Below are positions 1-64,000 of a stretch of DNA of 64,000 bases, piece after piece; position 1 is the stretch's first letter, and each line of letters starts with the position of its first letter. The DNA is taken from assembly GCF_000003815.2 (NCBI RefSeq), contig NC_049991.1:1781718-1845717 (forward strand), written 5' to 3'. A program made the position numbers and the translations under genes. The notes beneath the pieces were generated by a model. That model was not told the DNA's origin. It made no database searches and saw only the letters and a program-made list of their open reading frames with translations. This stretch comes from Branchiostoma floridae. Taxonomy: Eukaryota; Chordata; Leptocardii; Amphioxiformes; Branchiostomatidae.

Positions 1-126
1 TGTAGTCTAATGATTGCACTTTGTAGAAGTGACAGTAGCGTAGTTGCAAATTGAGCTGGAGTGAAACTAGGTGGATAGGTGTAAAAGTGGCACCACTACT
101 ATGGAGCCACTTTTACAACTTCGTGT

Positions 127-635
127 GGGGCCGCGTAGTACAGTGGTATTGTATTCGGCCCGTGATCGAGAGGTCGCCGGTTCGAATCCGCCTACCGTGA
201 TGCCGGTCTTGTGCCCTTGGGAAAGGCACTTTACACGACTTTCCTCACTTTACTCAAGTGAAAATGAGTCGTCCCTCGGATAGGACGTTAAATGGAGGTC
301 CCGTGTATGGGGAGAGCCATACCCCATGCACGTTAAAGAACCCCCACACACACGTGCGATGGTGCGGTGTGCGTTGGTGCAAATCCTTCTGTCGGGAGTT
401 GGTGATTCACTTCAAATCACCCTGATGGAGGCCTGGCGAACCTCTGTCTCGTATCAGCCACATGGTGAATTACATCATTCACCCGGACGGGAGACCTGGC
501 GCATCCCCGTCTTGTAATTAGCCTACGAAAGGGTATGTCACCCCGTAAGGGGCGGTATAACCCCGTCGTGTGTAGACATGTGCGAACATGTCTACATTTG
601 ATCACGTCGACCGATGATGATGATGATGATGATGA
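127..635 (+). mobile_element. tRNA-derived SINE, family A, copy 1 (variant tail)
   Basis: The head (127-199) is tRNA-like with a pol III box B (GGTTCGAATCC). A body follows that recurs at 38.3 kb and 50.3 kb (GGAAAGGCACTTTACACGAC, then GGACGTTAAATGGAGGTCCC). After about position 335 the sequence departs from the other two copies and ends in an (ATG)n tract at 613-635, whereas the others end in A-rich tails. This looks like a SINE with a shared head and core joined to a different 3' module. Confidence 0.75.
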
Positions 636-1376
636 CTACTATGGAAGCAATGATTGCAGTTGCCAACTTGACAAGTGATACCAGTATACCACTTGGCTGC
701 ACTGGTGTCACGTTTACTACACTAGTTCGTGTTTTGAATAAAGTGCTTTTTGGCCGTGCTACCATTTTCACTTCTCGTGTCAACGTTAACGTTTATGGTG
801 TCTACTTTGAGTGAGTAGAAAGAGTGAGTAGTCGGCCCACCCAATAATGATAAAGAATAATAATAATTTGAAAATTTAACCATCTTGCTTTTTATTAACC
901 ATCTTTTTTTTCTTATTTTTTTAGTAAGTTTTTTTCTCATTATTTTTTTCAGTCTGCAGGGGATGTCATCCATAGAATTTACTTAGTATGGTCTTAGGCA
1001 GAGTCCTAGTCTTGAAATGACATTATTCAACGTCGTCTGATTGACAGAATTGGGTAGCGGGTCTGTTTTCACAGCTTTACTTCTCAGTCGAGGGTTGCGA
1101 GTAAGAGACAAGACGTATACATCTACGTTGACCGGATGATCCCAACAAAAAACAAAATTGAGAGTATTAGAGCCCACTATATAACGCTAGTTCACCTTTA
1201 TACGTGGGCTAACCTATAACCGTCGTTTTTAAAAAACGGGGGTATTCGGGGTACCCAAACGGCGGACGGTGGTTTCTTATTGTGATATTTTCAACATATT
1301 ACAGTTTAAAACATCAGTCGACTTGATTACCCGATGCTACTGGATATCCTATTTTTTTTACCTAATGGCCATAGGT

Positions 1377-1650
1377 TGCCGGTGCAATGGCCTAGTGGTT
1401 AGAGTGTTCGCCTTGCATTCGGTAGGTCGTGAGTTCGAACCCCGGCCGGGTCATACCAAAGACTTTAAAAAATGGTACATGCTGCTTTCTCTGCTTAGCA
1501 CTCAGCACTAAAGAGAAAGAGTATGGAAGTTAAACACACATCACTACCAGCGGACCAGCCCCCTGCTGTAGTGGCTTGCACATGTGTGGCCCAAGGGCTA
1601 CTCGAAATGGAGATGGGCGCCACCCCAAAAGCATCTGCACAGATGTAAGG
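1377..1650 (+). mobile_element. tRNA-derived SINE, family B, copy 1
   Basis: A tRNA-like head has box A (TGGCCTAGTGGTTAGAGTG) and box B (GAGTTCGAACC). The body (ATGGTACATGCTGCTTTCTC, then CAGCCCCCTGCTGTA) recurs at 33.3 kb. It is interpreted as a SINE rather than a functional tRNA because no closed acceptor stem forms and the downstream body is shared. Confidence 0.75.
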
Positions 1651-1880
1651 GTAACTTTAATAGGTTACTCATCGAATAAAGGTGAACTAGTTATTATTTT
1701 TGCCCAAAAATTGAAAATATTATGTAGTGTAAAAGTCAATGACATGTACACCCGATTTTTAGCATTATCTGCATTGTTATTTTGCATGTGTAAACTGTAC
1801 AAATACAGGCCACACAAGGTCTGCTGCTGAGGTGGTCAAGAACATGAGATATTAAATCCGGACGTCTCGCTGCGATACCG

Positions 1881-1893
1881 TGGAAAGCCGCCA
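1881..1893. repeat. left target-site duplication of the twin-primed LINE
   Basis: The 13-bp TGGAAAGCCGCCA is repeated exactly at 3943-3955, immediately outside both ends of the LINE at 1894-3942. Confidence 0.85.
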
Positions 1894-1903
1894 CTCACTC
1901 ACT

Positions 1904-2255
1904 CACTCGTCCTCTTGCACGTGGTGCGTAGAGCCGACTGAATTCACTAGGGACCTCCACCATCCTCTGTTTGTCGCTGCAAGCTGCGCCTGGTGGGGGG
2001 TGATGTTAATGGTGCGCAGATCTCGGGACACCACGTCCATCCAGCGGGTGCGGGGCTTCCCCCGTGGGCGACGCCATCCTGCCTGCTTTGGGTTGAAGTC
2101 GAGCAGGGCTCTGGTGGGGTGCTCTGGAGGGAGCCGGAGGACGTGCCCGTACCATCGAACCCTTCTCATGGCTGCAAGGGAGGAGGCGGGAGGTTGTCCG
2201 GTCAGCTCCCTGAGTTCACTGTTGCGCACGTGCTCGTGCCAACGGGCCACTGACT
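1904..2255 (-). pseudogene. inverted C-terminal segment of the same LINE ORF
   Basis: Read on the minus strand, the segment continues the RT protein after the thumb: HVRNSELRELTGQPPASSL, then RVRWYGHVLRLPPEHP and WRRPRGKPRTRW. Its stop codon is the first TGA of the (TGAG)n tail. It begins at the junction near 2251-2256, where a CCCGTTGG string also ends the plus-strand segment (3938-3945), consistent with internal second priming there. Confidence 0.82.
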
Positions 2256-2292
2256 GGCAGCTCTTCAAATCCGAAGTCCATAAAGCGGCTGA

Positions 2293-3942
2293 GGAAACAG
2301 TGGCAAGAGCAGACCCTCACCCAAGCAACCCTGGATCTCACCTGAGACCCTCGACATCATCGACTCTCGCCGTGCTGCTCGCCTACGCGGAGACCTGACG
2401 GAGTACCGCCGACTCAACGGGATTCGCAACATAGCTATTCGCCAGGACCGTGAGAAGTACTGGACGGATCAAGCGGCAAAGCTAGAATCTGCGGCAGAGC
2501 GGAATGACCAGAGACAAGTCTACAGGCTCCTACGCCAAGCCAAGGCAGGCCCCCAACAACGTAGCTTTCTGATAAAGGACAGTGCTGGCAATATCATCTC
2601 CACAGAGGCTGACTGCATCCATCGTTGGAAAGAGCACTTCAGCCAGCTGCTCAACCACCCTCCAGTACCCGAGGACCCCACACTCTCTGCGGCGGCCAGT
2701 TCGGCTGATGCCACAAACCCAGATTGTCCCATCACACCTGTCACTCCGGATGAGGTGAAGGCCGCCCTGGGTAAACTGAAGAATGGTAAAGCCCCTGGGA
2801 TCTGCAACATAACGGCTGAGATGCTGAAGGCAGGAGGGGATCACATGATTCAGTGGCTTACCCAGATAGTGAACCATGTATGGGTCCTGGAGACTCTCCC
2901 TGATGACTGGAGACGAGGGATCATCCTGCCGTTCTGGAAAAGGAAGGGAGACCAGCTGGTGTGCAGCAACCACAGAGGCATCACCTTACTCTCCATTCCA
3001 GGCAAGCTGTTCACTCGTATCCTCCTCACCAGAGCCATCCCTGCCATCAGGAGCAGGCGGCGCCCACAACAGGCAGGTTTCATGCCAAACCGCTCTACCA
3101 CGGACCATATCTCCGCTCTCCGTCTGGCCATTGAGAAGGCCAGGGAGTTCAGAAAGGACCGTCACCTTTACATTGCCTTCATAGACCTCAGAGCTGCCTT
3201 TGACACAGTAGACCATACCTCCCTCTGGAAAATCCTGAGACTGCTTGGAGCCCCTCAGAAGATAGTCTCCCTTTTCCAGCAGCTGTACAACTCCGCGGAG
3301 AGCTGCGTCAGAGTAAACGGGAAAGAGTCAGAGTGGTTCACCATCAACAGTGGGGTCAGACAGGGTTGTGTGGCTGCCCCCGACCTCTTCAACTGTGTTA
3401 TTGACTACCTGATGACGAAGGTCTGCGAACGAGTCCCCGGGGTGTCCTTTGGACAGTACAACCTGGCCGACCTCGAGTACGCCGACGACACCTCCCTGCT
3501 TGTCGATGATCTGGACCAACTGGCAGAAGCCCTCACGGTCTACGATGAGGAGGCCAAGAAGCTTGGTCTCAGCATCAATTGGAGCAAGACAGAGCTCATG
3601 CACATCGGAGACGGCCCGGACCCTGAGCCCCTCATCTTCAATCAGTGCATCGTGAACTTTGTCTCTTCATTCAAGTACCTTGGCTCAATAATCTCCAAGA
3701 CAGGTGACCTGAAACCCGAGGTCAACCAACGACGCGCCCAGGCCTCAGCTGTCCTACAGTCCCTATGGAAACCACTCTGGCGACATCGTCATATCTCCCT
3801 GCAGACCAAACAACGAGTCTACAACTCCTCGGTTATTTCAGTTCTCCTGTACAGCTCGGAAACCTGGGCACTGAACAACACTCTGGCAGCCCGGCTTGAC
3901 GGATTCGACTCTAGAGCTCTGAGGAGGATCACTGGCACCCGT
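2293..3942 (+). pseudogene. LINE reverse transcriptase fragment
   Basis: An open frame runs uninterrupted from 2293 to the insertion edge; the apparent extra codons to 4017 are host flank read-through. In order it shows an N-terminal linker (KQPWISPETLDIIDSRR), the RT start (LKNGKAPG), the RGITLLS and GFMPNRSTTDHI fingers, the palm motif A (YIAFIDLRAAFDTVDH), the GVRQGC motif, the catalytic LEYADDTSLL box, and a thumb (FKYLGSIIS). One frameshift near 2310-2325 separates it from upstream coding (LFKSEVHKAAEETVARA in another frame). The endonuclease is missing through 5' truncation. It is not functional as it stands, because the C-terminus lies inverted upstream. Confidence 0.85.
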
Positions 3943-3955
3943 TGGAAAGCCGCCA
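3943..3955. repeat. right target-site duplication of the twin-primed LINE
   Basis: TGGAAAGCCGCCA is identical to 1881-1893. Confidence 0.85.
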
Positions 3956-4078
3956 GGGGGACAAAAAAGTCAAATCATTCCCATTTTTGCCACAATTCAC
4001 CAACACAGAAATTCTGAAACCAGTCCCTCTATGGTCCTTGAGTTATCTTGGCAACCAATAGACAGCATTCTAGGAAGA

Positions 4079-4121
4079 CACACACAGACACACAGACACA
4101 CAGACACACACACAGACACAC

Positions 4122-4171
<50 letters not shown>
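4079..4171. repeat. (CA)n microsatellite
   Basis: A CA/CAGA tract begins as mixed ACAGACACAC units and becomes pure (CA)n for the last ~45 bp. Confidence 0.95.
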
Positions 4172-4172
<1 letters not shown>

Positions 4173-7100
4173 AATACCGCTTAAAATCTAACCTTTATTC
4201 AGACACACAACACGCTTGGCAGCCATGATACGACCCCCACGACCAACGAATCTACAAATCGTGCTAGTTTTCCTCAATTACGCATCATCAGCACACTACC
4301 GTGTAGTCCCCCTTCACACTTTATGGCCACCCCCCTCCATACCTTATCCCGACGTACAGGCCTTTCGTCTTACAGCTAGGACACCTGTTGAAGAAGATGT
4401 CTCCAAGGAGCTCCACAGATAACTTGTTGTCTTCAACAGTGATTTCCTGTGCAGACGACCACCGTTAAGTAAGGGGGGCAGTTCACTAAATGCTTTGCGG
4501 GTAAGATGGGCAGATACGTATTTACGCAGTGATACTAATAGGTGATTAAACTAAAGCATTGGCGGCTTAGTCAGTGAGGAATCGAATTTTATTCATATAT
4601 ATGAAATATTGCTAACTCTATAACGTGGATTATTTTCAGATAAAGTAACGCTAGGAAACTGTGTTATTTGGTTTTTATCCTCCAGAAATATTTTACTTGG
4701 AGTTGGATGAGAAGCAAAGCATTCACACTGTGTTTGAGTGGCTACAGGCAACATGCTGCTATTATGAGTCTAAATCAAAGTCGTTCTTTGAAAGGAATGC
4801 GCCTGCACATGACTCATCTGCATTAAATTTTGAAACTCACTTGAATGATTTTGAAACTCGCTTGAAACTTTGTAACTCGCTTGAAATTTTGAAAACAAGA
4901 AAATCTCATACCTTCGTGAAATATTTCCGTTAACTTGTTTTAATAATTTTACGAATTTCTCGCTAAATTTGTTTCCTTCCAGCCTGCGTGCCGTCACTCC
5001 ACAATTTTCAAATAACTATGGACACACACCAAGACATACAAAAAAACAAAGAACAGACAAATAAACAGAGTGAAAACAATACGTCCGTTTTACGGAGGTA
5101 AAAGAACTATTCGTTGCTCCTTTTATACAACATAAGAACAACAATTTTTTTCTATAACAACGCGATGAAATTAAGTAGATTGGATTGAAATAAATCCTAA
5201 TTGAGGCTAAGTGTAAGTTATAGGCCTGTGTCTGGCTATATGACTCGCCTTGTTTTAAGTCCAAAATGGTTCTGGCATCACGTATCAAAACTAAACGGAA
5301 AAGCAGCTGCCGGTGCGTTTGAAATGTATTCTGTGCTCTAATTGGTTAACCTAAACTGTTATTCATTCTCCACACGCCCTAGTGCAGCATGCAAATATAA
5401 ACATACTATATAAGCCAGGAGGATTTCGGATGCTGACATAAAGCAATACAAATGCTTTTATTGGAGGGAAGAATGTCTCTCCTATAGGGACCAACTGTGG
5501 TTTCAGAAAATAACCAAATTTTCTTTCGCAACACAAAGGATTTATTCAACTTCTCTTCGGAAGTTCGTTTGTTTTGCTTTTTAATTTCGAGGCCGTGAAT
5601 TGAGTTTCTCGCATTGTGAATCAAAGGGTAAATGCACCATCCCTAGACATTATTCTCTTTTTTTACATTCATTAAGCAAATCATGTCTTCACTTACATGA
5701 TTAAATAGTTACTCGCATGAAGCTTTATTGACATGACAAAACGTTCAAGTGCAGTGACTTAAGCAGGGTTTTCTATAAACTACAAATAGGGTACAGAGTG
5801 AATTTTAGAATTCTACTGACTAAACAGTTATAATAGATAACAAAAATAGATCCCTATCCTTATAGAATAAGGTGTGGCTAAACGTGCTATTATCATTTCT
5901 AATAAGAAAGCAATATTTTATGTTTCTACCCATCTTAATTAGCACTATGAAAATTGTCTGATCTTATCGATGAGGGTGGTACAAGATGACCATTGCATAT
6001 TTATTATTACGTAAAGCATACGTTAAGATTTAAAGGTGCTTTAGGTATGCTTAAAGATCGGATTTTGTGCAGTGCCTTGCCTTTAAAAACTGTCACTGTT
6101 GGAAGAAAATAGGTAGTAAGTGTAAGGTCCATTCTTTGATAAATTTTGATGCCTGGGGCTTGTTGAACGAATGCCTTTGATATGTCCACTGTATTTTCAA
6201 TGAAAGCCGGGGGGGGGGGGATCTACTACTGTGACTTAATTATAGGCCGTCTTGGCTCCTTTGATATGTGACATAGAGAACATCAAAAGCTGCTTGCTCA
6301 CGGAGGTGAACATACAAAGGGTTCGTCCATTCTGTCCACAGCTAGTTAAAGACGAATATCACTCTTTGATTGTACATATGTCCCAAATAACTTATACACA
6401 ATAAATAAATAAATAAATTAGTGAATAAATAAATTCACTGTACACAAGGCAATCGTCTTACATACCGGGATTTGCCTCAATGGATCCCGGACTTAGCAAA
6501 ATTAAATACATTATGACATGTGACAACCCCTGCATGGTATACATAGGAAAATATTAAAAAAAATGTTTAGACGCTAGAAATCCCTCCAATGATTGTAAAA
6601 GACCATTTTCATCCGATACTATGTACCCTTTTATCAAGCAGATTAACCTTATAAAACTGTGGTTTTGTGTTAGTAGATGCTAGGCTTTGTACCTTGTACA
6701 ATTGTTGCGCAATAAAGTTATCTTATAAAAGGGAAGATAGCGAAAATGCACGAGCTGTTGATAAAAAATATGCACAATGTTTAAACTGCACACTCTTTGA
6801 CATCAAGTGTGGTTTCTAGTCAAGCTGTCACTACTTATTCATTATTATTTTGTTTTTCTGTCCTTTAGTTTCGGTTAGTCTGAGTATGGATATAGCGCTT
6901 TCGCTGTTAATTGAAGTGCCCAGAGGGAACTGTATAGATAATTAAGGTAGAGATGAGTTGCGACAGTTGGTTGCCTACGATACGTACACGTAATACCCGT
7001 ACTACAAGGTAAAATGAGATCATCAGTTTTTCCTGTGTTCCTCATGTTACAAAAAATCATTGGAATAATTACGTCTTATACTTGTTAGGGTAATACAAAC

Positions 7101-9140
7101 TAGAATCTGCTAGCGAAAGAGTCATTATTAATTATCAGAATCGTCATATTCGATTTTTTTTTTCGAGGGAGGAACAGGTGACCCAAACTTTCGATGGATA
7201 AGCCAAATTCTGTATTTCTCACACCCTTCCTGGTCCCTTCCTCACAATTATATAAACAAATGATTTGTCTTGTCGAGAAAAACTCGCTTAAATATTAGTT
7301 TAGTAATAGCCTTTATTGCACATTCATGCCCTATCGGGCTAAGTACAAGCAAATAGATACAAATGGTAATAATACAGTACACATGATTTCTAAGACTAAT
7401 CTAAAACATGGATTCTAAAACTATTCTAATACATTTGTTCGGCTTCTTCTCGTTTCTTAGTAATGTTAAAGCTTGAGATATGTTTGTATAATGTCGTTTG
7501 CTCAAAACTCATAAAGAAAGATGAATTTCTGAACACTAGACAAAGATTCAAAGCGAGGGAACTTTCCTATAATATAGCTAAAAAGAATACTTCTATCGTT
7601 ACTATACAAACTACAATCTAATAAAAAGTCGGATTCATCTTCGACCTTGTTCGGGTTACAGTACTGACAGATTCTTTAGTCGAATATTTAGTTTGATTTG
7701 TTCAACAAAGAGTCTATTCCGATTATACTTTTATTATACTGGCGATTGTCTTGCAAACTTTGCTTTCAAGTATACCATGTTGATTTGATTATATGGATGA
7801 CTTCCACGAACGCCAGTTTTCGTCCATTTAAGATAAGGTTTTGGACCACATCCGCCCCGAATCCGACTGTAAATTGTTCAAATCTGCTACCTGCTAAAAA
7901 ATGAGCACGTGTATTCGGTAATGTTGAAGAAAAAAAACGGACAACGAGTCCTAGCGTAATGTCGTAGCATGCCAAAATCAATTCCAAAGTCTAAGAAGTT
8001 TTCAAAGAGCAACAATAAAGAATTCTCATTTTGTAGTCTTACACTCTGTATTCAGTCATTTGTTTATCCATCTTGATCTCTAAGATTTCATAATGAATGC
8101 AACTTTTTTTCTGACAAACTATTGTTTTTCGCACGCTAGCATCAGTTTTGGGGTTCCAAGCGGATGTCATCCACATAGTCGAACCAACATGGGCTAAAGG
8201 AAATTGACATCCAAACAGATATTCTTTTGGCAAGGCATTATAAGGCATTATCACTTTGTCAGTGTCACTGATAAAATATAACGGATGCTATCTGAAACGT
8301 CTGGTTGTTTCCAAAATCATATCCAGTTGCTTGAGTAACTGCTTTTGGCGTATCTTATTACCTGGATGTCTAACCTTCCTTGACGTAATATAAGACCTTA
8401 TTGGCCAACCGGACAATGGATACTGTTTTTGTCCATGGATAAAGTCTTGCCAACGGAAGATCTGGTTGGAGATTAAAGGAAGTTAAATGATAGAGGAAGG
8501 GATGGTTATCTACTCAATGTATTTGATACTGTTAGCAGTCGAAATGATCAGGAAGATATTTTGGCGTGCAGTTCATTCTAGTGACGCTGGAAAAGATTGA
8601 TGGCTGCCAATCAAAACGCTACGAAGTTATTTCCGTACTTTGTCCAGTTCTAGGGACTTCATTGTCTTTGCATATTGTTTACCCGATGTGTAACTCCATA
8701 AATGTATTTTTTTGTACATTTTGAAGCCTATGACAGGTTTTAGCAATATCATGCAGGGTTGAAAAAGTTTTCTAAAATCCACTTGTCCTATCAGGCAAGC
8801 ACATAATAAATGTACTTGCCCGAACCAATTTTTCACTTGCCCAAAATTCAAATGTCACTGTTACTAGTATATGCATTTTCACTTCCCGGCAATGGGAATT
8901 CTCTGTAGACAATTGCTTGATGTCATGACTGTAAAAAGTAACAAGTATATCAAAATTGCACTAAAATCAATGGAAAAATCTTACTTGCCCGATCGGACAA
9001 GTGGGGTAGGACATGCACTTGCCCGAACAGCACTTTCACTTGCCCTGGACAATAGGGCTAGTGGACTTGTTTATCCCTGTCATGAAATCCTTTTCATATG
9101 AGCCAATCTCTTTCCCTGGAGCTGTTAGCTTTGCCATGGC
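4172..9140. other. gene-poor AT-rich stretch
   Basis: No gene is recognised on either strand. Visible pieces include a G-homopolymer (6209-6220), a short AAAT run (6400-6432), a LINE-like tail GCGCAATAAAG (6706-6720), partial copies of a family with ATGTTGATTTGATTATATGG and GATGTCATCC ends (7776-7805, 8130-8200), a half copy of the ATATCCAGTTGCTTGAGTAA hairpin family (8300-8395), and an element rich in CACTTGCCC words (about 8750-9085) bounded by AGGGTTG and ATCCCTG. Confidence 0.55.
8753..9085. mobile_element. candidate small hAT-like element with CACTTGCCC repeats
   Basis: The segment carries repeated words ACTTGCCCGA/ACTTGCCC in a head-to-tail pattern and ends near CATGCAGGGTTG and ATCCCTGTCATG, a short imperfect terminal inverted repeat. 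There is no coding content. The call rests on resemblance in style to other small elements here (22.0, 48.5, 60.2 kb). Confidence 0.4.
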
Positions 9141-9290
9141 TGTTTCTGGTTTGTTTGTTTGATTACTTATTTGTTTATTTATTTGTTTTTGTTTTGCACG
9201 ACAAGAAAGCTCATAATGCAAAATACTACAAACAATAGACAAAACAGGTGAAATGGGGGGGGGGGGATAATCGTATATAGCTTATACTAG
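9140..9290 (-). mobile_element. LINE 3'-tail fragment (minus orientation)
   Basis: TTTATTTGTTTTTG-rich sequence followed by TTTTGCACGACAAGAAAGCTC and CAAACAATAGACAAAACAGG resembles the stretch at 19890-20230, which begins with (GATT)n. These look like short-repeat 3' ends of a non-LTR element in reverse orientation. A G10 run lies at 9256-9266. Confidence 0.4.
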
Positions 9291-9361
9291 GACTTCCTCC
9301 TCGATACTTAACAAATTGATTATGATCGATAAATAAAAAAAAGCAAAGCAATACATAGAAC

Positions 9362-9868
9362 GTGATAACGATAATGAATTCTTATGTCAAATTTTTGACA
9401 GATGAAAAAGGCAAACAGGCATATGCCTTTGGGTTCGGCAATCAGAGACTATGTCCGTCATGTCAAGATGGTATTGAAGACGAATTTCATTTTCTAATGA
9501 CATGCCCTGCATATACCGTAGAGAGACAAAAATTAATGGATATGATCACATGTAAATATAGTACACCATTGCCAAAGAAAAACACAGGTATTTTTAAACT
9601 ACTTATGTCATGTCCAGACTACATGTCTACATATCTAGGCCAATACATTTGTACTGCTCTGAAAAAGAGAGAAAGTATTGTACAATAGCAGACCTAATCA
9701 TTTAAGTTGTATTTTACACTATGTTAATACGACAGTTATGTTCACATTCCTGTACTACATGTAGTTATAGTAATACGTTGTATCATCGTATAAATTGATC
9801 TATTACCGTTGCCTTACATTGTACCTTATACAAAAATTAATGTTGCGCAATAAACTTCATTCATTCAT
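9362..9868 (+). mobile_element. LINE 3' fragment with zinc-knuckle C-terminus
   Basis: The frame 9362-9688 contains CPSCQDGIEDEFHFLMTCPA, the CxxC...H...C knuckle common at the C-terminus of non-LTR reverse transcriptases, then a stop, a ~150-nt 3' UTR and GCGCAATAAACTTCATTCATTCATG. The (ATTC)n ending is a short-repeat LINE tail. There is no RT upstream, so the copy is 5' truncated. Confidence 0.75.
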
Positions 9869-12315
9869 GACTTTTATGGTGAAGGAGGGGTGTGCAAATC
9901 CTTCTCCACCCTCTCGTCTACTGGCGCACTAAGTCCCACAGGGACCAGAACTTCATGCCACGTGTGAGACGATATAATTAAAGGCAATCAAATAACTAAT
10001 TGTATGACGACGACTGTTAGACATCCAGGTAATACGATACACCAAAAAACAATAACTCAAGCAACTGGATATGACTTTTGGTATCACTGACGAAAGGTGA
10101 CACTGCCTAAAACGTCTGAGCGCTTCCAAAATCATATCCAGCTGCTTAAGTAATTGTTATTTGGCGTAACTAATAGATAAGACATAAGGAATGAACATAC
10201 GAGGCAAGTACAGGGGGCTAGGCCTAGGGTGGATTATCAAATTGGCACTTTTAAACGTTAGGATATAAGAGGTACCGGTTGTTTAAAGGCTGTTCCATAC
10301 AGTGACACATTCATATTTTACGCAGGGTCGTGCTAATGATGTGGGTAAGAGAGAAATATGAACTTCAAGTTGATTTAGTCATTAAGGCACCCTGTTCCCC
10401 AGCTGAAATGAACTAGCCCTAGAACACAGTACAGTACGTACGTATGCTATACCAACAGCCACACCTCTAGCTCAACGCAAAGCAGATGGTAACGTTACAA
10501 CTAGCAAACCAGACCCAAATGCTATAGGTATTGCCACTGACAGTCTCAACAAAGGACATTAACTTTTAGGTCGGCCGTCTTCGAATGCATGATTATTATT
10601 ACCCCGAAATATAGATTTTTTCTTTAACGAGGCTTTCTCATAAGTCATATGTGGTATACAGCCGAATTATAGTCATTTTAATCGACCACAACCGGAAATG
10701 GTACGTATACAACACTGCATTATAGTTTTGCATACATAGATAAATACATACATAAATACATAACGTTACATAACCTTTTATCTTCTTCTTCATAGTATTT
10801 CTAATCTAATTTATTGTGGAAACTGACTATATTGTAGAAATCTTTGGACAAAGAAAATAACTATACTCGTAGCCTATCTTTTAATACAGGCGATTGGAAT
10901 CAACAAGGTCAAAATTGATAATTTTTTTGTATTAAAGTTGTACATATCTGGTATTGTGTATTCGAGACTGAAAACAGCCGACAAAGATGGAAGAGCTATC
11001 ATGAATTATGATATGATATTTTTTATGATTTTTCGACAAACGTTAATCCAGCATACTATATTCGACTACGACGGAGTTACGTGTTACGTGATATGCATAT
11101 CATCCACGGTACATTTGCAGTGTCAACAATAATGCTTACATGCCATTAATATTAGGAGAATACATCTTTCATATAGACCCAGATACATGCAACGATATTA
11201 CACAGATACATGCATCAACCATCGTAATACGTTCACGGTTCTAAACTTGAGACCACCAGTATTTAAACTACAACAAACAAAGGTCTCTATATACGCATGT
11301 ACTACTCACCACCAAAGCACACGTTGTCAGAAGGCCGCTTGGGGTTTTCTGCGCTTCTGTGCGACTAAATATAACCCCTGAAGACTGTCTGACATTCTAC
11401 AGGGGGGTTTCCAATATCTGAAAACTATGTTTAGTTGTGTCATGACATCAAGTCTGGCATTGTTCCCATTGTGGAGCTGAGGTCAGACAAAGGCGTGCAA
11501 CGATCAGCGAAAGCTTCCAGGGGTGCGGGGGTTTCTTTGCGCCCTTGCCTAAAATTCAACGATGGCCCCGTAAGCAAGTAAATTCTGTTAATGACATCAG
11601 CGCGCTCATTAATTTTTGCCTGATTTAGAAACAAACAAACGAGAATTGTTCCCTCTCGGAGTTTATGAACATGACGAGAACGTATCAAAATTGGAAAATA
11701 TATTGCGTATTAGCCTTGTACTTGTTAATTGACACTATTGACGTATATGTAGCCATGACCCTTGTTCTAGATTTAGTGAATCTATTTCTATATTAAAAGT
11801 GACACCAATGTGGTAGCCTTGACTGTAGTTGTCAACTTGCTAAGTGATGCCAGTCTACCACACTACTGTCACTTTGCTGCCTCTTAAATGCAGAAATAAA
11901 AGACTTGTTGGCTGTGATACCATGCTTTGTTCCTTAAAGCATTGTTAGACCTTTTATGGTGTCTATTTGGAAAATCTAGATATCATTTTACCCATCTCCT
12001 TTTTTCGCCCTCTCGCATTAAATTTGAAATCTGCATAGGATGTCACCCATGAAATATACTTCCTGTGGTATAATGAAAAAGAAAGGGGCGGGTTTGCCCA
12101 AATGTCTCGAAGCCTTCCGAACGCTTTCCCCGAATCAGACGATATTTACACCCCCCTATTCGTGCACGAATTACGCACCCGCAGTGTTACTATTGATAAG
12201 TGCGCCCAGACGGCTAACTATCTCAAGCTCCATTCGTCATTGCCAACTGTAATAACAACCTTCAGTCAGTCAAGGCGAACGCAATGTGCAGGTGCCATAC
12301 TCTATTCAGGATGGT
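9869..12315. other. intergenic stretch, no gene seen
   Basis: It contains an inverted hairpin-family copy (9990-10160) and otherwise AT-rich unique-looking DNA. Several 60-80 codon open frames occur but show no recognised domain. Confidence 0.5.
9995..10160. repeat. foldback element of the GTTGCTTGAGTAA family
   Basis: ACTCAAGCAACTGGATATGA and CATATCCAGCTGCTTAAGTAA face each other about 60 bp apart and are flanked by ACATCCAGGTAATA. Related hairpins lie at 29722-29860 and 53024-53150, with half copies at 8300 and 59790. Confidence 0.7.
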
Positions 12316-12507
12316 ACTTGAAATTAGCCTGGGTACCATCTGGATAGTAGTTCGCTCCTATCTTCGATTCTGCTATCCAGAATCACAGAAGCGATTGTAT
12401 AGTATATAGTGTATAATGAATGTCAGACCTATGAAGCGACTGTATATAGTATAAAATCAACGCTGGAGCGAACTACTTTCCGGATGGTACCCAGGCTAAC
12501 TTGAAAT
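12316..12507. mobile_element. 174-bp MITE with 9-bp target duplication
   Basis: The element 12325-12498 has terminal inverted repeats TAGCCTGGGTACCATCTGGA / TCCGGATGGTACCCAGGCTA and GTAGTTCGCTCC / GGAGCGAACTAC. It is flanked by the exact 9-bp duplication ACTTGAAAT (12316-12324 and 12499-12507). Nine-base duplications are typical of Mutator-like elements. It is inserted into the first unit of the 137-bp tandem repeat that follows. A second member is at 54793-55082. Confidence 0.85.
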
Positions 12508-13170
12508 GCATTCTAACAACGTTTTTGCTCCATTGTATACCACTGGAACTGCGTTATATCTTAAGACAATTTAAAATACCAAGGACGTTATGTAACGTTA
12601 TATAATGTCCTTGAAATCACAAACTAGCATACTCCATTCCGGATGGTGCTTGAAATTCTACCAACGTTTATGCCCCATTTTATACCATTAGAACTGTGTT
12701 ATATCTTAAGACAATTAAAATACCAAGGACGTTACATAACGACCTTGACGTCACTAGCTAGCATACTCCATTCCGAATGGTGCTTGAAATGGTAACAACC
12801 TTTTGGCCCATTTCATACAACTGAAACTGTGTTATATCTTAAGACAAAACACCAAGGACGTTATATAACGTCCTTGAAATCACAAGCTAGCATACTCCAT
12901 TCCGGATGGTGCTTGAAATTCTACCAACGTTTATGCCCCATTTTATACCACTGGAACTGTGTTATATCTTAAGACAATTAAAAGCTCCAATGACGTTACA
13001 TAACGTCCTTGAAATCACTAGCTAGCATACTCCTTTCCGGATGGTGCTTGAAATACATTATAACAACGTTTTTTTTTCATATTCCATTATATACTACAGG
13101 AACTGTGTTATATCTTAAGACAATTGAAATACTAAAAGGAGGTTATATAACGTCCTTGAAATCACTAGCT
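12508..13170. repeat. tandem repeat, ~137-bp unit with embedded palindrome
   Basis: About five copies start near 12579, 12723, 12852, 12987 and 13131. Each contains AGGACGTTAYRTAACGTCCT, a near-perfect palindrome, followed by TTGAAATCAC, GCTAGCATACTCCATTCC, GGATGGTGCTTGAAAT and AACTGTGTTATATCTTAAGA. Spacing is 129-145 bp. No coding content is seen. Confidence 0.88.
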
Positions 13171-13261
13171 ACTGTTACGACTGTAGCATCTATAGTTTAC
13201 AGTGTGTCATTACTACTTCAACAAAGAGGGTCAAATTACAGACAGCAAAATTCATGCTATG

Positions 13262-13480
13262 TTTAACGTTATTCCACCTTTATCCGTATGGTAACCTATA
13301 TCCGTTGTATATAAAGATAGGGTATTTAGGGATCGGAAGATGGAAGGTAGTTTTATATTACAATATCTTGAAAATTTTGACACAATTAAAATCCACGTCG
13401 TTGACCCGAAATCTCTAAATACCCAGTTTTTCAAAACAACGAATCAAGGTTACCCCACGGATTAAAGTGAACTAGCGTTA
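13262..13480. mobile_element. candidate inverted-repeat element
   Basis: ACCTTTATCCGTATGGTAACC at the left and GGTTACCCCACGGATTAAAG at the right face each other, with ATTTAGGGATC / GAAATCTCTAAAT inside. A related sequence occurs at about 1175-1340. Confidence 0.5.
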
Positions 13481-13799
13481 CAGATAACAGAAAACTGATT
13501 ATGAGTCTCCCCATACGTTTATGATGGTATCTCACCCATATCTAAATTTACGATTATATTAATGATAGTTTATTGCAGATTCTTGCCTGAGGGCTAATTG
13601 CAGGTACAATGTAACATGAAACGAGACAAACAAACAAACAAACAAATAGTGCAGATTATAAAACAAGCAAACATCAAACAAAAGAGCGGCAAATGACATT
13701 CCAAACACAAGGACAACAAATTATGCGTAGATCATCATGTCTTACATTTAAGAACTTATCGTACAACATCTAAGATATTCATATAAAGGGTAAAAGAAA

Positions 13800-14853
13800 A
13801 AAAGTGGCAAAAAAGTACCTTTTATCCTTCCGAAAGCTTCCTGAAAAGTCTAGTGGAAAGTTACCAAAAAGTCTGTCTCGCTATTTAAATTAACTGCAGA
13901 AGACAGGGACCTGGCGCTTTCTGTTCGGCTAACGTTAATCATTCAAGTAAAAGGCCAAGAAAGTTTGTTAAAAAAAGTACCTGTTATCCTTCCGAAAGCT
14001 TCCTGAAAAGTCCAGTGGCAAGTTACTAAAAGTCTGCCTGACTAATTAACTGCAGGAGACAGGGACCTGGTGCGTTCATTTAATTCTGTTCGGATAACGT
14101 TAATCATTCAAGTAAAATGCTAAGAAAGTTTGTAAAAAAAAGGTACCTGTTATCCTTCAGTAGCTTCCTTTTAGTCTAGTGGCAAGATACCAAAGGTCTA
14201 TCTGACTAATGAGAACCAGGGCAGGAGACAGCTTTCTATTTGGCTAACGTTAATACCCCCGTCACATGTAGCAAAAATCGATCGGACGACGAGTCTGCGA
14301 GCTCTAAATTACGAGGAGGCATGACCCTGATGCCGAGAAAGAAATGGGAGAGTTCCCCCTTCCCGTCAGGGTCATGCCTCCTTGTAATTTACAGCTCGCA
14401 GACTTTCTCTCGTAGATCGATTTTCGCTACATGTGACGGGGGTTTAAACACTCGTTTTAAAGACCCAGAAAGTTAGTGAAAAAAAGTACCTGTTCCTTCC
14501 GAAAGTTCCTGCTTAAGTCTTGTGGCAAGTTACCAAAAGTCTACCTCACTAATAGACACCAGCAGACAGAGACCTGGCACTTTCTGTTAGCTTTAGGTCA
14601 ATGTTAATTCAGTGCACGTAAAAGTCGGGGTGGAAAAGGTACCTGTTGCCCCTCAGCCGGCTTCCAGCTTGTCTCGTGGCAAGTTAACAAAGGTTTACCT
14701 TCTTATAGACACTACCAGACAGGGCCTTGCGGTTTCTATTAGGTCAACGTTAGATAATAGTAATAGGCAAGGAAACTTGTGGAAAAAGTACACGTTAGCA
14801 TCCAGACGGCTTCCTGTTTTAGTCTAGTGGCAAGTTCGCAAAGTCGACCCTCT
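13800..14853. repeat. tandem repeat, ~150-165-bp unit
   Basis: Six units start near 13815, 13975, 14140, 14486, 14637 and 14788. Each carries AGTACCTGTTATCCTTCC, GTGGCAAGTTACCAAAAGTC, GACAGGGACCTGG and GCTAACGTTAATCATTCAAG. The gap between the third and fourth unit is doubled because a hairpin MITE (14254-14443) is inserted. Units diverge rightwards. Confidence 0.85.
14254..14443. mobile_element. hairpin MITE copy 1, long palindrome
   Basis: The ends are ACCCCCGTCACATGTAGC and GCTACATGTGACGGGGGT. Arms continue through GATCGGACGACGAGTCTGCG and AGGAGGCATGACCCTGA and meet at about 14345. It is flanked by TTAA on both sides (GTTAA | ... | TTAAAC), compatible with a TTAA-targeting (piggyBac-type) element, although the first base after TTAA differs between ends. 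Confidence 0.82.
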
Positions 14854-15044
14854 AATACCGATATCACATTAGGCCCGATTCGATCGGACGACGAGTCTGC
14901 GAGCTCTAATTTACGAGGAGGCATGACTCTGATGCCGACGAAGAAATGGCAGAGTTCCCCCTCCCGTCAGGGTCATGCCTCCTTGTAATATAGAGCTCGC
15001 AGACTCGTCGTCCGATCGAATCGCGCCTAATGTGAAAGGGGTAT
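14854..15044. mobile_element. hairpin MITE copy 2 beside the assembly gap
   Basis: It shares the core of the first hairpin (GATCGGACGACGAGTCTGCG, AGGAGGCATGACTCTGATG and their complements). The arms are nearly complete from ATCACATTAGGC to GCCTAATGTGA. It ends 3 bp before the run of Ns, suggesting the assembly broke at the palindrome. Confidence 0.8.
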
Positions 15045-15047
15045 AAC

Positions 15048-15147
15048 NNNNNNNNNNNNNNNNNNNNNNNNNNNNNNNNNNNNNNNNNNNNNNNNNNNNN
15101 NNNNNNNNNNNNNNNNNNNNNNNNNNNNNNNNNNNNNNNNNNNNNNN
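15048..15147. other. assembly gap, 100 N
   Basis: Exactly 100 ambiguous bases, a conventional placeholder size, so the true gap length is unknown. Any open frame spanning it is artificial. Confidence 0.98.
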
Positions 15148-15599
15148 TCTCAGAGCTACACTTGCCCCGTACAAAGCCTGCACTAAGTACGGTAGGGCGA
15201 GCCACAAGGAGACTGGATTTCAGGTTATATGTTGTGCGGGTGTTATGAGCACTCAGACATAGAGAACTTGTGCCCTGTCCCTGACTTGTCTAATAATCAT
15301 CAGTAGTCAACCCGTCATCACTCGTTATACGTTATCATTAGGTATCACTAGGCCATGTTGATTTGATAATGTGGATGACATCATCTGGGAACCAAAAAAC
15401 AGATGGGAGCACATGAATAAAAAAAGTTAGGTAAAAAGAAAGTTGCCTTCAATATGAAACACATGACACTTAATATGGTATACAGAACATTGATAAATTT
15501 TTCCTGTTGGACATCTTTGACTTTGTAATTGACATTCTAAGACATCGATATCTGGTTTCTGATATTTTTGTACAATCTACTTCATTATATTCAATACCC

Positions 15600-15765
15600 A
15601 TTTTACAGATGGCTGGACAACATAAAGAAAGACATCAACTTTCTCAACCTACACAGTGTCAACCCTAGTGACAGAGGTCGCTGGCAGACCCCCTCATCAT
15701 CAGCGTGCAAGCACGTCTAACCCCCACAGGGTGGGGAACAACAGACGTTAAACCGGAGAGTGAGT
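15600..15765 (+). mobile_element. LINE C-terminal/3' fragment, type 1
   Basis: Translation gives RWLDNIKKDINFLNLHSVN then PSDRGRWQTP, the usual last segment of many non-LTR ORFs, followed by CACGTCTAACCCCCACAGGG and GGGGAACAACAGACGTTAAA. The same sequence occurs at 36450-36562 and resumes at 38168, split there by a foldback element. Confidence 0.65.
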
Positions 15766-15769
15766 GACA

Positions 15770-16060
15770 GCAGCTTTGTACGATCTATTATACTACATAC
15801 TGTATGACAGATCCAGCTGGAGATGTACACTGTCCAGGCAGCTAAAATCAGGAGAAACCAGACTGATGCGCATGGCAGAAGAAAAGCGGATCCTGCGAAA
15901 AGAACTCTGCAACAGACCTGAGACAGCTTACAGATGTACCCTATGTGGCAGAGACTGTCATTCTAGTATAGGACTGTTTAGCCACAGTCGACGCTGTAGG
16001 GCTGATATCAATTAGGATTTTACCTTGGTAAATATTGAACGAAGGAGACCATATAATCTG
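15770..16060 (+). mobile_element. LINE C-terminal fragment with C2H2 finger, type 2
   Basis: An open frame to 16015 ends in [20 protein letters not shown] and RRC, the single C2H2-like finger found at the C-terminus of some RTE-like reverse transcriptases, preceded by SSWRCTLSRQLKSGETRLMR. A degraded copy lies at 41690-41900. There is no RT domain, so this is a 5'-truncated copy and not a host zinc-finger gene. Confidence 0.65.
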
Positions 16061-17217
16061 TTGGGAACAGTTTTTTTGGGAATGGATAAAAATCAATGTG
16101 TGGACTGATGTCATCCATACAGTCGAATAGCATGGCCTTAGTCCCACATGTTCACCTAAGGGCTTCTCCAGTAGGTGTTTCAGCTTGTTAGATGCTTAGT
16201 AAGGTTGTAGGCAAGAAAATTGAAAATCAGGCTAAAGGCCATGCTCATTCGACTATATGCATGACATCCCCATGAGCATTGATTTTTGTAATGCCCAAAA
16301 ACAGTTTTCGACAATATGTTGTCGAAAACCTTAATATAATGTAAATCATATAAAGCAACTGCAAAATGATCAAACATCATCGTAATGCCATTAATTGCAA
16401 GCGAAAATTGGATAATGAAAACTGCTGCTGCAGGTAGAATGCCAATGAAAGTCAATTCCAAAGCCACAGATGTGAAAGAACAAAAACAAAGAACCTCTTG
16501 TTGGGTATACACCATACTCTGTATGTTTAGTCAACTTTTCAACCTTACCGATTACTTAGATTTTACGATGAAGGCGAAATTTTTTTTTTTGGTTCCCATG
16601 AAATCTTGGTTCAGCTTGTTAGACAAAATGTTCAGTAAGCCTGTAGGCATGAAAATCGAATATGAGGCCATGTTGTTTCGACTATGAATTACATCGTCCT
16701 GCGCATTAATTTTCGTCATGTCTAAAACATTTTTTCAACCTCAAACAGTATATCATACAAATCAACAAAAGGAGCAAACATATGCTATGAATTGCAAAGA
16801 AAAATTTGATATCGGAGACTAATGCTGAATATAGAATGCCAAAGTCATTTCCAAAGTCAAAGAAGAAGACTTGAAAGAACGAAAACAAAGAAACTATTGT
16901 TCAGTATACTCTACTCTGTATTTAATCATCTGTTCAACCTTCCTAACCACTATTGAAGATTTTACAATGAAGACAAAAGTTTTTTTCATTCAGCCTATCA
17001 CATTCGGGTTCCCATGCAGAGGACGTTATCCATATGATCAAATCAACGTAGCCTAATAGATGTGAAGTCGTGTATTGAATCAGCTTATTACATTTTTGCT
17101 CTATTGGAGCCTAATAATCAAATTCATTACCAGTCGGTGGCTTTAGTTCTTGCTACTCAGATGTCGGTGGTTAACACCTCCAAAATAACATTACGTGCCA
17201 AAAGCTATTTTGAGTAT

Positions 17218-17316
17218 GGAGACACCAATAAAATGCAGAAGTCTAGATATGGTTTAGGAATCATGCAACTCATGTAGTTAAACTGTTCTGTATGTATTGT
17301 ATGTACAAGTTGCCAC
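17218..17316 (+). repeat. 99-bp direct repeat, left copy
   Basis: It begins GGAGACACCAATA and ends GTACAAGTTGCCAC. Near-identical to 17739-17837 (a few substitutions). The right copy continues into GGGCAATAAAGTTCTG, a LINE-like 3' end. Confidence 0.85.
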
Positions 17317-17738
17317 TAGGGCTGGGTACCGATACAGAAAATTCAGGTCCAGGTCCGGTCCCAAGGATCAGGTTCAGGTCTGGACCTGAACCTGATCCAG
17401 TATGACTCATACCAATGGTCCATTTCACTACAAAGAAAGCTGTTCAGCGGAGTATTAGACTTACACTGGCGTTTTAAAATCCTACAACGCTAACTGCACC
17501 TGTATGATTGGCTGTAAAACATGGCAGGAATTACTATAAACTCTACTCTTACTTCACTCTTGTTATTTTCTTCCACCTGCAAGTGCCAAAACATGTGAAT
17601 GCCTGATGAAATAATCTGTTACTTTTCTAATCGGTCCAACATCCGGTCCATCTAATTTTTTCAGGTCCTGTTTTTCTGGACCGGTCCAATAAGAAAAAAC
17701 GGTTTTGTACCGGTACGCTGTATCGATACCCAGCCCTA
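17317..17738. mobile_element. hAT-like nonautonomous element with inverted ends
   Basis: The ends are TAGGGCTGGGTACCGATAC and GTATCGATACCCAGCCCTA, the style of hAT superfamily termini. The interior repeats GGTCCAGGTCCGG / CAGGTCTGGACCTGAACC words. Relatives with the same words are at 21956-22345, 33505-33805 and 51715-52040. There is no transposase. Confidence 0.75.
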
Positions 17739-17837
17739 GGAGACACCAATAGAATGCAGCAGTCTAGATATGGTTTAGGAATCATGCAAGTCATGTAGTT
17801 AAACTGTTCTGTATGTATTGTATGTACAAGTTGCCAC
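17739..17837 (+). repeat. 99-bp direct repeat, right copy
   Basis: This is the right-hand partner of 17218-17316. It abuts the hAT-like element with no intervening bases. Confidence 0.85.
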
Positions 17838-19280
17838 ACATTTTGTCCTTTACATTTGTCGGGCAATAAAGTTCTGTATATAACTTCTGTATTTTAAAAG
17901 AAAGAAACATCACAAGTTTGTAGATAGACAAGTCATTTAATGTCTGTAGAATTAACATGATAATAAGGATGTCCCTGTGGCTCAATCGGTACCAGCCTCA
18001 CAGTTGAGCTCCTGGTTCCAGCTAGTTTGGGGAAGGTACATTTTGTATACTGGTTGGAGCTCCATTGTCAGTTGGAAGGGACAAAATGGGTGTCCCGTGT
18101 TCAACAAGGTGCTTCAAGCACATTACAACCTCATTATATACATGTACCTACTGTAATAATATAACTGAAGGTAAACACATTGATAGTACAATGCTAAACT
18201 TTCTTCCAACACAGAAGTACACACAAGATCAAATTTTCAACGGCCTTCTTCAGGATTAATATTGATGACCAATCACTTCAGAACGTAAACTCGCCAGAGT
18301 TACAGAAACGTGACCTCATTGACACGTGTTCTTGCGAATACGTGTCGTCAGCAATTGGTCAAACGTGCAAGGAAGTTTATAACGCCCACCGTCTTTGTCC
18401 AGTGATGGCTGGAGTGCTCTCAGATGTAGATGGCCTTCTTTATACCTCTTACAAAGTAGGCATGTTCAGTGTCCAGTATGTCTGACTTGATTCAGTGAGA
18501 TGGTATGGTCCGGTGATTCAATGTGGACATTCAACTCACGATTATGTACTCTAAACCTTCTTTGCAGTCTCAATGGCATTTGTACATTCAATAGGCATCT
18601 TTATAAACCTCTTTCAGCTGAGTTAGTCTTTTGGCACTGAATTTATATTGGTTATGGAGATAGGCAGCAACGAGAAGATTAAAGTTCATCAGTATGTGAC
18701 TGTCTTAACAACAATATGTGGCTCATGGCAAGAATGATATGGAATTACTATAGTGAGAACACATTTCTTGCAAAATTGTATTTTACAAATTAGAATTTTT
18801 CATTTCTTGAGGGAGTTGTCTAAATCAAATTATATGCTGCAAAAGGGAAAATGTTTGCAATGGTTTTGAGTTTGTATTTTTTAGTGACCTCTTCACTATA
18901 AATCTAAACCTATCACAAATATTACCCCCATCAAAACCCTGTATGGCAATTTCGAACTTAAAACCACCTATAATGTTCCATTTTTGAAAATCAAATCCCT
19001 GCAAAGATTTTCTCTTTTACAACTAGTAGAATACAAATTTCTTTCAATATTGGTCTATAATAATGCATGGCCTAGAGATGACATTTGATAACTGTGCTTG
19101 TAACATATAGCTAATAGGTATAGTTCAAGGAAATATGAAAAATGAAGTTCACATGTAAGACCTATAGGAGAAAATGTAGTGTTTCCACTTTCCGACCAAC
19201 CCTTTACTTGTTGGATCACTTTGACTAAAACCTGAAACTAAAAAGTGAAAAAGAAAGAGAATCCTTACCTACCAAACCTT

Positions 19281-19286
19281 TTTAAT
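19281..19286 (-). terminator. VPS35L: possible VPS35L poly(A) signal (ATTAAA)
   Basis: ATTAAA occurs on the minus strand 74 nt after the VPS35L stop. No downstream GU-rich element was judged; this is only a candidate. Confidence 0.25.
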
Positions 19287-19359
19287 TTTCAGAATCGTAA
19301 TTGGAAACACAACATTTTTTCCTAGGCCAGGCTATGATATTGCACAACTCTGGTCCTGA

Positions 19360-19458
19360 TTATGTTCTAGACTGCAGAGGTAGCTTGGCAGCCAGCTCAG
19401 CATATTCCTTCCCATCCTGCTGGGTCCCCCTTTTCTTCAGGTGTTCTAATGTGCGCAC
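19360..19458 (-). CDS. VPS35L: VPS35L exon 33 (terminal)
   Basis: Residues 951-982, from [11 protein letters not shown] to [11 protein letters not shown] and TAA. The C-terminal tail matches the family's LPLQTRT end. It is separated from exon 32 by a 3-kb intron of mobile elements. Confidence 0.93.
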   Translation of the reverse strand: MRTLEHLKKRGTQQDGKEYAELAAKLPLQSRT

Positions 19459-22400
19459 CTGTGTGGGGACAAGACAGAACAATAGTGAGGATGCATCCTA
19501 AATTCCTGTGTAAATTCCTTTGTACATTTACTGCCTTTGTTAGAAGGTTATGTTTTCAGTTTTGCTATGGAGTGCCTGTTGTAGCATGTGTGCTTGCATG
19601 TTAACAGCATAATTTGAACAGCTGTGGATATATTTTCATGATATTTGGTAGGCAGCAAAGTATTTGGAAACGAAGATTTTGTTTGATAATGGGCCTCCTG
19701 GCAGCTTCTTTTGGTACTGCAATGGGCTGTGTATGTATGTATGTTTGTGTATGTGTGTTTCTACATTTGCATGTTACCAGCATAACTTGAGAAACTGTAG
19801 ATGGATCTTCATGATATTTGGTATTGTGGAAAAGAAGGTCAACTTAGATAATGGGCGGCTTCTTTCGGTACTGCAGTGGGCTATGTATATGTATGTGTGT
19901 TTTGATTGATTGATTGATTTTATTTTGCACATTAAAAAATGATAACATACAGAAAATTATAGAAAACAATAGAACGTGCAAGGGGGGAGAAAAAAGCCAT
20001 GTGGCTTATACAAACTCTTCTCCCGTCAAAATTTACAAATCATAATACAATTAAATGGACATGAAGATTATACATCAAACAATAATAAACCAAGTGAAAA
20101 TAATATAACCCAGTGATCATCATAACGTTACAATTGATCTTAACATCAAGAACTGAAATTAGACAAAACTAAACATGATCTACAGATCATAAAGAAATTA
20201 GTCAAAATCATACAATTAATCTGCTAGCAAAACCAAGTTTTTGTATGTTACCAGGCTGGGCAACTCAAGAAACCGTGGACAGATCTTCATGATATTTGGC
20301 AGGTGGGTGAGGGTAGGGTAAACATTTAAGGTCAGGTTTGATTAAGGCCCTCCTAGTGGCTTGTTTTTAAGTGTATGGAAAAAGAAGTGTCCATATACGC
20401 TGATGACAAAGTCTATGTAAGAAAGAGAAAATCTGAAAAATGGAACACTTTTGCACCTAATTTAGTCCATCTACTCTAGACCTGTAATAATTATGATTTG
20501 GCCTCTACTCCCCATCTATAACTACTCCCACAGTGCAACACTGAAACTTTCATGCTGTTCAGTAATGAGCCCCCGGGGACCAATCAAATGGTTCATTACA
20601 ACTCCTCTGTTACCAATTTGCCCATGTGTGGAAAGCAAGTCGCTCCCTATTGGATAGTTCAGACATCTTCAATACACATGTAGACAGAGGGGTGACTAAA
20701 GTTCTAGCTCTGACCCAGGAACGAGAAGTACAACTCGAATCTCAAGACAGTTTTGAAGTATGAACCCTTTGATGAATGCCCACAAAACTCAACATACTGT
20801 GATCAGTACTTTGCAGGTGATGCCCTTTTGAAAATCAGTAGTATTGAGCTGTGACCTGAGGAAGGATCCATTGCGACCCGTGAAGGCATCTCAAAGATGT
20901 CCACGTTCAAGGTTCAAGGTTCAAGGTGCCCTGAGGTGTGTGGGTCAACTTTAAGGTTCTTCTTCTTCTGCTTAAAGTAACCTAGCTAGTTGATATCATT
21001 GCAGTTAAGATATGAAGGAATTTCTCATAAATTTTGACAATGTCTTTGGCATGAGGAACACAAGAATTGATCCACACTGTCTGCTTCATTAAGTTATTGT
21101 AGATACTTGTCTATTATATACTGTCCTTCTTTCTTTTGAGATGTGTGTATAAAGGAAAGAAAAGGAAAGTGACCTCGATCCAGTTTTAGCTCACTGAAGA
21201 GCTACACATGTAGTCTTCCACTGGTTGTGACCGAGAGGCCAAAAGTTATGCACAGTACGAGGGGCGTTCAATAAGTAATGCCCCTGACCCATTTCCCATA
21301 GAAGGAGATTAATGAAACTTGGCACAGTTATTAGTCTTTTTATTCATAGCAACCACCCAGAGTTATACATTTCTCCCATTGTTTGATGCAGCTCTAGACA
21401 CCGTTTTGTAGGACACCCGAGGTTGGTCTTCCAACAGATGCCTCATCAACGGCAGAAGAGGGACGACCAGGTCTGGGAGCTGTTTCCACAGACTTCCGGC
21501 CATGTTTGAATTTACAATGCTAGCATTTTACACATATGATGGGGCATCATCACCATAAGTTTCGTTAATTTCATTGGTGTGCGTCCTTTCAAATACAAAA
21601 ACCGGTCACTGCGCACACTCAACTGGCTCCATTTCACACCTGGTCCATTTCGTCACACCTAACTCAGTTCAAACACCAGTAAATCAGAAACCCCAATTAG
21701 TTCAGAGCTGTATTTTGCAACATAACCATTAGAGGTATGCATCATTACACATGCAAAATTTCATCTAGATCATACAACTAAAAATGGGCCAGAGGCATTA
21801 CTTATTGAACGCCCCTCGTATTTACAGGTTCATTGTATCAGGGAAAATTTCCCTATAGCTCTTTGCGACAAGCACAATGAACAGCGGACCACATTCTATC
21901 CTTCCGTCCTGAGGACAACAATCCTTTTTGGTTGTGTGTAGTGGTGCGTACCTAAAGCCCGGACTTGAAATTGGACCTAAAAATGTTTAGGTCCAAGTCC
22001 AAAAAAAACCTAAATGTCCGGAGCCAAGTCCGGACTTGCAAAAAGCTAGCTGTCACTTATATTCCCTTATATTGTTCTAAACCATCTAAAACCTTCCATA
22101 GACAGTAAAATTTGCACTGGAAAAAGACAAAAAACAGTTTGTGTTTACACTGGCTGTCTATCATTTTCATGTATTTTTCACATTGCATTTCAATTCATGC
22201 TAACATGCAATTTTATATGCACCATCCCCCCCTCCCCCTAAAAAAAAGCACATAATATGCAATGATGGGTTCAGGTCCGGACTTTCCTGAACCTGAACTG
22301 CTGGACCTGAATCCGGACCTGAACCTGAAATTGAGTTTAGGTACGCACCACTAGTTGTGTGCATGTCGGGTGAGCGACACAAACTCACAGCGTCTAGTGC

Positions 22401-25400
22401 CAGAGCCAGGGCCGCTAACCACTGGACTACGCACGCTACCGTGTGTGCTGGTGTGTGTGTTGCGAACTAGTATGTGCACTGTATATAAAAATGTTAAATA
22501 GATGAATATAGAGTTGTCCCTCACCATGACCTTGGTGTCTCCGTACCCATGTTTCTGTGCCAGGTTCCACAAGTTGACGGCCAGTGAGCCCATCTTGCCC
22601 GGCCCCACATCACCGTGTACCACCATCTTGGTGAAGAACTCCAGCGCTAGAGCCGACTGTCTCCTCAGAGCCTGTTGTACAACAATTTATAACACTTTCA
22701 CTTTAAGCTTGCTCTCAACATTCTTAGTCAGTGTTCTCGCCAGCCTGTAAGTTTTTTTCTCTTCCCTTGATTTTGAATGGAAATCCTATAGAAGGCAACA
22801 ATCCTAGGCGGGTCCGGGGGCATGCTCCCCGGAAAAATTCTAAAATCTAGACCCTCTGAAATGCTCTTTCCTTTATTTTGAGGTGAAATTTAGCTGGTAG
22901 ACTCAGCTTGGTTCAATTAATATCTTAACATGCCAATTTTTGTCCGTCACAGAGGACGGAATAGGCTAAATTTTTTTCCGTCCCCAGCTGCAAAATTTTG
23001 TCAAAGGACAGAAGGACGGACACTGGCTAGAACCCTGCATTGTACCATGCAATACTGTTGTGCAATAGAGTTCATTCATTGTTTTAACAATCTAAAAATA
23101 CAAATACAAAATACCTCCTGTTGCTGAAGGTGCTTGAGCTGCTCCAGTATCTCGGTGATGAGTGTGTTTGCGATCTGTTGGACCTCGTTCAGAAACTTGG
23201 GGTCGCTGCCGTACAGTCTGTCATTGGAGTCAACTGGGGAAAACAGAGGCAGTTGGAAACATCCACAGAAAACATATTTGGCTCTAGAATCTTTTAATAA
23301 CCTTGAACCTGTAGGTATAGATTCTGTACACATTGAAGTTCGCGGGGATTCAATTTCGCGGTAGCGGGAAAAGGGACTTTGCGCTGTGGTTTTAAGTTTG
23401 TGGTAGCACAATGCACAACTGTAACAGTAGTCTCTTACTGCCATGGAGAAATGTTTGCGGTGGTTTTAAGTTCGTGGTGATGGGGCCACCGCTAAAAACA
23501 CTAACATTTAACCACCACGAAAGTTTCTGCATTTACAGTATTACAGCCTCTATAATCTTTCGCAAGTTTTTACCATTTAGAAGATTACCAAAAGGCTACA
23601 TTTCTACTAAAATCACAAAACCCATGCACTCATTATGCAGAATGGGTGACACTGCCTTAAGCCCCGGTCACAAAGCGCGTACGATTTCTTGCGATGGTAT
23701 ATTCCGCATATCGTACGATGAGCGCAGTAAACCGCAGCTAAATCGTAAGCAAAATCAGCCATCGCAACGCATCGGATGGTGTTCAAAATTTTTCCAGCGT
23801 CGTACGATTTTTCACTTGTGTCTCTTTTGAATAGCCGCCTGGCCGCTTTTGTGCTTCTTCAACCAACAAAATGTGGACTTAGCTGTTGAATACCTTCCTA
23901 TAATGTATTTAACTGTAAAAATAGATTAAAAGAGACCATGACAACAAGAGCATTACAAGAAAAGTTCAAATCAAGCGTGAGTACTGGTATGATTATCTCG
24001 GCCTGCTTGCCGGCTCTACGTGTCAGGCTCTTTCGAAGATCGTATCATGATATGCTGTCAACAAAAAGATGCCATCATACAAAAATCATATCATAAGCAT
24101 TATATCATATATATTTCCGACTCATAGAGCCTGCCTTTATGTTCGAGCCGGTCCCCATGGTTATTACGATTATGGTAAACTGACCCAAGACCGACGAGAG
24201 CTGAGATTTGATCTAATTATAAACTCACGTGCATGAAGCGATCAAACAATTGTCTGCATCACCTGTGCGGGGCGCGCTGTTCTCTGGTTGCGACTGTGGC
24301 AGTTGCGACTGATATATTTTCGCTTTTCGTCAATATCCACAATATCAGGGAAAACTGAAACCATTACAACATGCTAACAATTATTAAATCTATAACCTCA
24401 TCAGTAGACAAAAATTGCCGTAATGAAGTCTGCTATGGGGGCAAATAAAATCTTACGACGATAGCGAAATTTTGAACATGTTCAAAATCCATTTCAGCTC
24501 TATTTTTCGCCATACGACGCTCCCCGATTTACTATGATTCACTGCGATTGACGCAGGCACGCTCTTATGACCTCATCGTACGATGCACTACGCGCTTTGT
24601 GACCACGGCTTTATATACTTAAACCATTGCTTCCGATTCTCCCCCGACTTACGACGCACTGCGCTTATCCTGCGCATCGGAAGGAATCGCAAGAAATTGT
24701 ACGCGCTTTGTGACCGGGGCATTAGAAGAAAAGTCAAACCCAACAAAAATACATTGTACTAAAGATAGTACCTTATAGCTGATTCAGAAACAAATTATCA
24801 GTGTATGATAATTTACTTCTTACTTTGACGGCACATGTAACTTGCTATTAGCCTTTGGATATGATTTAACAATAAATAACTGTAAGTTATGAGATTCAAA
24901 CTGTCTTTATTATACAGCTATGATAATCAGAATGTAATGACTGACCTTTGTTGACATGATACAAGTAATTCTCCTAGATGGTGAAATGAAAGGAAAAGAA
25001 TAATTAGTGGCATTGCATTAGGTAAGGCAATGTTTAAGCATGGCAACAGAAATTGTACAACTTCTCATTTGTAACACAATCTACAAATGTATGAGCTATA
25101 AAGCTTTATTTCTTGATTGTTCAAAGGTTGCCTGTAAGTCTAAAAATTGCCTTGGTCATATTTTCTACTTGAAATCTAACCAATCATAATGAATGGGGCT
25201 TGAAACAGGAGAAATTGGGCAGTTTTATAAAGAAAATTGTGCGATCAAAAGAACTTTGTGCATGTAGTACTGCAAAAAATTTCAGAGCATACAGACTAAA
25301 TTGTCACCGATTGACTGTCCTGGTGTGTGACAGAGGTTAAGGACTGCGATCTCTTTTGGTAGGTGCGTTTATAATCATGTTTATTACACTTTAGCCAAAG

Positions 25401-28400
25401 GCTATAATTCTTCCATGGCTCGGAATAAAAACATACATAATATATCATAAGATTAAGGAGTTCATGCATAATGTAATCATAACATAAGACATACATGAAA
25501 CACACATGCCTTGAGAACAAAGTTATATGGACTGAATAGTGATACAGGTACATGTGGGTTTGGATCTGAGAAACTAGTACCAAAAGCACAGTTTAAATGT
25601 ATATCTATGAGCTCGTAAATGTGATATTATTGTACAGTTGTTCTTATACCTGGCTCATAGCTGAGAGAAGACATGTCACACTCAGGTAGGACCTGACTTT
25701 AGCATCACTGTTGTTCTCACATGACTCATAGCTGAGAGAAGACATGTCACACTCAGGTAGGACCTGACTTTAGCATCACTGTTGTTCTTACCTGACTCAT
25801 AGCTGAGAGAAGACATGTCACACTCAGGTAGGACCTGACTTTAGCATCACTGTTGTTGTTCTCACCTGACTCATAGCTGAGAGAAGACATGTCACACTCA
25901 GGTAGGACCTGACTTTAGCATCACTGTTGTTGTTCTCACCTGACTCATAGCTGAGAGAAGACATGTCACACTCAGGTAGGACCTGACTTTAGCATCACTG
26001 TTGTTGTTCTCACCTGACTCATAGCTGAGAGAAGACATGTCACACTCAGGTAGGACCTGACTTTAGCATCACTGTTGTTGTTCTTACCTGACTCATAGCT
26101 GAGAGAAGACATGTCACACTCAGGTAGGACCTGACTTTAGCATCACTGTTGTTGTTCTCACCTGACTCATAGCTGAGAGAAGACATGTCACACTCAGGTA
26201 GGACCTGACTTTAGCATCGCTGTTGTTGTTACCTGACTCATAGCTGAGAGAAGACATGTCACACTCAGGTAGGACCTGACTTTAGCATCACTGTTGTTCT
26301 CACCTGACTCATAGCTGAGAGAAGACATGTCCCACTCAGGTAGGCCCTGACTTTAGCATCACTGTTGTTCTTACCTGACTCATAGCTGAGAGAAGACATG
26401 TCACACTCAGGTAGGACCTGACTTTAGCATCACTGTTGTTGTTCTTACCTGGCTCATAGCTGAGAGAAGACATGTCACACTCAGGTAGGACCTGACTTTA
26501 GCATCACTGTTGTTGTTACCTGGCTCATAGCTGAGAGAAGACATGTCACACTTAGGTAGGACCTGACTTTAGCATCACTGTTGTTCTCTTACCTGACTCA
26601 TAGCTGAGAGAAGACATGTCACACTCAGGTAGGACCTGACTTTAGCATCACTGTTGTTCTCACCTGACTCATAGCTGAGAGAAGACATGTCACACTCAGG
26701 TAGGACCTGACTTTAGCATCACTGTTGTTGTTCTTACCTGGCTCATAGCTGAGAGAAGACATGTCACACTCAGGTAGGACCTGACTTTAGCATCACTGTT
26801 GTTGTTCTTACCTGACTCATAGCTGAGAGAAGACATGTCACACTCAGGTAGGACCTGACTTTAGCATCACTGTTGTTCTCACCTGACTCATAGCTGAGAG
26901 AAGACATGTCACACTCAGGTAGGACCTGACTTTAGCATCACTGTTGTTGTTCTTACCTGACTCATAGCTGAGAGAAGACATGTCACACTCAGGTAGGACC
27001 TGACTTTAGCATCACTGTTGTTCTTACCTGGCTCATAGCTGAGAGAAGACATGTCACACTCAGGTAGGACCTGACTTTAGCATCACTGTTGTTGTTCTTA
27101 CCTGACTCATAGCTGAGAGAAGACATGTCACACTCAGGTAGGACCTGACTTTAGCATCACTGTTGTTCTCTTACCTGACTCATAGCTGAGAGAAGACATG
27201 TCACACTTAGGTAGGACCTGACTTTAGCATCACTGTTGTTCTTACCTGACTCATAGCTGAGAGAAGACATGTCACACTTAGGTAGGACCTGACTTTAGCA
27301 TCACTGTTGTTCTCTTACCTGGCTGAGCTGAGAGAAGACATGTCACACTTAGGTAGGACCTGACTTTAGCATCACTGTTGTTCTCTTACCTGGCTGAGCT
27401 GAGAGAAGACATGTCACACTTAGGTAGGACCTGACTTTAGCATCACTGTTGTTCTCTTACCTGACTCATAGCTGAGAGAAGACATGTCACACTCAGGTAG
27501 GACCTGACTTTAGCATCACTGTTGTTCTTACCTGACTCATAGCTGAGAGAAGACATGTCACACTCAGGTAGGACCTGACTTTAGCATCACTGTTGTTCTT
27601 ACCTGACTCATAGCTGAGAGAAGACATGTCACACTCAGGTAGGACCTGACTTTAGCATCACTGTTGTTCTTACCTGACTCATAGCTGAGAGAAGACATGT
27701 CACACTCAGGTAGGACCTGACTTTAGCATCACTGTTGTTGTTCTTACCTGGCTCATAGCTGAGAGAAGACATGTCACACTCAGGTAGGACCTGACTTTAG
27801 CATCACTGTTGTTGTTACCTGGCTCATAGCTGAGAGAAGACATGTCACACTTAGGTAGGACCTGACTTTAGCATCACTGTTGTTCTCTTACCTGACTCAT
27901 AGCTGAGAGAAGACATGTCACACTCAGGTAGGACCTGACTTTAGCATCACCGTTGTTGTTCTCACCTGACTCATAGCTGAGAGAAGACATGTCACACTCA
28001 GGTAGGACCTGACTTTAGCATCACTGTTGTTGTTCTCACCTGATTCATAGCTGAGAGAAGACATGTCACACTCAGGTAGGACCTGACTTTAGCATCACTG
28101 TTGTTGTTCTCACCTGACTCATAGCTGAGAGAAGACATGTCACACTCAGGTAGGACCTGACTTTAGCATCACTGTTGTTGTTCTTACCTGACTCATAGCT
28201 GAGAGAAGACATGTCACACTCAGGTAGGACCTGACTTTAGCATCACTGTTGTTGTTCTCACCTGACTCATAGCTGAGAGAAGACATGTCACACTCAGGTA
28301 GGACCTGACTTTAGCATCACTGTTGTTGTTACCTGACTCATAGCTGAGAGAAGACATGTCACACTCAGGTAGGACCTGACTTTAGCATCACTGTTGTTCT

Positions 28401-31400
28401 CACCTGACTCATAGCTGAGAGAAGACATGTCACACTCAGGTAGGACCTGACTTTAGCATCACTGTTGTTGTTCTTACCTGACTCATAGCTGAGAGAAGAC
28501 ATGTCACACTCAGGTAGGACCTGACTTTAGCATCACTGTTGTTGTTACCTGACTCATAGCTGAGAGAAGACATGTCACACTCAGGTAGGACCTGACTTTA
28601 GCATCACTGTTGTTCTTACCTGGCTCATAGCTGAGAGAAGACATGTCACACTCAGGTAGGACCTGACTTTAGCATCACTGTTGTTCTCTTACCTGACTCA
28701 TAGCTGAGAGAAGACATGTCACACTTAGGTAGGACCTGACTTTAGCATCACTGTTGTTGTTCTTACCTGGCTCATAGCTGAGAGAAGACATGTCACACTC
28801 AGGTAGGACCTGACTTTAGCATCACTGTTGTTGTTCTTACCTGGCTCATAGCTGAGAGAAGACATGTCACACTTAGGTAGGACCTGACTTTAGCATCACT
28901 GTTGTTGTTCTTACCTGGCTCATAGCTGAGAGAAGACATGTCACACTCAGGTAGGACCTGACTTTAGCATCACTGTTGTTGTTCTTACCTGGCTCATAGC
29001 TGAGAGAAGACATGTCACACTCAGGTAGGACCTGACTTTAGCATCACTGTTGTCCTCCCAGGTGTAGTTCTGCAGCACGTTGAGCAGGCCTCGGATCAGG
29101 TACAGCACACCCTGGTCTGGGTTATCCTGGGGGGGAGAAGGGGAGGGAGACATCAAATATTATCAGTCATTCTCTTTGACTACTCATGAGAAATCAACAG
29201 AAGCTATCACCTATAGTATAACAGCATGTGTTTAGTTCAGTGGTTAGCAGCCCTGCCTCTGGAACAAGGGGCTCTAAATTTGATTCCAGCTGTGTCACTC
29301 ACCCGACATGCATGCAGCTACTGGAAAGGGTTGCAGTTCTCAGGACAGGATGTTACACTGTAGGCTACTGTTTGTATAATTGTGCTTATCGAAAAGAGCT
29401 TTATCTGTCTTTTCTATCATGACCAGTTGAAGAATACATGTACTTCTTGCAAACTTGTAGTGTTTTTTAAAGGAATCGGACATGTCAGTATAGCGTATTT
29501 GATATGTTGTATATATATATAGTGTATATATACGTATATGTGAAATTTGTGATCATTACACAAAATTGCAATTCAGCTGTTAGGCTGCAACAGTTTTTTA
29601 ATCCAATAAACCATTTCTCTCTCTCTTTCTCTCTCTTATTAATAAGTGACCTAAACTAATTCAAGATCCCTTTCTTTTACTTTCACTTCCCCTTATCTAA
29701 GTTATCTATGAAACACAAGATACAAAGCCAAAAGGTAGTTACTCAAGTAACTGTACCGTATATGGTTTTGGAAACGGTCAGTTTCAAAAACCATATCCAG
29801 TTGCTTGAGTTACTACTTTTTGGCGTATCTTATTACCTGGATGTCTAAACCTACATCGATGTACAAGATACAAAGGATTTTTAGTTTATAAATACCAGTT
29901 GTTAAAATTTCCTGTAAATTGTATGATTGTCTTGTATCTTTGTTAGCTTGTATGTTTTAATGTCCTGAAGTCCAGGAAGATTAGCTACCTACAAATTATG
30001 TATGATAGCTTATGGGCTAAATTAAGTATCCAAGTATCCAAATGAAAGAAGCTGCAACATGCATTATAGATCATTGTTATAATGATATCATATCCTACAA
30101 GAAAGAATGAGTTGATTGAAAAGTTGTAGAGCTTACTGGCACGACCAGCAGGTTGGAGACAAAGTTGTTGATGTACTCTGCCAGGAGAGGTTCTGTGGAC
30201 CGCACCTTCCCGTCCACCTGGATGGTCCTGGGCACCTCAGGTAACAGGCCGATCGCTGCCTTCAGAAAGGCATCCCCTGAGAGGAATCAAAACAAAGCTA
30301 CGGTCACATCTGCAACGGTTGGTGTAGCCCCTGCCATGCTCTGAAGCCTCAAGTGGACAGACAGATACTGGGATGTACCTCTTGTAATCTCCAAGCAGAT
30401 CCTACGATGCCATAACTAGTATCAAAGCTGTCTAAGGCGTACAGCCAGCTTAAGGGAGTCAAACGGCCACCGGGGCTCCGGTCTCGTACACACTCCCAGG
30501 CCGGCTTCACTCCTCTGCCAGCTTTTGATACTATCTTCTGGTACTGTAGGATCTGCTTTGAGATGATACCTCTTGGTGTCTTCACAGATAGCTGACGGCG
30601 TCTGTTTGTGGCCAGGTCCTGGGTTCATTTTAATCGTTTTTAACAGTGAATTTGAAGAAATCCAGGTGCCCAGTCGTGCCCCAAAATAGCAAGGTAGCCG
30701 CAGGGTTCACGCCCAAAAGTGCAGAAAAACAGCCCCTAAACTACATGGAGGGGCCCCTTATTCCAACTGTGACAGTAGTATATTAAGTGGGTGAAGAAAA
30801 TGCAAGATTTCATTTTCTAACAAAGTACATGTACATGTACTAGTAACAGTCCAGAATAGCAAGTTAAAAAAGACAACCATTTTTCTTTTTTCTGTGTACA
30901 AATTGTATAATATTGATGACACAATATCAATATCTCTGATTTTGGTAACAAATTTTGTCTGATTTGTATTCTTCACCATGGCAACCTGGCTGCCATGGCA
31001 ACCCTACAGCCACACCCACCTTGTGTGAGAGCCCCGTTGACCAATGCCACCTGTCCTGACACCAGGTACAGGTTGAGTTGGGAGAAGATGTTGTTGATGG
31101 ATGGAATGGTGATGAAACTGTAGGCTGCACAGGCCTGGAAAACAGTACAAGAAAACATCTATAAAGGTTAGACATTGAGATATCTAAAGACAATTCAATC
31201 TCTACAACTGGACAAAATTCACTTTCGGATGTTTCAAGTCACCATTTATCATACTATTGCAATTTTGCATAATTAATTAGCTGACTTAGTTTCTGTGCGA
31301 TCAAGTTGCCTTGGACCATGTCCATATTTTTGTCATTTTTGGCAAATTATCCATCGATGATATCTTGAGAAATAATGAAGCATGAGCCACAATTTTTATG

Positions 31401-34400
31401 TATTTGTTACATTGGTAGTAATAAAAGAGAAGCAACAGGAAATTGTTTGTCTATAGTTTTTCTCTATTCAGTTATAGCATCTTGAAATATAGTTAACTTA
31501 AGGATTATTACGAGTCCGGAGAATTTAAGGCAAATTTTCAGACCTTTGAAGGGCCATAACTCTCTAACGGTATGTCCAATTTAGTTCAAATAAAAACCAT
31601 TCTGTTTCTTTCACAAAGATCTATCAAATGAGACCAAGTTCAAAAAGGTATGAGGAGTTTGAAATTTTAGTGTGTTACCCCTACTTTAGGGTCACTAGGA
31701 TGAACTCTCCAGATAAATCAAGAACAGACTGAACTAATACTAATATCTAGCTGGAAAAATTAGTCAAACATGGAAAAATTGGTCAAACAGGTCAAAGTCA
31801 CTAATATGTAAGGAACATAAAATTACTGTAAATGTATTGAAGTTCGCGGGGATTTAATTTTGCTTTAGCGGGAAAAAGGACTTTTCACGGTGGTTTTAAT
31901 TTCGCGGTATGCACTGTAGTCTCTTACTACCACGAAAAAATGTTCACAGTGGTTTTAAATTCGTGGTAAAGTGGCCACTGCAAAAAACATTAATCCACCG
32001 CGAACATTTCTGCATTTACAGTATGCAAATGTCACTCAATACAACATATTTACAACAGAACAATAAAATTCTACTTGCTAAATTTGAGTGATAGTACACT
32101 CACTACCAACAAAATGGCAGCGCTTTCTATGAGTAAATTTTATTTGACTATCTGCTGACGAATCTATGTCTACATCCAACAGGATCAAATACATGTATAT
32201 TTTATATCAAAATAAATATTAAAAGCTAGAATTTGTAAATAGAAGCGATTTTTTGTCTTGAATTGAAAAGAAAAATCAAAGAATTTCCTTTTCCTCTACC
32301 TTATGTATGCTGTGAGCATCCTTTATATAAGAGGCTTTTGTAAGTAGCTGCCATTAATGGTTTGATCATCCCTGTTCCAGTTGTTGACATTTAAATGCTA
32401 ACTGATCTAAAGAGTCTAATACTAGATACAAGGCTGCATAAAAGGCTCTCTTCCCCGCCAAATTTCTGTTAAGGTTATGCAGTAAGCATTCAATTGGATT
32501 TAAAGTTGCAGCTTTTCAACTACCTATAGTCCATTGGAATGGAATAAATATGTTTCTTTGATCATATAGGTGTCAACATATAAATTGGGTCTTGAAAACA
32601 AGACAGTAAAGATCTTTGTTTCTATCAGAGCTGTCTAGAGTTTGAAGTCTTTTTCTATCCCATTCATTGTTTGGAAGACATTTTTGCCATTAAATCTGTC
32701 ATTCCATGCCTTCAAAATATATGTTCATCAATTTCAAAAACGTCAAGAGTTTTTCGACGGATGGGGTAAAAACTTTTTTGCATTGACAGAAAAAAAAAGC
32801 AAATTTCCATCTTGAGAGAGATGGAGGGACAGGTCCTGGAGACAGCTGTTTTTTTAAAAGCAACTACTAAATTTTCTCTGATACAGCCGCAACAGCACAA
32901 ATTAGACACCTAGGGACTTATTAGACATCATTACTATTGACAGCATTGTGGTACTGTCAGGAGGGAAAATCTACAAAACTGCATGTGGGCCCACTTTCAT
33001 CACCAGTTAGTCACGACTCACCTCTCTGTTAAAGAGTCAATAGCAGTGCATGTTGTAGCATGTAATTGGATAAGACTCACAGCATTCAACTGCCTAGTCC
33101 ATTGAAATGGAAGAAGAAATGCGTTTCTTTGTTGAATCGTTTCCAAAGGCTAGCCCTAAGGGATTTGTACGTACATGCATATCTTCAAAAGGATCTTTTT
33201 GTAACGAAAAAGGGTAAGACCTCTATACGTTGATAATGAGTGGTTTGCTTTGAAATCTGGCCAGACTTTTGCTGCATGGATCTGTGCAATGGTTGCATGG
33301 GTTGAGTGTTTGCCTTGCATTTGGTAGGTTGTGAGTTTAACCCTTGGCCGAGTTATTCCAAAGAATTCTTTAAAAAATGGTACATATGCTGCTTTCTCTG
33401 CTTAGCACTTGCAGTATTTAGGAAAGAGTGATGGTAGTTGAGAATACACACCACCACCAACACCAGTGGACTAGCCCCCTGCTGTAAAATTACTGTGTGG
33501 CCCTGGCATTCATGTGTTTTGGGGCTTATGTTCCAAAAAATAGTGAAGTGAAGTAGAGGAGAGTTGAAAGTCATTTCTACAAAGTTTCTACAGTCAAACT
33601 TGGTCAAGTTAACAGATCTAGAGGCGATTAGCATTGGCTACATGGAGATAGGATTTGAAAATACCAGTGGAAGTCGGATACTCTACCAAACAGATTCCTT
33701 TGTAGAGACATGAAATATTGTTTAAAATTTGTATCGCCCATTCACAAGCTTTAAAATTCACGATCTGGACCTGGACCTGACCTAGACCTGAATTTTAATG
33801 GTAGAACACACTCTGGTGGTATTGAATTTGAGATAAAGCGGTCACAGCGATATCAAGAAGATAAATCCACAGTGAAAATTCAAAGAATTACAGTATCTTT
33901 TATATTGTGGCGAGAACTGTCGGAACTGTCTGTAGCCGCCACGCATCAACTAATGATTCAAGCGAATGATTGATTGACTGTGCCCTGAGTTAAGTGTTTA
34001 TTCTCCCTAAGACACATATAATGGAATTTACAGGAATGAGAATTTACAGAATACTGAAATACCATATGTTTCTTGACCAAGGGTCACGAAGGGCCTGCCC
34101 TTCGAGAGTGCCAGAATTTCTGTTATTCCTCGAAATCTGTTTTCCTTATTAGTCTATCCAGTTGCTTTTAGTTTCTCATGATCAAAACATCAACTGAATG
34201 TACAACAGTCCACTCACTGCATAGCTGACATACGCAAGCTACTAAAGTTTGCCAACTGAATGTAGAATGCAGATAGTCGTGACAGTTTTCCAACTGAACA
34301 AAGTACATGTACGTGCTTTGGAGCACACATACACACACACACCAGTATATACCAGTTCAAGTTATATATACATGTACCTGTATATGGTATAACTTGCACC

Positions 34401-37400
34401 TTTCAATGGCATGTCTTGCTCTACTAGTGATAAGTTCAAAACAATACTGATCCATGCATGGATCCTCATAATAAGAAAAGTCAGATGTGAGCAGACATTA
34501 TATCACTTTCATCTACAAAATGTACACTGTAATTAAACCACGTCTTGGAAAATGACTAATATTAAGAAATATACAATGTCTTGAATTTTGGGACCGTACT
34601 ACAATGTATTACTTATTACTATTGCTATTAATTTTGCTATTTCAGAACAGCCCTTGATATCAACAAAATAATTGACTGGGCAGAAAGTGGACTAGTACCA
34701 CAGCTGGGTTACAAATTATTAGGCCGTAAACATCATCATAACTACAGCTATATTTTCCTGTAATAACATCACAAATTAGACACCTAGGGAATATTAGACA
34801 TCATTACTGTAGGCAGCATGTGTGGTGGCTCTGTCCTGAGGGACAAATAGAAGACTGCATGATTGTGGGCTAGCTAACTTTCATCAAAAGCTGGTCACGA
34901 CTCTTTGGTACTAATATGGCAATTATGTAGCCTCCTGCAGAGAATTCTAAGAGGGTCAATATTTATGTTTTTGGGGCAGATACTTTAATACAGGTTCTTT
35001 AATGCTGGGAGAGTAGAGGCGGCGGCACCATTTTTTAGTTGTGGGGGTGAAAATTTCTCATATCACTAAATCGAGGGCCTAAGGCCCGAGGCGTCGCGCC
35101 AGAGGCGCGACCCTTCTAGCGGGGTCCGGGGGCATGCACCCCCGGAAAAATTTCAAATCTAAACCCTCTGACATGCTATTTCCTGTATTTTGAGGGGCAA
35201 ATTTTGCTGCCAGATTAAGTTAACTTCAATGACATTTCTAACAAAAATACACATAGTTTTAGCTTTAGTTATTGAGGGCGACACCCCCAACATATTTTCA
35301 CCATCTCGAGCGGCGAAGGTACAAGCCGTTGCAAGGTCGGTTCTGGAAATTTTTGAAATCTAGACCCTCTGAAACGCCATTTCCTGTATTTTGAGGGACA
35401 AATTTTGCAGACAGACTAAGCTGAATTTAATTAAACTTCTAGTAGAGAAAACGATTTTTGAGGGCGACGACCCACGCACCAACATATTTTGCACTACGTC
35501 GTTGTGAGCCCCGAAGACGCAAGCCGCCGCAAGTAAGTTTTGGAGAAATTTTTAAATCAGGACACTTTGAATGCCATTTCCTGCATTAGAGGGGAACATT
35601 TTGCTTGTAAACAAATCTAAGTTTGATAATGAAATTTCTACTAGAAAAAGGTCGTGGGGGACGACGCTCTGGTAGCATTTTCCCACCATGTCCAGTGCCG
35701 ACGGCGCGAATCCTCACAAGGGAGGTCCTTTGAAATTTTGAAATCTGGACCCTCTGAAACGTCATTTCCTGCATTTTCAGGGCCAAATTTTGCCAGTAGA
35801 CTAGCGAGATTTGATGAAATTTCCATTAGTGAAAATATACACAAGGGTTTCAGCTTGATTTTGAGTGTTTCAGCTTATTGCCCCCACGACCTATTTTTTG
35901 TGGGGGCGGCCGCCCCCACTGCCCCCATGGTGCCGCCGCCACTGGAGAGGCATTAACCTGGAAATCCTGAATTGGCACTGCTAAAAAAATTAATGCAAGC
36001 CCTTCTACAATGTAGATGTCTGTGAAGGAGGCTAGCAATCATATTGAATAGAATCTGAATGATCTTTTACTCAATGACAGCAAAGATAACAACACAGGTC
36101 TGGAAATTTTCTGCCTTGTCTATAATTTGGAAAAGCTGAATGTACTTTGTTTTAGTTTCATTATTCTTTATATCCTTTCTAATAATAATATACCAGTCTG
36201 TGATCTTTTCCTTACTATGTAACCATCTTTGTAAAAAAAAAAAAAAGGTGTATTTTGCTGAAAGCAAAGTTCTTGTCATTTAAGTTTTATTTAAAATTGC
36301 AAATTCTTACTCGTGGCATTAACTGCCACAAACTCTATCAGATTCTGATTGAATTTTAATGCACCAACAGGTACATTCATTTATATAAAGGCCACAGAGG
36401 GAAAAAAAGTCATGGATAACCCTGTGTAAGAGATGGACTGACAGCATATGAGTGAAGATACTCATTTCCTCAACCTACACATGCAATGTCAACCCTAAAG
36501 ATAGAGGCTGCTGGTGAGCTGCCATCAAGCCTACATATCTACGTGCAAACATGTCTAACCTTAACTTGAAAGTTCATCTGTGTTGGTACAAGTCATTCTT
36601 GAAATAGTTGAACTGTAATTTCCAACACCAAAATTGGACTCACCCAAATTTTCGACTGCACAGCATCAGTCTTTGTCAAGGAATGAACAATCCACTGCTG
36701 TCATGACGTCACGTAATGCAGATAGAACACGTGACTCAGTAAGCAGTGGATTATAGGTTCCAGGGACAACCATCCCTGAACAGAGACGATGGGCGCCATA
36801 GACTCCCTGCAACCTATAATCAAGGAGCTTTTATCAGGAGGAGAGAGTATGAAGTTACCCGCCCGCTGTGCGGCTTTGTTTGGCCCGTTAAATCCCGCAG
36901 CGCCGGCTTTGTTTACTGCCCTGCGCGGCGCCCGTCTGATCTGATGTTCGTAGCGCCGGTTGGCACGGTTTCTATGCTAATGAGCCACGCCATTACGTCA
37001 TAGCCCTCGAGCCAGCCCGAAGCCCGATCGGCAAGAGGCGAAGTGGGTCAGGTTTCCGACGATTCCCTTATTTGGAAAACTCGGCAGGCATGTGACTACG
37101 TCATCTTGCGGTAGAGCGCACAATGGCGGACAGTTTGATATGTTTCTCTTCGCCGTACAACAAACATGGGCCAGTTTAGGCCTATTTTCGCGGATCGAGG
37201 TCTGTTTTCTTGCGATAGAATTATGAATTTTCACATGTATTTTCAGATGGCTACTAAAAAAATATGACGTTTTTCTTCATTTAGCTGATATTTTTTCGTA
37301 ACTGTTGATGATGTGCTCGGTAAAATGGCGTGTTCACTGTTGGTCGAACCTTGCTCATTTTTGTCGAACCACCCGTGTTTTTAGAGGATACATCGGGCCT

Positions 37401-40400
37401 GGAATAAGGTGAAGGTAAGGCAGGAGAGCATAGTTTTCATGGTTTTCGTTACGATCGGGTTTTCGTATATAATGTCTTGAGTTCTCCAGGCATAATTTTG
37501 AACTTTGTATTTGTATCGATTTATGAAATATATCTGTTGCATACTTAAAAAAAACTTGGTTCCTGTGATCATTGAGTCAGGTTTTTCACAGTCATCATTA
37601 ATTGTAGGAATATTACCAGTTTTTTTCGTAGACTTTGCCTCAGACAATTTTGCCTTTAGGCTTAGCCCGTACCCGAGCGGCGGCGCTGTCCGGTCGCCGT
37701 ATGGCTTTGAAATTTCACCCTCAGTCAGAGAGAATATTGCCGCCGCTGTATGTATTCCGAAGTTACTCTTCTGTTCAACATCGTCGACAAAATCGCAAAA
37801 ATCAGATCGCTACACACAATGTTTGTATCCCCAGGCCGCCCCACCATGAATGACCACAAAACAAAGGGAAAACAAAAGCTTGCGTGGGTGAAATGTATGT
37901 AGATGCGGGTTTTTGACACGTGGGTGTTAATCAAATTTTGTCGCCCGCTACGAACATAGCTGAATGGAAAAAAATTCTTGCTCTCTCCTCCTGATAAAAG
38001 CTCCTTGCTATAATCCACTGCTTACTGAGTCACGTGTTCTATCTGCATAACGTGACGTCATGACAGCAGTGGATTGTTCATTCCTTGACAAAGACTGATG
38101 CTGTGCAGTCGAAAATTTGGGTGAGTCCAATTTTGGTGTTGGAAATTACAGTTCAACTATTTCAAGAATGTCTAACCTTTGCCTGACGGGGAACAACAGA
38201 CAATAAACCATGGAGAGAGTGTGATTGAGTACAGGAAGGTTAACCCTTTCCTGCTAATCCCCACTGCTGTGAATACACATTTGGCTCCAATGATGGACCC
38301 ACACCAGAAATAAGGTGAACTTGTGCCCTTGGGAAAGGCACTTTACACGACTTTCCTCACTTTACTCAAGTGAAAAAAAATGAGTCGTCCCTCGGATAGG
38401 ACGTTAAATGGAGGTCCCGTGTGTGGGGAGAGCCATACCCTATGCACGTTAAAGAACCCGCCACATGTGCGAACATCCACCCGAGCGGATCAAACCATTC
38501 CAGCCAAAATAGGGGTAGGGAATCTCCCGGGCAGCCCTCGTAACCCCTGCTTCGCCTATTGGGTCAGTTAGTCCTCACTCATAGTGAGCAATTGGGCTGG
38601 TCTCAATCATAATGTTTCTGACCTAGGGCGAAGAGTTGCTGTTACAGTTCCAATCATGTAACCCGTAACCTTGAGTGGCCTTCAGGCCTTGTTACGTGGT
38701 GACCATTGAATAAAAAAAAAAAAAAAAACTCACATCCAGAAAAGCAACAGGAAATGTTTTCACAACATTCTGCTGCTGACATCAACAATTTCTCAAAGAA
38801 CTTCCTGGTGAGACCAAGCTTCTAGCAGGTGGCTCATCTCCAAACAAGAACATTCTGAAGCTGTCAAACAACTGTTACAGTTTCCTTTAAGGCTTGCTGA
38901 CAAAGCACAGTAAGGCTGGGTACAGAAGTTTTCCCTTCAAAACACCAGAGTCAGGTTTGGTTGAAGCCACGCTTGCTTCACTTTTATTTTATTCTAGTTG
39001 AAAGGTTTAACCCCTTTACAGGTATGTTTTCAGGTGAGTCTCTATTGTACTTTACCATAGACTACTTTTCTGGTTTGAACCATTGTCTATTCACGGGAAG
39101 CTCAAGCCGCTTTCCATAGTATACTTTATCTATTTTTGTGGGGACTCAAGTTTGTGGTAGAAGGAAGTATTCATGATGTTGAAGTTTGTGGTTGATACAA
39201 TTCTTTTTTACATTTAGTAATACATCTGAAACATATACATTCAGAGTGAATTTGTGGTGGGCAGGTCATGGTAATACAAAACCATCATGATGAACGTTTG
39301 GACATTTACAGCTAATGTTACTCAAGCCCAGACGCTTAGGATCACACTAAATGGAGCGTTAAGTATGCTTGGGTTGCCCTGGAACTAAACATACATTTTG
39401 TATACAGTGAGGTATAGTGCTAACGTTTGAGCAGAAGACAATATTGCATTGAAATCTTTGATTATCTGCAACTTACCAACAATAGCCTTCAAAACCAGCT
39501 AAAAACAGCTAAATTGCATTTAAAAAATGTCACAGATTCCATGATATATTTGCTGAAAGATTGTATTGTGCAAAGGGGTCAGCTATAGAGATATGGAGAA
39601 CTTTGACACTGACCAATGTATTCAGACGAAAAATCTGCCATCATTTTACAACATCCCACCCAGTACACACTAACCACTAGTAGCTGACATTATTCTTGGC
39701 ATCCAAGGTAAGGTCATTATCTTGCCTTTTAATTCTATAGTGACAATGAAGATCTCGTTTCTGCTTCTACTGCTCATGAGTGCCACCTGCCTGGCTGAGC
39801 CTGAACTGCAGGCCACACAATCCTCCCACCAGAGCCCAGCAGGCTGCATGAACAACATCACCATTATGTCACCTCCAGGAGCACAGGGGCCACCTGGACC
39901 TCCAGGTAGGAGAGAGACTATTCAATAACTGTTCAATTCTCATTCAGGGATGGAACCTCACATGTATCAGTTGAATAAACCATTGCAACACCATTGTGTG
40001 ATAGTCCAGTAGTTAGCAGTGCTGCCTCTGTACCATGAAGCTGTGACTTTGAGTCCAATCTGTGTTGTTCACAGAGGGTAGCAACACTTCCAGAAAGGGT
40101 AACCGTTGCTCTTGTGCTAGGGGAATTTCACAGGTACAGTGTGCAATGAACCTGTAAGTAAATACATACTGTACGTGTAGTGTCTGCCTTTCTGTCACGA
40201 CCATTGGAAGAATAGCTCTTCATTGAGCAAAAGTGGATGGAGATCATTTTCTTTCTTTTATTGCTATCCTATATATAGGAACACCAGGTGAGTCAGGAAA
40301 GCGAGGTAACCCAGGATCACCAGGCAAGCTTGGTCCGCAAGGTCTCCCCGGCACACCCGGATCCACCACCAACGCTCCCGTTCACGTAGCGTTCACCGCC

Positions 40401-43400
40401 GTACGCATAGCCAGCCTCGGCCCAATCGACAAGGAGATCACCATTCCATTTCACGAAGTCCACACAAACATCGGCGGCCATTTTGACAAAGACACCGGAC
40501 ATTTCACCAGCCCGTTAAGGGCTGTCTACCACTTTAGCTTTAACTTTCTGAGCAGGTCTTCTGACTACAACCTGTTTGTTATTCTGAAGCACAATGGTCG
40601 TAAGATGACGTCCACATATGAAGGTAAAGGTAGGAGTGCGGGAGGGAGTGCCGTACTACTGTTAGAGAAGGGGGACAAGGTTTGGTTGGACTTAGCCAAG
40701 AATTACGCCATCTACGACAACAATAACAAGTATAGCTCCTTCTCAGGATTCCTTCTCTTCACTATGGAGGATGAAGAATTGTAAGGGGGTTGTGTCAAAG
40801 TGGCAGTAACAAAAAATTGCTTAAGACAATCAGTGTGTAAAAACACAAGGTAGAATATACACAAGGTACTGAACTGTAAACTTTATTCTGTTTCAAATAG
40901 TTTTATAGGTTTTCTTGTTTTTTCCTTTTTATTTTGGTTTGTTTTAAGTTAAAACCATTTAAGAGAACAAATCAGAAATGAATCAACAATCATGTAGGCT
41001 CTAACTGTACTGTGTATTATCAAATCTGTTAGACATTAAGATTTGTATGATTCTTATAATAAAAAATAAGACAGACAATTTGTTTGCCATTATAAAACAA
41101 TGAGAACAACTCACCCTAACAAACGCAGCAGTTTTCCTAGAGTGGTTGCCCTTCACCACCTTGTGTGTCTCCATGGAAAGTTGGTTCACTCGCTGGAATA
41201 GGAAAGATATTCTTAGCATAGTTACTCACAGAATACAGAATATAACGTGTTGTATTCTACATGTACACACACGCAACTTGTGTCTACACAAATATGCTAT
41301 CAATTATAATATAATAGTAGGAACTGTGCGACAAATCAGAAAGCACCCACCTGCACCAGCTCAATCAACACTGGCTCAAGGTTACTGAAGGTCGCCCTGG
41401 CTTCCACATAGAAACTCAGCTGTTGCTCAAAGTCTCTTCCAAAGGAAATCTGATTAAAAAAAAAGACCAATCAGGAGTCAGAGTTGAGAATCATTCCAGG
41501 AAAATAACCAATCAGGAGTCAGAGTTAGGAATCGTTCCAGGAAAATGACCAATCAGGAGTCAGAATTAGGAATCATTCCAAAAACATGACCAATCAAGAG
41601 TCAGAGTTAGGAATCATTCAAGGAAAATGACCAATCAGGAGTCAGAGTTAGGAATCACTCCAGGAAAATGAGTGAAAGATAAGCACTATGAAAGATAGAC
41701 ATCTGTCATCTAAAAACAGGTGAAGCTAGACTGAAGCACAGTACAGAAGAAAAGCAGATCTGCAGAAAAGGACTTAATGAAAAACTGAGTCAGCTTATTT
41801 ATATACATATGTTCCCTATGTGGCAGAGACTGTCATTCTTGTATAAGACTGTTTGGCCATAGTCGAAGCTGCAGGGCTGATCTAAGTGACATAGTATGAT
41901 TTTACCAGGGACAATAATGATCAACTGAGAACACATACATGTAATTATATCTAATTTCATGAATTTTGTACCCACCCTTCTGATGAAACCACAGATAAGA
42001 TTGGAGATGGCTCTCTTCTCATCTTCAAGTGTAAGTGCACTGTGGAAGCGAGAGGCATTTAGTAACTGATCAATCGACAGATAAACAGGAGTAGAAAGCA
42101 GTAAAGCATTATGTTTGCTAACATTTAAAGCACAATTAAAATGAAATTTCCTCTTGCCATTCTCTGGCATTTTCTACAATATGTTTGTGACTTCAAATAT
42201 CATTTATGTAAAACTTTGGTATTTTCTGAAAAAATATAAAAAGTATGTAACCTTTCAAATCAATTGTCTATTGTGTGCCCTTTGGTGGGACAAATAAGCA
42301 ACAAAGTGACGTCACAGAAAGGACTTCTATAGGCCTTTATGTACATACTTTATGGGAGCCTATGACACCTAGCGGCTTATAACAGAGATTACCACTTACA
42401 GTTACTTTCCTTTACAACCTTTTTATTTTGAATTCTCTCCACGCTTGCATCAGTTTTGGGTTTCCCAACGGATGTCATTCAGGCTATTAAATCAACATGG
42501 CCTAATTTTGCAGTTCTAGCCCGTAACGTGTGTACTTACTTGACAGAGTCGTGCATGGTCTTACAGATGAACATCAAGGCATTCATGATGACAGGATCAG
42601 ATGTTGTGTCCTGCTGAACCCTGTACAAAAGAAAAGATTTGTCTGTCAGTCCTTAATTGTTCTCTTCTGACCTATTCTTAAAACATTTGTGACACACAAT
42701 AAATTTTTAAGTTTAAGTTATCATCATAGTCAGTATCTGAGCCAATGTCCCAACCAATGTTGTACCTATATTTTCCAAGACATCTCAATTCTGTATTCTT
42801 CCTGAGCACAAAAAGCGTTAAGGGCAACTAAAGAACTACCTTTCTCCTGGGAGTTTCCTATGAACAGTCCTAGAAAAAGACATCTTGAAATTGTATAATT
42901 CTCATTCTGAGTAATAATTAGATACAAACAAGTTACAAACGTACTAAGTGAGAAGTTTGTGTTATATAGCAGTTTACCACATTGGAAGAAGGGCACAAAT
43001 TGTTTTAAAAAAGAATTTTACAGAGTTAAAGCGGTATGTAATGTAAGAGCTACAAAACAAGACACAATACAACACTGTGACAACACAAGTCAATACACAA
43101 ACAGTACACAGTTAGTAACCACAAACACCCTAAGGCTTCTAAGTCTCCTTGCCTTTTCTTGTAACCAGCTGTATACAGGGCACCCGGTCTAGCACCGCTG
43201 GGGGAGGGACATAATCATAGCTGCAATCACTCATCAAATCATAATCATCCAGTAATCATAATCAAAATCAACATTCAAAAACTTAAGGAATTTATCATAA
43301 GAAATTAGTGAGTCTCAGGAAATAAAAATTATTGCATAATACTAATTGGTAAAATGATACACATCTTCCAAACAAAATAATTGGAGGGGATTCCAAAGAT

Positions 43401-46400
43401 AATTTATGTATAATAACAAATTCATCCAGTAATCAATAAGATAAATCAAAATCACCATTCGCAAACGTTGACTAAGGAATCGATCATATTAGAAATCAGT
43501 GACTCATGAAATAAAAATGATTGCATGTTATGCATTTTGCAAACAAAATCACTGAAGGAGAAAATTGTATACTTATTAGATATAGTTGTGCATACTATGT
43601 TTTCTTGGGTGGGTAGGATATGAATGATACACATCATTCTGTATTATCATGAAAGTAATGCTATGGCTGTCAGTTCAACAAAACCATAATGATTATTAAT
43701 ATACTCTTTACCTTGTGAATGTTTCCATCACAGTTTTGCACACTTCCACCTTGACTGACTCTTTTTGGAACATGTCAATAAAAGGCAGGAATTTGTCCTG
43801 AAATAGAAAAAGCAAAATATATATATTATACAAGCCATGTACTAGTTCAATATAACTATATCATAGATTCAATGAGTTTATGAGAGAAAATTAGTACAAT
43901 CATATATAATCATAGCAATTCAAGCATCACATAGCTTTTTATTACATGATTGTACAAATTTCTACAATTACTCAATGACATAACAACTTCAGCCTTATCA
44001 TTATATATATATTATGACATTTTTAATATGTTGTGATCACTTTAGATTACCATAAAAGTATGTAATTATTCATATATTATACCTTTCATCACAATTCCAC
44101 ATAATTATATAAACCACTTTGATTATTATAATTCAGCACCATGATGTATGTCTATTTTGTGTCTGCAAATGTTGTTAAAAACACTAATATCATGACAAAA
44201 TGATTATGTGGTGCTCTGTTCTCCAACTCGAGATATAGTAACCAGAAAGTCTACAAGTATATAAAAATGATGACCTTACCATGGAAAACAGCACAGCAAA
44301 GTCATGCATGTGAGACAGCACCTTGGTCACGATGGACTGCAACTGTCATAGGAAGAATGAAATTGATTTCTGTATCTGTATCTACATAGCCGGTATAACC
44401 GCCGTTCGGCGTAACACACCAGCTTCACAGGCACACGGTGCGGCAGCAGCTGGTTATATTACACTGAACGACCCGTCACACCTAACTTTTGCACATCCAT
44501 CTGCAAGCGTTCTTTAAAGCTATCCAGTGAAGATGCCCCTACTGTACTTGGTGATAACAAATTCCACTCAACGATAGTTCTGGGAAATAATACATTGTAT
44601 AGTCCCAATTATTCCAAACCAATAAACTAGCATTATAATTTACATGAACTTGGATGCCTTTTCCAATAACTTCTATACACATGTTTGCTATGACAACAAA
44701 TCACTACATTTAGCTGCTGTAGGGCTTCAAATCATTTACTTTAATTTGTTGTTTTATTTTGCAGTATACATGTATATACATATACTGCAACATAAAACAA
44801 TATAATTTATTGTAAATGTATGAAATTAGTACCTGTGGGTAGAAGTCCTCAAAGGCTCTGTCTGGAACCATGTGTTTGATGATGTCACCAAGAATGGTGT
44901 TCACTTCACGTTTCTGGTGATGTAGTACACGGGAAAAACACCATGATGTTAGATCTTCTGATGTTGTTAAATTCAGTGCTACAATTGGTAGAAACAGAAT
45001 ACGAAAGAAAGTGCTATCTCTTCAAGGCAAACATAACCTACCGTGAAATGTTTGCAGGGATATTCAATCCAAACTTCAGCACAAGCAATGTAGTTCTGTG
45101 AAAGAAAGGCACAAAATAAAGACGTTATCAGAAGTTTACAGTGTGAGATCTACTTGTCTGTGTTTCATTTACATCTCCAGCAAAACCCAGCACATATTCT
45201 TTTGGTACTTCTGAGAATGGTTCAAAATGTAAGTGACTTGGTAGTGGATGTGCTTCATTCTTCTTTTATTGGGCATAAGTTTAACTAGGTAACTATCACT
45301 TCTACGCACTTCAGCAGATTATAATGATGAGCATTTGCTAGGAATTGGACAGGTCTCTCTAGCAAAGTTTGGATAAATCCTACCTAAGGATAAGTGAAAT
45401 GAATACATTATAATTGAATACATGTATGAAAAATAATTATCAAGTCAATTCCCTATCTGTAGAGTAAGGAAAAACACAAATACTTACTGCAGGGTTCTTT
45501 AGCTTCATCACCACCTTCCACACCTGTGGGATATAGGAAACAACACTCAATCACACAGGGCAGTAACACACTCACAACAATATAGAAGTCCATCAGGAAA
45601 CTACACAGTATATACATAATGTACCTTAAAAAATTGCCATGATGTAGCATTGGTACCAGTAGCTCAGTCAGCAGTGCAGCTGTCTATGATGCTAGAGGAC
45701 GAACCTTTGAATGCCCCACCATGAAGGTTTTTTTTTATTTATTCTTCTTTTTACGTTTGCAATCAGCCTTTTAAAGTTCTTTTCTGTCCATCTCGGTGTG
45801 AGTGAATCAGTTCAGTTTTAGCCAGCTTGTACTTTATCTACAACTGAGTGTTACATGTAAAGGAAGTTTACAACTTATACAAAACAAACAAACAAACACA
45901 CTAAAATCAGCCATTTACACACCTCGTTCAGTGTCTGCAGCCGCTGTTCTTCAGGAGGGTCAGCCAGCACCATGTTGGCACCCAGGGAGGCGTACAGCTC
46001 GTGCTGGGGAGGAACAGCCATGTCAAGGTCATTAAGGACTAAGTATGTACACAGCTGTGTCAGCGTGAATGGAAACTCAGCACTAAGGACAGCAATGTCT
46101 ATGTGATTGTGAATTCAGCATGATAGACAGCAGCTGTAAGTGTGATTCTGAATTCAGCTTATGGAACAGCAGCTGTCAGCACCAGGGATAGCAGTGTCTA
46201 TGTGATTTTGAATTCAGCACCAGGAACAGCAGCTATCTATGTGATTGTAAATTCAGCACTAAGGACAGCAGCTATCTATGTGATTGTAAATTCAGCATTA
46301 AGGACAGCAGCTATCTATGTGATTTTGAATTCAGCACCAGGAATAGCAGCTATCTATGTGATTGTGAATTCAGTACCTGGGACAGCAGGTGTCAGTGTGA

Positions 46401-49400
46401 TTGTGGATTCAGCTTATGGAACAGCAGCTGTCAGTGTGTTTGTGAATTCAGCACCAAGGACAGTAGCTGCCAATTTGGATGTGAATTCAGCTGAGAACAG
46501 CAGCTGTGTCAGAGTGAGTGTGAATTCAGCACCAGGGACAGCAGCTTTCAGTGCGACAGTTGTATCACGGTCAATGTGAATATACCATCAGGGACAGCAA
46601 AGTCAGTGTGGTTGTAGATTTAGCACTTGGTAAAGCTGTGTAAGTGTGGATGCAAAATATAATATCTTAACACATGAACAATGTTCTTACCTTGGGGAAG
46701 CCTGCCTCCTCACAGTCCCTGATGGTGTCCACAAACTTCAGGGCGCGGCTGGCGATGTAGTCTGGCTTAAAGGCTGACATGATGGAGTTCAGCAGCAAGG
46801 CACTGTGGGAAGGAAATATTTGGGTCAAAGTAGAGCTGACAGTGTTTTCCAATGATAATGTACAATGCTCCAACTTCAGAGCTCTTGCTAGGGCTTCAGT
46901 CCCAATTTCATCAGGTAGGCAAGTCACTACTGAAGAACAAATTACTGTAAATGCAGAAATGTTCGCGGTGGATTAAAGTTCGCGGTTTTCACGGTGACCA
47001 CTTCACCGCAAACTTAAAACCACCGCGAACATTTTTCTATTATGGTATTAAACTGCAGTCTATAGTGTTACCGCGAACTTAAATCTACCGCGAAAAGTCC
47101 TTTTACCCGCTACCGCGAAATTAAATCCCTGCGAACTTAATGCATTTACAGTATACTTTGCATTTGGAACTGCAACTGTTAGCAGCGCCACCTATGCTGC
47201 AGTGCAACGTGAACCAATGTCAGAACCATCCTCAGGAAGAGGATATACGGTCACCAAAACACTTACTAGTTGTATTCTTGCCAGGGCTTATTATTTTAAC
47301 ACAGTTCCCACACTTGCAAAAGTCTGTAATAAGAAAAAAAAGACTGAAGAACACACTTACCTGTTACATTGCTTCTTACAATGTTCCAGTACTTCTGTCA
47401 TTGTGTCCTATTGAGCAACACAACAATATTGGCCATCATTGTTAACTTTACTACATAAAACAGATATTCATATTATACATGTATGGGATTAAATAAAAAA
47501 GAAAACTGAACTAACTAGAATTTACATGCATATGGCCCATTTCTAACTACATTTCTTTTCGTGCGTGTGCTTGCTATTTGCCATTAATACCACAGAAACC
47601 ATTTATACTATGCCTTTGGCATGTTGTCAGTTGATACTCTTCAAACCAAACACCTATCCAATACGACCGCTTTTGCTTGGTCCACTGGCTGGTCGTCTTG
47701 AGCAGGTTTGACTGTATATAAGATAACATAGTAAACACTATGTGACCTCTGACCTCTGATGCCCGATGAGCCACACACTGTAGTATCCAGTCCAGTGCAG
47801 GTGTGTACAGGTGCAGGTACTGGGCCATCTCCAGCTGTTGTACAGCCAGGATGTTCTGTACACTGTCACTCTGCAGCTGTGAGACATAGAACAGGTGTTA
47901 CAGGTGTTACAGGTGTGTACAGGTGCAGGTACTGAGCCATCTCCAGCTGTTGTACAGCCAGGATGTTCTGTACACTGTCACTCTGCAGCTGTGAGACATA
48001 AAACAGGTGTTACAGGTGTAGATATACTGTGCATTGCCATGTTATATTGCAACTGTGAAACATGTAACAATGTGTACAACTATTACAGGTGCTTATACAT
48101 GTAGGTGTTACAGGTGTATATACATGCGGGGTTTACAGACCTTTACAGGTGCATATGTCATTATTCAGGTGCATACAGGTGTGAAATATGCATATAGGTG
48201 ATCACATGTGCATATAGATTTTACATGAAAGGCAGATTTAGATCATGAAAATTTGTCGCTAAGTGTAAATGATGCCATAAATGACACATCTCATTTCAAA
48301 TAGCCCAGACTCACCTGTTTGTAAGTCGCGAGAAAGTCGTACAGGTTGATGGCCACATGATCATGCACTTCAGGTGCAACCAAGATTCCCACCTGCAACA
48401 AAAAAAGACTGAAACTGACTCCAATGCCTACCCAAAAAAAGGCTATGCAGGGCTCGAAATACCACCTGCAGGTTAGTGCAGGTAAAATTGGAGCTGTGCA
48501 GGTATTTCTGGTGTCTACCTGCACTTAACCTACACTGGTCCATGTACTGGGTTTTATACATAATGTCCTATGATGTAGGTGTGTATGGATTGTTATCAGC
48601 TGCATTGGCTGTTACCACCATTAAGTTTAAAAGAAAAAAGTAGCAATGGTTCCTCAACAATTTTAGTATGATCCATACTTCCTAAATTCAGAGTGGTGCA
48701 GGTAAAATTTGTCTGGTGCAGGTAATTTTCAATGTTACCTGCACCGGTGCAGGTATGCAGAAAAAAGTATTTTGAGCCCTGCTATGGTTGGTAGGTGCAG
48801 TATATACATTGTGGGTCAGGAAACAGGAAACTACATTTTTTCCCTAGGTCTAACCTCGGCCAGTGACATCTTTGTGAGCCTTCATAATTATGCGTCTTGA
48901 TATGACACATTTTAAGCCTAATTGATTCACTTCTAGTTAGAAGAAAAAAAAATAACACAAAACTATGAAAAAAATGTATGTTCATATTTCAGCCACTCAC
49001 TTTTTGTACCATGGGGTAGATATCTATTTGGTCTGGTTTTGGTTTCTTTAAAAAGAAAAAAAAAGAGAAAAAATAATTCTCTTAGTAAAAGAAGTGATGA
49101 ACACTTGTTCCTTATCCTTTGGAAACAAACAGCGAGTTCCAAAGAAAATGTTATTAAACATAACAGCCTAATGCAACAAAACAAACAAAATAGAATAAAA
49201 AAATTCTAAAAGATTATTAAATATGATTCATAAAGCAAGAACAGCAAAAATGACAATAAAATTGTGATAAAATTGAAAACTTTTCTGTCCTGCACCTAGA
49301 GTGGAAATACAAATCTGTTCGTAAGGCAGTACCAATTTGATTAAACAACAAATTTTCTTGGTTCTCGGAATTTTTCCACAAAACAGTCACTGTGACAGGG

Positions 49401-52400
49401 CAAAAGAGCTACACATATTCTACACCCAAAAACCATGCCCACAGCTTGTCCAGATATCAAAACTGGAAGTTGTGCTGCAGTACCATAACAAGCTGCTAGG
49501 GGGCCTAAAATCTAATTATATTCAAGCTTAAGGTCTCTGTACCGTCACACCGAGTATCAAGACAATCCAACCAGGCATACCACAGTTATCGTGGTCACAC
49601 ACACACACAAATGCTGTTGAAAACATAACCTTTTTGGCGAAGGTAAAAAAACAAAAACAAAGCCAAACTTACCCTACAAAGGTAGGTCCTGGCATACACA
49701 GCAACCAGAGGGTCTCCAATACCTCTCATCATATTGGACAGCCTCAGAAGTGCCTGAGAGTACTCTCTGTGCAAAAAAAAATAAAGTCAACATACATGTA
49801 CAACAGGCACTAACCAGCTGTCACCTTAGGACAACCATTTACCCACTGAAGTACAATGTACTGTTCTGTAGTCACAGTGGACAGGTGGTCTCTATCTCTA
49901 TATTTTTTAATTTTTAATTTTACTCAATGGTCACCACGTAACAAGGCCTGAAGGCCACATCAAGGTCACGGGTTACATGATTGGAACTGTAACAGCAACT
50001 CTTCGCCCTAGGTCAGAAACATCATGATTGAGACCAGCCCAATTGCTCACTATGAGTGAGGACTATCTGACCCAATAGGCAAAGCAGGGGTTACGAGGGC
50101 TGCCCGGGAGATTCCCTACCCCTATTTTGGCCGGAATGGTTTGATCCGCTCGGGTGGATGTTCGCACATGTGGCGGGTTCTTTAACTTGCATAGGGTATG
50201 GCTCTCCCCATACACGGGACCTCCATTTAACGTCCTATCCGAGGGACGACTCATTTTTCACTTGAGTAAAGTGAGGAAAGTCGTGTAAAGTGCCTTTCCC
50301 AAGGGCACAAGACCGGCAACACGGCAGGCGGATTTGAACCGGCGACCTCTCGGTCACGGGCCGAATACACTACCACTGTGCTACGCGGCCCAACAAAGTA
50401 TATATAGTATATAGTATATAGCCGGTAAAACTACCCTTTGTCAGCGTAACACACCAGCTTTGCAGGAACACAGCGCAGCAGTAGCTGGTTATATTACACT
50501 GAACACTTTCAGTTTCACTTTAAAGCTAAACTGGACCAAATCACTTTCATTTTCACTCTAAAGAGAAGTCTTAAGACACTACATGATTGTCCTTACCCTG
50601 AGGTCAGGAAACTGTAGCATCTAAGAATGGCCGTCTCAACGTAAAGTCTGGGGATGAGCTCACGGATGGAGGCGATCTTATAAAACCAGTTCCTGCAGGT
50701 TTCCTTGGCAGAGTCAGGGACTTGGTCTGGGGTGAAGTCCTCTGTGTATAAGAATTTAAAAAATATAGAATGTCATGTTTATAAAACATGTCAGTCAAAA
50801 CTTCCCCCGAAGACCACTTGTAAGACTGAAAATCTGGTCTACTCTGGTCTACAAGTATGTAGACAGGTCAGGTGACTATCAACAGTATAAATGGTATTCC
50901 TAATGCTAATGTGTTAATGGGGAAAATTATGATACATGTAGTAAAGTACCATGCTAAAAAACAGAAATGAATTGCATGAAAATAAACAATTCATGCTATG
51001 TAGCAGTGGGGAAAAATTTACAGAAAAATAGAGGGTCGACAATATCTAAAGCTATATTACGCCACCCCCATAACCTTCCTGGTGATGGTATGACCCACCT
51101 GGTAACATCTGAGGCACCTTACTGCCAGGTGGGAAATATGCAGATTTCTGTCGGATCCTCTCGTACACCAGGTTACCTGTGGGGAAATGTACAAAAAGAT
51201 TGACAGCAAGCAGATTTGGACCGAGCATTTGGGTTTGGATTTCTAGACTTTTTTATACTTCTTTGTCAGATATACAAGTATTGAGGAAAGGTTCCAAATG
51301 TATGTTACATAATGGATTGTAATATACCTAGTGAGAACCCTTGTGCTTCATTGAAAAATAACAAGATAGACTTTAACATTTTTTTTTTCATCTCCAGATT
51401 CTTTTTAAAAGATCTCAATTTTTCTGATAAAAAATCTAATATAAAGTCTCAAGATTTTTATAGCTGCCCTGACATGTAAAATTAAGATTTTATTGTAACT
51501 ATATATCTACATATTAGGGTTACCATCAAATAGCCACACAAGTGGAAACATAGGTGGGATGATAATGATAAAGTCCTTACCAAAAGTATCCAGGATGTCA
51601 GTGATGAGGACAAACTTGCTGGGGTAAAACTGGATGACAGAAATGTCTACCAGCAGCTTGGAACACTGCAGGGTAACGAACAAGTACAGATTATAACAGC
51701 ACTAGTATGGCAGGTGTTCACATGTTTTGAGGCTTATTACAGTATAAGTCCAAGAAAATAGCAAGAGCAAAGTAGAGGAGAGTTGATAGTCATTTTTGCC
51801 ACACGTCTAAAGTCAAACTTTGTCTAACTGAGGCTCTGAGGCAGTTAGCATTGTTTATGTGAAGATAGGATACTTCACCAAACAGATTTTTTTGTAGCAA
51901 AATAGACCATTGTTTTGAATATCACCCATTCATAAGTTTTCACAGATGACTAGGTCCAGTTTCAGGTCCGGACCTGGACCTGATCCTCTGGACCTGTACT
52001 GGACCTGTACCTGAATTTTCTGTACCAGTACCCATCCCTAACGGTGGCCTACTGTACATGATTTCTTACCTGGATGGCGATCTTGAGTGCCTTGACTCTC
52101 TGGTCCTGTTCCCAGGCACTGATGAGAGCCTGGTTCAGTTCCTCAATCCTGTTCACATAGTCCTGCTGACTCAGGTTCAACATCTCCTTCACTGAACCCT
52201 ACAAAATATAAAATAAGAAAATTATTAAAAACTTTTGACAACCTCAGAAGTTTCCCAACATATACACATTGACTCACCGGGTCATTTGGTCAGACTTTTT
52301 CTCTAGAGTGATCTACATCAGAGCTTTACAACCATCCCCTAGACGGTGGGTGCCATAGACTTCCTGCAACTTATGATCCACTGCTCACTGAATCATGTGT

Positions 52401-55400
52401 TCTATCTCCATAACATGATGTCAGGGCAGTAGTGGATTGTTTATTCCTTGACAGTGCCTGGTGCCATTCAGTCAAAAATTTGGGTGAGTGCAATTTTTGT
52501 GTTGGATACTACAGTTTAACTACTTCAAGAATGACGTCTACAAACACAGATGAACTTCCAAGTTAGAAAATAAAAAATTCAACGATTCTTGGTGGAAGTC
52601 TATGTGCAGATGTTGGCACACTGGCACACCAAATCCATAAAGTGTTTTTGGAACACATTTAGAGACATTGGTCAAAGAGGCTCGGTGGGCGTCACTCGTG
52701 TAAAGTGCCTTTCCCAAGGGCAAAACATCGGGGCATGGTGGGCATCGAACTCAGGATCTCTTGATTGTGAGCCCGACATTCTACCAGTTATCCCTCAGGT
52801 ACAGGATTTTATACTGTAAAATTGCATTAATTTTAAGTTTGTGGTGGTATACATGTAAGTTTGTGGTAAGGAGAAAATGGAGTGCTACAGTAACGGGAAC
52901 ACAGGTGCCTTTACGGACAGTCAGTCTGAAACCACCCACGAGCAACTTGGCAAGGGTGCTATAAATGGTTACCGGTACAGTCACCTCTAACACATCATAG
53001 TACTGTACAATGTGCATTTAGTCATTAGACAACTGGATATGATTTTGGAAACAGTCAGACGTCTCAGACAGCCATCCAGTGATCCTTCATCAGTGATATT
53101 GGAGAGATCTCCAAAATCATATCCAGTTGCTTGAGTAACTGCTTTTTGGCAAACAAACACATAGACTCAATGTTCAGGGAGGCAACATTACATGATGTAA
53201 ACACCTACTAACCTGGATGGCGTAGGTTACACCTACTAACAAGGATAGGCAGTAGATAAAAAATCATTGGTTCAGTGACAGAGTCACTAAAAACTAGACT
53301 ACCCACACAGTCGCATACATATAGAGCCTACTAGAGATAAGTATAAAACAGCTCTAGATCTTACCTCCTCAAAATCATCTAGTTGTTCCAGCCTGTTCTT
53401 GACCTTGTCTGTCATGGTTGTCTGGACCTGGGTCTTCACAGCCACTGTGGGGGACATAAACACCATGCTTAGACCTATATAACAAGAGCTTCTATAGAAT
53501 GATTTGAATGCACTTTACCTGCACTGAGTGCACTGATGTAAAAGAAATTGTAAAAAAAAAAATATGGGTGTGGAAATTGCTGTTGTTAAAATCAAACTTT
53601 CAACTACAAGAAATCTAAATTATGTCTGACATTATTCAATATGGCAATTATGATTGACTTAGATAAGTTCTCACCTTTTTCCCTATCAGATGGGGACAGG
53701 AAACTCTAAAAATTGTAGAAAAGAAAAGAAATCTCTTACAGACAACAGGGAAGTTTTGTTCAAATTCATTTCAACTCTTACAGTAAAAAAACATTACCTT
53801 TTTTAAACATAAAACAACATATCAACATACATTATTTCTAAACAAATGATAGTATGTACATACAATGCATACTCATTCAAAGTTAGTTTTGACTGCTTAT
53901 TCTTCAAACTGAAAGAAAACAACTGCAATGTTGTTGCAAGATTGTTGCAAGATCCATCATCTGAACAGTCATTAGTCACAATCAATCAGTAGCATATTAT
54001 GCTTTTGCATCTATAAATGTTACTTTCTAGTACAGTACTTACTTTGAACATTAATCTATAATACTTACCGTAGTGATGGAAAGTCTCTCCGATGTTGTGT
54101 ACTTGCTCAGGATGTTTGCCTTCTTTGTGGACCACGGTTCAAATGACTCATCCAGGGAAGACTTCTTTCCTGGTTTGGCCTTAGAACCTGATTCAGCCTT
54201 TAAGAATATAAAAAACAAATACAGTCAAAAGAGTCCCATTCAGGGAGCTGATAAAATCTGGTCTGTATGTGGATATGTGGTCATTACAGACAGTGGGAAC
54301 ATTATCTAGGGACCACCAAAAAGGTATTAGAAGGGTGGTCCTTATGTAGAGGTGGTCACTTGTACCTGTTCGACTGTACGTGTACATTAACTATTTTGTC
54401 AGTGAAATTTTAAAATCCTACATAGTGTTTATATGTCACATCCAAACTTTTCCATCCCTCTAACCCAAGGATCCCTGAACTGTAAATCCGTATGGTCAGT
54501 GGGTTGATATCATTTTTTTTCTAGATCTATGTCATGGTATTGGAAGGTAGAGCCCATCCATCTCCACAGCCTTTTACCTCTCCAACTTAAGTTAGCAGTC
54601 TTCAAGTGTGACCTAGTGGCATCAACAGATCAATCAGAATTTTATACTTGTCAGAGTATCTGCTCCCCAGTGTAAGGGCCTCTTCAGTATGTCTAATGCA
54701 TCCAATTTCTTTTTAGCACATTCCGTCCAATAGATGCCTGGACGTATGCTTGGCTAAAAGCCTGGCATGAAAGAAGAATAGACCTAAAGTCTTAGCCTGG
54801 TATCCAGCCGTACTATAGCTCCCGAGTCTCTCATCTCCTCTTTGCAATTACAGTCAAACCTGTCTATAGCAGCCACTCAAGGGACCGGACAAATTTGGCC
54901 ACTATAGACAGGTGGCCTCTGTATAGAGGTGGCAACTTGTAGATAAAATATCCAAGGGACCGACAAAAAGTGGCCACTATGGACAGGTGGCCCCTCTGTA
55001 GAGGTGGCCCCTAATGCAGGTTTGACTGTACGAAGAGGAGAGAAGAGACTCGGGAGCTATAGTACGGCTGGATACCAGGCTACTAAAGTCTTACCCTGTC
55101 TCTCTTGGGTGCCGTACTGAGAGGGTCCGTAACGACATGTTCGGCAGCAAACATGGACAGGGGGTCCGTACCATCCAGAGAGGAAGACAGGGGGTCCACA
55201 AACTCTGTCTCTGCTTTTCCACCTGTCTTCTTGGCCTTGGACTCTGTCACCTGGACAAAGGAACATGTTTCTGAGTCTTGTGTATTGGGACCTGTTCGCT
55301 TGTACATATAATATATAATACAAGTATTACAATGAAGTACAAAATTGATACACTGACACTACTTGTATCTTATTCAAAAATTACCAGTGTAAGAGGGCAG

Positions 55401-55734
55401 GCTTTCTGTATTCCAAGTTAATTATAATTTCTTACTTTGAATACCACCAATTTTCTTTCTAGGAAAGCTATTCCCTCTCTAATCACAACTGTTTGAATGG
55501 AATAGCCAAGAGACAAGACTCCATGCATATTTCTTTCTGTCTAGATTTTCCTGGTATCTGGACCAATTTTTGTGAGTGTTGCAATGTTCAATATCTCACT
55601 CTTCTCCTTACAGTAATGTCCAGTTGCCATCTCTTCATTGTATATTCATATGGATTACGTTGTTTGTCTATTAGCTGCACTGTATATGTATATTTGTATG
55701 TATAGTTCATTTTAAGTAATGTTACAAATATTCT

Positions 55735-55766
<32 letters not shown>

Positions 55767-57854
55767 GTCAACTTGTTTTGCGATCCCTTGCTGTTGTGAC
55801 AAATTCAAATAATAGAATATAGAAATATGTACTTTTTGTACTACAGTGTCTCCCCAGACAGTGGAATAAGTGAGGCCCTCCACTATACTCTCAGCCAGCT
55901 CCACTATACTATTTTTTAAATTTAGTGTGTTTCTTCCCTATTTTCTTTGTTAGTTTTGCTAAAATTAATGACAGTTCACAGATTTTTGTGCCAAGTGGCA
56001 TCACTTTTCCAGTCAGCATTGTCTGCAAAAACTTGTGAATGAGCAATGATCAAAACAATAGTCGTTTTGCCACTTCACAACAAAGGAATCACAACAGTAT
56101 ATTATACTTGTAGTATTTGACACCTTCTGTCATTGCGAAATGAACCCATTTTCATGAAAGCGCAGCGCGTTGGTGCGGGTTATTTTTGCCAGCCCCTCCA
56201 CTATACTAAAAAATTCTGGGGAGAACCCTGCACTACCAACATGTAGGAACTATTTAAGTTATGCATACTACTAGACATGTGACTAGTAAAAGTTGTGTTT
56301 AAACACATTCATAAACACATTAAACAAGGGTTGACAACATTTCTACATAATTGAAGTACACCATAAATCTTAAAAAGTAAAGTTTAATAGTTGTTACTTA
56401 CTGTAACAGTCATTGGTTTGAGAGGATGATAATCAGTTGTCTCCCTCACACAGGCTTCTTGTTGCTTCTCACTGGTGTAATCCCTCATGCGAGGGACCCT
56501 TAAGAAAGATTTGATTAAGGTTTTAGGCAACTTTCTGTATAGTTCTTTATAGTATATATTTATATGCTACAGATTAGGTAATGTAATAGCTATGAGACTA
56601 ATTACTAAGTGTATAGGGCAAAATCACATTTTGCTAAGTAAGAAATATGATGTTATGAACCAATAAAGATCAAGGTTGTATTTTTAAGAGGGCTTCACAT
56701 TGGTACCCAGTGCTGCGTACTGGTAAGACACTGTGAAAATCATTGAAGCATAAATAACCATTATGACTGATTAGGCGGGGTTTCGAGACGACTCGGCACC
56801 TGAGACAACTCGGCCCTAGTCAGCACCGGCCATACTTACTCGGCACATAACTTTTATATTTTGCACTCGAAGAATGATAATCCTATCATTCCGGCAGCAT
56901 AAGAAGTGACATAAGAATGTACAAATCAATCTCACCCCACGAGGTAACGTTTTGGATACAAATTTTTAGGATACAAGATCCCCAAAACATGTTGCGGGCC
57001 GCGCCGGCGGCGCCATTTTTTAGTTGTTATATCGGCGTTCTTTCACGATGTCACTCTACTTCTCTTCTATATCACCGTGTTTGCAAGTTCGTACAAATGA
57101 AAATAGATGTAATAAGCAGTTCAATATATTTTGTTGGTCATAAATTACATCTGTTTGTAGGTTTTAAAAACGCGTTGAGATGACCGATCTGATATAGACA
57201 GAGTCTCGGCCGTTCAAAGTTAACGTACCTTGAAGTGACGTTCAGAGCCTCAAAATGTCCGTAAAATTGTGCCGACTGTATGACTTACAAGTTATTGCAG
57301 TGAGAGAAATTTTTTGCAGTTAAACATCAAGTGCATTTCTCACAAACCTTCACAATTTTATGTCATATTCTTGGTGCCAAGTTTTCCCACTTGGCTAGGT
57401 GCCGAGTCGTCCCAGGTGCCGAGTTGTCCTGATACCCTGTCAACAGTCTTTCTTGGGACTGTAAAACTATTTATTCATACACATTGTCAACATGTGAACG
57501 GGTGTGGACCTGTACAAACCTCTATAACTGCACCTTTACTTCATGTTACGTTACGTATACAGCCCTAGTGTGAATGTACACCACAAACAACTGTATGAAA
57601 GTCCGGACGGCGGAAGTAAAAGAAAGGAAACTTGGGCCAAGTTGCATTGGGGGGAGGGGCCTACACTTCTTGTGCGAAACGGGTACTTCTTTAGCTATTT
57701 CTGATATTTCTGCGGTGAAACATAGTTCAAATTATAACCTTAGATCCTTTAAAAGACATTATGCACTACACATTGGTCAATATATAAGCGAGGAAAGTCC
57801 TGAAGAAAGGAAAAAGTGACAAAATCGGGAAACTAACCACTGATAAGCCGCCAT
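19360..57854 (-). CDS. VPS35L: VPS35L, retriever complex subunit (complete gene, 33 coding exons)
   Basis: This encodes the VPS35-like scaffold (human C16orf62) of retriever, which with VPS26C and VPS29 recycles SNX17 cargo such as integrins from endosomes as part of Commander. Exons from 57854 down to 19360 have GT-AG splice sites and phases that close to 982 codons plus stop; the human protein is of similar length. Recognisable family blocks are [19 protein letters not shown] (residues 57-75, N-terminal belt), [87 protein letters not shown] and the C-terminal LPLQSRT. Introns carry most of the repeats of the window. Oddities are an extra 15-residue exon 12, a 28-nt micro-exon 30, and an expanded array made of the exon 29 end. 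The gene is head-to-head with MED9. The model is by eye; splice borders are confident where phase and motif agree. Confidence 0.95.
19890..20240 (-). mobile_element. LINE-like 3'-end fragment with (GATT)n boundary
   Basis: GATTGATTGATTGATTTTAT is followed by TTTTGCACATTAAAAAATG and ACAATAGAACGTGCAAGGGG. The layout is like 9140-9290. It is in reverse orientation, and no ORF is preserved. Confidence 0.45.
21258..21818 (-). mobile_element. mariner/Tc1-like element remnant
   Basis: Inverted ends CGAGGGGCGTTCAATAAGTA / TACTTATTGAACGCCCCTCG are flanked by TA on both sides. On the minus strand the interior retains an N-terminal transposase relic: [20 protein letters not shown], then [20 protein letters not shown], the helix-turn-helix and GRPS linker of IS630/mariner-type transposases. 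The catalytic DDE region is absent, so it is nonautonomous. Confidence 0.85.
21938..22352. mobile_element. hAT-like nonautonomous element (GGTCCGGACTT words)
   Basis: GTGTAGTGGTGCGTACCTAAA and TTTAGGTACGCACCACTAGT face each other at the ends, with repeated TCCGGACTTG / GGTTCAGGTCCGGAC inside. It is related in word content to 17317-17738. Confidence 0.75.
22525..22671 (-). CDS. VPS35L: VPS35L exon 32
   Basis: Residues 902-950, with [20 protein letters not shown]. Confidence 0.95.
22740..23045. mobile_element. candidate hAT-like fragment
   Basis: The ends GTTCTCGCCAGCC and GGCTAGAACCC are a short imperfect inverted repeat. The interior GGGTCCGGGGGCATGC and TCTAGACCCTCTGAAA recur in the 35.0-35.9 kb element. 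It lies in intron 31. Confidence 0.5.
23115..23233 (-). CDS. VPS35L: VPS35L exon 31
   Basis: Residues 862-901, with [15 protein letters not shown]. Confidence 0.95.
23318..23540. mobile_element. MITE family TACTGTAAATGC, copy 1
   Basis: The right end is GCATTTACAGTA; the left end is degenerate. Shared interior words are GAAGTTCGCGGGGATT, GGTAGCGGGAAAAGG, CTCTTACTGCC and GGTTTTAAGTTCGTGG. Better copies are at 31824-32023 and 46943-47153. Confidence 0.75.
23657..24724. mobile_element. ~1.06-kb nonautonomous DNA transposon, TTA duplication
   Basis: Terminal inverted repeats GCCCCGGTCACAAAGCGCGT (left) and ACGCGCTTTGTGACCGGGGC (right) continue for ~35 bp and are flanked by TTA. A 3-bp TTA duplication suggests PIF/Harbinger. 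An internal inverted subrepeat (CGCTTTGTGACCACGG, 24594-24609) suggests a nested or internally duplicated end. No transposase is seen. It lies in VPS35L intron 30. Confidence 0.85.
24946..24973 (-). CDS. VPS35L: VPS35L micro-exon 30 (28 nt)
   Basis: Encodes ENYLYHVNK plus the first base of V862. It matches the human ETYLYHIDKV block and supplies exactly the phase required between exons 29 and 31. Acceptor ATCTAG, donor GTCAGT. Too short to be seen as an open frame. Confidence 0.9.
25640..28988 (-). repeat. tandem array of exon-end + 5' splice-site units in VPS35L intron 29
   Basis: I count about 46 intronic copies (47 with the exon itself) of a 69-74-bp unit. Minus-strand parts in order are ACAGTGATGCTAAAGTCAGG, TCCTACCTGAGTGTGACATG, TCTTCTCTCAG, CTATGAGTCAG, then GTAAGAACAAC or GTGAGAACAAC. 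Length differences come from TTG triplets and CTCTT variants in the spacer. Copies next to exon 29 match it best (CTATGAGCCAG); distal ones carry GAGTCAG. A 7-unit pattern of spacer variants recurs at 25.85-26.30 kb and 27.95-28.40 kb. The array occupies most of a 4.0-kb intron. Confidence 0.95.
28989..29126 (-). CDS. VPS35L: VPS35L exon 29 (source of the tandem array)
   Basis: Residues 807-852, from [20 protein letters not shown] to LLSAMSQ. Its last ~60 nt (from ACAGTGATGC to CTATGAGCCAG) plus donor GTAAGAAC are the seed of the array that fills intron 29. Reading past the authentic donor meets TGA at 28947-28949, inside the next copy, so only the first donor gives a full-length protein. Confidence 0.95.
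29220..29450 (+). mobile_element. tRNA-derived SINE fragment, family C
   Basis: TTCAGTGGTTAGCAGCCCTGC then a degenerate box B (AAATTTGATTCC) and CTACTGGAAAGGGTTGCAGT. A relative is at 39996-40180. It lies in intron 28 of VPS35L. Confidence 0.6.
29722..29860. repeat. foldback element of the GTTGCTTGAGTAA family
   Basis: GTAGTTACTCAAGTAACTG faces CAGTTGCTTGAGTTACTAC, and ATATGGTTTTGGAAAC faces TTTCAAAAACCATAT, with TATTACCTGGATGTCTAAAC at the right end. Confidence 0.8.
30137..30276 (-). CDS. VPS35L: VPS35L exon 28
   Basis: Residues 760-806, with [15 protein letters not shown]. Confidence 0.95.
30392..30565. mobile_element. inverted-repeat MITE in VPS35L intron 27
   Basis: CAGATCCTACGATGCCA and TACTGTAGGATCTG face each other, as do AGTATCAAAGCTG and CAGCTTTTGATACTATC. 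The centre contains GGGGCTCCGGTCTCGTACAC. Confidence 0.65.
31020..31134 (-). CDS. VPS35L: VPS35L exon 27
   Basis: Residues 722-760, with [10 protein letters not shown] and [12 protein letters not shown]. Confidence 0.95.
31824..32023. mobile_element. MITE family TACTGTAAATGC, copy 2
   Basis: Ends TACTGTAAATG and GCATTTACAGTA; interior GAAGTTCGCGGGGATTTAAT, TCTCTTACTACCACG and CCACCGCGAACATTTC. Terminal TA suggests a Tc1/mariner-type TA duplication. Confidence 0.85.
33281..33510 (+). mobile_element. tRNA-derived SINE, family B, copy 2
   Basis: A decayed head (GTTGAGTGTTTGCCTTGCAT, box B mutated to GTGAGTTTAACCC) is followed by AATGGTACATATGCTGCTTT and ACTAGCCCCCTGCTGTAAAA, matching 1377-1650. 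Confidence 0.75.
33505..33805. mobile_element. hAT-like fragment with GGACCTGGACCTG words
   Basis: GTAGAGGAGAGTTGAAAGTC, AGGCGATTAGCATTGGCTAC and ATCGCCCATTCACAAGC match 51715-52040 in order, then GATCTGGACCTGGACCTGAC. Confidence 0.65.
35018..35942. mobile_element. ~0.9-kb inverted-repeat element with internal ~190-bp repeats
   Basis: The ends GGCGGCGGCACCATTTTTTA and CATGGTGCCGCCGCC are inverted. Inside, a ~190-bp unit (CTAGACCCTCTGAAACG, CATTTCCTGTATTTTGAGGG, CAAATTTTGC, then AGGGCGAC) repeats about four times, near 35150, 35355, 35560 and 35745. A related terminus lies at 56998-57050. No transposase is seen. Confidence 0.75.
36450..38230 (+). mobile_element. LINE tail fragment split by a foldback insertion
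   Basis: 36450-36562 and 38168-38230 together match the LINE tail at 15630-15770 (CTCAACCTACACA, GTCTAACC, GGGGAACAACAGAC). The interruption is the element 36563-38167. Confidence 0.7.
36563..38167. mobile_element. ~1.6-kb foldback element with unequal inverted repeats
   Basis: Inverted repeats of ~165 bp (36594-36757 against 38005-38170) include AGTTGAACTGTAATTTCCAA, TTTTCGACTGCACAGCATCA and CATGACGTCACGT; both continue to GGAGCTTTTATCAGGAGGAG after a 68-bp insertion in the left arm. A 12-bp direct repeat ATGTCTAACCTT flanks it. The left end extends ~31 bp beyond the right. The interior (36840-37980) is unusually GC/CpG rich with an ATGGCGGAC context at 37123, hinting at a captured promoter/first-exon segment. 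A partial copy of one end lies at 52360-52560. Confidence 0.8.
38321..38728 (+). mobile_element. tRNA-derived SINE, family A, copy 2 (5' truncated)
   Basis: It starts inside the core (TTGTGCCCTTGGGAAAGGCA), continues to GTAACCCGTAACCTTGAGTG and CCTTGTTACGTGGTGACCAT, and ends in A17. It matches copy 3 over its full length. Confidence 0.88.
39746..39905 (+). CDS. C1q-domain gene, exon 1
   Basis: Signal peptide, linker and first Gly-X-Y triplets; ends phase 1 before donor GTAGGA. Confidence 0.9.
39746..40784 (+). CDS. secreted collagen-like C1q-domain protein, nested in VPS35L intron 26
   Basis: Two exons (39746-39905 and 40279-40784; GT at 39906, AG at 40277-40278) encode 221 residues. Residues 1-17 ([17 protein letters not shown]) are a signal peptide. 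A short linker with one Cys and an NIT sequon follows, then about 12 Gly-X-Y triplets ([10 protein letters not shown] to GLPGTPG, ~44-81), then a C1q globular domain ([52 protein letters not shown]). It has the architecture of C1q/TNF-like secreted trimers, which are expanded in lancelets and often act as lectins or immune recognition proteins; no specific ligand can be inferred. The start is the ATG before the signal peptide; an ATAG just upstream could be a 5' UTR splice acceptor. It lies opposite VPS35L. Confidence 0.92.
39996..40190 (+). mobile_element. tRNA-derived SINE fragment, family C, in the C1q intron
   Basis: GTGATAGTCCAGTAGTTAGC, GCTGCCTCTGTACC and CTTCCAGAAAGGGTAACCG match the layout at 29220-29450. 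Confidence 0.6.
40279..40784 (+). CDS. C1q-domain gene, exon 2
   Basis: Rest of the collagen-like stretch and the whole C1q domain, ending TMEDEEL and TAA. Confidence 0.93.
41058..41063 (+). terminator. candidate poly(A) signal of the C1q gene
   Basis: AATAAA followed by A-rich sequence, 274 nt after the C1q stop and ~50 bp before VPS35L exon 26 on the other strand. Confidence 0.45.
41115..41192 (-). CDS. VPS35L: VPS35L exon 26
   Basis: Residues 696-721, with [13 protein letters not shown]. The following 10-kb intron 26 contains the C1q gene on the plus strand. Confidence 0.95.
41351..41449 (-). CDS. VPS35L: VPS35L exon 25
   Basis: Residues 663-695, with [19 protein letters not shown] ~48-bp direct repeat (CCAATCAGGAGTCAGAGTTA...) fills the start of the upstream intron at 41470-41670. 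Confidence 0.95.
41470..41675. repeat. short tandem repeat, ~48-bp unit
   Basis: About four copies of GACCAATCAGGAGTCAGAGT, then TAGGAATCATTCCAGGAAAA, directly upstream of VPS35L exon 25. Confidence 0.85.
41690..41925 (+). mobile_element. degraded LINE C2H2-tail fragment
   Basis: CTATGTGGCAGAGACTGTCA and GTATAAGACTGTTTGGCCA are the same tail as 15940-16040, with frame disruptions. Confidence 0.65.
41976..42039 (-). CDS. VPS35L: VPS35L exon 24
   Basis: Residues 641-662, with [19 protein letters not shown]. Confidence 0.95.
42540..42620 (-). CDS. VPS35L: VPS35L exon 23
   Basis: Residues 614-641, with [14 protein letters not shown]. Confidence 0.94.
43712..43797 (-). CDS. VPS35L: VPS35L exon 22
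   Basis: Residues 586-614, with [19 protein letters not shown]. Confidence 0.95.
44280..44342 (-). CDS. VPS35L: VPS35L exon 21
   Basis: Residues 565-585, with [11 protein letters not shown]. Confidence 0.93.
44385..44640. mobile_element. interspersed repeat in VPS35L intron 20
   Basis: ATAGCCGGTATAACCGCCGT, GCGTAACACACCAGCTTCAC and CAGCTGGTTATATTACACTG recur at 50410-50530. There is no ORF, and the family is not identified. Confidence 0.5.
44833..44913 (-). CDS. VPS35L: VPS35L exon 20
   Basis: Residues 538-564, with [18 protein letters not shown]. Confidence 0.95.
45042..45095 (-). CDS. VPS35L: VPS35L exon 19
   Basis: Residues 520-537, [18 protein letters not shown]. Confidence 0.93.
45488..45523 (-). 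CDS. VPS35L: VPS35L exon 18 (36 nt)
   Basis: Residues 508-519, [12 protein letters not shown]. Confidence 0.92.
45923..46003 (-). CDS. VPS35L: VPS35L exon 17
   Basis: Residues 481-507, with [20 protein letters not shown]. The short region before it (relative to human KHLLFRS) is partly replaced by HELYAS. Confidence 0.95.
46090..46620. repeat. 39-bp minisatellite in VPS35L intron 16
   Basis: About 12 copies of a unit around AATTCAGCACCAGGGACAGC, AGCTATCTATGTGATTGTG. Because 39 is a multiple of three, the plus strand stays open (46142-46579) and would translate as 13-residue repeats ([13 protein letters not shown]). It lies antisense inside an intron with no start context, so it is called a repeat, not a gene. 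Confidence 0.85.
46691..46802 (-). CDS. VPS35L: VPS35L exon 16
   Basis: Residues 443-480, with [20 protein letters not shown]. Confidence 0.95.
46943..47153. mobile_element. MITE family TACTGTAAATGC, copy 3
   Basis: Near-complete inverted ends TACTGTAAATGCA / TGCATTTACAGTA. The interior pairs GTTCGCGGTGGATTAAAGTT with AACTTAAAACCACCGCGAAC. Confidence 0.88.
47361..47407 (-). CDS. VPS35L: VPS35L exon 15
   Basis: Residues 428-443 ([12 protein letters not shown]). Confidence 0.9.
47754..47870 (-). CDS. VPS35L: VPS35L exon 14
   Basis: Residues 389-427, with [15 protein letters not shown]. Its 5' two-thirds and acceptor are tandemly duplicated just upstream (47911-48022). Confidence 0.93.
47911..48022 (-). 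pseudogene. duplicated partial copy of VPS35L exon 14
   Basis: A ~110-bp tandem duplicate of 47799-47910 includes the acceptor (47983-47984) and the first ~68 nt of exon 14, then enters repeated CAGGTGTTAC without the exon's 3' part or donor. It is an unspliced exon relic lying in intron 13. Confidence 0.85.
48315..48392 (-). CDS. VPS35L: VPS35L exon 13
   Basis: Residues 363-388, VGILVAPEV to YDFLATYKQ. Confidence 0.93.
48448..48781. mobile_element. hAT-like MITE with GTGCAGGTA words
   Basis: Ends CAGGGCTCGAAATA and TATTTTGAGCCCTG are flanked by CTATG on both sides. Interior GTGCAGGTAAAATT, TACCTGCACTAACC-type words recur in both orientations. It lies in VPS35L intron 12. Confidence 0.8.
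49001..49045 (-). CDS. VPS35L: VPS35L exon 12 (extra 15 residues)
   Basis: A 45-nt phase-0 exon encodes [15 protein letters not shown]. It has a long pyrimidine tract before the acceptor and a consensus GTGAGT donor. As I recall the human protein, it has no counterpart between the YLCR and VG blocks, so this may be a lineage insertion or an alternative cassette. Confidence 0.7.
49673..49766 (-). CDS. VPS35L: VPS35L exon 11
   Basis: Residues 316-347, with [17 protein letters not shown]. Confidence 0.95.
49900..50391 (-). mobile_element. tRNA-derived SINE, family A, copy 3 (full length)
   Basis: On the minus strand the copy runs from GGGCCGCGTAGCACAGTGGT (box A side) and box B (GGTTCAAATCC) through the core to GTGGTGACCATTGAGTAAAA and an A-rich tail. 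This ~490-bp copy defines the full element for 38.3 kb. Confidence 0.88.
50597..50741 (-). CDS. VPS35L: VPS35L exon 10
   Basis: Residues 268-316, with [20 protein letters not shown]. Confidence 0.95.
51099..51176 (-). CDS. VPS35L: VPS35L exon 9
   Basis: Residues 242-268 ([11 protein letters not shown] onward); less conserved loop. Confidence 0.9.
51581..51665 (-). CDS. VPS35L: VPS35L exon 8
   Basis: Residues 214-242, with [18 protein letters not shown]. Confidence 0.95.
51715..52045. mobile_element. hAT-like element with GGTCCGGACCTGG words
   Basis: It ends GTACCCATCCCTA, with CAGGTCCGGACCTGGACCTG inside; a partner of 33505-33805. It sits ~25 bp from exon 7's donor (52068-52069). Confidence 0.7.
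52070..52198 (-). CDS. VPS35L: VPS35L exon 7
   Basis: Residues 171-213, with [14 protein letters not shown]; start of the helical solenoid. Confidence 0.95.
52350..52560. mobile_element. solo end of the foldback family
   Basis: ATGATCCACTGCTCACTGAA, TTTATTCCTTGACAGTGCC, TTTGGGTGAGTGCAATTTTT and CACAGATGAACTTCCAAGTT match one arm of 36563-38167, including its extreme end. Confidence 0.75.
52690..52800 (-). mobile_element. SINE head remnant
   Basis: GTAAAGTGCCTTTCCCAAGG then GGCATCGAACTCAGGATCTC, a reversed box B region. Probably a family A relative. Confidence 0.55.
53024..53155. repeat. foldback element of the GTTGCTTGAGTAA family
   Basis: CAACTGGATATGATTTTGGA faces CCAAAATCATATCCAGTTGC. 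Confidence 0.8.
53365..53444 (-). CDS. VPS35L: VPS35L exon 6
   Basis: Residues 144-170, with [15 protein letters not shown]. Confidence 0.92.
53675..53705 (-). CDS. VPS35L: VPS35L exon 5 (31 nt)
   Basis: Residues 134-144 (FLSPSDREK); polypyrimidine acceptor TTTTTAG and donor GTGAGA; phase joins exon 4 and exon 6. Confidence 0.85.
54069..54197 (-). CDS. VPS35L: VPS35L exon 4
   Basis: Residues 91-133, with [19 protein letters not shown]; basic, serine-rich start. Confidence 0.93.
54225..54385. mobile_element. ACAGTCAAA...TTCGACTGT inverted-repeat MITE
   Basis: The ends TACAGTCAAAAGAG and TGTTCGACTGTA are inverted. Interior GGGACCACC and TATGTAGAGGTGGTCACTTG words are shared with 54850-55030. 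Confidence 0.65.
54784..55091. mobile_element. MITE with 9-bp target duplication, 12 nt from a splice donor
   Basis: The element 54793-55082 has inverted ends TAGCCTGGTATCCAGCCGTA / TACGGCTGGATACCAGGCTA and is flanked by exact CTAAAGTCT (54784-54792, 55083-55091). Inside is a second nested inverted repeat, ACAGTCAAACCTG / CAGGTTTGACTGT (54852-55030). Same family as 12325-12498. It lies in VPS35L intron 3, leaving only GTAAG plus the duplicated bases between it and exon 3. Confidence 0.9.
55095..55250 (-). CDS. VPS35L: VPS35L exon 3
   Basis: Residues 39-90, with [19 protein letters not shown], the best conserved N-terminal segment (belt region contacting VPS29 in human retriever, from literature). 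A MITE insertion begins 12 nt after its donor. Confidence 0.95.
55733..55763. repeat. (TG)n microsatellite
   Basis: Fifteen or so TG dinucleotides in VPS35L intron 2. Confidence 0.95.
56402..56498 (-). CDS. VPS35L: VPS35L exon 2
   Basis: Residues 6-38, including [11 protein letters not shown], a conserved family block; donor GTAAG. Confidence 0.9.
57838..57854 (-). CDS. VPS35L: VPS35L exon 1 (start)
   Basis: Encodes MAAYQ and the first two bases of W6. The start codon sits in CAAGATGGCGGC, a perfect TISU/YY1 context; donor GTTAG. Confidence 0.85.
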
Positions 57855-57875
57855 CTTGGTTGGTCAAAGGTCAAA
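57839..57875 (-). promoter_or_regulatory. VPS35L: TISU/YY1 start element and DR1-like site of VPS35L
   Basis: The minus strand reads CAAGATGGCGGC around the VPS35L ATG, an exact match to the TISU consensus SAASATGGCGGC, which marks genes with very short 5' UTRs and binds YY1. Adjacent TGGTCAAAGGTCA (57861-57873) is a direct repeat of nuclear-receptor half-sites spaced by one base. Both are pattern matches only. Confidence 0.65.
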
Positions 57876-58110
57876 ATGTTGTCTGCTGCAGAAAAGAAAT
57901 GATCCTTATAAAAAAAATCATTGAAACACATTTATCATCGTTTAATCCATTTAAAACTTCATAGACTATTTTCGTATATTTGGATATTTTTTACAAAAAT
58001 ATCTGATTCATGTAAAGTAAAAAAAATGTAGGCATAACATCTTTTTGAAATGCAAAATAAAACAGGCACTACAGAGAATGAATTATAGACAGCTCTTTGA
58101 AAAAAGCGAA
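57855..58110. promoter_or_regulatory. divergent VPS35L/MED9 promoter interval
   Basis: The 256 bp separate the two start codons on opposite strands. Apart from the YY1/DR1 sites at the VPS35L edge the interval is AT-rich, with no clear TATA box placed for either gene. Confidence 0.7.
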
Positions 58111-58178
58111 ATGGCGGGGCAAGCTGGAGCAGGAAATGATATGTCCTTTCTTCCGTTGGTTCATGAGATAATTCGAGG
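58111..58178 (+). CDS. MED9: MED9 exon 1
   Basis: MAGQAGAGNDMSFLPLVHEI to IRG; donor GTAAGT. Confidence 0.92.
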
Positions 58179-59044
58179 GTAAGTGCACCGTTTAAAAGAG
58201 TTTTTCATAGTGTAAGATATTCAAAACATTTGTCTATCTGTTATTTAGCTTCTGCGATCTGGAATAACAGTGTACGGTGCCTGTGTTATGATGTTTTTCA
58301 ACTTTATGATTTTCTTCTTTGTCCAGGATGGATATGGAGTCCCCAGACGTCAACCAGAAGATTACTGAACTGAAAACAAAATTCCAGAAATGTCGGACAA
58401 TGGTGGAAGAAATGCCAGGTACTTAATTATGATATATTTAAGCATGTATTTATGTTAATTTCTTTTAAAGACGTCTCTATTCTAGATTATCTGGGTTGGA
58501 CATCTTTGCACATGTTGTAAATCTCATTCTGAATTAATAGATAGGTATTAAAAATCCCTGACATCTGAAATATAATTGACAATTAGATAAATGTTACAGG
58601 AAACTTAAGGTTAAACAACAGTTTGGCAGTTTTATGACAAATTGAATAGCTTCCAAGTGCAAGGGCCAAGGATCATGGTCCATGATCCTTGTCCCTTGCA
58701 CTTGGATGCTATTCAATTCGTCAGAAAACTGTGGTGTCATATTATGTAACATTGAGTTAAATATCAGAATTATAATATCTATATGTACAACATGTAACAC
58801 ACAGGTGACCCAGTGGGGAGTTGGCCATAGCATATTGTTGAGGACATTTTTATTTACAGTGCCATCATACTTTCTCTCGTATCTCTTTAATGACTTAAAT
58901 GTTTTTTTTTTTTTCACAGGTATTGACTGCAGTGAGGAGGAACAGAAACAACAGATAGAGCAGCTCAGACAACAGGTCACCACAAAAACAGACTTACTGA
59001 AGAAGTACAAGAACATGTGTGCATTTGAGCTGCCAAGATCGTGA
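58111..59044 (+). CDS. MED9: MED9, Mediator middle-module subunit 9
   Basis: Exons 58111-58178, 58327-58418 and 58920-59044 (phases 2 and 1) encode 94 residues. Mediator links transcription factors to RNA polymerase II in the nucleus; MED9 belongs to its middle module. The family signature is visible as FLPLVHEIIRGMDMESPDV, then a charged helix (ITELKTKFQKCRTMVEEMPG) and a C-terminal coiled-coil (EEQKQQIEQLRQQVTTKTDL, LLKKYKNMCAFELPRS). The N-terminal extension of vertebrate MED9 is missing, and the start context GCGAAATGGCGGG fits. It is divergent from VPS35L; intron 2 contains a 106-bp hairpin. Confidence 0.95.
58327..58418 (+). CDS. MED9: MED9 exon 2
   Basis: MDMESPDVNQ to VEEMPG; acceptor TTTGTCCAG, donor GTACTT. 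Confidence 0.93.
58626..58731. mobile_element. 106-bp near-perfect hairpin in MED9 intron 2
   Basis: Two ~52-nt arms, CAGTTTTATGACAAATTGAA / TTCAATTCGTCAGAAAACTG and CCAAGTGCAAGGG / CCCTTGCACTTGG, meet at CATGG/TCCATG with almost no loop. Confidence 0.88.
58920..59044 (+). CDS. MED9: MED9 exon 3
   Basis: IDCSEEEQKQQIEQ to FELPRS and TGA; preceded by a T13 tract and ACAG. Confidence 0.94.
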
Positions 59045-61351
59045 CAAATGAGAATCGTTTCATAGTGGAGTTATAGTGTTATACTATAGGTAGGCTTTTA
59101 GCCAGGCTTGTGTCATGGTGTCATCTGGACGCATTTTTCTTAAAATAACAACAAATTGGACGCACTAGATGCCCTTACACTGGGGAACAGATCCTCTGAC
59201 AAGCAAGAAATTCTGATTGACCAGGGATGCCTCTCGGTCATCTGTGGTCACAGTAGAGGACTGTGACCTCTCTGGCAGTAATTTTGCCCCTCAGGATATC
59301 TTAGAATGCACCATTTTGACTTTAAAATTCTCTTAAACTCAGCACTATGGAAGGCGGATACCCTCGGACCCTCCTACAAATTACAATAGTCGCACCTATA
59401 TAACTTACCATGACTCACCAAGAAATTTGGGCTCCCTATAATATGATCTTAGCTAATAGCCTGAGTATAGGTGTCAACAATGTTACTGTAGCTGTCTTGA
59501 ATGCACTTGTTATGTGACATTTTCAGTGGTGACATTGAAAGTGTCTGTGCTAGAAATAAAAGACTGTAACAAAATAGCAAACTTGTAGAAGGCACTTAGC
59601 AAGATGCAATAATTGTTCAGAATCGTCATGGGATGGCTTTGTTTTGAAATTTGTTTCAAGACTTCTTTGCACTCAGTTATACTTCTCAAAGCCATGTAGG
59701 TCTATTAGATGACATATTCTTTCTTTGAAGTTATTGCTTATTAGAACTTTGTGATTGACTGGTCTTGTGAAGAACCAAAGCACAGACTAGACACCAGAAA
59801 GCAGTTACTCGAGCAACTGGATATGTTTTGGCATATATTATTACCCTGATGCCTTACGTTCATTGACGCACAGACTATGCCTTTTTGTATTTACACGTGT
59901 AACATTGTCGGAATAAAACTTTGTCTTGTGTCTTCTGTATTTGTTGATTGCCAGAAGGTACTCTAATTTTAAAATCAACATAGGGTCAGGTTTTTCTGCA
60001 GAAAAGACTGTAAGTTCAAGTGTAAGTTTAATTAGCATTTTCATTGATGTTAGTCAGCTCCCGGAATGGCTTCTTTCAATACAAGTTGATCTGTTCAGCA
60101 CCAGGAAAACTTATCTGTACAGTAGCAAGTGATGTGAAAGCTCTTCAGCATCAAGGGCATAGCAATCACTGGAAACTTTTCAAAAACTTAATTTGCCCTA
60201 AACAGCATGCAAAATACCCACTTGCACACTGCAACCACTTTTTGCTTGGTGCAACTTACTTCTAAACTCAGGTTGCACAGGGTGCAACTTAGATTTTGAG
60301 CCCAGAACTTGATTTTGTTGTGTTACTTGGAAGAAATAAATGGACTGAGGCAGCTCCGTTTCATATCAGCCAAACATGTCTATTATGTATGTATTGTACT
60401 TTTTTTCCAGAAATTAGTGAATTGTAGGTGGTGCAACTTGAAATTCAGTTGTGCAACCTGGCTCAGAAAAGTATTTTGTACACTGCCTAAAAGTTGCACA
60501 CAGTGCAATGTACGACAATAAAAATAATACTTGTTTATTCTAAAGCCTTTGTCTACTAGTACAAGAATAGGAACAGAATGGCAGATTGACATTAAACGTC
60601 TCTATTGTAATACAGTCTTGTTTTTTTGTTAAGTACAATGACTGTATTGGCCTAAGAACGTAGATGTTTGAAAAAGGCTTCTTCAATCAAAGCAAGGCCA
60701 TTTGATAATCACTTCTAGGCAATGAACTAAGTTGATTGGTAGTAAAAATGTTTATCTAAGAAAGCAGTGCACATTGGTTTTGGAGGCTGAAAGATGAATA
60801 CAGGAGGTAAACAGTTATCATCAAGATATGAAGTTGGGATATGACAGATTGAAAATGTCTGTCTTTGGCAAGAGTGCACTAGACTGAGCTAATTTTTGTC
60901 TGTCCACAGTATAGGCTGGTCACGACAAGGGAGACAGACTCTGGTACTGTGCTGTCTCAGAATTAAAAGACAACATTTACAACTGAGCGACAAATAGAGA
61001 AGTTTTTTTTTTAATTAAGTAGCAATGAATAGAACGAAATGTTTTGCATCATATTCATACGTTCTTAAACAAAGACATAATGCTTCCTGAATGATGACTT
61101 TTTTCAGGTGTTTCTGGTAACCAGTAACGCACTACTTTGAACAAATTCATCTCTTCCATGACTAATAGAGAAGGTGTCAACATCACAATCACTGAAACTT
61201 TCTTCATGAATGACTTCCAAAAGGAAAATATCACCCTTCATTTTATACAATCAGGCAAGTAACGAAAGTAATGACAAGATGCTTAAAAAAAAACATTGGT
61301 ACATCTTTTTGACGCAGACACCGACGTCGTTTGTGGCATTACAAAAATACT
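59045..61351. other. MED9-archease convergent intergenic region
   Basis: No gene is seen. It holds candidate poly(A) signals (59555-59560, 59912-59917), a half copy of the GTTGCTTGAGTAA hairpin (59789-59860), and a stretch of TTGCAC/GTGCAAC words (60190-60510) resembling the 48.5-kb hAT-like MITE in style. The remainder is AT-rich. Confidence 0.5.
59555..59560 (+). terminator. MED9: candidate MED9 poly(A) signal
   Basis: AATAAA in TAGAAATAAAAGACTG, ~510 nt after the stop. Another AATAAA at 59912 is equally possible. Confidence 0.35.
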
Positions 61352-61846
61352 TCAGATATCCAGAACCACGTAAACATCATTGGTGTCCACTTCTTCGTGA
61401 ATCTGCATTGCCGAATAAGTGATCGCCTTCACTTCCGTTCCCTGTGGATGCTTGCTGAGATCAAAAGTCTCTCCGTATCCAACAGACTTGATTCTGAAGT
61501 TTTCCCTGTCGAACTCCACAATCTTCACGTCCCTAGCGATGAAGAATGGTTCTGCACTGAAAGCGAACAGCCACTCGTCTAGGAACTGGTAGAGAAGATT
61601 TTCCATGTCGTCTGCCTGTGCTTCGGTCTCGTAGGTATCCAAGGGTTCGACTGTTTCTATCTCAGTCATGTAACCAAACATACCGACGGCACACTGTTCA
61701 AACGCTTCCTTCAAGTCACTGCCCCAGGAGTGAAGCTGTACATCTGCAGTGTGGTCCAGATATTCGTATTTACAGACGTATTCGCCGCCGTCGCCTTCTT
61801 CGCCCCCCTCCCACTCTGGATCGTATTCCGCTCCTTCTTCCTCCAT
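61352..61846 (-). CDS. ZBTB8OS: archease (ZBTB8OS orthologue), single exon
   Basis: It encodes 164 residues. Archease stimulates guanylylation and turnover of the RTCB RNA ligase complex in tRNA splicing and XBP1 mRNA splicing. Recognised blocks are KYEYLDHTADVQLHSWG, FEQCAVGMFGYM, NLLYQFLDEWLFAFSAEPFF, SKHPQGTEVKAITYSAMQ and the terminal VVLDI. The metal-binding acidic positions of the family correspond to D35 (HTAD) and D163. The start is the first ATG (61846); an upstream open extension begins only at TTG. The N-terminus is glutamate/glycine-rich. The frame is uninterrupted, whereas the human gene is split by several introns. It is convergent with MED9 and divergent from the GDE1-like gene. 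Confidence 0.95.
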   Translation of the reverse strand: MEEEGAEYDPEWEGGEEGDGGEYVCKYEYLDHTADVQLHSWGSDLKEAFEQCAVGMFGYMTEIETVEPLDTYETEAQADDMENLLYQFLDEWLFAFSAEPFFIARDVKIVEFDRENFRIKSVGYGETFDLSKHPQGTEVKAITYSAMQIHEEVDTNDVYVVLDI

Positions 61847-62111
61847 TTTTAGTCCGGATTTGTCCTCGCTGTAGCCACTGGCGGACGGAGTTTGTAGACT
61901 TGCTTTGCGCAATATTCACTTCTGTATCCTGTCTAGGAGTCTTTTACATCTTCAGGCACTATTAAGCCGTATAAATGCGCTCAAAAAACGTCGAAAAGAT
62001 TTCCACATGTGATGCAACGTCCGCCATCTTGGTTGACCCCAATTTGACCTTTGGCGCATGCGTACTGGTAATGTTGTGAAGGCTGACGTGACAGCCAGCT
62101 GATCAAGCAAG
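61847..62111. promoter_or_regulatory. divergent archease/GDE1-like promoter
   Basis: The 265 bp between start codons carry CCGCCATCTTGGTTG (62021-62035), identical to 57848-57862 at VPS35L, a TGACCTTTG half-site (62045-62053), and GCGCATGCG (62054-62062), an NRF1-type palindrome. On the archease strand the YY1 block contains ATGGCGGAC (ATG at 62025-62023), opening a 21-codon upstream frame that ends before the archease ATG. Confidence 0.7.
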
Positions 62112-62360
62112 ATGCCGGTTCGTCTTCTGGTCGTCCTTGGTCCTCAAGTCTTCGGCGTCTTTCTCATCATCTTGGCGATCACGCGCAACCTCCAGACGAC
62201 TGTGCTCACGCTAGTCTTGCTCGGCGCGTGTTTGTATCATTTCCGCATCGCTCCCGTGAGTGAGAAGGCAGTGGAAGCGGTGCTAGGGCGGTCTCGAGTC
62301 GTCGGGCACCGGGGCGCCAGTCGTCAGGCCCCCGAGAACACTATCGCCGCCATCCGGACG
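62112..62360 (+). CDS. GDE1: GDE1-like glycerophosphodiester phosphodiesterase, first coding exon (gene continues beyond window)
   Basis: It encodes the first 83 residues and ends phase 0 at donor GTAAGA. The family hydrolyses glycerophospho-diesters (GDE1/MIR16: glycerophosphoinositol, N-acyl-ethanolamine precursors) at membranes. Residues 4-20 and 28-44 are hydrophobic membrane segments, followed by VVGHRGASRQAPENTIAAIR, which contains the catalytic HRG and PENT motifs of GDPD enzymes. Remaining catalytic parts are not in the window; nothing in 62361-64000 continues it. The choice of GDE1 over other GDPD members rests on the N-terminal membrane pair and the linkage to VPS35L. Confidence 0.85.
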
Positions 62361-62547
62361 GTAAGACCCGGACAAGCCCGGTAACAAATCTGGTGTTGGA
62401 TTGGGCAGGTTGTACACTATGTATGTGTACCTAAGTTTTTTTGAACAGCCCATTGTTATCTTTTATTTGGTTGGTTCAAGCAAGGCCAAGGAGGTTAAAA
62501 TCGGTTCACAAGGAGGAAAAATAGATTAACATGGGTTTAAAGAAAAG

Positions 62548-63855
62548 GCTGGGCTGTCTACCTGGGCTGTCTACCTGGGCTGGCTATCACGTCAGGCTAC
62601 TTGGACCTACGAAAGCCCATTGGGACAAAAACTGTTTTAGCAGTAGGGTTGTTTGTGCTCAATGAATACGATATGTGTGAAGGAACTGTATTTGAATGGG
62701 CTGTATGTGAAGGAGCTGTGTTTGAAGGAGCGGTGTGTGAAGGGGCTTTGTGTGAAGCAATTGTGTGTGTGTTACATAACCCAGATGTTCTGGGTTCAAA
62801 TCAGTTGATATGCCACCAATCTTGTGCCATTGGGAAGGGTTATTAACACGATTTATTGGGCTAATTGGATTAGTCTTAAGACTGGTGGCTAGTTTGTCAA
62901 AGGCATCCAGGAGCCATTCTTTAGTGGCTGTCAGGGTCCTTCTACGCCATACATTAAGGTCGACAATTGAATCGTTGCTAAAATTGAATTCTTTTCGTTC
63001 GAATGTTCTGTCGAAATGTCGCATTGCTTACAACAATTGTTTCAGTATATTTATAATAATGAATTTTCCTAGATCTTGTAGCGCAAGTGAAATGTTTGTA
63101 TTTAACAATACGAATACGGATACCTTCGACGCCAGATGGCGCAAACAGTGCCATTCATTTGTAAGTAGGCTTTTCAATTCATCCAATACCATTGTGCAGT
63201 CTGTGCTCAGGTCCGACTCTTTTTACCACAATTCTTTCTTCCCCAATCTCTGGCGGCGCCTCTATACTTAGTCATAATATTTTCATGATGGTCTAAAATG
63301 TTGTACATATTTTATGTTTTTCATGTTTGTCCATGTGTCTTATGGGCCAGTTAGAGCCTGAAATAAAGTAAAGTAAAATGCAAGGGTCTAGAACTGCTGC
63401 GGTTAGAATTCGGTGCTAACTAATTTAGTGACCTCAATACGACAGCAATTACCCCAGGTGTAGCCATAGGACTTAAGGTTTTGAACCACTTACACTGGGA
63501 AGGAAGGACCCCTAGTCTTTTCCGTAAGTCATTTGCCCTATCTGAGGGACCCTTATAATTACCGAAGATAGGTACTCTTTTTAAGAGCCCTTCCCAAGTG
63601 TACAAAATCGGTGGCATATCAACTGATTCGAACCCAGAACCTCTGGTTATGTAACATACACAGCTCCTTCAAACACAGCTGCTTCACACACTGCCACTTC
63701 ACACAACTCATTCACATAATAACACACAGATCCTTCAGATACAGCTTCTTCGCTGAGCACAAACAACCCCTACTGCTAAAACAGCTTTTGTCCCAATGGG
63801 CTTTCGTAGGTCCTAGTAGCCTGACGTGATAGCCAGCCCAGGTAGACAGCCCAGC
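62548..63855. mobile_element. ~1.3-kb element with ~270-bp inverted arms
   Basis: The left arm 62548-62843 and right arm 63590-63855 are inverted copies: GGCTGGCTATCACGTCAGGC / GCCTGACGTGATAGCCAGCC, GCCCATTGGGACAAAA / TTTTGTCCCAATGGGC, GAACCCAGAAC-type and GATATGCCACC / GGTGGCATATC. The arms contain a GTGTGAAGGAGCTGT short-repeat stretch. The left terminus has an extra TGTCTACCTGGGC. Confidence 0.82.
62860..63380 (+). mobile_element. LINE 3' fragment nested between the inverted arms
   Basis: An open frame to 63271 includes VLSKCRIAYNNC, RSCSASEMFVFNNTNTDTFD and ARWRKQCHSFVSRLFNSSNT, the post-RT tail common in one lancelet/invertebrate LINE class. It ends with a 3' UTR and AATAAAGTAAAGTAAAATG, a short-repeat tail. 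5' truncated. Confidence 0.75.
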
Positions 63856-64000
63856 GCCATTGGGTTATGTTAATGAGTTAGTGACGTCACTGCCTTGACT
63901 GTCAGGGATCCAATGATCCTCTTCGCTCTCTTCTATCATGGCTGTACTTGAGTGAGCATCATGGAATAAACGCCTCTTCCAATCAAGTTGCATCGGCTCC

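Follow-up and report, generated by a model that had tools for sequence, protein, structure and literature searches.

An intron of the VPS35L gene of the lancelet Branchiostoma floridae contains a long tandem array built from the end of its own upstream exon: the exon/intron junction occurs in 47 head-to-tail copies, 46 of which are intronic. Tandem repeats of exon/intron junctions are known in amphioxus as "mirages" (PMC3087553, on Adh3 and the globins), and the VPS35L array is thus not a new kind of object. It is, very probably, an unusually large donor-side mirage, seeded by duplication at a microhomology, enlarged by unequal exchange, and tolerated because exon definition selects the innermost splice site.

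The gene lies on the minus strand of the window, the stretch of 64,000 nucleotides analysed here. The host exon, at 28989..29126, is 138 nucleotides long (DNPDQG...SAMSQ, placed by homology, with boundaries read from the sequence), and it is followed by a microexon of 28 nucleotides at 24946..24973 (ENYLYHVNK, placed by sequence and homology); together they align without gaps to residues 788-842 of human VPS35L, with an E-value of 1.4e-19. The exon terminates in CAG/GTAAGA, so that the first base of the intron at the exon-proximal donor, CAG/GTAAGAAC, is 28988. The intron, 24974..28988, has 4,015 nucleotides, and its acceptor AG, which finishes at 24974, lies about 660 nucleotides past the array, outside any unit and in sequence that does not resemble the unit.

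The array extends over 25637..29053 of the same strand, a span of 3.4 kb, and its intronic part, 28988-25637, takes up about 83% of the intron. The exon side of the first copy is the last 65 or so nucleotides of the coding exon. Tandem Repeats Finder (TRF), applied to the window, reports period 74, 47.0 copies, 95% matches and a score of 6011, and an anchor script finds 47 anchors, whose 46 spacings are of 74 (21 cases), 71 (20) and 73 (5) nucleotides. The original prediction of about 46 intronic copies of the exon end and its donor, with units of 69 to 74 nucleotides, holds for the copies and for lengths of 71 to 74; the spacing script does not yield the length of 69. The 46 full units comprise 18 different sequences, and the distal units 46 and 47 diverge from the others. 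Copy 47, at 25637..25677, carries the donor CAG/GTATAAGAACAACTGTAC and then gives way to unrelated intron sequence. A dispersed repeat is rejected: all the unit matches found, at least 48, fall inside the array.

The donors are of five types: CAGGTAAGA in 28 units, CAGGTGAGA in 12, CAGGTAACA in 5, and CATGTGAGA and CAGGTATAA in one each. The array had been described beforehand as a minisatellite derived from a coding exon and offering nearly equal donors, which agrees with a GT preserved in all 47 units, AG/GT in 46 of them, and a mean pairwise identity of 97.8% among units. Reading through the first donor in the frame of the exon does meet the anticipated TGA, at 28949-28947, and each later donor likewise meets a stop. 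The claim that full-length protein comes from the exon-proximal donor only is thus upheld, by these stops and by the homology with human VPS35L, and the sequence supports this donor as the one probably used. Translation of the array itself is ruled out, stops being present in all three frames within 400 nucleotides of the exon start.

How could such an array arise? We propose a founder state in which the exon was followed by GTATAAGAACAAC and the intron had no array. The word ACAAC, common to the exon and to the start of the intron, would have seeded a first tandem duplication that carried into the intron the last 65 or so nucleotides of the exon and the adjoining 5' splice site; the ACAAC of the distal copy 47 is also present in the exon (GGACAACAG). 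It is the likely seed, although a microhomology of 5 nucleotides could be due to chance. Unequal exchange would then have expanded the array to 47 copies.

Traces compatible with such exchanges are found in the order of the units. With simplified unit types, three pairs of identical four-unit blocks are present, where 0.023 are expected (none of 1000 permutations reaches this number), and the longest recurring block has five units, a length attained in 1 of 1000 permutations. With exact unit sequences the test is weak: the longest block has three units, and 311 of 2000 permutations attain it. Unit 1, cut so as to span the true junction with 28 exonic and 46 intronic nucleotides, is identical to units 3, 18, 32 and 36, which, with the recurrence of blocks, fits an exchange that takes in the coding exon. 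The recurring blocks also give indirect support to a possible instability of copy number between haplotypes or cells. Within the exon part, the two substitutions seen most often (AGC/AGT and CTG/CTA, read in the frame of the exon) leave the amino acid unchanged. Not all shared changes are silent: a small deletion in the exon part, common to units 23 and 24, would break the frame.

Tolerance of the array would follow from the way in which exons are recognized. If the spliceosome defines an exon by the closest pair of acceptor and donor, the proximal donor would be used, and the remaining copies would depart with the intron. A preference for the sites nearest to each other across the exon, when the flanking introns are large, is described in PMC9225289.

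Comparison with known systems places the array among published mirages. The founding paper on mirages dealt with the Adh locus, as cited in PMC3087553 and PMC3902484. As in Adh3, BflGb6, BflGb9 and TnC, the units of VPS35L straddle an exon/intron boundary and leave an intact exon, AG/GT is kept in many units, and repeats occur on both donor and acceptor sides. One difference is of scale: against the 47 copies of VPS35L, BflGb6 has 6 units in one haplotype and 3 in another (PMC3087553), and PGBD5, whose repeats cover splice sites and were likened to mirages, has 2 to 7 copies (PMC3902484). In BflGb6, homogenization is reported within the cluster, with the boundaries excluded (PMC3087553); in VPS35L, the junction stretch of the first copy is identical to inner units, while units 46 and 47, at the distal edge, differ from the rest. 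Adh3 data and RT-PCR of globins suggest regular splicing of mirage genes (PMC3087553), and the Adh and TnC mirages are said to yield no aberrant mRNAs (PMC3902484); a JGI gene model takes the PGBD5 repeats as exon, so the removal of mirages may not always be clean (PMC3902484). The sections consulted of a study of amphioxus huntingtin (PMC2206037) mention tandem repeats in its scaffolds, and not mirages. Introns can be gained by tandem duplication of an exon segment containing AGGT, as discussed in PMC3087553, and in VPS35L an exon stretch was similarly duplicated with its donor. Creation of this intron by the array is rejected: its acceptor lies outside the array and does not derive from a unit, so that an intron already in place was made longer by the duplication.

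The same gene contains a second mirage, on the acceptor side. TRF locates it at 47798..48019 of the minus strand, where the end of an intron, TCACAG, and the start of the next exon are present in two copies 112 nucleotides apart, the first exon base being 47876 at the proximal acceptor and 47988 in the distal copy. The exon corresponds to residues 369-408 of human VPS35L (E-value 1.1e-8), and use of the upstream acceptor copy would lead to a stop.

Similar arrays are found elsewhere in this genome. The published mirages of Adh3 are recovered in the assembly, flanking one exon on both sides. The word AGGTRAG, taken three times, is found at 3494 places of the genome (2006 + 1488), and its reversed pattern at 359 (175 + 184); threefold AGGTAAG, at 1420 (876 + 544), reversed at 190 (84 + 106); and the dinucleotide-matched control AGTAAGG, at 595 (214 + 381), reversed at 145 (66 + 79). 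Such places overlap inside arrays, and these counts are not independent. Grouping the AGGTAAG matches listed, 100 of the 1420 places, on contig C1 up to 26.2 Mb, gives 15 arrays, 8 of which sit on coding-exon junctions supported by homology. These exons include DYNC1H1-, PSMC1-, CHEK1-, PKC- and TMEM237-like ones, with 34 exact donors in the DYNC1H1-like array and 13 in the TMEM237 array. The control gives 6 arrays on C1 among the matches listed, and those near 207 kb and 822 kb, at least, contain donor-like words as well. The excess is modest. The contig is uneven, 7 of the 15 listed AGGTAAG arrays lying in its first 4.5 Mb. Single words in the window outside the array (8 AGGTAAG, 7 AGTAAGG and 13 GAATGGA) are too few to serve as background. 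No genome-wide count of mirages was found in the open-licence literature searched.

A broader reading of these arrays would be that splice junctions are duplicated throughout the lancelet genome, in hundreds of exons by order of magnitude, those of basic cell machinery among them, and that stepwise erasure at dual-specific sites renders this harmless. We consider it very unlikely; if true, such arrays would keep the genome supplied with new introns and with alternative ends of exons. Applied to VPS35L, erasure would have donor 1 join the CAG of an inner unit, restoring a CAG/GT junction that serves again as donor, until the array is removed stepwise and the mRNA is unchanged. In its favour, AG/GT is present in 46 of the 47 units, and the 20 nucleotides before the CAGs of the array have a mean pyrimidine fraction of 0.65, where the background is 0.50 and the second mirage likewise has 0.65 at its acceptor. 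Real acceptors are, however, far richer, with 1.0 for the host exon (measured one base off) and 0.85 for the next exon, and an earlier AG (TCTCTCAG), 11 nucleotides before every such GT, should compete. Human UBC is a case of splicing through a tandem array of dual-specific AGGT sites (PMC10809524), and the VPS35L array also has head-to-tail AGGT at its unit boundaries; unlike the ubiquitin monomers, which are retained in the mRNA, its copies are intronic, bear stops and are mostly out of frame with each other (71, 73 and 74 nucleotides). We hold self-erasure in VPS35L to be very unlikely.

Could the array control splicing instead, as decoy donors, a modulator of splicing rate or a sponge for U1, which would slow the intron or guard against early polyadenylation? 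The donor consensus is CAGGTAAGT, and 28 of the 47 donors fit it at 8 of 9 places. Against such a role, the accessibility of donor 1 is ordinary (0.027, for a median of 0.020 over the 47 donors), and two units of RNA fold no better than shuffled sequences (z = +1.04, 171 of 200 shuffles folding at least as well). These are both weak tests; they lend no support to the proposed regulatory roles, and lead us to reject a special RNA structure. Similar arrays in other genes, with unrelated units, point to a mutational process, and we give control of splicing very little credence. The other option of the original prediction, a tolerated expansion, fares best: regular splicing is reported for published mirages, the arrangement recurs in this genome on PSMC1-, DYNC1H1- and CHEK1-like exons, and an array that is tolerated, with no function found, appears the best-supported reading.

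Misassembly, of the array or of its copy number, is just as improbable: tandem repeats do misassemble readily, and the draft assembly of one BflGb6 haplotype seems aberrant (PMC3087553), but the 18 distinct units stand in non-random type order, the array has a unique distal junction, and Adh3, a published mirage gene, shows its mirages in the same assembly. The exact copy number, 47 in this assembly, is not secured.

Every mirage array sets up a natural experiment on how splice sites are chosen: dozens of near-identical donors stand in cis, and the cell has to use one. With the array on the donor side, the first donor is required; with the array on the acceptor side, the last acceptor. Exon definition cleanly predicts this choice of the innermost pair in every case. 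The arrays on DYNC1H1-, PSMC1-, CHEK1-, PKC- and TMEM237-like exons suggest that mirages reflect a common process in this genome, rather than an oddity of a few genes.

VPS35L lies on the minus strand of the window, and a coding exon of 138 nt (29126-28989, minus strand) ends inside the first copy of a tandem array that occupies positions 25637-29053 of the same strand, for which TRF reports a period of 74, 47.0 copies and 95% matches. The intron that follows (28988-24974, minus strand; 4,015 nt) holds the other 46 copies, which make up about 83% of it. Cutting the array at an invariant word yields 47 units separated by 46 spacings of 74 (21), 71 (20) or 73 (5) nt, each unit consisting of about 65 nt of exon and 6-9 nt of intron start. 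The GT is intact in all 47 donors (28 CAGGTAAGA, 12 CAGGTGAGA, 5 CAGGTAACA, 1 CATGTGAGA and 1 CAGGTATAA), so the intron is indeed filled with near-identical donors, as the original prediction had it. Ungapped pairwise identity among the 46 full units averages 97.8%, with a minimum of 91.5%, and a search of the assembly (513,431,437 bases) with the 74-nt unit returns at least 48 matches, every one inside this array.

Directly after the intron comes a coding microexon of 28 nt (24973-24946, minus strand), recognized by homology together with the preceding exon: joined, the two give an ungapped alignment with human VPS35L 788-842 (E 1.4e-19). An open frame further on encodes 14 residues that may resemble the continuation of the human protein. 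The use of any later donor would include the TGA at 28949-28947, confirming the predicted stop. Since homology runs across the junction and the TGA lies ahead of the later donors, the protein-making donor is, judging from sequence, the exon-proximal one, in agreement with the claim that only this donor gives the full-length subunit.

Tandem repeats over exon/intron boundaries are described in amphioxus as "mirages", a name coined for the Adh3 gene according to PMC3087553, whose examples also include the globins BflGb6 and BflGb9; PMC3902484 adds troponin C as well as PGBD5, whose repeats resemble mirages and are read as an exon in one gene model. According to both papers, splicing of mirage genes appears regular. 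In this assembly an Adh3 exon (Pfam ADH_N, 1.9e-18) has mirages on both sides, at 1125-1529 and 1715-2038 of stretch L040: 59 nt x 6.9 on the acceptor side and 33 nt x 9.8 on the donor side. The VPS35L array is a true, very large member of this class. The gene contains a second, acceptor-side mirage, at 47798-48019 (TRF, 98% match), in which an intron end and exon start occur in two copies, 112 nt apart; its exon corresponds to human VPS35L 369-408 (E 1.1e-8). Use of the upstream acceptor meets a stop, so that the innermost site alone would serve, as in the donor-side array. Elsewhere in the window, a 41-nt x 5.2 array at 41460-41671, apparently intronic only, ends just before an apparent acceptor (TTTTTAATCAG, then ATTTCC), and a degenerate 39-nt array, with 9.5 copies by its longest TRF row, lies between two apparent exons at 46077-46546.

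Some of the history of the donor-side array may be read from its units. The distal copy continues as GTATAAGAACAACTGTAC into unrelated intron and the exon side starts at GGACAACAG; both edges contain ACAAC, which, from the sequence, is a plausible seed of the first duplication. With unit types simplified, blocks recur (units 9-13 with 38-42, units 16-19 with 34-37): identical 4-unit blocks form 3 pairs where 0.023 would be expected, a number that none of 1000 permutations attains, and the longest block, of 5 units, is matched by one in 1000. When units are compared by exact sequence, no repeated block exceeds 3 units, a length that 311 of 2000 permutations also attain; the block signal therefore depends on setting rare changes aside. 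The cut unit 1, which covers the true junction with 28 nt of exon and 46 nt of intron, has the same sequence as units 3, 18, 32 and 36, and two types alternate over units 1-4; both observations would fit an exchange that takes in the exon edge. In the exon frame, neither of the two most frequent exon-part substitutions, AGC/AGT (T in 32 of 47) and CTG/CTA (A in 8), alters the amino acid. A small deletion in the exon part, shared by units 23 and 24, would disrupt that frame, however, and single changes of both kinds occur in units 14, 15, 37 and 39, which speaks against a neat story; this history is suggestive at most.

How such arrays are tolerated we infer as follows. Where flanking introns are long, splicing favours the sites nearest to each other across the exon (PMC9225289), a rule by which donor-side arrays would use their first donor and acceptor-side arrays their last acceptor. 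We take the array as a side product of duplication and unequal exchange that is tolerated. At the PSMC1 exon (PDB 2.5e-39), around 1135 of L059 on contig C1, the exon-adjoining donor GTAAAG is weaker and further from consensus than the downstream GTAAGG copies, an indication that position counts for more than strength if splicing uses the exon-adjoining donor. A bolder reading takes the AG/GT units as dual-specific sites, like those of human UBC (PMC10809524), through which the array would erase itself stepwise; pyrimidine content before the CAGs of the array, 0.65, is compatible with this reading without strongly supporting it. The proposed role as decoy, splice-rate modulator or U1 sponge draws no support from the accessibility of donor 1, the exon-proximal site, which is not special, or from the unit RNA, which has no unusual fold.

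Three AGGTAAG words separated by gaps of 45-75 are present at 1420 places in the assembly; the reversed pattern has 190 such places and a dinucleotide-matched pattern 595. By our grouping, the 100 places listed, of these 1420, fall into 15 arrays, which lie on C1 as far as 26.2 Mb, and the donor-upstream edge was read for all 15 (L046, L047 and thirteen others). Among the matches listed, eight of the 15 have a coding-exon junction with homology support: exons of a DYNC1H1-like gene (PDB 3e-13), TMEM237 (Pfam 5e-28), PKC (L054, donor side; PDB 1e-23), PSMC1, CHEK1 (PDB 4e-10), a TIL domain (Pfam 1e-4, below the curated cut-off), TPR (Pfam 0.002, below cut-off, with PDB matches to TPR proteins from 3e-12) and an axonemal dynein (L049, acceptor side, on the strand opposite to the CAGGTAAGA reading; PDB 7e-12). 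On its side opposite the donor array, the PKC exon has apparent repeated acceptors (CTGCAG, then GTGATGCTG). L056 may hold an exon, for which Pfam gives no match. The other six show no junction: L050, whose scanned frame has no Pfam match, and L048, L052, L053, L055 and L058, as judged from open frames only. The VPS35L array is the largest examined, though not the only one of such a scale: the DYNC1H1-like array has 34 exact donors over 2.2 kb. If C1, itself uneven, is typical, there would be, roughly, a few hundred arrays genome-wide, about half of them on exons. It is this probable wide spread of mirages across the genome that is worth following.
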